Below, in pieces: positions 1-38,330 of a DNA stretch of 38,330 bases. The notes beneath the pieces are model-generated. The model made no database searches. It was given only the letters and a program-made list of their open reading frames with translations, and was not told the origin of the DNA. Location: assembly GCA_016214325.1 (NCBI GenBank), contig JACROS010000011.1, positions 1 to 38,330 on the forward strand, written 5' to 3'. This stretch comes from Candidatus Omnitrophota bacterium. Lineage in GTDB: Bacteria > Omnitrophota > Gorgyraeia > Gygaellales > Profunditerraquicolaceae. Numbering within the stretch: position 1 is the first letter of the stretch; every line of letters starts with the position of its first letter. The position numbers and the translations under genes are program-made.

Positions 1-338
1 CCAATAGCCACTGGCCCTCTCTCTTCAGTGCGGATACGCACACATTCAGATAGGTCTAAAACAAATATCTTCCCGTCTCCAGTTTCACCGGTCCTAGCTC
101 CATTAACAATAGCATTGATAGTCGGCTCCAGGAAATTATCATTCACTGCTATCTCAAGCCTGATTTTACGCAAGAGATTTCCTGTTTCTTTGGCGCCACG
201 GTAAACTTCAGTAACACCTTTCTGTCTACCATGCCCCAATACTTCACTTACGGTAATTAAATTAATTTCCTGCTTATACAATTCTTCTTTAACTGCTTCC
301 AATTTATATGGCTGAATTATTGCTATTACTAGTTTCAT
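1..338 (-). CDS. Nitrogen regulatory protein PII (C-terminus cut by window edge)
   Basis: Reverse-strand translation from ATG at 338: MKLVIAIIQPYKLEAVKEELYKQEINLITVSEVLGHGRQKGVTEVYRGAKETGNLLRKIRLEIAVNDNFLEPTINAIVNGARTGETGDGKIFVLDLSECVRIRTEERGPVAI; classic PII signatures. Directly downstream of amt. Confidence 0.95.
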   Translation of the reverse strand, partial: MKLVIAIIQPYKLEAVKEELYKQEINLITVSEVLGHGRQKGVTEVYRGAKETGNLLRKIRLEIAVNDNFLEPTINAIVNGARTGETGDGKIFVLDLSECVRIRTEERGPVAI

Positions 339-356
339 TTTAACCTCCAGATTTTA

Positions 357-408
357 CCGTAGCTCGTATTTTGTTCAAAGCATTCTAATAACAGAATACA
401 AGCTACGG
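357..408 (-). other. Long stem-loop between amt and the PII gene
   Basis: CCGTAGCT/AGCTACGG outer stem extended by a U-G pair and GTATT/AATAC; no clear U-tract. Confidence 0.6.
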
Positions 409-414
409 AATTAT

Positions 415-1644
415 TTATTCTAAAACTGTGTATGCCCTTTCATGATGCTGAGTTAAATCTAAACCAATAACCTCATCTTTCTCCGAAACCCTGATCCCGA
501 TAAACAAATCCACCAATTTATAAATAACAAAAGTTGTAACAGCTGTATAAACAATAGTAACAAGCACTGTTATTAACTGCACCAGAAATTGCTTTGGATT
601 ACCAAAAAACAAACCATCTGCTCCGGCAGGATTAATTGCTTTGGAAGCAAATAGTCCCGTTGCCAAAGCGCCCCAAATTCCACCAACACAATGCACCCCA
701 AAAGCATCCAGTGCATCATCATATCCTAATTTTGGCTTTATAATTGTTACTGCTATAAAACAAAATACGCTTACTAATAACCCAATTATAATTGCTGGTA
801 CTACCCCCACGAAACCAGCCGCAGGAGTAATTGCCACGAGGCCAGCTACTGCTCCACTAACTGTACCAAAAAGAGTCGCCTTGCCATTACGTAACCACTC
901 TATCAATGCCCAAGAAAGGCCTGCTGCAGCTGCTGCAGTATTAGTAACCACAAATGCGTTTACTGCCAAGCCGTTTGCCGCCAAGGCGCTTCCTGCGTTG
1001 AAACCAAACCATCCAAACCACAATAAAGCCGTTCCTAAAACTACGAAAGGCAAATTATGTGGAGCTGGCAAATGATGATCAAGATTTTTTCTTCGGCCAA
1101 TAATAATCGCAGTCACAATTGCAGCTATACCTGCATTAATATGCACAACTGTGCCGCCGGCAAAATCTAAAGCACCTAAATTTCTAAGAAATCCACCCAT
1201 CCCCCAAACCCAATGGCAAAGCGGATTATATACAAAAGTAGCCCAAAGTACGGTAAAAATTAAAAATGCCGAGAATTTCATCCTCTCAGCAAAAGCTCCA
1301 ATAATAAGCGCTGGAGTTATAATTGCAAACATCGCCTGGAAAATCATAAATGCCTGATGAGGAATCGTCGCAGCATAATCTGTATACGGCTCAAGACCCA
1401 CGCCATTTAAAGCAAACCAACTAAACCCTCCCCAAAAACCTTTCCCAGGAGCAAATGACAAGCTGTACCCAAACAAAACCCACTGCAGACTCAAAACACA
1501 CAAAACAATAAAACACTGCATCAAAACCCCAAGGATATTTTTGCGCCTAACCATACCCCCGTAAAAAAACGCCAATCCTGGCGTCATAAGCATTACTAAC
1601 GCCGAAGACATCAACACCCATGCTGTATCACCTGCATTAATCAT
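415..1644 (-). CDS. amt: Ammonium transporter (Amt family)
   Basis: 409 aa; Amt motifs (TPGLAFFYGGMVRRKN, DFAGGTVVHINAG, DDALDAFGVHCVGGIWGA). Confidence 0.97.
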   Translation of the reverse strand: MINAGDTAWVLMSSALVMLMTPGLAFFYGGMVRRKNILGVLMQCFIVLCVLSLQWVLFGYSLSFAPGKGFWGGFSWFALNGVGLEPYTDYAATIPHQAFMIFQAMFAIITPALIIGAFAERMKFSAFLIFTVLWATFVYNPLCHWVWGMGGFLRNLGALDFAGGTVVHINAGIAAIVTAIIIGRRKNLDHHLPAPHNLPFVVLGTALLWFGWFGFNAGSALAANGLAVNAFVVTNTAAAAAGLSWALIEWLRNGKATLFGTVSGAVAGLVAITPAAGFVGVVPAIIIGLLVSVFCFIAVTIIKPKLGYDDALDAFGVHCVGGIWGALATGLFASKAINPAGADGLFFGNPKQFLVQLITVLVTIVYTAVTTFVIYKLVDLFIGIRVSEKDEVIGLDLTQHHERAYTVLE

Positions 1645-1658
1645 TTTTTCCTCCCTTG

Positions 1659-2456
1659 TTAAAAATCCACATCTAATTGAAAAGTAACTGTATTTCTTAA
1701 GTTTTTATTGTTATAAATATCGTAACCAAAAATAGCTGAAATGTTATTCGTAAACTTCCAGGCAAAGCCAAAATTAAGCGCTCCATAGGAAGATTGAGTC
1801 CCCTGATAATCAACACAAAGCCAAAGCTTGTCAGATATTTCTGACATAGTGCGCTCCCAGGCAAATAACGGGCCAATGTTATCGCGTTCAGAATCTTTAT
1901 CACGCAATAGCTTTGCATTACCGTTAAAATAACCGGCAGAAAATCTTCCTAAATTAAACTTTCCAATATTAATCGTTTTCGCTCCCCTAAGATACCAAAC
2001 ATTATTATTTGTTTTATTGCGCTTTGTACCAGCATCATACACTCCGATGGCAAAAGCAGGCATGTTCTTAAAATAAGCATCTTCGCCAACACCTGCTTTA
2101 AAATGAAAATAGAACGGATACGTATCTAACGAAGAGCCAAAACCCTTCTTATAATCAAAACCTGTCTCAGCCATAATTTTACCCAAAGGCTGCCAAACAC
2201 GGCCCAATAAATTATCTTCAGGCTTATCCGACAACAAACTAAACGTAGGCCCATAGATTTGCTGAATATAAGTTTTTGTTTCATTCTTGTCCTTGCTTCT
2301 TACTGGAAAATACAAATCTGCACCAAGATGCACCTTCTTATACGGCTGAATATCAGTTGACGGCGACCAAATTAAAGTTGTAGGAGTAGCAAAAACCACT
2401 GCCACATTTAAAATAATAAACAAGAATCCAAGAATAATCACTGTTGTTCTTTTCAT
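1659..2456 (-). CDS. Predicted outer-membrane beta-barrel protein
   Basis: 265 aa; N-terminal signal peptide, alternating aromatic/polar strands, C-terminal Phe (QLDVDF); 14 nt upstream of amt. Confidence 0.6.
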   Translation of the reverse strand: MKRTTVIILGFLFIILNVAVVFATPTTLIWSPSTDIQPYKKVHLGADLYFPVRSKDKNETKTYIQQIYGPTFSLLSDKPEDNLLGRVWQPLGKIMAETGFDYKKGFGSSLDTYPFYFHFKAGVGEDAYFKNMPAFAIGVYDAGTKRNKTNNNVWYLRGAKTINIGKFNLGRFSAGYFNGNAKLLRDKDSERDNIGPLFAWERTMSEISDKLWLCVDYQGTQSSYGALNFGFAWKFTNNISAIFGYDIYNNKNLRNTVTFQLDVDF

Positions 2457-2473
2457 TTATTTATCCTCCATAA

Positions 2474-2594
2474 ATATAAAAGCGCCTTTCTATCCGTCGC
2501 TGGAACAAGAAAGACGCCTGCGTCTTAAAATTACCCTATAAATAAAAAAGCGTTCTTTATAGAACGCCTGTGTTTTATACACCTCTGTGTGTAT
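2474..2594 (-). promoter_or_regulatory. Candidate ANTAR-type antiterminator/terminator leader upstream of OMP-amt-PII
   Basis: RNA: ATACAC-ACAGAG-GTGTAT (2594-2577), AAC-ACAGGC-GTT (2574-2563), terminator GCGTTCT-ATAA-AGAACGC+T6 (2567-2544), AAGAC-GCAGGC-GTCTT (2526-2511), terminator GCGTCTTTC...GAAAGGCGC+TTTTAT (2517-2477). Confidence 0.7.
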
Positions 2595-2653
2595 TTGCTG
2601 CAAAAAGCTTAATCTTACATTACTACAAGTATGAAAAAGTTTATCCTGGTAAC

Positions 2654-3172
2654 CTAATTCTTATATTTCTTACATTTATCTCTTATTTTTGCCATCATTT
2701 TCACTACCCGCACATGAGAGACTCCGCAACGGCTTCCAATCTCTCTAGTAGTCAAACCATCAGCAAATAATCTTAAAAGCTCTTTTTCACGAGTTGTGAA
2801 GCCGTTATTAAAAATTGTTTCAGCAAGCAACCTGTCATTTAATACATTAAGAAAGTTATCTGCAGAAACATCTCTAAGAGACATGGTTTCCTCAAGGCTA
2901 CTGCTATCCTCATTAACAATTGCTTCAATACTGACAAGCCTTGATTTATCTTTTGTTTTACGCAAGTAATTCCTTAAATGGAAATAACAACCCTGCAATA
3001 TATAACTTTCAGTTTTATCTATAAGCTTACCAGATGAATAATCCTGCCAAAGATAAACTAGTGCCTCCTGGTAAAGATCGTCATTGCTAAGGAAACGGCA
3101 ATATCCGTTTAATTTGTAGGTTATTCTCTTTAATACAGGAGAAATTTTCTTTACTATTTGCTCAAATTCCAT
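2654..3172 (-). CDS. Small sigma-70-like / HTH regulator
   Basis: 172 aa; N-terminal sigma region 2-like segment (LSNDDLYQEALVYLWQDY...YLRKTK) and C-terminal region 4/LuxR-type HTH (FTTREKELLRLFADGLTTREIGSRCGVSHVRVVKMMAKIRDK). Confidence 0.65.
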   Translation of the reverse strand: MEFEQIVKKISPVLKRITYKLNGYCRFLSNDDLYQEALVYLWQDYSSGKLIDKTESYILQGCYFHLRNYLRKTKDKSRLVSIEAIVNEDSSSLEETMSLRDVSADNFLNVLNDRLLAETIFNNGFTTREKELLRLFADGLTTREIGSRCGVSHVRVVKMMAKIRDKCKKYKN

Positions 3173-3189
3173 GTTTTATCCTCTTATAA

Positions 3190-3308
3190 AACAAAAAGCG
3201 CCCGTAATCCAAGAAACCGGATTTCGGACGCCTCAGTCCAAAAAAAAGTCTTCGCGGCATATCAACTTTGCCTTGAAGACCTCTGTGTCATGATTACATC
3301 GCTGTAAT
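3190..3308 (-). promoter_or_regulatory. Candidate ANTAR-type antiterminator/terminator leader upstream of sigma-like gene
   Basis: RNA: ATTAC-AGCGAU-GTAAT (3308-3293), GAC-ACAGAG-GTC (3289-3278), terminator GTCTTC...GAAGAC+T8 (3280-3240), GGAC-UGAGGC-GTCC (3239-3226), terminator GCGTCCGAAATCC...GGATTACGGGCGC+T5 (3231-3193). Confidence 0.7.
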
Positions 3309-3339
3309 TAACTAAAGTTTACCACAAAACGCCAACTTG

Positions 3340-3900
3340 TCAAGTCTTGCCTTTAATATCTTTGGCTAAAATTATAGCATCAGCAATCTCGCGCATGGTT
3401 TTACGGGTATCCATGCTTTGTTTCTGAATCAAGCGAAACGCTTCAGAAGAAGAAATATTTGCTTCCTGAGAGAGAATGTCTTTTGCGCGTTCAATGAGTT
3501 TACGGGTAGTTAATGCCTCCTCAGCGCTTCGCGCACGAAGGTCAAGCTCTGCATTCTCAATAGCAACTGCTGCCTGATTGGCAAGAGCAGTCAATACGTC
3601 TATTTCTTGTTTAGAAAACTTATGTTTCTTAGAAGTATAACAATTCAACACTCCAATGACCCTTGATTTAACTGATAAAGGAACACAAGCCAATGAAACT
3701 AAGTTCTCAGCTTTTGCAATATCTCGGTTCAAATAACGCGAATCTGTTCTTACATCATCAATATACACAGCCTTATTCTCCGAAGCAACAACTCCGGCAA
3801 TACCCTGCCCTAGCTTAATATTCGGCTTTTTGTTATAAGCTTCCGAGATAGATTGCGTTGCCCGCACTACCAACTCTTTTTTTTTTTTTTTTAATAACAA
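3340..3900 (-). CDS. GAF domain + ANTAR RNA-binding antiterminator, N-terminally truncated
   Basis: GAF core (GQGIAGVVASENKAVYIDDV...VIGVLNCYTSKKHKFSKQEIDVLTALANQAAVAIENA) followed by ANTAR (TRKLIERAKDILSQEANISSSEAFRLIQKQSMDTRKTMREIADAIILA). Called start is TTG beside an A16 run; the start of the GAF domain appears missing. Confidence 0.85.
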   Translation of the reverse strand: MLLKKKKKELVVRATQSISEAYNKKPNIKLGQGIAGVVASENKAVYIDDVRTDSRYLNRDIAKAENLVSLACVPLSVKSRVIGVLNCYTSKKHKFSKQEIDVLTALANQAAVAIENAELDLRARSAEEALTTRKLIERAKDILSQEANISSSEAFRLIQKQSMDTRKTMREIADAIILAKDIKGKT

Positions 3901-3921
3901 AAGCGAAGAAACTTTAGTATT

Positions 3922-5004
3922 CTAAGAAATACGCACATAATTATCCAGGCTACTGCCAAAAGCAGAACCAGGCACAACAGCTACTTTCTGATCTTTTAAC
4001 AAGCCCTGCGCAAAATCAATTGCATTCATCCCAGTTTTCTTTATTGAAGGAAATGCATAAAAAGCACCTTGCGGCTTATGACAATCCAAGCCAATATTAT
4101 TTAAGCCGTCAATAACAAACTCCCGCCTTCTCTTATACTCACGCTTCATCTCTTCAACAAACTTTCTTCCCGAAGTTACTGCCTCAGCAGCTGCCATTTG
4201 AGCGGTAATAGAAACACACATAATTGTATACTGATGAATTTTGGTCATTGCAGCAATAATTTCCTTCGGCCCGCAGGCAAAACCTACGCGCCAGCCAGTC
4301 ATGGCATAGCTCTTAGAAAAGCCATCCAGATAAACAGTATTTTCTTTTGCGCCAGGCAAGGTAGCAAAATGGGTATGTTCAAAATCATAGGTCAAATCAC
4401 AATAAACCTCATCAGAAATTACCAAAATGTTATGTTTGAGCAATATTTTATTAATTTCAGAAAGCTCTTTTTTTGTATAAGAAACGCCTGTGGGGTTTGC
4501 CGGATAATTAAGAATTATTGCCTTGGTTTTTTTATCAATATTCTTTTCCAGCTCCTTGGGATTAATTTTAAAAGCATTCTTTGCTGTATTAATATAAACT
4601 GGGATACCGCCTGCTAATTCTGTAACCGGGCCGTATGAAACATAACTTGGCTGTGGAACAATTACCTTATCCCCCGGCTCAAGAATAGAACGCAAAACTA
4701 AATCTACTCCCTCACTAACACCAACAGTAATTAAAATTTCCTCATCCGGGCAATATTCTAAACCACTTTTATTTTTAAGATAATTACTAATTCCTAATCT
4801 TAATTTGTACAAACCCTTATTAGACGTATAGGACGTAAATCCGCTTTCAAGAGAATAAATCCCTGCCTCGCGTATCGGCCAAGGAGTAACAAAATCAGGC
4901 TCACCCACACCCAAAGAAATAACATCCTTCATTCCAAGAACCAAGTCAAAAAAAGCCCTAATTCCTGAAGGCTGCATTTGTTCCACTTTTTTAGAAATTA
5001 TCAT
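3922..5004 (-). CDS. Class I/II pyridoxal-phosphate aminotransferase, C-terminus probably truncated
   Basis: PLP-lysine motif DGFSKSYAMTGWRVGF, NYPANPTGV; ends at DNYVRIS where homologs normally carry a further terminal helix. Confidence 0.9.
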   Translation of the reverse strand: MIISKKVEQMQPSGIRAFFDLVLGMKDVISLGVGEPDFVTPWPIREAGIYSLESGFTSYTSNKGLYKLRLGISNYLKNKSGLEYCPDEEILITVGVSEGVDLVLRSILEPGDKVIVPQPSYVSYGPVTELAGGIPVYINTAKNAFKINPKELEKNIDKKTKAIILNYPANPTGVSYTKKELSEINKILLKHNILVISDEVYCDLTYDFEHTHFATLPGAKENTVYLDGFSKSYAMTGWRVGFACGPKEIIAAMTKIHQYTIMCVSITAQMAAAEAVTSGRKFVEEMKREYKRRREFVIDGLNNIGLDCHKPQGAFYAFPSIKKTGMNAIDFAQGLLKDQKVAVVPGSAFGSSLDNYVRIS

Positions 5005-5018
5005 TGTTATTGGATTTG

Positions 5019-5057
5019 TTGGGTTATTGGGTTAGATCAATTTAATCAATAACCCAA
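5019..5057. repeat. Intergenic inverted repeat
   Basis: Perfect 11-bp arms TTGGGTTATTG / CAATAACCCAA between Lrp and aminotransferase genes. Confidence 0.75.
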
Positions 5058-5068
5058 GTAACTAAACT

Positions 5069-5554
5069 TTAATACGAAATAGCTATTCTCTTGTTTTCTT
5101 CTTTGTGCTTTAAAATTACTCCATCTTCTTTATATTTCTTTAAAAGAAAATGTGTAACTGTCCCGCGGACATTTTCAAGACACGCCAATTTTTCTGCAAC
5201 AAAACGGGATATATCATGTATGGTCTTACCTTCAATTACCACCAAAAGATCATACGTCCCGGAAATTAAATAACAGCTGGTTACCTCGGGAAAAGAATAT
5301 ATCCGCTCGGCAATCTTTTCAAATCCTAAATCTTTCTGAGGCACAACATTTACTTCAATAAGCGCACGGGCAAGAGAATCTTCCCTGCGCACCAATTCTT
5401 TATTAATTACCGCCTTATATTTAAGGATAATACCGCTTTTTTCCATTTTCTTAATTTCATCTTTTACTGCCTGCGGCTTTAATTTTAACATCTTTGCAAT
5501 TTCTTCAGGAGTAATCCGCCCATCTTTTTCTAGAATTTCAAGTATTTCATTCAT
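5069..5554 (-). CDS. Lrp/AsnC family transcriptional regulator
   Basis: 161 aa; N-terminal HTH (ILEKDGRITPEEIAKMLKLKPQAVKDEIKKMEKSGII) and RAM-like domain (VTSCYLISGTYDLLVVIEG). Confidence 0.85.
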   Translation of the reverse strand: MNEILEILEKDGRITPEEIAKMLKLKPQAVKDEIKKMEKSGIILKYKAVINKELVRREDSLARALIEVNVVPQKDLGFEKIAERIYSFPEVTSCYLISGTYDLLVVIEGKTIHDISRFVAEKLACLENVRGTVTHFLLKKYKEDGVILKHKEENKRIAISY

Positions 5555-5573
5555 TTTATCCTCCTAATAAAAA

Positions 5574-6290
5574 CTAAATTAAACAAATCTTCGGGCCTTG
5601 ACGCTTGTGCTCAGAAAGCTTGTGCATCTTAACCACCTTTGAAACCTTTATTTTAGAAGCAGACTGCTTTCTATTTTTGTACATACAATCCAAAATATCA
5701 TCCAATTCCAAATAGGTGATTCCCATTTCTTTTTCATCGGTTTGACCCGGCCAAAGCCCAGCAGTTGGCGGCTTAGTTATAATTTGTTCAGGAATCTTTA
5801 ATTCTTTAGCAAGTGCTACTACTTGTCTTTTTAATAAACATCCTATAGGCAGAATATCCGTTGCCCCGTCGCCATGCTTTGTAAAATACCCAACGCTTAA
5901 TTCTGATTTATTTCCTGTACCGGCAACTAAATAATTATATTTATTGGCAAAATAATAAAGCGTGAGCATCCTCAGGCGCGGCTTAAGATTAGCTCTTGCC
6001 ATTGGGCTTGCCTCGGGAAGAATCTTTGTTAAACTATCAAATATATTTGATAAATCTAATAGCTTAGTTTGTATGCCTAAATTCTTTGCCAGCAGTTTTG
6101 CATCAGCTAAATCCTGCGGCTGGCTATGGCATGGCAAGAATAGGCCTAAAACATTATTCTTTCCCACAGCCTCTTTTGATAAAGCTGCCACCACGCTTGA
6201 ATCTATTCCGCCAGATAAGCCAAGCACAATACCCTTAGCGCCAGAAGCTTTTATTTCTTTCTTGATCCAATTTACGATTTTACTTCGCAT
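5574..6290 (-). CDS. nadE: NAD+ synthase (NadE)
   Basis: PP-loop SGGIDSS, GTGNKSELSVGYFTKHGDGATDILPIG. ORF track starts at 6344; MRSKIVNWIKKEI at about 6290 is the more likely start. Confidence 0.92.
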   Translation of the reverse strand: MRSKIVNWIKKEIKASGAKGIVLGLSGGIDSSVVAALSKEAVGKNNVLGLFLPCHSQPQDLADAKLLAKNLGIQTKLLDLSNIFDSLTKILPEASPMARANLKPRLRMLTLYYFANKYNYLVAGTGNKSELSVGYFTKHGDGATDILPIGCLLKRQVVALAKELKIPEQIITKPPTAGLWPGQTDEKEMGITYLELDDILDCMYKNRKQSASKIKVSKVVKMHKLSEHKRQGPKICLI

Positions 6291-6366
6291 ATTTATCCTG
6301 AATGTTGTATAAAAACATTTTATACCAAAAACAAAGCCTGTCAACGCGTATATGCCAATGGATATT

Positions 6367-7023
6367 TTAGAATCTAATGCTGAGATTACTCACCAAGACA
6401 TTTGTGTATGTCCATTTGCCGGCAGGCTTCTTGGAATTAAGCATATAACCAACATTTAAAGAAAAATTCTTATTAAAAGTATACCCTACGCCCACTGAAC
6501 TGCGATGCTCGGTAATACGGTCAAGTTTACAATCATAAAAAGGCTCTTCGCTTATAAACGGGCCGATTTCCTGAGTGCCAAAAATCTTGAAACCCTTATA
6601 AAACTTCAGGCTATTGCGAAAAACAGTTTTTGCCTTGTCGTAATCATATTGAAAACGCAAACGATTAGAAATCTTTGTATTAAAAAACTTTTCCAGGCTA
6701 AATTTAAAAGTATTATCCAAATAAGATATCTCTGAACCATCCCACAAAGCTCCGGTATTTCTATCCTGATGCACATAATAAGGCGTTATCTCCCAAAATT
6801 TATTAATTTTAAAAGAAACTCCGGTTTCAAGTTTAAATAAATATTGATAACTCATATCCTTCTTAAACCGCCACTCAGGAAGAACAACAAAACTTATCTT
6901 ATCGGTAATTTCATAAGTAAATGTCTCCAGATTCCAATATTCCCAATCGCGGTCAGCATAAGAAAGATTCCAAGAAATAAAGATGCCTATCGTTATTAAA
7001 AAACAAACAATTAATTTTATCAT
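6367..7023 (-). CDS. Predicted outer-membrane protein, DUF2490-like
   Basis: 218 aa; signal peptide, beta-barrel pattern, LETFTYEITDKISFVVLPEWRF, C-terminal LSIRF; follows phoU. Confidence 0.6.
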   Translation of the reverse strand: MIKLIVCFLITIGIFISWNLSYADRDWEYWNLETFTYEITDKISFVVLPEWRFKKDMSYQYLFKLETGVSFKINKFWEITPYYVHQDRNTGALWDGSEISYLDNTFKFSLEKFFNTKISNRLRFQYDYDKAKTVFRNSLKFYKGFKIFGTQEIGPFISEEPFYDCKLDRITEHRSSVGVGYTFNKNFSLNVGYMLNSKKPAGKWTYTNVLVSNLSIRF

Positions 7024-7032
7024 CGGTTTATT

Positions 7033-7698
7033 TTATAATTTCTCAGGATGGTGTTTTACCACTTTTGCCTCTATCATATAAATTACATCCTCAGCAATGT
7101 TGGTAGTGTGGTCGCAAATCCGCTCCAAATGCCTAGCAATTAAAAGCAAGGGCACAGCGCGGTCAGCAGTTTTTGGATCCTTAGCCATGTAATCATTTAC
7201 CAATTCATCAGAAACAAAATTACGCAGCCTATCAGCTTCGGGGTCGCTAAGCAGCACCTTTTTAGCTAAATCTACATCGCGCTTTATAAAAGCATTAATA
7301 GCATCGCGCACCATATTTTGGGCAATAACAGAAAGCTTGGGAATATCCACCAAAGGTTTTAATAAAGGTTTATCCGCGATTTCTAAAACGCGCTGACTAA
7401 TATCTAGAGCCAAGTCCGCAATGCGTTCAAGCTCAGCATTTATCTTCATGCCGGTAGTCAAAAACCTTAAATCACTAGCCATTGGCTGATGCCGGGCAAT
7501 TAAATCAATACAGCGCTCATCAATGGATAGTTCCAATTCGTCAATTTTATCATCTGCCTTAATTACTTCCTGAGCAAGCAGCTTGTCCCGACTCTTCAGC
7601 GCCTCAATTGATTTATAAATTGCCTCTTGAGCCAATACACCCATCTTCAAGATATCCCTGTGCAATTCTTTCAACTCTTCATCAAAATGCCTTTGCAT
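7033..7698 (-). CDS. phoU: Phosphate transport regulator PhoU
   Basis: HFDEELKELHRDILKMG, RHQPMASDLRFLTTGMKINAELERIADLA, RHLERICDHTTNIAEDVIYMIE. Confidence 0.96.
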   Translation of the reverse strand: MQRHFDEELKELHRDILKMGVLAQEAIYKSIEALKSRDKLLAQEVIKADDKIDELELSIDERCIDLIARHQPMASDLRFLTTGMKINAELERIADLALDISQRVLEIADKPLLKPLVDIPKLSVIAQNMVRDAINAFIKRDVDLAKKVLLSDPEADRLRNFVSDELVNDYMAKDPKTADRAVPLLLIARHLERICDHTTNIAEDVIYMIEAKVVKHHPEKL

Positions 7699-7712
7699 TA
7701 TAGTCTCCCTTC

Positions 7713-8465
7713 TTACCCATACCTGCCAGTTATATAATCCTCTGTGCGCTTATCTAAAGGATTAGTAAAAATATTATCCGTTTTTCCAAATTCAATCAAT
7801 TCTCCTAAAAGCATAAATCCGGTATCATCAGAAATTCGCGCTGCCTGCTGCATACTATGCGTCACAATTATTATCGTATAATTATTTTTTAATTCTCGCA
7901 TTAATTCTTCAATACGCTGGGTCGCCTGCGGGTCAAGTGTAGAACAAGGTTCATCCATCAATAAAACTTCCGGCTTAACTGCCACAAGACGGGCAATACA
8001 AAGCCTTTGCTTTTGCTCTAACGATAAACTCAATGCTGATTTGTGCAATTTATCTTTTAATTCGTCCCATAATAACACTGACCTCAGGCTATTTTCTGCC
8101 AAAGAATCAAGCTCGGGCTTACGCAAAGAATTATGGACCCGCTGTCCAAAAACCACATTTTCATAAATTGATAGTGGAAAAGGATTCGGCCGCTGAAAAA
8201 CCATGCCGATCTTTTTTCTTAAATCCACCAAATCTATGCCTTTATCTAAAATGTTTTCCTGGTCGACAATAATTTCTCCGCTTGTGCGCACACCTTCAAT
8301 TAAATCATTCATGCGGTTAAAAATACGCAACAATGTTGACTTGCCGCAGCCAGAAGGCCCGATAATAGCAGTAATTTTATTTTCGCTAAAAGAAGCATTG
8401 ACGTTTTTGACCGCCTGAAAATCACCATACCATAAATTTAAATTCTTAGTAATAATTTTATACAT
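7713..8465 (-). CDS. pstB: Phosphate ABC transporter ATPase PstB, copy 1 (degenerate ABC signature)
   Basis: Walker [11 protein letters not shown]-loop [16 protein letters not shown], signature LSLEQKQR, Walker [15 protein letters not shown]-loop VTHSM. Confidence 0.93.
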
Positions 8466-8477
8466 TTTCTAAAAATT

Positions 8478-8556
8478 GTAATTCGTAAAACGTAATCCGT
8501 AAACCGTAATTAATGGTTTAAAATTACAATTTACCATTTACGGATTACCAATTACG
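8478..8556. repeat. Heptad-repeat dyad between the two pstB genes
   Basis: GTAATTC GTAAAAC GTAATCC GTAAACC GTAATTA, then AAATTAC AATTTAC CATTTAC GGATTAC CAATTAC; includes perfect 12-bp inverted repeat GTAATCCGTAAA/TTTACGGATTAC. Confidence 0.85.
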
Positions 8557-8567
8557 TATTTAATCAA

Positions 8568-9314
8568 TTATCCAAATTTACCACTGATGTAATCATCTGT
8601 GCGCTGGTCACCTGGAGCAGTAAAAATTTTATCAGTCTGATCAACCTCAATCAACTCACCGTTAAGGAAAAAAGCCGTCCTGTCTCCAACGCGGGCAGCC
8701 TGCTTTACATTATTTGTAACCAACACTATGGTATAGCGTTGTTTTAACTTTAACATTGCCTCTTCTACTTTTGCGGTTGAGATCGGATCAAGGCCAGAAC
8801 AAGGTTCATCAAACAGAATCACCTCTGGCTCAACTGCAAGTGTTCTAGCAATACAAAGCCTTTGCTGCTGGCCTCCAGAAAGTTTAAATGCAGAAATATC
8901 CAAACGGTCTTTTACCTCATCCCAAAGATAAGCTTGTTTTAAACAGCTCTCTACAATTTCTTTAAGCTTATTTTTATTTATTACCCCCTGCATCCTTGGA
9001 CCATAAGCCACATTATCAAAAATTGATAAAGGCAGCGGCAAAGGAAGCGCAAAAACCATACCCACCCTACGGCGCAATTCTTCAACATCAATCTTATTAA
9101 TACTTACGGAATCAAGATTCAGGTCTCCTGCCATACGGAAATTTAACTGCAATTCATTTAACCTGTTGAGCATACGAATAAAAGTGGTTTTGCCGCTATT
9201 TGACGGCCCAATCACACTTAAAATTTCATTCGCCTGCACCTCAAGATTAACTTCTCTTAAAGAGTGTACCCCCCCAAACCAAACATTAAGATTAACTATT
9301 CTAAATTTACTCAT
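8568..9314 (-). CDS. pstB: Phosphate ABC transporter ATPase PstB, copy 2 (degenerate Walker A surroundings, Q-loop and H-loop)
   Basis: Walker A GPSNSGKTT, Q-loop VFALPLPLPLSIFDNV, signature LSGGQQQR, Walker B VILFDEPCSGLDP, H-loop VTNNV. Confidence 0.92.
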   Translation of the reverse strand: MSKFRIVNLNVWFGGVHSLREVNLEVQANEILSVIGPSNSGKTTFIRMLNRLNELQLNFRMAGDLNLDSVSINKIDVEELRRRVGMVFALPLPLPLSIFDNVAYGPRMQGVINKNKLKEIVESCLKQAYLWDEVKDRLDISAFKLSGGQQQRLCIARTLAVEPEVILFDEPCSGLDPISTAKVEEAMLKLKQRYTIVLVTNNVKQAARVGDRTAFFLNGELIEVDQTDKIFTAPGDQRTDDYISGKFG

Positions 9315-9366
9315 TTCTCAATCCAAAATAAATTCGCTGATTTTGTAAATAAATATCACTTTTACT

Positions 9367-9535
9367 TGTAGCGGGTGACGAGGCTTGATTTGAGCAGCAC
9401 GTTGAAAATTTGAGCGGGCACGGATGCCCCTCTATAACCTGCCTGGCAGAGCGAAAATTTTCACCGAGCGCAGCCACGCCACGCCGGGGCGTGGCAAGCG
9501 GTGCTGCGAAAATAAGCCTCGGAACCCGCTGCCTC
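9367..9535. repeat. GC-rich multi-hairpin intergenic element with terminal inverted repeats
   Basis: Outer arms AGCGGGTgaCGAGGCTT / AAGCCTCGgaACCCGCT (15/17 pairing), second pair AGCAGCAC/GTGCTGC, internal hairpins GGGCA-cgga-TGCCC and GCCACGCC-n7-GGCGTGGC; local GC far above flanks. Edge coordinates approximate. Confidence 0.7.
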
Positions 9536-9563
9536 AAAATCGCCATAAACAAATTATAAAGCG

Positions 9564-10251
9564 AATTAATCCCCATCACCATTTCTTCATCTTCCTAAAC
9601 TTATATCTTATAATCACCGCCACCAAATTTACTGACAGCACCATAAATAACAAAACCAAAGCTGTGCCATAACGAATTTTCTCGTCTACATTCGGCACGC
9701 ACTATATTACGAATCGTCTGCCACTTACTTGCCCCTAAAGACAGGCTGACTTCACGAAATGACTGGGGCACACTTTCAAGCGCTTCCACAGAAGACGTAA
9801 TAATAATCGGCAAAATCATCAGGCCCAAGGTCAATGACCCAGAAAGAATAGATGCCCCAAATTTAAAGAAAACCACAAATAGCGCCAAGCCAAACAAGCC
9901 ATAAACCACCGAGGGAACCCCGGCCAAATTTACAATTGAAAGTTTAATTAAGCGAGTAAGAAAATTATCTCTGGCATATTCACTCAAATAAACCGCTGCC
10001 AACAAACCAATAGGAAGAGCAAAAGAAATCGCGCCTAAAACCAAATAAACTGTCCCAACAATTGCCGGGAAAATTCCTCCGGCGCGCATTCCCTGCCTGG
10101 GCATATCTGTTAAAAACTGCCAATTAATCGCAGGAAGGCCCTTTTGAATTATAATTATAACAATCAGGCCAACCGGCACTATGATTAAAAGCGTAGCCAG
10201 CAGTAAAAAGAAAAAAGCAATTTTCTGGGTGCGTTGAGAATTTTTCTTCAT
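9564..10251 (-). pseudogene. pstA: Phosphate ABC permease PstA with internal deletion and frameshift
   Basis: Normal PstA to ...SLGASKWQTIRNIV; C-terminus continues in another frame as VPNVDEKIRYGTALVLLFMVLSVNLVAVIIRYKFRKMKKW*. The intervening roughly 55-65 aa are absent. Confidence 0.85.
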
Positions 10252-11135
10252 TTTCTCTTATGTAAAAATAAATCCGCAGTTACATTAATTGCAAAGCTAA
10301 TCACAAACAAAACAATTCCAATAGCAAATAAAGCAAAGTAATGTTCGCTTCCTACTACAACTTCACCCATTTCAGCAGCAATTGTTGCAGTTAATGTACG
10401 CACCGGCTGTAAAATAGTATTTGGGATAACCGCAGAATTACCAGTAATCATCATCACCGCCATTGTCTCGCCAATTACTCTTCCAATTCCAAGCATCACT
10501 GCCGCTACAATTCCCGAAGAAGCCGCAGGTAAAAGTACCCGATAAATTGTCTGCCAGTGTGTTGCTCCTAAAGCAAGCGCTCCTTCTTTATAATTCTTAG
10601 GCACAGAATAAAGTGCATCCTCTGCAATAGAAACAATTGTAGGCATAGCCATAAATGCAAGCATAATTGATCCGGATAAAGCAGTCAGCCCCGTCGGGAG
10701 GTGAAAAACGCTTTTCACCCACGGCACTAAAGTCACCATCCCGATAAAACCTAAAACCACGCTGGGAATTGCTGCTAATAATTCAATACCTGATTTCAAT
10801 ATTTCTTTTACTTTTTGGGGAGCAACTTCAGCAATATACACAGCACAAGCAATGCCAATTGGAACAGAAATAATCGCAGCTCCTAAAGTAACCAAAAGCG
10901 AACCGAGAATTAAAGGCAGGATTCCTAACTGCGGAGGTTCAGAAATAGGATACCAGCTTTTACCAAACAAAAACTTAAAAGGAGAAACACTCTTAAAAAC
11001 AGAGATGCCTTCTTTAGCCAGGAAAATAAATATGAGTATAACAAAGAAAATAGAAGCTAATCCACAAATCAGAATTAGCTTCTCTACAATAAATTCTTTA
11101 ACCTTTCTCATATTTAACTGCATCAACTGCCTCAT
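10248..11135 (-). CDS. pstC: Phosphate ABC permease PstC
   Basis: 295 aa; PSVVLGFIGMVTLVPWV, LALGATHWQTIYRVLLPAASSGIVAAVMLGIGRVIGETMAVMMITGN. Confidence 0.95.
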   Translation of the reverse strand: MRQLMQLNMRKVKEFIVEKLILICGLASIFFVILIFIFLAKEGISVFKSVSPFKFLFGKSWYPISEPPQLGILPLILGSLLVTLGAAIISVPIGIACAVYIAEVAPQKVKEILKSGIELLAAIPSVVLGFIGMVTLVPWVKSVFHLPTGLTALSGSIMLAFMAMPTIVSIAEDALYSVPKNYKEGALALGATHWQTIYRVLLPAASSGIVAAVMLGIGRVIGETMAVMMITGNSAVIPNTILQPVRTLTATIAAEMGEVVVGSEHYFALFAIGIVLFVISFAINVTADLFLHKRK

Positions 11136-11148
11136 TTCCAGAATACTG

Positions 11149-12000
11149 TCATTTCACTGGTACAAAATCAGTCTTTAAAACAATTTCCTGGCCTTCTTTA
11201 GAAAGGCAAAAATCCATAAATTTCTTAATCTGACCCTGCGGCTCTCCATTAGTATAGAAAAATAATGGACGAGAAATTGGATACTTGCCATTAATCACGT
11301 TTTCAGCAACTGGAAAGATAAACTCCGACTTTACATCCTTTGCCACTGCAATGGCTTTTTGCTTAGGTGAAATATAACCCATTCCATAATAACCAATTGC
11401 GCCGGAATTTTGGGTAATCTCATCAGCAATTGCCTGCGAAGAAGAAAGCATCAGCGCTCCTGGAGCAAACTCTTCTTTTGAATTTGGGTCGTTCTTTCTT
11501 AAAACATGCTCTTTAAAATACACATGTGTACCGGAATTTACTTCCCGCGACAAAACTACAATCTTAAGGTCCTCTCCTCCTACTTGCTTCCAATTTGTAA
11601 TCTTACCAGAGAAAACCTGCCCTAATTGATCAATAGTTAATTTACCCACTGGATTTTTTGGATTTACTACAACAGCCAAACCATCCAAAGCTACTTTTAT
11701 CTCAAAAGGCTTAACCCCTTTAGCCTCGGCCAAACCAATCTCTTTTTCTTTAACATTACGAGAGCTCATAGCAATACTGCAGGTGCCGCTGATTAAACTG
11801 GAAATTCCTGTCCCTGAACCTCCGCCGGTAACAGCAACAAATTCTCCGGGGATAATTTCCATATATTTTTCCGCCCATGCCTGAGCTAAATTAACCATTG
11901 TGTCCGAACCTTTAACCTGAATACAATTCTTTGCAGAAGCTGCAAACGCTGAATTACATAAAATCAAGTTCATCAACAAAACCAAAATTATCCTAAACAT
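11149..12000 (-). CDS. pstS: Phosphate-binding protein PstS
   Basis: Signal peptide, IQVKGSDTMVNLAQAWAEKY, VTGGGSGTGISSLISGTCSIAMSSRNVK, SREVNSGTHVYFKEHVL. Confidence 0.95.
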   Translation of the reverse strand: MFRIILVLLMNLILCNSAFAASAKNCIQVKGSDTMVNLAQAWAEKYMEIIPGEFVAVTGGGSGTGISSLISGTCSIAMSSRNVKEKEIGLAEAKGVKPFEIKVALDGLAVVVNPKNPVGKLTIDQLGQVFSGKITNWKQVGGEDLKIVVLSREVNSGTHVYFKEHVLRKNDPNSKEEFAPGALMLSSSQAIADEITQNSGAIGYYGMGYISPKQKAIAVAKDVKSEFIFPVAENVINGKYPISRPLFFYTNGEPQGQIKKFMDFCLSKEGQEIVLKTDFVPVK

Positions 12001-12036
12001 ATCTTCCTCCTTTTTCTGTTTTAATATTATTACTTA

Positions 12037-12080
12037 TTAGTTAAACCCATGTTAAGCCTATGTAAAATCTATGTAAAATT
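12037..12080 (-). promoter_or_regulatory. Pho box array upstream of pstS (four 11-bp direct repeats)
   Basis: Plus strand TTAGTTAAACC|CATGTTAAGCC|TATGTAAAATC|TATGTAAAATT; minus reading AATTTTACATA GATTTTACATA GGCTTAACATG GGTTTAACTAA; AT-rich -10-like TAATAT follows. Confidence 0.75.
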
Positions 12081-13365
12081 AAAATTTCACGTTCCAATCA
12101 ACCTGCACCACCTGATAAGGCCTTGAGTTAGGATAACCGAAATTACCCTTCATGTATTCATTGTAGTAATAGTCCAAACCCAACCAGGTATTTTTACCTA
12201 AACCAAAATCAAGACCTGCTTCGTAACCTTTAATTCCTGTTTTTCCACCATAACGGTCAGAATCCGGAAGGATATCCAAAATTGAGTCTTTTCCAAGTTT
12301 GCAGTAATTAAACTTAAACTGCCAGTCTTTCCATTTCTCTACTTTCTGTGCTCCTGCCTTAAAGCCAAGCATCCAACCAGTATCATCACCCGGAACATCT
12401 TTTACAACATTTGCAACATACTCGCCAAAAAGTGCAAAATAAGGCAGATTAAATCCAATTGCCTTAAGCGGTTCATTTATTGAAATTTCAAAAGCAGGAG
12501 TAAAATTTTTATAATTATATTTTAACCCGCCGTTAACCGTGCTATTTGTTCCTGAGCTGGCAGTTAAGGATTTACCAACTAAACCTGTAAAATTATAAAA
12601 TGAAGCAGCAATCTTTGCCGAAACCGCGTCAGTTAATTGCTGTTTTAACCCACCTTGCAATACATACATCGTCGGGTCTGCCTCATCACCGGCTGCTTCT
12701 CCAATTAAAAATACACCCAAATTAGAAAATAACTCAGTTTTAGAACCCAGCTTAGCGCTCAATGCTGCTACCCCGCCCTCCGGAGTAATATCAGTATCCC
12801 AAATCAAATCTCCCGGTTCCCAAAGAGGATTTTGCATTTTACCTCCGGTAAAACTCACCCATTTCCAAGGAGAATAAGTGGCATAAGCATAATCAAGAAC
12901 AATGCTCTTTTTTGTAGAACTTGAGCCTAATGTAATATTGGTTGAACGAGGATCAGTAGTTAAACCTGTGGCGATGCCAACACCTGCTTTTATTTTATCA
13001 TTTACCTTCCCCTCTAACCCGAGCCTCGCACGAATACGTGCCCTATCCTGCCCGTCACGAGGAGACTGATTATTCCCAGCCAATTCCTTCGCCTGATCAT
13101 GTTGATACCTTAACCTGAAATCACCTTTTAGTTTTATTGTCTGCACCCAACTTGGCAAAGAAATACTTTTACCCTGAGCAATTTCCTTTTTTACTTGCTC
13201 CTGTGTTTCAGTTTTAATTGATTGTGCCTCCCCAGGAGTAAGCACGCCTTTTTCCACAAGCTTTCCCAAAAGAATATCAATCTCGCCGGCATCAGCGTTA
13301 CCCGCACCAATGACATTTATCATCATTAAAAAAGCCAAAAACAAACATACTTTAAGTTGTTTCAT
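12079..13365 (-). CDS. Outer-membrane porin, phosphate-porin-like by context
   Basis: 428 aa; signal peptide, N-terminal coiled coil, WVQTIKLKGDFRLRYQHD, RARIRARLGLEGKVNDKIKAGVGIATG, barrel ending VDWNVKF; adjacent to pstS. Confidence 0.75.
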   Translation of the reverse strand: MKQLKVCLFLAFLMMINVIGAGNADAGEIDILLGKLVEKGVLTPGEAQSIKTETQEQVKKEIAQGKSISLPSWVQTIKLKGDFRLRYQHDQAKELAGNNQSPRDGQDRARIRARLGLEGKVNDKIKAGVGIATGLTTDPRSTNITLGSSSTKKSIVLDYAYATYSPWKWVSFTGGKMQNPLWEPGDLIWDTDITPEGGVAALSAKLGSKTELFSNLGVFLIGEAAGDEADPTMYVLQGGLKQQLTDAVSAKIAASFYNFTGLVGKSLTASSGTNSTVNGGLKYNYKNFTPAFEISINEPLKAIGFNLPYFALFGEYVANVVKDVPGDDTGWMLGFKAGAQKVEKWKDWQFKFNYCKLGKDSILDILPDSDRYGGKTGIKGYEAGLDFGLGKNTWLGLDYYYNEYMKGNFGYPNSRPYQVVQVDWNVKF

Positions 13366-13380
13366 ATATTATTTCTCCTT

Positions 13381-13566
13381 TTAATTAACTCCGCAATACT
13401 TTCTGATTTGACGCAGATTATTTTCCAGTTCCTTAAGTGAACCTTGTGTATAACTGCACTCAAACTTCTCAGTTTCCATGTCGTTTAAAATGTTACGCAA
13501 CCTATTTAGCTGCAGCCTTAAGTGGCTGGCAACAAAATCTCTGCTAATTTCTGACATATTATTCAT
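13381..13566 (-). CDS. Small hypothetical protein, 61 aa
   Basis: RBS-like AGGAGG upstream; helical and charged; first gene of the porin-pst block. Confidence 0.5.
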   Translation of the reverse strand: MNNMSEISRDFVASHLRLQLNRLRNILNDMETEKFECSYTQGSLKELENNLRQIRKYCGVN

Positions 13567-13670
13567 TATCTAAACACCTCCTTTCTTAAATATTCTGCCG
13601 ATGATTACTTTTGAAATGCTCTTCATCATGGCTAAAGTATAAAATATGAGGATTAAAACTATTTGAAGAT

Positions 13671-13692
13671 AATGTAAAATGTAGGTAAATTA
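13671..13692 (-). promoter_or_regulatory. Candidate second Pho box (two 11-bp units)
   Basis: AATGTAAAATG|TAGGTAAATTA in plus strand, matching the 12059-12080 units; -10-like TATACT (minus) at 13636-13641. Confidence 0.5.
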
Positions 13693-13777
13693 AGAAAGGA
13701 TATTTTAGGCATACCGCAGGCATGCCTAATTCACATCAAAAATATTAGGAAATATTGTAGGAAATTGACAAAAACAG

Positions 13778-14260
13778 TTACTCGCGGCTGATACTAAGGA
13801 TTTTGTAACGAAGTTTTCCTGCTGGAACACTTATTTCTGTAACATCATTTATCTTGCGGTTTAAAAGCCCTGCTCCCACAGGAGAGGTGATAGAAATTTT
13901 ATTTTGCTCATAATCAGATTCATCTTCAGAAACCAAAGTATACTCAAGCTCTTCTTCTGTATCTAAATCTTTTAATTTTACAGTAGCTCCGATTAAAACT
14001 TCATCATTAGACATGCCGACATCTTCAATAATATGGGCACCTGCTAATTTTGACTCAAGCTGATTGATCTTTGCTTCATTATGCGCCTGAGCTTCTTTTG
14101 CGGCATCAAATTCAGAATTCTCCGAAATATCTCCATGGGCGCGCGCCTCAGCAATTGCCTTAGATATTTCTTTTCTTTTTGTTTTCTTTAAATAATCCAA
14201 CTCCTCCATCAACTTCTGATAGCCATTTTTGGTCAAATATGTGCCACTCATAATAATCAA
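13778..14260 (-). CDS. greA: Transcription elongation factor GreA
   Basis: YLTKNGYQKLMEELDYLKKTKRKEISKAIAEARAHGDISENSEFDAAKEAQ. Confidence 0.96.
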   Translation of the reverse strand: MIIMSGTYLTKNGYQKLMEELDYLKKTKRKEISKAIAEARAHGDISENSEFDAAKEAQAHNEAKINQLESKLAGAHIIEDVGMSNDEVLIGATVKLKDLDTEEELEYTLVSEDESDYEQNKISITSPVGAGLLNRKINDVTEISVPAGKLRYKILSISRE

Positions 14261-15471
14261 CTCTCCTTGTTTGTTTTAGAAAGAATAAACCAAAATTTTG
14301 ATCCTGCGCCTTCAAGGCTCTCAACTCCGACACTGCCTCCGTGCGCCTCTATAATATGTTTTACAATTGAAAGCCCCAAGCCAGTGCCGCCTAACTCACG
14401 CGAACGCGCCTTGTCAACACGGTAAAAACGCTCAAAGATCCTTTCCAAATCCTTTTCCGGAATACCTAATCCAGTATCTTCCACAACTATTTTTATAAAA
14501 CCATCCAGGTCTTGATGATAAATCTTGACTGTTCCGCCGGCACGATTAAATTTTATAGCATTATCCACTAGATTAACCAAAACCTGCCCTAATTTAACAG
14601 AATCCGCATTAACAAATAATTCTTTGGGCAGCTGATTATGAACATTAACACCTTTTATCTTTACCTGTGAATTAAACCCTTCCAATACTTTATCAAGCAG
14701 GGCAGGTATATTTGTCTTTACAAGATTAAGCGCCAAAGCCTTAGACTCAAGATATGCCAAGCTTAAAAGATCATTAATCAAAACATCAAGCCGAATTGTA
14801 TGCTCATGAATAATTTCTAAAAAATGCCGGCTATTCTCTTTATCATCCAGCGCACCCTCAAGAAGGGTTTCCACAAAGCCCTTTATTGAAGTAAGCGGGG
14901 TTTTTAGTTCATGCGAAACATTTGCCACAAAATCGCGGCGCATTGCTTCAAGCTTTCTAATTTCTGTAATATCGTGTATAACAATCAAACAACCGCTTAT
15001 AAAGCTCTCTCCAATAATAATCGCTGAAGCATTAATACGGAATATCCTTTGCACCGGCCAAACCAAGGACAATTCCTGAGAAATAAAATCACCATTTATT
15101 AATACTTTACTTGCAATCTCAGCAATATCATTATTCCGAATCACCTCAAGTAAATACCTGCCCAAAACTTCAGACTTCTTAATCCCAAATATATTTTCAG
15201 TTGCCGGATTTATAGAAATAATCTTTGTATCTTTATCTATTGCCAAAACACCCTCAACCATATTATCTAAAATGGCAACAGACTTTCTATTTTCTTGCTC
15301 AAGAAAGGCTACTTTACTTGCAAATGCTGCGATAAGATTATTTACGGATAAAACAAGCGGCGAAAGATTAGCTCCTGAGGAAAGTTCAACTTTTTCATTA
15401 AGACCACCCTGAGAAATACTATTTAAGCTGTCAATAAGAGAATTTATTTGTTTGTTTGTCGCAAAAATCAT
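14257..15471 (-). CDS. phoR: PAS-HisKA-HATPase sensor kinase, PhoR-like, lacking transmembrane segments
   Basis: FVANVSHELKTPLTSIKGFVETL, NLVDNAIKFN, DTGLGIPEKDLERIFERFYRVDKARSRELGGTGLGLSIVKHI; adjacent to phoB. Confidence 0.9.
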   Translation of the reverse strand: MIFATNKQINSLIDSLNSISQGGLNEKVELSSGANLSPLVLSVNNLIAAFASKVAFLEQENRKSVAILDNMVEGVLAIDKDTKIISINPATENIFGIKKSEVLGRYLLEVIRNNDIAEIASKVLINGDFISQELSLVWPVQRIFRINASAIIIGESFISGCLIVIHDITEIRKLEAMRRDFVANVSHELKTPLTSIKGFVETLLEGALDDKENSRHFLEIIHEHTIRLDVLINDLLSLAYLESKALALNLVKTNIPALLDKVLEGFNSQVKIKGVNVHNQLPKELFVNADSVKLGQVLVNLVDNAIKFNRAGGTVKIYHQDLDGFIKIVVEDTGLGIPEKDLERIFERFYRVDKARSRELGGTGLGLSIVKHIIEAHGGSVGVESLEGAGSKFWFILSKTNKES

Positions 15472-15477
15472 AGCTTA

Positions 15478-16173
15478 TTAAACTCCATCAAAATCAAAAC
15501 GATAACCATAGTTTTTAACTGTAACGATGCGTTTTGCCTGATTCTTTAGCTTTTTGCGCAAAGACATAATATGCACGTCTACAGTGCGTGTTTGGATTTC
15601 CATGGCATGATCGTAGCCCCAGATAGAATCCAAAAGGAAGTCTCGCGACAACACCCTTCCTTTTGCCTTAATTAAAGTAGTTAAGAGTTCAAATTCTTTT
15701 GAAGAAAGAACAATTTGTTTTCCCCCCACAAAAACCTGAATCTTGGGAAAATCAATAGCAATACTGCCTATCTTCATGACCTCAGCAGGCCTTTCGCTTT
15801 CTTTGCTCCGGCGCAATACCACCTTTACCCGGGCAATTAGCTCACGAATACTAAATGGCTTAGTAATATAATCATCAGCCCCCAGCTCAAGGCCAATAAC
15901 CTTATCTGTCTCCTGTGATTTTGCCGTAAGCATAATCACAGGAATACCGGCGGTCTTTTCCTCTTTCTTGAGCTGCTTACACACCTCAAGGCCATCAATC
16001 TCTGGAAGCATCAAATCTAAAAGAATTAAATCTGGATGCTCCCTCTTAACCAAAACCAAAGCATCTTCGCCATCATAAGCAAAAGCAGTCCGATATCCTT
16101 CCTTTTTTAAATTATAATCCAGCATCTTAACTATATCTTTTTCATCATCTACAATCAGAATTTTCTCTTTCAT
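15478..16173 (-). CDS. phoB: OmpR/PhoB-type response regulator
   Basis: ILIVDDEKDIVKML, DLILLDLMLPEIDGLEVC, winged-helix C-terminus TRTVDVHIMSLRKKLKNQAKRIVTVKNYGYRF. Confidence 0.94.
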   Translation of the reverse strand: MKEKILIVDDEKDIVKMLDYNLKKEGYRTAFAYDGEDALVLVKREHPDLILLDLMLPEIDGLEVCKQLKKEEKTAGIPVIMLTAKSQETDKVIGLELGADDYITKPFSIRELIARVKVVLRRSKESERPAEVMKIGSIAIDFPKIQVFVGGKQIVLSSKEFELLTTLIKAKGRVLSRDFLLDSIWGYDHAMEIQTRTVDVHIMSLRKKLKNQAKRIVTVKNYGYRFDFDGV

Positions 16174-16844
16174 TTTTCCTTACCCTTGCAGGCATTAACA
16201 CATACCCCGCAAATATACTGGTCCACTAAACGCTGTTTCTGGAAATCCTTTAACTTCTCAAAGCAAACCAAATGATCAAATTCTGCCGGATTATTCTTAA
16301 TTGCACCAGCCGGGCATATCTTAACACAACAAAAACAATCCCCACAACTATTCTTTACCGGCTTATCCACCTTAAGCGGGAAATTAGTTAGAATTGTAAC
16401 CAAACGTAGCTGGCTGCCAAATTTATTATTTACTAATAAATTATTTCTCCCCAGCCATCCAAGCCCAGCTAACTCTCCAATTTTCTTATGCGAAAGATGC
16501 CCAGTTTGTTTTTGCCAATCAAGTATTTGCGAAGCTGGAATAGGAAGAGCTTTAAAACCTTTACTTTGAATATAATTAACCAACCGCAATGAAATCTGAT
16601 CAAGAGCATTATTTACTTGACGGTAATGATGAAAATATAACCTCGTCGGAGAATCAGAAATCTCCTCAAGCACCGCTTTAGAGAGCCTAATCCCCAAGCT
16701 AATAGCATAATTCATGCCGTCTATTACTTCCTGCTTTAGGGCAAATTCGCCATGAATTTTACTAATATCTGCCACGCCAAATAAATCCACCCCTAAACCA
16801 AGGCAGAATTTTTTTACTAATAAATAATTTTTATTTTTATCCAT
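16170..16844 (-). CDS. QueG-like 4Fe-4S protein (short)
   Basis: 224 aa; GLGWLGRNNLLVNNKFGSQLRLVTILTNFPL, CGDCFCCVKICPAGAIKNN, CGVCVNAC; shorter than canonical epoxyqueuosine reductase. Confidence 0.75.
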   Translation of the reverse strand: MDKNKNYLLVKKFCLGLGVDLFGVADISKIHGEFALKQEVIDGMNYAISLGIRLSKAVLEEISDSPTRLYFHHYRQVNNALDQISLRLVNYIQSKGFKALPIPASQILDWQKQTGHLSHKKIGELAGLGWLGRNNLLVNNKFGSQLRLVTILTNFPLKVDKPVKNSCGDCFCCVKICPAGAIKNNPAEFDHLVCFEKLKDFQKQRLVDQYICGVCVNACKGKEK

Positions 16845-18697
16845 TAAATTTTCCTTAAATAAACCATTAATATTGAAACTGCTGCCGGAGTAACTCCTGA
16901 TATTCTTGAGGCCTGGCCTAAATTAAGCGGCCTAAATTTATTCAACTTCTCTTTTATCTCACGAGAAAGCCCAGAAATAATTCCATAATCCAATTCCAGG
17001 GGCAGCTTAATCTTTTCTAAATTCTTAAACCTCTCTACCTCAACAAGCTGACGCTGAATAAACCCACTATATTTTACCTCAATCTCCACTTGACGCAAAG
17101 CAAATTCCGGTATATCTATACCTAGCTCTGAGAGGCTCATTAAATTACTAAGGCTAACCTGCGGCCGCTTAAGAATATGTTCCAGAGTAACTGAATTTTG
17201 TAAACAAGGCGTAGCTGATTTTCTCAAGAAATTATTCAACTCTTGGCTAGGCCCAACTCTATGCGAGCGTAAAAACTTGATTCCATTATCTATTGCTTCT
17301 TGCTTTGTTTGCGTATTTTTAAATTCAGCATCAGAAACCAAACCCAAATCATGGCCAATTTTCCTTAAGCGTAAATCTGCATTATCCTCGCGCAGAATCA
17401 AACGGTATTCCACGCGAGAGGTGAACATGCGATAAGGCTCCTGCGTGCCTTTTGTAGTTAAATCATCTAATAAAACCCCAATATAACTATTTGCGCGCGT
17501 TAAAATTAAATGATCCTTATTCTTTGCTCGTAAACCTGCATTAATCCCAGCAACTAACCCTTGAGCTGCGGCTTCTTCATAACCAGTAGTCCCGTTAATC
17601 TGGCCAGCAATATAAAGATTGCGGATTATTTTTGACTCTAGTGTCGGGAAAAGCTGAGTTGAATCAACTACGGTATGCTCAATGCCATAACCGAAACGAA
17701 TAACCCGCGCTTTTTCTAAACCTTCTACAGAATGTATAATTTCAAGCTGCACATCCTCGGGAAAACTCGTGGACAAACCATTGGGATAAATTTCATCAGT
17801 ATTTAATCCTTGCGGCTCCAGAAAAACCTGGTGACGCTCTCTATCAGAAAATTTAACAATTTTATCCTCAATAGAAGGACAATACCTAACACCAGTAGCC
17901 TTAATAATTCCTCCATAAAGCGGAGAACGACTAAGATTATCCAGAATAATTTTGTGCGTCAAAGAATTAGTATAAGTAATGTGACAGGGGACTTGTTTTT
18001 GCTGAATGACCCTGGTAGAAAAAGAAAACGGGCAAGAAGGATCATCTCCATTTTGAACAATTAGTTTTGAGAAATCTATGGTATTCTTGTCTAAACGAGG
18101 ACAGGTCCCAGTCTTAAACCTAAAAAGATTAAATCCCAGCTTTCTTAAACTATCCGCAAGGCCGCAACTTGCTGGCTCATTTATTCTGCCGCCCACAGTT
18201 TTATTTAAACCAATATGAATTACTCCGTCTAGGAATGTCCCCGGGCAAATCACAACACAATCCGCAGATATTTCTTCTTTCTTTGCTGTGATAACTCCAT
18301 AGACCTGCGATTCTTTTATAATTAAATCTTTTACTTCTGCCTCAACTACCTCAAGATTTTCCTGCTCAAGCACCACCCGCTGCATATACTGCTGATACAA
18401 CTGCATATCGACCTGCGCCCGGCTTGATTGCACTGCAGCACCCTTAGAGGCATTTAAAATCCTAAATTGAATCGCACTAAAATCAGTGGCCTTAGCCATT
18501 TCACCACCTAAAGCATCAATTTCCTTTACAAGCTGCCCTTTACCCACACCTCCCACTGCAGGGTTACAACTCAAAGCCCCAATAGTGTTACGGTTTAAAG
18601 TCAATATCGCTGTGTGTAAACCCATTCTAGCACAAGCAAGCGCTGCCTCAATCCCGGCGTGCCCTGCACCAATTACCAAAACATTATATTTTTCCAT
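16844..18697 (-). CDS. mnmG: tRNA uridine-5-carboxymethylaminomethyl modification enzyme MnmG
   Basis: VIGAGHAGIEAALACARMG, NPAVGGVGKGQLVKEIDALGG, GQINGTTGYEEAAAQGLVAGINA. Confidence 0.97.
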   Translation of the reverse strand: MEKYNVLVIGAGHAGIEAALACARMGLHTAILTLNRNTIGALSCNPAVGGVGKGQLVKEIDALGGEMAKATDFSAIQFRILNASKGAAVQSSRAQVDMQLYQQYMQRVVLEQENLEVVEAEVKDLIIKESQVYGVITAKKEEISADCVVICPGTFLDGVIHIGLNKTVGGRINEPASCGLADSLRKLGFNLFRFKTGTCPRLDKNTIDFSKLIVQNGDDPSCPFSFSTRVIQQKQVPCHITYTNSLTHKIILDNLSRSPLYGGIIKATGVRYCPSIEDKIVKFSDRERHQVFLEPQGLNTDEIYPNGLSTSFPEDVQLEIIHSVEGLEKARVIRFGYGIEHTVVDSTQLFPTLESKIIRNLYIAGQINGTTGYEEAAAQGLVAGINAGLRAKNKDHLILTRANSYIGVLLDDLTTKGTQEPYRMFTSRVEYRLILREDNADLRLRKIGHDLGLVSDAEFKNTQTKQEAIDNGIKFLRSHRVGPSQELNNFLRKSATPCLQNSVTLEHILKRPQVSLSNLMSLSELGIDIPEFALRQVEIEVKYSGFIQRQLVEVERFKNLEKIKLPLELDYGIISGLSREIKEKLNKFRPLNLGQASRISGVTPAAVSILMVYLRKI

Positions 18698-18699
18698 TT

Positions 18700-19125
18700 T
18701 TAAATATCAGAAAACAAAACTAATTTAATCATTGGCTGCCCTTTATTCACACGTTTTTTATTCACCAAAGAATTTCTTAAAACCTTATTTGATTTTCTGA
18801 TGAATTCTTTCAAAATAAGCAGAGTTTGCTTTCTTTCATTTTTAAGCTTACTGCCAAAGTTAAAACGAATGCCCCGCATCACCAAAACTCCACTGCAACC
18901 ACTGATATCTTTTAACTCAAATATCCCACCGGACAAAGTTACTTTAGCATTAATTTCTTCTGCCAATTGATTTACTTCTTTATTATTAAGATTAACTTGA
19001 TTGTTTTTACTTCTACCTGTAGAAACTACTGCTACAAAATTAACCTTAAATACTACATTAGCTTGATCAACCTTTATACCTTGGGTAAAATCTTTTAAGG
19101 GGGGAGCGCAGAAATTTCTCTTCAT
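18700..19125 (-). CDS. Hypothetical protein, 141 aa
   Basis: Open frame between the nrdJ terminator and mnmG; no recognised domain. Confidence 0.35.
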   Translation of the reverse strand: MKRNFCAPPLKDFTQGIKVDQANVVFKVNFVAVVSTGRSKNNQVNLNNKEVNQLAEEINAKVTLSGGIFELKDISGCSGVLVMRGIRFNFGSKLKNERKQTLLILKEFIRKSNKVLRNSLVNKKRVNKGQPMIKLVLFSDI

Positions 19126-19141
19126 TTTATTGCCTTAAAAT

Positions 19142-19180
19142 AATCATGCGCTATAACTACTACAGTCATAGCGCATGATT
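19142..19180 (-). terminator. Stem-loop terminator downstream of the ribonucleotide reductase gene
   Basis: Perfect 13-bp inverted repeat AATCATGCGCTAT / ATAGCGCATGATT followed on the minus strand by ATTTT. Confidence 0.75.
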
Positions 19181-19206
19181 AACCGCGACAGGGATATATT
19201 AAAGAC

Positions 19207-21516
19207 TCAACATTTTGAAAAACCGCAGGCGTGGCATTTCATACATCCTTCTTCATGCCGCAATGCTCCGCCGCAATCAGGGCACACTCCAACAATATTC
19301 CCGTGCTCCTCAATTGCAGAAACTCCATTTTCATCATCGCTAGAATGTTTCATCGCCAAAGCTGAAGCCTCAACATTTGCGTTTAAATGCTGGCTATTTA
19401 AAAGTCTTTTTTCAACTACACGGGCAATCGCATCAGCACAAGAAAATATCCTTTGGCCTTTTTCCCACGATGGGCTTGGGCAGCGAATATTACGCAGCTG
19501 TTCAATAATAGATTTTACTTCTATACCCGAACGAAAACCCAATGAAACCAAACGCCCGATAGCCTCAAGCTGGCTTGCGGCACAACCGCCAGCTTTTCCC
19601 ATCTGGGTAAATAACTCAAAGGGCTTTCCTTTTTCATCTTCATTAATCGTAACATATAAGTTGCCGCAACCTGTGGCAACTTTAGTAGTTGTTCCAATAG
19701 TAACTTCCGGACGCGGCCGAGGAGCAATCTCCTTTAAAGGCTGTACAGTTTCCTGCGGCTTTTTCAAATCGCTCTTGCGCATAATATTTAAAACCTGTTC
19801 CTCGCGGCTTCCATCACGATAAATTGTAATTCCTTTACAACCTAGTTCATAGGCTAATAAATACGCCCTGCGAACATCATCCATTGTGGCATCGTGGCTG
19901 AAATTAATTGTCTTAGAAGTAGCGTTATGTACATATTTCTGAAACGCTGCCTGCATACGCACATGCCATTCAGGAGAAATATCATGAGAGACCACAAAGA
20001 TCTTTTTCACATCCTCAGGAATACCCTCTACGTGCTGCACTGAACCACTCTCAGCAATCTTTTCCATCAACTCTCGGTTATAAAAACCGCGCTCCTTGGC
20101 AATTTCCTCAAAAAGCGGCTCGATCTCTACGAGCTTGTCATTATCCATAACGTTGCGATAGAAAGACACGGCAAATAGCGGTTCAACACCAGAAGAACAC
20201 GGCCCGGCAATAATACTAATTGTTCCAGTAGGAGCAATAGTAGTAATAGTGGCATTACGCATTTTTACCGGGGAATCCTTCTTATCATAAATACTATCCT
20301 TAAATGCCGGAAAAACTCCTTTTTGATTAGCAAGCTCCTGTGACTTCTTCATCCCCTCATTCATAATAAAAGACATCACCTTCTCAGCCAAAGCCACTGC
20401 CTCTTCGCTATTATAAGGAATGCCCATACGAATTAAAAGGCTTGCCCAACCCATAACACCAAGGCCAATTTTACGCGTTGCTTTTGTAGCTTTTTCAATC
20501 TCAGGAAGCGGGAATTTATTTACATCAATTAAATTATCTAAAAAGTGTACTGCTAAACGAGTTACTTCTTTTAATTTATCCCAATCAACCTCATAACGAG
20601 TGCCGATTTTTTTACAAAGCTTTGCCAAATTAATTGAACCAAGGTCACAGCTCTCATACGGCAGAAGCGGCTGTTCGCCACAAGGATTCGTGCTTTCAAT
20701 GGCTCCTAATTTTGGCGTAGGATTCCCTTGATTTAAACGATCAATATAAATAATACCTGGCTCTCCATTTTTATGCGCCTGTTTCACCACTAAATCAAAA
20801 ACTTCTTTAGGATGAATTTTTCTGACAAATTCATTACCATGCGGGTCAATCAAATCATATTCTTTATCTTCCTGCAATTTTTTCATAAAATCATCAGTAA
20901 TAGCTACAGAAATATTAAAATTATTTATCTGGTCGTTGTTTTCTTTACAACAAATAAACTCCAGTATATCCGGATGATCCACGCGCAAAATCCCCATATT
21001 TGCTCCACGGCGTGTGCCGCCCTGTTTAACTGCCTCAGTTGCAGCATCATAAACTTTCATAAAAGAAACCGGGCCAGAAGCTACACCTCCAGTGGAACGC
21101 ACGACTGAATTCTTTGCCCGAAGACGAGAAAAAGAAAATCCAGTACCTCCTCCGGATTTATGAATCATCGCAGTAGCTTTTAAGGTCTCAAAGATTGATT
21201 CCATTGAATCATTAACAGGAAGAGTAAAACACGCAGACAACTGCCCCAGTTCTTTCCCGGCGTTCATCAAGCAAGGCGAGTTTGGCAAAAACTCTAAATT
21301 CGTCATAATCCGATAAAATGAATCCTTAATTTGAGCAATTTCCTGCGCAGACTTCCCATAAAGTTTATCTGCATCAGCAATAGCACTTGCAACCCGCTTA
21401 AACATGCCATCTGGAGTTTCTACTACTTTTCCTTTTTCATCTTTCTTCAGATACCTGCGCTCCAAAACCTTTATTGCATTTTCAGATAACTGCAAATCCA
21501 TTTTTACCTCCTCCAA
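19207..21516 (-). CDS. nrdJ: Adenosylcobalamin-dependent ribonucleoside-diphosphate reductase
   Basis: 769 aa; FLPNSPCLMNAGKELGQLSACFTLPV, GGGTGFSFSRLR, NPCGEQPLLPYESCDLGSINLAK, ATITTIAPTGTISIIAG, C-terminal zinc-ribbon CPDCGG...CKC-like cysteines. Confidence 0.95.
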   Translation of the reverse strand: MEEVKMDLQLSENAIKVLERRYLKKDEKGKVVETPDGMFKRVASAIADADKLYGKSAQEIAQIKDSFYRIMTNLEFLPNSPCLMNAGKELGQLSACFTLPVNDSMESIFETLKATAMIHKSGGGTGFSFSRLRAKNSVVRSTGGVASGPVSFMKVYDAATEAVKQGGTRRGANMGILRVDHPDILEFICCKENNDQINNFNISVAITDDFMKKLQEDKEYDLIDPHGNEFVRKIHPKEVFDLVVKQAHKNGEPGIIYIDRLNQGNPTPKLGAIESTNPCGEQPLLPYESCDLGSINLAKLCKKIGTRYEVDWDKLKEVTRLAVHFLDNLIDVNKFPLPEIEKATKATRKIGLGVMGWASLLIRMGIPYNSEEAVALAEKVMSFIMNEGMKKSQELANQKGVFPAFKDSIYDKKDSPVKMRNATITTIAPTGTISIIAGPCSSGVEPLFAVSFYRNVMDNDKLVEIEPLFEEIAKERGFYNRELMEKIAESGSVQHVEGIPEDVKKIFVVSHDISPEWHVRMQAAFQKYVHNATSKTINFSHDATMDDVRRAYLLAYELGCKGITIYRDGSREEQVLNIMRKSDLKKPQETVQPLKEIAPRPRPEVTIGTTTKVATGCGNLYVTINEDEKGKPFELFTQMGKAGGCAASQLEAIGRLVSLGFRSGIEVKSIIEQLRNIRCPSPSWEKGQRIFSCADAIARVVEKRLLNSQHLNANVEASALAMKHSSDDENGVSAIEEHGNIVGVCPDCGGALRHEEGCMKCHACGFSKC

Positions 21517-21553
21517 GACGAAATCTTTTTAATCCCAATAAAACCTTAAATCA

Positions 21554-21637
21554 AGTATAGCAATGTTACAAAATTATGTCAACAAAAAAAGATACAATAT
21601 ATAGTGTCAAAACTAGGAAAACATACAATAAGTTGTG
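21554..21637 (-). promoter_or_regulatory. Sigma70 promoter plus two NrdR-type boxes upstream of nrdJ
   Basis: Minus strand TTGACA (21582-21577), 17-bp spacer, TATACT (21559-21554); boxes ACACTATATATTGTATC (21607-21591) and CACAACTTATTGTATGT (21637-21621), cores 31 bp apart. Confidence 0.8.
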
Positions 21638-21662
21638 CCGACGAAGAAATACAAGAAATTAA

Positions 21663-22709
21663 CTAAAGAGCTCTGCAGGATTCTCTGATGACAAGTTCTG
21701 TAGGTAAGAATACTTTCTTAAATTGCGCGGTTTTTAAAGAGCCTGAGTCTTGAGCGCCTTTTTTCATATTCATAAGGCGTTCTAATTCCTTAACCCCCTC
21801 TTCTGCCATTTTAATAAGAGGCTGCCTGACAGTAGTTAAAGATACCGGCCCATATAGCCCAGACGGATTATCATCAAAACCTACAATAGATAAATCAACC
21901 GGAATATTCTTACCCATCTCCCTTGCTACTGCCATTACCTCAAGAGCCATAGAATCAGATGCTACAAATACCGCAGTTGGCGCCTCCGGCATGCGGAACA
22001 AATTCTCAACAGCAACCCTTGCCTGGCCACGAGAGTAATCCGTTTTAAAAATGTATTTCTGGTCCACTTCAATATTGTTTTTCTTTAACCCGCGTTTATA
22101 ACCCTCCAGGCGATGAGCCGCAGCCTGAGTTACAACATCTCCTGCAATATGCGCAATTCTTCTGTGCCCTAGGCTAAATAAATAATTCACTGCGTTTTCA
22201 GCACCGCCGATATTATCAACCGCTATACAGCTGACATTTAAATCCTCAACATAATAATTAATCACTACACAAGGAATATTACCGGCGAGAGCCTCTTCAA
22301 GTTGATGACGGTTGCCAATTAAATCTGCAAAGATTATCCCGCCAACTCCTCTTAAACTAAGATTAGAACGCACATCAGTTAAATGCAGTAATAAATCCAG
22401 CTTAAAAACATCGCAAAGCGTACCAATACCACGAATTAGTTCCAGAGCATAAAAAGAATAAAACACGCCTTCATAACGAGGAATTACCAAAGCTACAATA
22501 TTACTTTTACCAGTAGCAAGCCTTTGTGCAAAAATAGAAGGCTCAAAATTCAGTTCTTTAATTACTTCTAACACTCTTGCTTTATTCTTTTCTTTAACGG
22601 AAGGTATTTTATTGATTACCCTTGAAACTGTAGTAATAGATACACCTGCACGGCGGGCGACATCTTCTATGGAAATACTTATAGAATCCTTTTTCTTTAT
22701 ACGAGTCAT
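21663..22709 (-). CDS. LacI-family transcriptional regulator
   Basis: ISIEDVARRAGVSITTVSRVINKIPSVKEKNKARVLEVIKELNFEPS; periplasmic-binding-like ligand domain. Confidence 0.95.
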   Translation of the reverse strand: MTRIKKKDSISISIEDVARRAGVSITTVSRVINKIPSVKEKNKARVLEVIKELNFEPSIFAQRLATGKSNIVALVIPRYEGVFYSFYALELIRGIGTLCDVFKLDLLLHLTDVRSNLSLRGVGGIIFADLIGNRHQLEEALAGNIPCVVINYYVEDLNVSCIAVDNIGGAENAVNYLFSLGHRRIAHIAGDVVTQAAAHRLEGYKRGLKKNNIEVDQKYIFKTDYSRGQARVAVENLFRMPEAPTAVFVASDSMALEVMAVAREMGKNIPVDLSIVGFDDNPSGLYGPVSLTTVRQPLIKMAEEGVKELERLMNMKKGAQDSGSLKTAQFKKVFLPTELVIRESCRAL

Positions 22710-22725
22710 TTATTTCAAGAAAAAC

Positions 22726-23907
22726 TTATCTGACTAAATCACCAATTTTAACTGGTGAATTTTCTTTCTTAATATCACAGGCAGAAATATTACTGCGCAC
22801 CTGAATAACCTGCAAAAGAGCGATGGACTGATTTCCTCTATAGACATGAAAATTATCACCTTGCTTTACACCAGCATTATCACCTAAATCTATAATCAAG
22901 AAATTACTATCTCTATTTATTGCAACAACCTTTCCACCTTGGCCCAAACTATCCCTAGAGCCGGAAGTTGTTGATTGCGGGCGCACCACTATCGCCGGCA
23001 ATTTCACGGACTGATCCTGTGAATCATCTTTGGTTTCTAAATCAGATGCCTTTTCTTTCACTTGGCGCGCAGAACTAAGCTGGTCTCTTATTTTATCTAC
23101 ATAATTAAGCTTGTCTGACAACATTGCTTCCATTTCATCCATACGCCGCGCTAAAGCATCTTTTTCTTCTTGAGTTTGCTGAAGCTTTTTCTCTAAATCA
23201 AACTTACGATTATTCAAATTCTTTAACTGACGACTCAAAAACGCATTTTCCCCTTTTATTGCTTTTAAATTCTCAGCTATCTGCGCTTTATCATTTTTCT
23301 CTCTAACTAATTCCTGAGCAATACTATCCATGACTTTCTGGTTATAAGCCATTTGCTGGGACATATCTTCTTTTTCTCTTTTTAAACCACTTAAATCAAT
23401 TTCCAAAGAAGCTTTTTCTTTCATAAGCTGGTCATTATCAAGCTTGATTCCTTTTAGCTCACTGCGTAAATTAATTAATTGCAGCTCAAGGTCTGTCTTT
23501 GCCTTAAGAATTCCTGCCCAATAAACATCGTCGCTGCTGCGGGCAACAAATTGTTGCTGCACTACCTGCGCCCTCTGTTCTTCTTGCGGCTGAGATTTTG
23601 CTGTTTTTAACTTCTCTACCAAATCATCTTTTGCCCTGCTAAGCAGATCATATTTTCTCTGTAGCTCTATTTTATCTTGGCTTACACGGTCAATCTCGCG
23701 GCTAAACTCATTAACTTTATTTTCTAAACTGCGCAAATTTGCCGAATCATTTTCTGCTTTTAACTCCAGCGCAGAATTTCTCCTCTTCATTTCTTCATTT
23801 AAACGCATCAAGTTCTCTTTATCGCCTGAAGTTTGGATAAGAAGAAACAGAAAAATTAAAGTAAAAACTGCCAGTCCAATAATAATCAGCTTAGCTTTTT
23901 TATCCAT
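22726..23907 (-). CDS. Membrane-anchored coiled-coil protein with small C-terminal beta domain
   Basis: Single N-terminal TM, long heptad coiled coil, C-terminal GKVVAINRDSNFLIIDLGDNAGVKQGDNFHVYRGNQ...VKIGDLV (resembles FlgT C-terminal-like domains). Confidence 0.6.
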   Translation of the reverse strand: MDKKAKLIIIGLAVFTLIFLFLLIQTSGDKENLMRLNEEMKRRNSALELKAENDSANLRSLENKVNEFSREIDRVSQDKIELQRKYDLLSRAKDDLVEKLKTAKSQPQEEQRAQVVQQQFVARSSDDVYWAGILKAKTDLELQLINLRSELKGIKLDNDQLMKEKASLEIDLSGLKREKEDMSQQMAYNQKVMDSIAQELVREKNDKAQIAENLKAIKGENAFLSRQLKNLNNRKFDLEKKLQQTQEEKDALARRMDEMEAMLSDKLNYVDKIRDQLSSARQVKEKASDLETKDDSQDQSVKLPAIVVRPQSTTSGSRDSLGQGGKVVAINRDSNFLIIDLGDNAGVKQGDNFHVYRGNQSIALLQVIQVRSNISACDIKKENSPVKIGDLVR

Positions 23908-23926
23908 TAAACCTCCTAGAATTTAA

Positions 23927-25162
23927 CTACCAAAGCTGGGCAAACATCTTCTGCATTACCAAGCTTGCCGCACCCAAAGCCACTGCATTCTCGCGCAGGT
24001 TAGAATAAACAATCTTTAAATCATCCGTCGCTTCTCTAAAAGACCATTCTTTCACAGTTGCATTTACTTTATTTAGAAATGCATCGCCTGCTTCTTCAAA
24101 ACCCCCTCCAATAATTACTGCCTGAGGGTTAAGTAAATTCACCAAAGAAGCAATTTTAATTCCCAGCCGCTTTGCCGCATTAACTAGTGCAATATTAGCC
24201 ACTTCATCACCGGCACGAGCAGCAATAAACACGCTCTTTAAATCTATATTATTCATATTACTCGAGGTAATTTTTAAGAATTTATCAGCTTTTGACTTAT
24301 CTTTAGAAAGCATAGACCTGGTATCTTCCACAATACCCATGTCCAGTTCCCAGCGCTTTAAGAAACAAGAATTTCCCACTTTACAATTAAAATCATCCTG
24401 TTCTTTATAGTTATAAACAGAAACTTCTCCAGCATACCCCTGGGCGCCGCGATAAGCTTCGCCATTAATAATTATCCCGCAGCCTACTCCGGAAAACATA
24501 TAAATTAAGTCTTTAAAATTCTGGTCCAGCCCCAGCCACTATTCCCCAAAGCAAGCGCTCGTGGCATCATTTTCAATTAATGTCGGAATATTAAACTCTC
24601 TTTCAATTAAAGACTTTAAGGGCAAATCTACCGAAGCATAAGTATAATAATGATCCATTTTCTGCGGCCAGTGTATTGAACCATCTGCCTTATTAATTAA
24701 ACCGGCAATTCCAACACCAATACCTTTAATATTAGAACTGTGTTCCTTAGAGCGCCTAAGAATTTCGCGCACAATATCAAAAAGGCACTCTGATATTTCC
24801 TTAACTGATGCCCGTGGGCGGGCAACTTGCGTTTTGGTAATAATATTTCCTTTGAGGTCCAGCAGTAGGCCAACCATGCTCATCAAATTTAAACCCACTC
24901 CAATAACATATCCTGCCTGAGCATTTAAATCTAAAAGTACCGGCCTTCTCCCGCCCTCAGAAACGTCTAACTCTTTCTCGTATACCAAATTGCGCTTAAT
25001 AAATTCATCAACATAATTAGAAATGGTTACAACATTAACTCCCATTTCCTTTGAAATATCAGGCCTACTAATCGGGCCGCGGCGGCGTAAAATCTCAAGT
25101 ATATCAATATTTCGTTTTTCTTTTTCGCTTAAGTCTTCTTTCCAAAAATCTAAAGTTCGCAT
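23927..25162 (-). pseudogene. ROK-family regulator/kinase interrupted by a single in-frame TAG at 24539-24541
   Basis: N-terminal HTH (RRRGPISRPDISKEMGVNVVTISNYVDEF), ROK core to ENDATSACFGE, TAG, then in the same frame WLGLDQNFKDLIYMFSGVGCGIIINGEAYRGAQGYAGEV... to the normal C-terminus. Confidence 0.85.
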
Positions 25163-25210
25163 CTAAACATCATACTTTCTCCGTGGCTTTTAGAGAATTT
25201 TATTACTTTA

Positions 25211-25239
25211 TTTATACTACTAAAGAAAATACAAGTCAA
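25211..25239 (-). promoter_or_regulatory. Sigma70-like promoter upstream of ROK gene
   Basis: Minus strand TTGACT (25239-25234), 17-bp spacer, TATAAA (25216-25211). Confidence 0.6.
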
Positions 25240-25258
25240 GTAATTTTAATAAATTAGG

Positions 25259-26881
25259 TTAATTTACATCTTCTAGAGTGAAGCTGCGCTCCACAATCCC
25301 GCTGGGGCTGACTACTACCAAATTAATCTCCTTTGTCCCAGAGTGAATATAAGAGGTATTAAATGTTGCGGAATCATTTGCTACTGAAGGGGTTTTACCA
25401 ATGTTACCAGACCAAAGATACTGCAGTTCTACTTGCATACAACCAGAAGGCGAAGCATAGGCCAAAGACTCAACTGCCACTGCTTCATCTTTTTTTGCCT
25501 TTGAAGGGGATGATTTCAAATCAATCTTACTCATATCAAGAGCAGTATACTCATCTTTAAATGAAGCATCCAGAAAAGTCTTTAGATTATATTCTATAGG
25601 CCTATCTTCTTCTAATTCGCTTAGCCGCTCTTTAGCAAGTTTTTGTGTTTCAACAAATGGATCAAGAGCCTTGCCCAACAATTTGTTATAATACTCTTTT
25701 GCTTTTTCTTTATTGCCTTCACATTGCGCCAACAAACCTAGCTGATATAAACTTGAAGCTACCTGCGCACTAACTACAGGAGATTCTTTTTGAGCTAATT
25801 TCTCAAAAAGCTCTCGCGCGCTCTTTAAATCCCTTAATGCATAAGCATTAAAGAATGCAGCCTTAAAAATTGCCTCATCTGAATAAACACTCCCAGGAAA
25901 ACGTAAAAGCTCAAGATAAACATCTTTAGACAAAGTATAATCCTTCGCCTTCTCAAGATTATATGCCCTTAAATAAACTAACTGCTCATCAAAAGCCTCT
26001 TTACCACCGACACTTTCTATCTGTTTAAACATTTTTTCTGCATAAGCTGGATCATTAGCTAAATCATCATTAAACGAGAAGGATTTTGCTATTTCAACTA
26101 ACGCAGGAATTATTTTATCCTTTGGCTTTCCTGAATCAACCAAACGTTTAATATAAATATCATAAATACTTTCAGACAATTCGATATTCCCGTCTTTATA
26201 AAAACTCTGTGCACTAGACAAAAGCTCTTCGTCTTTGGCGTTATTTGCTAAAAATGATTGTGAATACAATTTATACAGCTCGCGTGCTTTTAGCTTTTCG
26301 CCATAAGCCTGAAGCTGGTCGGCAACATTCTTTAAATTAACTGCATTCTTAGCATTACTAGCGCTGATTGTTGCCTGCTGCATCAAATCTTCAAGGCTTG
26401 ATTCACGCAAATTGTCCTGCTGGTCACGATGAAATTTCCAAAGCACGAGCTTTACATCAAGCATTAAAGGATCTTCTGCAGGCAAAGCAGCAATGCTTTT
26501 TTGCGCAGACTGAACAATCTGATCCCTGTATTCATTGCCCTTGTTAAAATATTCATCCCAACTCTGAGCCTCTTCAAGATACCTCAACTGGTTATAACGC
26601 GAGAGAGCAATATAAAAATCTGCCCTGCCGGCAAGCTCATTCTTTTGCTTAATCAGCGAGTTTAACAAATCAACAAATTCATTATATTTATGCTCTTTGA
26701 AGAATGCGTCTGAAGCCTCCTCAAATTTAATATTTATCTCCTCGGTATTTTTCGCCTGCAGAATCTCTTTAGAGAAACGATCCACTAATAAATCTTCTGC
26801 TCCATAAACCAAGCCTGCACAATAAACAAAAGAAAGAATTAATAACAAAACCCGGCTGACTTTAAAAATTTTTCTTTTCAT
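25259..26881 (-). CDS. Secreted TPR-repeat protein
   Basis: Signal peptide, repeated helical TPR-like units (LARAL.. YQLGLLAQCEGNKEKAKEYYNKLL), C-terminal beta region. Confidence 0.6.
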   Translation of the reverse strand: MKRKIFKVSRVLLLILSFVYCAGLVYGAEDLLVDRFSKEILQAKNTEEINIKFEEASDAFFKEHKYNEFVDLLNSLIKQKNELAGRADFYIALSRYNQLRYLEEAQSWDEYFNKGNEYRDQIVQSAQKSIAALPAEDPLMLDVKLVLWKFHRDQQDNLRESSLEDLMQQATISASNAKNAVNLKNVADQLQAYGEKLKARELYKLYSQSFLANNAKDEELLSSAQSFYKDGNIELSESIYDIYIKRLVDSGKPKDKIIPALVEIAKSFSFNDDLANDPAYAEKMFKQIESVGGKEAFDEQLVYLRAYNLEKAKDYTLSKDVYLELLRFPGSVYSDEAIFKAAFFNAYALRDLKSARELFEKLAQKESPVVSAQVASSLYQLGLLAQCEGNKEKAKEYYNKLLGKALDPFVETQKLAKERLSELEEDRPIEYNLKTFLDASFKDEYTALDMSKIDLKSSPSKAKKDEAVAVESLAYASPSGCMQVELQYLWSGNIGKTPSVANDSATFNTSYIHSGTKEINLVVVSPSGIVERSFTLEDVN

Positions 26882-26893
26882 ATTTTAACTCTC

Positions 26894-28144
26894 TTATTCT
26901 TTGCACTTTAAAGGGGTTTTTTTACCTTTAACTTTTTTGGGAGGATTTTTCCAGAATTCCCGCACTACATAATAAGCCTTGCGCGGAACACGTTTATTCA
27001 AACCATCCTGCATCTCTTCTGACAAAGCCACAATACCAAACCACTCCTCGTTCATATTCTTGTTATTTGGAGCCTTAATATCAAAATAATAACTGCCATT
27101 GGACCAATTTGACCCGGTATCGTGAATTCCCCAGGTTAGCGCATCTGATTCATTATTCTTCCACCACTCGTCAGTCCATTCAAAGATAGTCCCACCAAGG
27201 CAATTGCCCTCGCCTTCTTTATTATTTGCCAGATTATCATAAATCTGGCGCCATTGAGATTCTAGAAAAAACGCCTGCATATTTTGATTCTCGCTCTTTT
27301 GATAGGCATCATAACAATCTGCACCAAATTCCGCCAAGAGCACCGGCTTATCAAAAGTCATTTTCAAAGATTTAAATAGATTTCCAAAAGTTTTTCCCCG
27401 ATAAATAATACAGGCAACCAGATCCACATCCGGGCAATATTCCTTGGCATAATCCAGGCCGATTAATTCCCCATTTCCCAAAGCTACTGGATGCTGTGTA
27501 TCAGTTTTATGAATTTCATTCGCTATTGAATTTACAAAAGAATAATAAATTTTATAGCGCATGGCCTTTTGCTTCTGAGGATCAGACTCTTTATCAATTT
27601 CATCGGTTGACCAACGGTTAATCTGGCCAAGACAGGAATAATTATTTTCATTTCCAAGGATCCACATTAAAACACCCGGCTCATCTTTATACAAATTTAC
27701 CATCTCAAGAACTTCCTTACGAATCTTGTCTTCAAAAACTTTATCTCCATATAAAGGGCATGGATATTCCCAAAATCCCAGCCAATGCCCAAGAATGGTG
27801 CGTATTCCAAACTTTTCGTATAAATCACGGATCACTTGTTTGACTTTTTGCGGATCATCTCCTGCTTTATATATTCTAACCGTATTAACACCCATTTCCT
27901 GCATTAGTTTTCCATCAACAAGCCAAGGCTTATTTGGGTCTGACCACCAATCATAGTCATGGCTCTGCCCAATAGGCACAGGATTATAACAAACGCCTTT
28001 TACTATAAAAGGCTTGTTATTAACTATTAACTGGTAATGATTATTTTTGAGATTTTTTATAAAGACTTTGGGTAACGGCTTTGAAGCCATGCCCATGGCA
28101 AGAAATATAAATAAGACTGCAAGTATTTGTGGGTATTTTTTCAT
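26894..28144 (-). CDS. Clan GH-A-like TIM-barrel glycoside hydrolase
   Basis: FIVKGVCYNPVPIGQ, MGVNTVRIY, ILGNENNY (acid/base-type NE), PVLLAEFGADCYD (nucleophile-type E), FEWTDEWWK. Confidence 0.75.
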   Translation of the reverse strand: MKKYPQILAVLFIFLAMGMASKPLPKVFIKNLKNNHYQLIVNNKPFIVKGVCYNPVPIGQSHDYDWWSDPNKPWLVDGKLMQEMGVNTVRIYKAGDDPQKVKQVIRDLYEKFGIRTILGHWLGFWEYPCPLYGDKVFEDKIRKEVLEMVNLYKDEPGVLMWILGNENNYSCLGQINRWSTDEIDKESDPQKQKAMRYKIYYSFVNSIANEIHKTDTQHPVALGNGELIGLDYAKEYCPDVDLVACIIYRGKTFGNLFKSLKMTFDKPVLLAEFGADCYDAYQKSENQNMQAFFLESQWRQIYDNLANNKEGEGNCLGGTIFEWTDEWWKNNESDALTWGIHDTGSNWSNGSYYFDIKAPNNKNMNEEWFGIVALSEEMQDGLNKRVPRKAYYVVREFWKNPPKKVKGKKTPLKCKE

Positions 28145-28155
28145 AAATGCTAATT

Positions 28156-28195
28156 TTTTATGCAGGATCCCGGTTGCCCAGGACCCTGCATAAAA
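28156..28195. other. Intergenic stem-loop, 11-bp perfect stem
   Basis: TTTTATGCAGG ... CCTGCATAAAA between the carbohydrate-binding gene and the downstream hydrolase. Confidence 0.7.
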
Positions 28196-28206
28196 CTAAA
28201 TAACAA

Positions 28207-29388
28207 TTATTCGTATTTTATTTCATCCAGATAAAAAGTCATTCCTTCTGGATTATTATCAACGTTTCCCGCCCAGCAGAAACCACCAAAAATATAGGAC
28301 ATATCTTTGCCCTTTAAGTCAATGGTATACTGTGTCCACTCTTTATTTAAAATCACCGGCCCGATTACAGCGCTGTCTGAATCAGAATATTCATTCATAA
28401 TGCCGCCGACTTTAAACTCTTCTATTCTCTCGCCACCTTTTGCGCCCTTGGCCCAAAAAGTAAGCTTGGTTGCTTTTGATAAATCAAAACCTCCGTCGAT
28501 AGCTCCCCAGTTATTTGCCGGGTTCTGCCAATAAATACCTGCCCAACGTGCACCTTGTGCGCCTTGGCCGCTATATATAATCTTGATGCAGGTATCGCCT
28601 AAATATGGATCATCTTTTGAAGCGCCGTCATACTTTAAATCTCCATAATCACCCATCCAGCCTGAAGGAATAAAGTGATTACTGGAAGACGACCTGTCTG
28701 CATAAACATAAAACGGCATTGCTTCCTGTTTTTTTGATTCTGGTTTTAAAGTAGGATCAGCTTCAAACTTTACATCATCAATATAAAAAGTTGCACCCTC
28801 AGGATTAAGATCCGAGGTAGTAACCCAGCCAAAACCTCCGCTAATATAGCTTAAATCCTTACCAGCTAAATTAATAGTATACTGTTTCCAGGCATCAGTA
28901 AGCTCTACTGGGCCCATTTCAATAACAGCAGAATCAGGATAGGTGCCCTTAATTCCACCGACGGTAAACTTCTGAATCACTTCCCCGCCCTTTGCGCCCT
29001 TAGCCCAAAAAGTTAACTTGGTCATACCGGTAAGATCAAACCCGCCCTTTTTGCTTCCCCAATTATTTGCAGGATTCTGCCAATATACACCGGCCCAACC
29101 TTGATTTTGCGATTTCTTTCCGCTATAAACAAATTGCAAACAAGTTGCACCAGAATGCGGATTATCAGTACTCTGGTCATTCAATTTTACGTCACCATAA
29201 TCACCCATCCACCCCGATGGAATATAGTGATTCTCTTTGTTGCCTTTGTCAGAATAAACAACAAATTCTTTTGGGCAAGAAGCTTGTGCAGCCTCATCTT
29301 TTACCGGCTCAGCAGCCTTATCCTCTGCCTGCACACAAAATGGCATCAATAACATCAATGCCGCTAGAATTGCTAATTTCTTTTTCAT
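28207..29388 (-). CDS. Secreted protein with two tandem carbohydrate-binding-like beta-sandwich domains
   Basis: Signal peptide; two repeats each with HxIPSGWMGDYGD...WAGxYWQNPANNWG...GGFDL...KLTFWAKGAKGGE...GGI...SAVI.GPV.L...W.QYTI.L.GKD.SYI.GGF.W....NPEG.TFY.D..K.E. Confidence 0.75.
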   Translation of the reverse strand: MKKKLAILAALMLLMPFCVQAEDKAAEPVKDEAAQASCPKEFVVYSDKGNKENHYIPSGWMGDYGDVKLNDQSTDNPHSGATCLQFVYSGKKSQNQGWAGVYWQNPANNWGSKKGGFDLTGMTKLTFWAKGAKGGEVIQKFTVGGIKGTYPDSAVIEMGPVELTDAWKQYTINLAGKDLSYISGGFGWVTTSDLNPEGATFYIDDVKFEADPTLKPESKKQEAMPFYVYADRSSSSNHFIPSGWMGDYGDLKYDGASKDDPYLGDTCIKIIYSGQGAQGARWAGIYWQNPANNWGAIDGGFDLSKATKLTFWAKGAKGGERIEEFKVGGIMNEYSDSDSAVIGPVILNKEWTQYTIDLKGKDMSYIFGGFCWAGNVDNNPEGMTFYLDEIKYE

Positions 29389-29487
29389 TTTTACGCCTCC
29401 GTTTTTATAAATTTAGTTTTGTTTCTTTTTAAACTCTCAAGTCAAACCAAGATGCTGTTTTGCCTCCTCCTTTCTAGAATTCTACCT

Positions 29488-31824
29488 TTACTTCCACATC
29501 CTCTTATATTCAAAATAAGCTTTGCGTAATTGCCGTAAAAATGGGCTAAGTTTTCCATCCCCCTGCCCGGAAACACCAAGCCATTCCTCGTGCATATATC
29601 CATCAGGAAACGGCCCCACCCACAGCCCCTTTGTATCATGACGGCCGGGTTCATAGCCCTTCCACCATTCATCAAGCCATTCAAAAACAAAACCCCCGAT
29701 GGCATTACCTGCTCCGCCGGCAAAAGACATATTGTTCTCAATGTCCTCCCACGAACCACGATGATACAATGACTGTAAATACTCTGCTTCATCAGCAGTT
29801 TTTCCTTCGGCATAAGCCGGGCAACCAAACTCTGTAATAAAAACCGGCCTGCCTATATATTCTTTGGCCTGCTGCCACAAAGAACCAAAACCATAATCTC
29901 CGCGGTAAGCATTTGTCCCAAACATATCCACATCAGGTGAAAACTTGCCGAATTTATCCATGAATAAAATATCCCCGCTGCAAATAGCCACAGGATGCTC
30001 AGGGTCAAGCGCCTTAATTGTCTGCGCTACTTCGTTGGCAAACTTAAAAAATGCTTCGGGTTCTTTGTCAGCATTGCAAGCATATCCATAAACATTTTCA
30101 TTTCCTAAAAGCCAGAACAAAATATATGGCTCATCTTTAAACTCCATCACCATATTAGTTACTGACTCAACCATTTTCTTTTTTTGCTCTTCATTATTAT
30201 AGTCAGTGCCGGGATTCCATGACGCACCTGAACCAATGGCGTATTTACCAAGAAAATCCCCCATCACAGTCATGATCCCGTAATTTTCATAAAGATCCCT
30301 GAGAATTTCTTTTTTTACTTTTAAAGGGTGATGATAAAGCCTGATTGTATTCACCCCCATTTCATGCATTAGAAGAAAATCTCCTACATTTGGCTCATCA
30401 TTATCCTGTTTATTATTTTTATTCCGGTCAACAAAAGCATCATACGGGCCGTCGGCTTTACCATTATTATTAAAATCTTCTTCCATCCAGTTGCCCATGG
30501 TCCCTTCATCAGGAGATTGCCCGACTTTCGTAGGAGCATAAGTAACACCTTTAATAATATACGGAGCGTCATTTACTAAAAGCTGCCAGTCGCCGGTTTC
30601 ATACTGCACCAAACGCACCTTGCCTTTACCCAGCGCTCTTTTTAAAACCGGTTTTTCTAAAGAGGTTTTTGGTTTCAATTTTTCAAAGAGCCCGATTTTT
30701 ACAAATTTTCCCGGGTTAGTAACCACAATATCATTTGAAATATCATTATCAAAACCATTAATAATTTTTATTTCTGCAGCACTAAGCTTATATCCAAAAT
30801 TAGGATTATTACGCAGAAGATAATTTATTTTTGCAATTGCCGCCTGGCCAACTGACCAGGGGGTGTGCCAATAGGTCCAGCCGTAACTTCCCGGGAAATG
30901 CACCACAATTGCATAATAACATTTTATCGCCTGCTTAATTAACCCGCTTCTCTCTAAAATTAAACCGGTATAAAATAATTTTACTCCCTGCGGCTCAGGA
31001 GCTAATGCCCATTTTAAGAATGCCGCCTCTAAATCAGGTGAATGTACAAAATCCCAATGCGGGCACTCCAGCCTTTTTTCTTTTTGCGCCTTTTTAAATT
31101 CCGGATCCCACCTTACAGAAGTAGTGTTTGGATAAATCCCTTCGCCAACTGCCTGAGACAAACCCTCCTGATCTTTAACCACATATTTATAATCCTTGGT
31201 TCCTACATTCTGAAATTCACCATACTTTGCATAATCAACAAAATCTTCCTTACCAGCGTCATATAAAACTATTTTTGTAGGAAGCTGGCTAACCTTGCAA
31301 GCTGGGGCTGCTCCTTGCTCTTCTGTTCCCGGGCAAGGCGTAGGCAGTTCTTCTTTTGGATTAATCTTCAGAATGCTTTCCCGTGAGGCCTTAGACACCG
31401 ACCAAAACCATCCGCGCGGATCCCAGGCTTGTGCAAAGCAAAATTTCAATAAAACTGTTTTAAATAATTTTACCGCCTGAGTATTTTCTTTCTTTATATC
31501 CCGAAAGGCTTCAGCCTGAATAAAATAAGCAGTGCCCACATCATTTAAAACTTGCACAGATTCAATTTCTGCTCTCTTTTTAGGAAGCGTCTTAAGCGAG
31601 GCTTGCTGTTTTTCTGCTTCAGCAGTATAAAGGTCAATACATTGCTGGGTATATTTTAAAGTAGCATCAAAATCTTTTGTGCCTTTTGCCTGCCAAGCCT
31701 TTACGACCAGATCTCCACTAGTTGGAATTTCTTCTGCAGTCAAAGCCGGCAAACCAATAGCCGCAGAGCTAAGCAAAAGAAAAAAAACTAATATCTGTAA
31801 TCGTTTAATTTTTAGTTTCAACAT
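29488..31824 (-). CDS. Secreted two-part protein: N-terminal helical/TPR-like region plus C-terminal GH-A-like hydrolase domain
   Basis: 778 aa; C-terminal half paralogous to 26894..28144 (YIIKGVTYAPTKVGQSP, MGVNTIRLYHHP, LLGNENVYG, PVFITEFGCPAY, FVFEWLDEWWKG). Confidence 0.75.
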   Translation of the reverse strand: MLKLKIKRLQILVFFLLLSSAAIGLPALTAEEIPTSGDLVVKAWQAKGTKDFDATLKYTQQCIDLYTAEAEKQQASLKTLPKKRAEIESVQVLNDVGTAYFIQAEAFRDIKKENTQAVKLFKTVLLKFCFAQAWDPRGWFWSVSKASRESILKINPKEELPTPCPGTEEQGAAPACKVSQLPTKIVLYDAGKEDFVDYAKYGEFQNVGTKDYKYVVKDQEGLSQAVGEGIYPNTTSVRWDPEFKKAQKEKRLECPHWDFVHSPDLEAAFLKWALAPEPQGVKLFYTGLILERSGLIKQAIKCYYAIVVHFPGSYGWTYWHTPWSVGQAAIAKINYLLRNNPNFGYKLSAAEIKIINGFDNDISNDIVVTNPGKFVKIGLFEKLKPKTSLEKPVLKRALGKGKVRLVQYETGDWQLLVNDAPYIIKGVTYAPTKVGQSPDEGTMGNWMEEDFNNNGKADGPYDAFVDRNKNNKQDNDEPNVGDFLLMHEMGVNTIRLYHHPLKVKKEILRDLYENYGIMTVMGDFLGKYAIGSGASWNPGTDYNNEEQKKKMVESVTNMVMEFKDEPYILFWLLGNENVYGYACNADKEPEAFFKFANEVAQTIKALDPEHPVAICSGDILFMDKFGKFSPDVDMFGTNAYRGDYGFGSLWQQAKEYIGRPVFITEFGCPAYAEGKTADEAEYLQSLYHRGSWEDIENNMSFAGGAGNAIGGFVFEWLDEWWKGYEPGRHDTKGLWVGPFPDGYMHEEWLGVSGQGDGKLSPFLRQLRKAYFEYKRMWK

Positions 31825-32672
31825 TATCCTACGACTGCTCCCTGAGTAACTCCCTTAATAATGTACTTCTGCATCAACAGATATACAATAATAATAGGTA
31901 AAGCGGTAATCGTCAGGCCGGCCATTAACAGCGGATAATTAGTGACAAACTCACCCTGAAAGGTTTGCAAAGCTACCTGCAAAGGCATAAACTGGCGGGA
32001 ATCAAAAATGATCAACGCCAAAATATATTCGTTCCAGACGTTTAAAGCATTAAACACAACTAATACCGCTAAAACCGGCTTAGCAAGCGGCAATGCCACA
32101 TGCCACCAGATGCCAAACTTCGAACAACCATCAATACGCGCAGCATCTTCAAGTTCTTTAGGCATCTTGTCAAAAAAAGTTTTTAGCAAAAATATACTGG
32201 TAGACAAGCCGACATTAATCATACACAAAATATAACCGATAGGCGTATTACGTAAATGCAATTTATTTAATAACACATACAAAGCAACGAAACTTCCCGG
32301 GATAGGAATCATCATTGCCGCCAAAAAAAGCGCAAAGATTATTTTCTGCCCAGGAAAACGCAGGCGCGAGAAAGCATAAACAGCCAGAGAAAAAATAATT
32401 ACTATCCCAAAAACAACCGCAATTGTATAAAAAATGCTATTTAAGAAATATTTTCCAAAGTTACCCTCTTTTACAGCCAAATAATAATTCATGAAATTAA
32501 TTTGCTTGGGAATTAACGAAGGATCAGAAAATACTGTACTTTGTGTTTTCAGGCTTGAGGAAACCATCCAGAGAAGCGGATAAACGCAGGTAATTGCCAC
32601 AGATATAAGGAAAGCATGAATCAAGACATTGATAGCAATTTTCTTCGTCTTATAATACATTGTTGTTTTCAT
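31824..32672 (-). CDS. Carbohydrate ABC transporter permease (MalG-like)
   Basis: EELEDAARIDGCSKFGIWWHVALPLAKPVLAVLVVFNALNVWNEYILAL. Confidence 0.95.
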   Translation of the reverse strand: MKTTMYYKTKKIAINVLIHAFLISVAITCVYPLLWMVSSSLKTQSTVFSDPSLIPKQINFMNYYLAVKEGNFGKYFLNSIFYTIAVVFGIVIIFSLAVYAFSRLRFPGQKIIFALFLAAMMIPIPGSFVALYVLLNKLHLRNTPIGYILCMINVGLSTSIFLLKTFFDKMPKELEDAARIDGCSKFGIWWHVALPLAKPVLAVLVVFNALNVWNEYILALIIFDSRQFMPLQVALQTFQGEFVTNYPLLMAGLTITALPIIIVYLLMQKYIIKGVTQGAVVG

Positions 32673-32675
32673 TCT

Positions 32676-33557
32676 TTATGCCTTTGCCTTTTTTGAGAAA
32701 CGGTATTGAATAAATGAAATAACAATTAAAACTACGCCAAAGGTGATGGCCTGCGCGCAGGCATAACCAAATCTGGACGACCCGCGCATAGATGCTAATA
32801 TTCTTAGAACCGGCACCGAAGTATGCCCGGCTAATTCTCCTCCAACTAAACCAATAATTAAGGCAAATGCCTGCATGGTCCCTAACACCGTCAGAATCGC
32901 CACTAAAACAATAACCGGTATCATTAAAGGAATAGTAACATTTTTGAATGACTGCCAGGCATTTGCTCCGTCAACTCGGGCAGCTTCATAAAGCTCCCGC
33001 GGAATTGTTTGCAAACCAGCCAAGAAAAGCAAGAATCCCCAGCCAAACCCTTTCCAACTATGCACAATAGCAACAGTAGTAAGCGCAGTCTTAGGGTCAC
33101 TCAACCAATTATGCACCAAATTCGGTAAACCAATTTGTGTCAAGGTGCGATTAATCATGTTGGCGCCATCAACATCGTTGATAATAAAACGCCAAACCAT
33201 ACCCACAACAATTTCAGAAAGCACTGGCGGAATAAAAAATATCACCCGGTAAAAATTCTTTAACCTGATTTCCCGGTCGCATGCCCAAGCCAATAAAAAT
33301 GCTAAAATATTCTGAAAAGTCAAAGCGATCACAGTGATCCAGCCGGCATTTAACATTGACTGCCACCAGTTGGGATCCTGCAGAATAATCTCTTTAAAAT
33401 TACCCATACCCACCCAATTCCAGGCCGGCATAATCCCGTCCCAGTCTGTGAAGCCAAGCATGAATACGTAGAAAAAAGGAATAATATAAAAAACAGAAAA
33501 GATAACTACCGCAGGAAGAATAAAAAGGTAATTTTCTAAAGTTGACTTAAGTCTCAT
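32676..33557 (-). CDS. Carbohydrate ABC transporter permease (MalF-like)
   Basis: ELYEAARVDGANAWQSFKNVTIPLMIPVIVLVAILTVLGTMQAF. Confidence 0.95.
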   Translation of the reverse strand: MRLKSTLENYLFILPAVVIFSVFYIIPFFYVFMLGFTDWDGIMPAWNWVGMGNFKEIILQDPNWWQSMLNAGWITVIALTFQNILAFLLAWACDREIRLKNFYRVIFFIPPVLSEIVVGMVWRFIINDVDGANMINRTLTQIGLPNLVHNWLSDPKTALTTVAIVHSWKGFGWGFLLFLAGLQTIPRELYEAARVDGANAWQSFKNVTIPLMIPVIVLVAILTVLGTMQAFALIIGLVGGELAGHTSVPVLRILASMRGSSRFGYACAQAITFGVVLIVISFIQYRFSKKAKA

Positions 33558-34864
33558 TTCTTTCTTTTGGCAAGTTCGCGTTCTTTTACCCTCTGCACAT
33601 CAGCCGCAACCTGCTCTGGAGTTTTCTCTCCTAAAATAATTGACTGAATACCCTTGTCAACAGCTTCAATCACCGCAGAAGATTCAGATAATCCCCAGAC
33701 ATTTGGATGCGTAGCCACTTCCATGCCCTTGGCAAACTGAGCGAGGATTTCCGGAATCTTGCTCAGGCTATTTTTATTTGCCGGTAAATTATTGGTTTCC
33801 TGGGCAAGATAAGCCTGCTGTTCGGTATCAGTAAGCCATTGCAAGAATTTAACTGCTTCTTCTTTGTTCTTAGAGCGGGCATTCACCATAAAAGAAGACC
33901 CTGCACCGCCCCAAATTGCCATCGGGAATTTCTCAGAAATTTTTGGAGGCAAGATAGCTCCATAATCCAAGTTAGGATTCATCCCTTTATAAACATTCAC
34001 GCACCACGACCCATTAAAAGCAAAAACAGCTTTTTCATTTGCAAAAAGCTGTTCTGCGGTTTTATTTACCATTGTAATAATGCTCTTGCTTAACAAGCCT
34101 GCATTATTCATTTCTTTAAAAATACTAAATACCTTTACCCAGTCAGGATCAGTATACGGAACTTCTCCTTTTAAAGTAGCCAATACTTTCTCTTTGCCCA
34201 TTATATTAAACGCATAATTATTAGCAAAGCAATCAATCATCCAAAGCTCTCCCCAACCAGAAACAAAACCCTGAAGACCAGCTTCTTTAATCTTTGGCCC
34301 TAAAGCAATCATTTCGTCAAAAGTTACTGGGGGTTTTTTAGGATTTAAACCGAGAGTTTTAAAAAGGCTTTTATTGTATAACATCTGGATGGTCATAATA
34401 TCCACCGGAACACCATATACCCCGGGTTTGACATCATAAACTCCAGCTGAAGTAAACTCATTAACCTCTAATGCCTTGGCATAAAAACAATTTCTCCACT
34501 TACTTGCATCAGCGTCCATATAAGGAGTAAGATCTAAAACATGCCCAGCTTTAATATAAGAGGCAAAATCGCGTTTTTCTCCCAAAACACCAAAGATATC
34601 CGGCAGGTTAAACCCTTGTGCTGCGGCGCGAACCTTCTGAGAATAGGCATCTGAAGGAGCAAAAAGTTCAAAATTTACTTTTATTCCAGTTTTGGCTTCG
34701 TAATTCTTGGCTAATTGCTGCAGAGGAGCATCCCGATCAGTCATCCAATACCAAATATTAATTGTGCTTTTTGCTGACTCTTTCGAGGAACCACCGCACC
34801 CAGAAAAAATAAAAGAAAACATGCATAATGCCAAAAACACTAAACCAAACTTTCTACCTGCCAT
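33554..34864 (-). CDS. Carbohydrate ABC transporter substrate-binding lipoprotein
   Basis: Lipobox FSGCGGSS; INIWYWMTDRDAPLQQLAKNYEAKTGIKVNFE; AVFAFNGSWCVNVYK; overlaps malF-like gene. Confidence 0.94.
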   Translation of the reverse strand: MAGRKFGLVFLALCMFSFIFSGCGGSSKESAKSTINIWYWMTDRDAPLQQLAKNYEAKTGIKVNFELFAPSDAYSQKVRAAAQGFNLPDIFGVLGEKRDFASYIKAGHVLDLTPYMDADASKWRNCFYAKALEVNEFTSAGVYDVKPGVYGVPVDIMTIQMLYNKSLFKTLGLNPKKPPVTFDEMIALGPKIKEAGLQGFVSGWGELWMIDCFANNYAFNIMGKEKVLATLKGEVPYTDPDWVKVFSIFKEMNNAGLLSKSIITMVNKTAEQLFANEKAVFAFNGSWCVNVYKGMNPNLDYGAILPPKISEKFPMAIWGGAGSSFMVNARSKNKEEAVKFLQWLTDTEQQAYLAQETNNLPANKNSLSKIPEILAQFAKGMEVATHPNVWGLSESSAVIEAVDKGIQSIILGEKTPEQVAADVQRVKERELAKRKK

Positions 34865-34913
34865 TAAATGCTCCTTTCTAACGAAACTAACATATAGTTT
34901 AACATTTAAAAAA

Positions 34914-34996
34914 GGTTAAATCAAGGCTTGAAATAACCGAAAAACTCCTTTTTGTGAAGGAATTTAGAATCTATCATAACTTTAGCCTGAGGTCAA
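34914..34996 (-). promoter_or_regulatory. Promoter-like region and structured leader upstream of the ABC importer genes
   Basis: Minus TTGACC (34996-34991), 17-bp spacer, TAGATT (34973-34968); then TCCTT-CACAAA-AAGGA-GTTTTT; then 25-bp dyad GGTTAAATCAAGGCTTGAAATAACC (34914-34938) followed on minus strand by T7. Confidence 0.55.
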
Positions 34997-35023
34997 GAGT
35001 TTTTAACAGCTTTATTAACTAGT

Positions 35024-35362
35024 TTAGTCCTGGTGGCAATGCCTCAAAATACGCGACATTCCCATTAAATCTGCCCTTTCCAGGTTAATCCCTATTCTAT
35101 ATTTATGTACATCTACTTTTTGCGACCAGGCCACTTTGCCGCGGGCATATAATGGTTCACCTTTCCCATATGTATCAACCCAAACCTCTAAAGGAGTATT
35201 TTCTGGCAAAGCTATTCCCAAGACCATGCCTAAACCTTTAGCACTAACATCAGATAATCTTCCTGCGCCTTCACTATTACTGTTTAAATCTAAAAACCGC
35301 AAAGAACAATCTGCATTAAATCTAGCAAAAACTCTTTTATCAGCAAAATTGTCTTGTGTCAT
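35024..35362 (-). CDS. PilZ-domain protein
   Basis: 112 aa; KRVFARFNADCSLRFLD, LSDVSAKGLGMVL, ARGKVAWSQKVDVHKYRIGINLE. Confidence 0.8.
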   Translation of the reverse strand: MTQDNFADKRVFARFNADCSLRFLDLNSNSEGAGRLSDVSAKGLGMVLGIALPENTPLEVWVDTYGKGEPLYARGKVAWSQKVDVHKYRIGINLERADLMGMSRILRHCHQD

Positions 35363-35498
35363 CTCGCACCTCGCATTTTGTGAAACTCTCTTATCGAAAA
35401 AAACTATAACTCTTTGACACCAATAAGTTTAATACCCTGTTTTATCTAACCATATAATACCCTCCTTTCTCATTCTTGCAACTAATTTTTTGTGTTTT

Positions 35499-38330
35499 TT
35501 AAGGAGCAACTGGCCCGCCAACAAAATACGAAACCGGACGTGTGCCAATAATTGCCAATGCATCATCACCGCTTTTATGAAGCACCCAATGCTTTAGAAG
35601 ATAATATCCTGGCTTTAATGAGCTCCAATAAGTTTCATTTGTATTAACGCGTATTCCAATAGCTCCTGAATCAACATTTATAACCTTGTTATTTTTGCTG
35701 ATTCTAAAATATTTAGTATCAGGTGTATGTGCAACAATCTGAAGTACGCCTGCCTCAAGATACCAAGGGCGCACATTAAAAATTCCATGATACGCACGCC
35801 TATTCCAATAGCCTCCGCTTATTATAGGATTACTATAATCACCAGCCATCACCGCCTGTTTTAAAATACTATTAAAATTTCTTACCAAGTCGCCTAAGAT
35901 TTTATTACCTGAGAATTCTTTATCTACTCCTGCATGAACAACTATCCTGTCCTCAATGCGTAATGCTGCAATAATTCTTTCTTTTATCACTGCTTGGCGA
36001 ATTCTTATTTTCCATTTATCAGCAATCTTAGTGGTCAAACCAAGAGTAAATTGTCTACCGACAAAATTTTGAAGTTCTTTTGGGACCTCAATTCTTTCCG
36101 ATACATACATGCCCTGTCTTTGAGCTTCTTGAATATCTCTATGGTGCAAGTTAGTCAGATAATTTAATTCATGATTTCCTGCCAAACATATTACCTTACC
36201 GCCGAGCTTTGCAGCTTTTGCTTCTTTCTGTAATTTTGCAAGAATCTCCCAACAAATTATTGCACCCATCTCTGAATGCACATCTAGCATATCACCTGTC
36301 TGAACCAAAATAGCATCTCCGGCAATCCATTTAAGTTTAACTATGATTGTTTTCGCCTCTTCCAATGTTTCAGAGAACATTAATTTACTGGCAATATCAG
36401 GAGTGATAAATCCTGATCTTCTAAGAATTAAAACTAAAGTTTTCCACTTGGCATGCAAATCTCCAATAATTAACCCGCGAATTTTTATGTCTTGCGGCAA
36501 ATCATTAGTCATTCCCGAGCCTATTAAAGCATTTAAAGGAATAAAGCCCATTTCTCTTTGGCGAATTAATTCTAAAATTCTGGTTATTCTCTTTTCTTTT
36601 TGAGCTGTGTCTAAATTTAATAACTCGTAACCTAATTTGATAAAAGCTGGAATTTGCGGATTTGTTTTTTGTCCTGCACAGATACAACTAGAGGAGTGAT
36701 TTAAAGGCAGTATAAAATTAACTTGGGTTCCACAAAAAGTACGCTCCCCTTGTTTAATTTCCGGAGGAGATCTACCGCTAGCTGTTAAACACAAACTACC
36801 AGTATCAATATGCTTGGTGGAAATTTCGATTTTCCCGCCGCTAGCAATGAACTTGTTGTAGTATCCAAAAACTCCGGCCCCTACTCCACCATACAAGTTT
36901 TTAGGATTTATTTCTTTATTTAAAACCATGATCATAAAAAGATCCGCCAAACTTTTCTTTTGTTTTCCAGAGTATTGCTTTTGAAACAACTGATTTAATA
37001 TTTCTGATTTTATACCCACCCCATTATCCTCTACTTGAATAATCAAAGCTTCTTCTCCGCAATAAGCCAATATATTAACCTCTCCTTGGAGATTTAAATA
37101 AATCCAAGCTTTATCCTTATTTTGATTTAGCAAAATATAATATTGCTGTCTAACAGCATCTATTGCATTGGCAACTGACTCACGCAGTAAATTAAGAAAT
37201 AAAAATGTAAAATACATTCCAAAAATTCTTTGTTTTTCCTGCGGCAGAGATAAAACTAAATAGTCCAACAGTTCTCTCCGGTGCAACTCTTGCATTACTT
37301 TATTTAAAGCATCAGCTTTGAGAAAATCGGTTTCCTTATTTTTAAAGTTAAATCTATGAAATAGCGGAAGCGTAACCTCGGTAACTTCAGGGCCGTTTCC
37401 TTCTTCGTCTATGGCAGAGCTGGAGTTATGACGGTGCTGTCCCCCATCTTCAAGTACCGAAGAAACGCCATTAGCGCAGCCTTGAGGAGCAAATGCTCTT
37501 ACTATCCAATCTGCCACTTCTTGCTGTATGCCTGGAGATTTACTCTCTCTATTGCCTGCAATATTAATCACAGATTTACCTTGTGTGAATTGGCGCAATT
37601 GATTAACACTAGGATTAATAATATAAGGCTTTTTGTGTTGCTTAACTAACCTCAATGTCAATTGCGTCCCAGGAGAATGAACATCCCGAGCAAAAATAAC
37701 TGTGCCGTCAGAATTTCTTATATTCAACTCTGTTCTCACCCGATAATTCTTATTATCTGTCTCCAATAAACCAAAATCTTTAAGCGCTAAATTTGGGCCG
37801 TTTTCCGTTATGTAACCTTTTGCCGCCCAGCCTCCTGTTTTAAGCCCAGCTCTTTTTGCCCCTATCAAACCGCCTAAATCTACTCCGGCCTGCCCGCCAG
37901 AGATTATTTTTATATCAATTTTCACCGCAGAGGAAGAGCCGGTTTTTATTTTCTCAATTGCCCGCAGCAATTCTTGCGCCGGAGTTTTTAAATCTAAGGT
38001 TTTAACAAGCAATTTACCCATAACTCTATCAACAGACGCTCTACTCCTTAAATAAATAATATCATTTTCAGTCATGACCTGATTAAATACACGATAATCA
38101 ATAACCCAGGAATTTAGCAAAATCGTTAATACCTGCATTGCCTCAATTTGTGATTCTAAATCTTTTGCCATTATCTGGGCTGACCAGAATTCCTTAGGAC
38201 ACCTGTGCCAGTAAATACCAAGCGCTCCTTGGGTATGATAAATTGAATGGATTCTTTCTATTGTAGCTGAGGTAATTTTCTTTGCTGAAGTAGCCAAACG
38301 CTGAACTTGGTCGCCTAAAATATTATTAAA
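35499..38330 (-). CDS. Multidomain protein: cpYpsA-type SLOG domain, GHKL ATPase, PPP-like metallophosphoesterase (N-terminus beyond window)
   Basis: SLOG IKIISGGQAGVDLGGLIGAKRAGLKTGGWAAKGYITENGP; GHKL ESVANAIDA, VEDNGVGI, GGVGAGVFGY; phosphoesterase GDLHAKW, GDMLDVHSE, GNHEL, VHAGVD, VAHTPD. The called start at 38297 is TTG and the frame stays open to 38330 (FNNILGDQVQR...). Confidence 0.85.
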   Translation of the reverse strand, partial: FNNILGDQVQRLATSAKKITSATIERIHSIYHTQGALGIYWHRCPKEFWSAQIMAKDLESQIEAMQVLTILLNSWVIDYRVFNQVMTENDIIYLRSRASVDRVMGKLLVKTLDLKTPAQELLRAIEKIKTGSSSAVKIDIKIISGGQAGVDLGGLIGAKRAGLKTGGWAAKGYITENGPNLALKDFGLLETDNKNYRVRTELNIRNSDGTVIFARDVHSPGTQLTLRLVKQHKKPYIINPSVNQLRQFTQGKSVINIAGNRESKSPGIQQEVADWIVRAFAPQGCANGVSSVLEDGGQHRHNSSSAIDEEGNGPEVTEVTLPLFHRFNFKNKETDFLKADALNKVMQELHRRELLDYLVLSLPQEKQRIFGMYFTFLFLNLLRESVANAIDAVRQQYYILLNQNKDKAWIYLNLQGEVNILAYCGEEALIIQVEDNGVGIKSEILNQLFQKQYSGKQKKSLADLFMIMVLNKEINPKNLYGGVGAGVFGYYNKFIASGGKIEISTKHIDTGSLCLTASGRSPPEIKQGERTFCGTQVNFILPLNHSSSCICAGQKTNPQIPAFIKLGYELLNLDTAQKEKRITRILELIRQREMGFIPLNALIGSGMTNDLPQDIKIRGLIIGDLHAKWKTLVLILRRSGFITPDIASKLMFSETLEEAKTIIVKLKWIAGDAILVQTGDMLDVHSEMGAIICWEILAKLQKEAKAAKLGGKVICLAGNHELNYLTNLHHRDIQEAQRQGMYVSERIEVPKELQNFVGRQFTLGLTTKIADKWKIRIRQAVIKERIIAALRIEDRIVVHAGVDKEFSGNKILGDLVRNFNSILKQAVMAGDYSNPIISGGYWNRRAYHGIFNVRPWYLEAGVLQIVAHTPDTKYFRISKNNKVINVDSGAIGIRVNTNETYWSSLKPGYYLLKHWVLHKSGDDALAIIGTRPVSYFVGGPVAP

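Follow-up and report, generated by a model that had tools for sequence, protein, structure and literature searches.

Reading along the minus strand of the window (the whole stretch of DNA analysed here, comprising the complete 38,330-base contig C48 of a 1.48-Mb, 84%-complete genome), we see two overlapping antiterminator/terminator pairs between the gene of a GAF-ANTAR regulator and that of a sigma-70-family factor. This element, hereafter ‘leader 1’ (positions 3190–3308), is real and recurs in dozens of Omnitrophota genomes; the best explanation for it is antitermination by an ANTAR protein, as with EutV and NasR—a known mechanism, the binding of the protein being inferred. We consider it likely, on the basis of sequence and without any experiment in what is an uncultured organism, that this tandem attenuator, placed before a dedicated sigma gene, is the first of two layers in a nitrogen circuit. 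In such a circuit, the only ANTAR protein found in the genome probably releases both the sigma factor and every transcript that the sigma factor starts, generating coherent feed-forward / AND logic; a ‘two-lock’ arrangement that, as far as can be predicted, appears to be conserved across much of the phylum.

Gene order and the GAF-ANTAR regulator

On the minus strand, the GAF-ANTAR gene is followed by leader 1, the sigma gene, a second leader (‘leader 2’), the gene for a 265-amino acid protein (without a match in a Pfam search), amt and the gene for P-II (Table 1). Bases 1–141 of the window, at the P-II end, overlap exactly with the start of a second contig (G000:C65:1-141); the two contigs are therefore neighbours, with glnN and gltBD downstream of amt-glnK. 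On the adjoining contig, P-II is followed by glutamine synthetase III (glnN), a small gene encoding a Fis-type helix-turn-helix (HTH) protein, and the large and small subunits of glutamate synthase. Among named relatives, Candidatus Omnitrophota isolate NC_groundwater_1513 is the closest; in a genome of the same genus, one contig carries the genes for the ANTAR protein and the sigma factor near each other, together with additional copies of the promoter motif described below.

The regulator, encoded adjacent to leader 1, provides the single match to PF03861 in this incomplete genome. With respect to a copy that is 93% identical (L032), the window gene lacks approximately 48 N-terminal residues, with some 190 bases missing at positions 3870–3935 (minus strand), beside a poly-A run; the same deletion removes the terminal part of the aminotransferase gene that lies upstream. 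The GAF-ANTAR genes of relatives are intact and encode 240 residues, so that the truncation represents either an assembly error or a lesion of the strain; in both cases the RNA evidence is unaffected.

Table 1. Features of the nitrogen region of the window, in order of transcription
Feature	Position	Strand	Evidence / remarks
GAF-ANTAR regulator gene	3340..3900	-	PF03861 E = 3.4e-18; GAF_2 E = 2.8e-18; N-terminal portion of GAF absent from assembly
Leader 1 sigma-70-type promoter, TTGACA-16-TAAACT, TG ahead of -10	3316..3343	-	
Leader 1 P1 hairpin, ATTAC-AGCGAT-GTAAT (A1, G4)	3293..3308	-	
Leader 1 P2 hairpin, GAC-ACAGAG-GTC (A1, G4), excludes terminator 1	3278..3289	-	
Terminator 1, GTCTTC...GAAGAC + T8	3240..3280	-	5' arm is the 3' arm of P2
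Leader 1 module-2 hairpin, GGAC-TGAGGC-GTCC (U1, G4)	3226..3239	-	overlaps stem of terminator 2
Terminator 2, stem of 13 bp (3231-3198; single A.A mismatch) + T5	3193..3231	-	-22.6 kcal/mol, z -5.0
Sigma-70-family sigma factor gene (ECF-like, regions 2 and 4)	2654..3172	-	TIGR02937 E = 7.7e-14
Promoter-like motif, GTTACCA-N15-TACTTGTA	2624..2653	-	directly after sigma stop codon
Leader 2 P1 hairpin, ATACAC-ACAGAG-GTGTAT	2577..2594	-	model R1 62.7 bits, E = 1.8e-13
Leader 2 P2 hairpin, AAC-ACAGGC-GTT	2563..2574	-	
Terminator 3, GCGTTC...GAACGC, T-run	2548..2569	-	
Leader 2 module-2 hairpin, AAGAC-GCAGGC-GTCTT (G1, G4)	2511..2526	-	
Terminator 4	2480..2519	-	encloses hexaloop hairpin TCC-AGCGAC-GGA (2504-2493)
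265-aa protein, probable outer-membrane/exported, first gene of amt unit	1659..2456	-	adjoins amt in relatives also
Ammonium transporter amt	415..1644	-	PF00909 E = 1e-131
P-II protein (glnK/glnB)	3..338	-	PF00543 E = 7.3e-26; runs on into contig C65

Leader 1 is conserved and a probable tandem attenuator

An earlier note on this DNA had described the hairpins and terminators of leader 1, with an ANTAR gene upstream and a sigma-like gene downstream; each named element is indeed found at its place on the minus strand, and both neighbouring genes are identified by profile matches. The 117-nt leader folds as P1 plus terminators 1 and 2 with a free energy of -42.2 kcal/mol; compared with dinucleotide shuffles this corresponds to z = -4.8, none of 200 being equally stable. 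The alternative P1–P2 form, taken by itself, is weak (-3.4 kcal/mol), as expected for an antiterminator that needs a protein to hold it. Within P1, the A1–U6 pair can close to leave a GCGA tetraloop.

Had the hairpins been absent from relatives that keep the gene order, the proposal would have been refuted; they persist. Relatives were gathered by protein search and the sequences upstream of their sigma genes read, giving 45 distinct sigma leaders, 27 of which contain the P2 pattern GAC-N6-GTCTT and 28 the module-2 pattern GGAC-N6-GTCC (26 carry both), the latter arising just 0.0017 times per 300 nt in shuffled sequence. Although neither pattern constrains the loop, A1 is found in 25/27 P2 loops and G4 in 26/27; for module 2, G4 is invariant (28/28) and U occupies position 1 in 24/28, making it a conserved feature of this hairpin, not noise. 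The replacement of A1 by U in the second module, as noted previously for the window alone, thus holds more widely for this leader. The stem of P1 reads GTTAC/GTAAC or GTTAC/GTAGC in relatives, and is degenerate or absent in several of them (L134, L160, L125). In five leader regions (L014, L040, L043, L147, L149) hairpin-rich insertions, made up of CGCC...GGCG and GCGCGGGGTGT-type repeats, sit between the modules, which are themselves kept.

All four terminators of the two leaders are present; the second module of leader 1 has no P1 of its own, and inspection by eye of the alignment of relatives found no partner that could serve as one. This hairpin looks like a P2 with U1, standing alone, and remains unexplained. 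It could be that the module-2 hairpins (GGAC-UAAGGC-GTCC) bind some other factor, or pace terminator 2 as folding intermediates, leaving module 1 as the sole ANTAR switch; the U1 and the missing P1 are both what one would expect in that case, and for EutV an A-to-U change at loop position 1 (A53U) impaired control, lowering induction (PMC3369931). Set against this, an invariant G4 combined with closure by a C–G pair and an overlapping terminator is the signature of an ANTAR P2. Moreover, module 2 of leader 2 in relatives carries A or G at position 1 in 20 of 21 cases (with G4 in all 21, position 4 again being unconstrained), and the P2 of leader 2 itself tolerates residues other than A at this position. 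Among hits for actinobacterial ANTAR RNAs, somewhat more than half keep A1 and G4 (PMC8164766), so that departures at position 1 have precedent. On balance we lean mildly away from a non-ANTAR role for module 2. The stronger, joint proposition—that two-level ANTAR control of a regulon comes together here with a lone U1/G4 hexaloop representing an undescribed, P1-independent form of ANTAR recognition—is offered tentatively, and we would sooner doubt it than rely upon it.

A sigma factor and its presumed dedicated promoter

The sigma gene encodes a protein of 172 amino acids that scores above the NCBIfam cut-off for TIGR02937. In Pfam, the window copy matches a LuxR-type HTH weakly, but 18 of 19 homologues match sigma region 2. 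An AlphaFold2 model (pLDDT 78.8) consists of two helical domains connected by a floppy linker of low confidence, and its best fold matches in the PDB are all sigma factors (SigB, sigma-28 and the ECF protein SigL). With regions 2 and 4 but without regions 1.1 and 3 of a primary sigma factor, the protein is of the ECF type; we saw no gene for an anti-sigma factor beside its own.

Immediately after the stop codon of the sigma gene we find the motif GTTACCA-N15-TACTTGTA: two boxes with a constant core, separated by a fixed spacer of 15 bases, and non-palindromic. It occurs three times in this genome, once before each of the leaders for amt, glnN and gltB (a reversed control pattern is absent), and across 147 Omnitrophota genomes we count 169 sites versus 24 control matches. 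At the 67 distinct sites for which DNA was fetched, the preceding gene encodes the sigma factor in 41 cases, P-II in 12, glutamine synthetase in 6 and Amt in 1, while 7 sites are unassigned; almost all of the mapped sites lie within a nitrogen-assimilation cluster. Presence of the motif also follows that of the sigma gene, being observed in 67 of 72 genomes that have the gene and in 9 of 75 that do not (Fisher p = 2e-25, kinship ignored). As the genomes are related, this value overstates their independence; a fairer figure comes from outside the home family, where the motif is present in 12/17 genomes with the sigma gene versus 2/41 without (p = 5e-7). The reversed-pattern control has no association with the sigma gene.

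The two layers also differ in promoter type. A sigma-70-type promoter precedes P2 in 21 of 27 sigma leaders of relatives, none of which has the GTTACC motif, and a sigma-70-type match is seen at only 2 of the 67 GTTACC sites. Given this split, the tracking of the sigma gene by the motif, and the location of sites in the nitrogen cluster, we conclude that one ANTAR protein probably gates both layers.

Recognition of the motif by the sigma factor is nonetheless an inference, drawn from co-occurrence and position alone, and the correspondence is imperfect: the motif is missing from five genomes that have the sigma gene, and is present in a few where no sigma gene was detected. Conceivably, then, the ANTAR layer is the only one, the sigma-like protein being just another of its targets, with a different sigma factor or activator reading the GTTACC promoters. 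We judge this unlikely, though not to be dismissed, since it leaves without explanation a two-box motif of fixed spacing that replaces, rather than accompanies, the sigma-70 promoter, that at many sites lies right against the stop codon of the sigma gene, and that tracks the sigma gene across families. Less credible again, and in our view very improbable, is that the motif is the operator of a DNA-binding regulator, with a housekeeping sigma factor initiating at a poorly matching promoter. Candidates for a Lrp-like or Fis-like regulator are at hand, in the form of a Lrp/AsnC gene at window positions 5069–5554 and the Fis-type HTH gene within the gltB unit, but the motif lacks the palindromic character of an operator, keeps its core and spacing constant, and co-occurs with the sigma gene; furthermore, P1 of the leader often begins some 10 nt past the second box, as would be expected for a -10 element.

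ANTAR-type leaders recur across the proposed nitrogen regulon

Dual hexaloop hairpins are found not only in leader 2 but also in the glnN and gltB leaders of the adjoining contig. We aligned 33 elements of the leader-2 type and built a covariance model, R1. Within the alignment, 99.2% of cells in P1 are paired, with compensatory changes observed at three of its four pairs; P1 and the terminator together yield 35 double-change cells, where shuffles yield 11.8 +/- 2.6 (0/500 reach 35), a signal that is abolished by sliding the pairing partners. No covariation is detected for P2 within the leader-2-type sequences, because its arms are almost invariant. Support for P2 instead comes from a conserved 5' arm (AAC or GAC) that lies outside the terminator, the 3' arm being common to both structures, and from arms that differ between leaders yet stay complementary (GAC/GTC, AAC/GTT, GAAC/GTTC, AACGC/GCGTT). 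The hairpin inside the loop of terminator 4 has A1 and G4 in the window; since its loop size varies in relatives, we do not claim it as conserved.

Near the motif promoters, the hexaloop is the most over-represented loop size (1.69 per site versus 0.41 in shuffles). A strict A1/G4 dual hairpin with a terminator lies within 200 nt of the motif at 17 of 65 sites, as opposed to 1 of 1300 shuffles; relaxing the first position to R1 raises this to 32 of 65, versus 4 of 1300. Hairpins are frequent in AU-rich intergenic regions, but the idea that these stem-loops are ordinary terminators of upstream genes with hexaloops by chance can be ruled out for practical purposes, being contradicted by the shuffle controls, the unconstrained loop counts, the covariation and the placement of the terminators, which follow dedicated promoters and precede open reading frames, and refuted already by their conservation.

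In a search of the whole genome, the top hits of model R1 are the amt (E = 7e-12), glnN (2e-9) and gltB (0.003) leaders; the model also matches in all 15 of the relative genomes on which it was tried. A fourth hit (E = 0.004) falls upstream of pyrG (G000:C17:14365-14430; L178), where the hexaloop hairpin TAAAC-AAAGGC-GTTTA overlaps a terminator. Many relatives keep AAAC-AANGGC-GTTT, or a longer stem, over the terminator of their pyrG leaders, and have housekeeping-type promoters there, so that CTP synthase may be a further, putative target of ANTAR control only. One additional hit, on contig C68, has the appearance of an ordinary terminator between genes and was treated as a chance match. Rfam gave no match in the window above its gathering score, only sub-threshold chance matches.

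Some further leaders deserve mention. Just upstream of the ANTAR gene itself, the model finds ANTAR-type leaders at G044:C9:23334, G033:C13:26323 and G094:C1:183949, an arrangement which suggests possible autoregulation in some relatives. Two entries labelled as Latescibacterota (L107, L108) have Omnitrophota-type ANTAR genes with a strong dual-hairpin leader, reflecting mislabelling or transfer. In one glnN leader (L115:208-250), P1 is stretched to 11 bp (tattttggtac/gtgccaaaata), far above the usual length of an ANTAR P1.

A proposed two-layer circuit for nitrogen assimilation

We propose that the housekeeping promoter just past the ANTAR gene would produce a short RNA whose synthesis, unless relieved, ends at terminators 1 and 2, yielding little sigma factor. 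Active GAF-ANTAR protein would hold P1 and P2 in their hexaloop form, thereby withdrawing the 5' arm from terminator 1; the module-2 hairpin would probably do likewise for terminator 2, allowing transcription of the sigma gene. The sigma factor would then start transcription at GTTACCA-N15-TACTTGTA ahead of the 265-amino acid protein-amt-glnK, glnN and gltBD units, and as each of these RNAs opens with an ANTAR hexaloop/terminator leader, read-through would once more need active ANTAR protein. The predicted outcome is an AND gate: ANTAR makes sigma, and ANTAR together with sigma express the proteins of ammonium uptake and assimilation. The signal that triggers the system is likewise inferred, being probably nitrogen status sensed by the GAF domain, perhaps in conjunction with P-II; neither termination nor nitrogen dependence has experimental support.

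The earlier note had anticipated that the regulator would gate a sigma-like protein and then, again, transport genes. This is supported and can be taken further, as the leaders reach glnN and gltB, and the sigma-specific motif supplies the feed-forward arm. Weighing against the circuit are the near-invariant arms of P2, the degenerate P1 of leader 1 in some relatives, the U1 and absent P1 of the second module in leader 1, the 5'-truncated ANTAR gene of this genome, and the linkers of leader 1, which at 1–3 nt fall below the EutV optimum; linkers of Eut leaders span 5–12 nt and a 3-nt linker impaired induction (PMC3369931).

If correct, this would be a compact coherent feed-forward AND gate in which one regulator combines control of initiation with control of elongation, and a prediction of how a large, uncultured phylum controls its nitrogen genes; ANTAR antitermination has hitherto been known as a switch acting directly on nitrogen operons. 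Both the promoter sequence and the RNA elements are open to testing in vitro without the organism, and the hexaloop with its conserved U1 offers a direct test of the position-1 rule in ANTAR recognition.

Comparison with known systems

Antitermination by ANTAR proteins through dual hairpins is established, including cases of several attenuators within one transcription unit, with targets that include PII, ammonium transporters, and glutamine and glutamate synthases; in Desulfotomaculum acetoxidans, at least 13 ANTAR attenuators are distributed over six transcription units of nitrogen metabolism (both PMC3369931). The tandem attenuators and amt/PII/GS/GOGAT targets of this organism resemble those described here and, as stacked attenuators are thus known, the tandem arrangement itself is not new. 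For the D. acetoxidans regulon, neither a sigma target nor a sigma-specific promoter before the leaders is reported (PMC3369931). The literature searched, from which most subscription papers were missing, yielded no description of a sigma factor under ANTAR control, none of a sigma regulon with ANTAR leaders, and no relevant paper on ANTAR proteins in Omnitrophota.

The EutV/EutVW system of the Enterococcus faecalis eut genes is alike in its P1/P2 hexaloop mini-hairpins, A1/G4 code, overlap of P2 with the terminator and multiple leaders per regulon; it differs in its longer linkers (see above), in employing a phosphorylated response regulator where the present system has a one-piece GAF-ANTAR protein, and in that no sigma layer is described for it there (PMC3369931). 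Attenuation by NasR at nasF and by AmiR at amiE shares the hexaloop code, terminator overlap and association with nitrogen genes, but concerns a single operon with a single leader, involves other sensory domains and has no regulated sigma gene described (PMC3369931, PMC7496416).

Viewed from the side of initiation, the Omnitrophota protein is like other ECF-type sigma factors in its two domains and, if it does read the motif, in a two-box promoter of constant spacing; it differs in that its mRNA is under inferred ANTAR antitermination, with a housekeeping promoter replacing the usual autoregulatory one. The Gnf nitrogen cascade of Geobacter reportedly couples control of initiation to ANTAR-type antitermination on nitrogen genes, the initiation regulator there being said to act upstream of the antiterminator. 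The proposed Omnitrophota circuit would run the other way around, with the antiterminator placed above the initiation factor and then acting once again on the targets of that factor.
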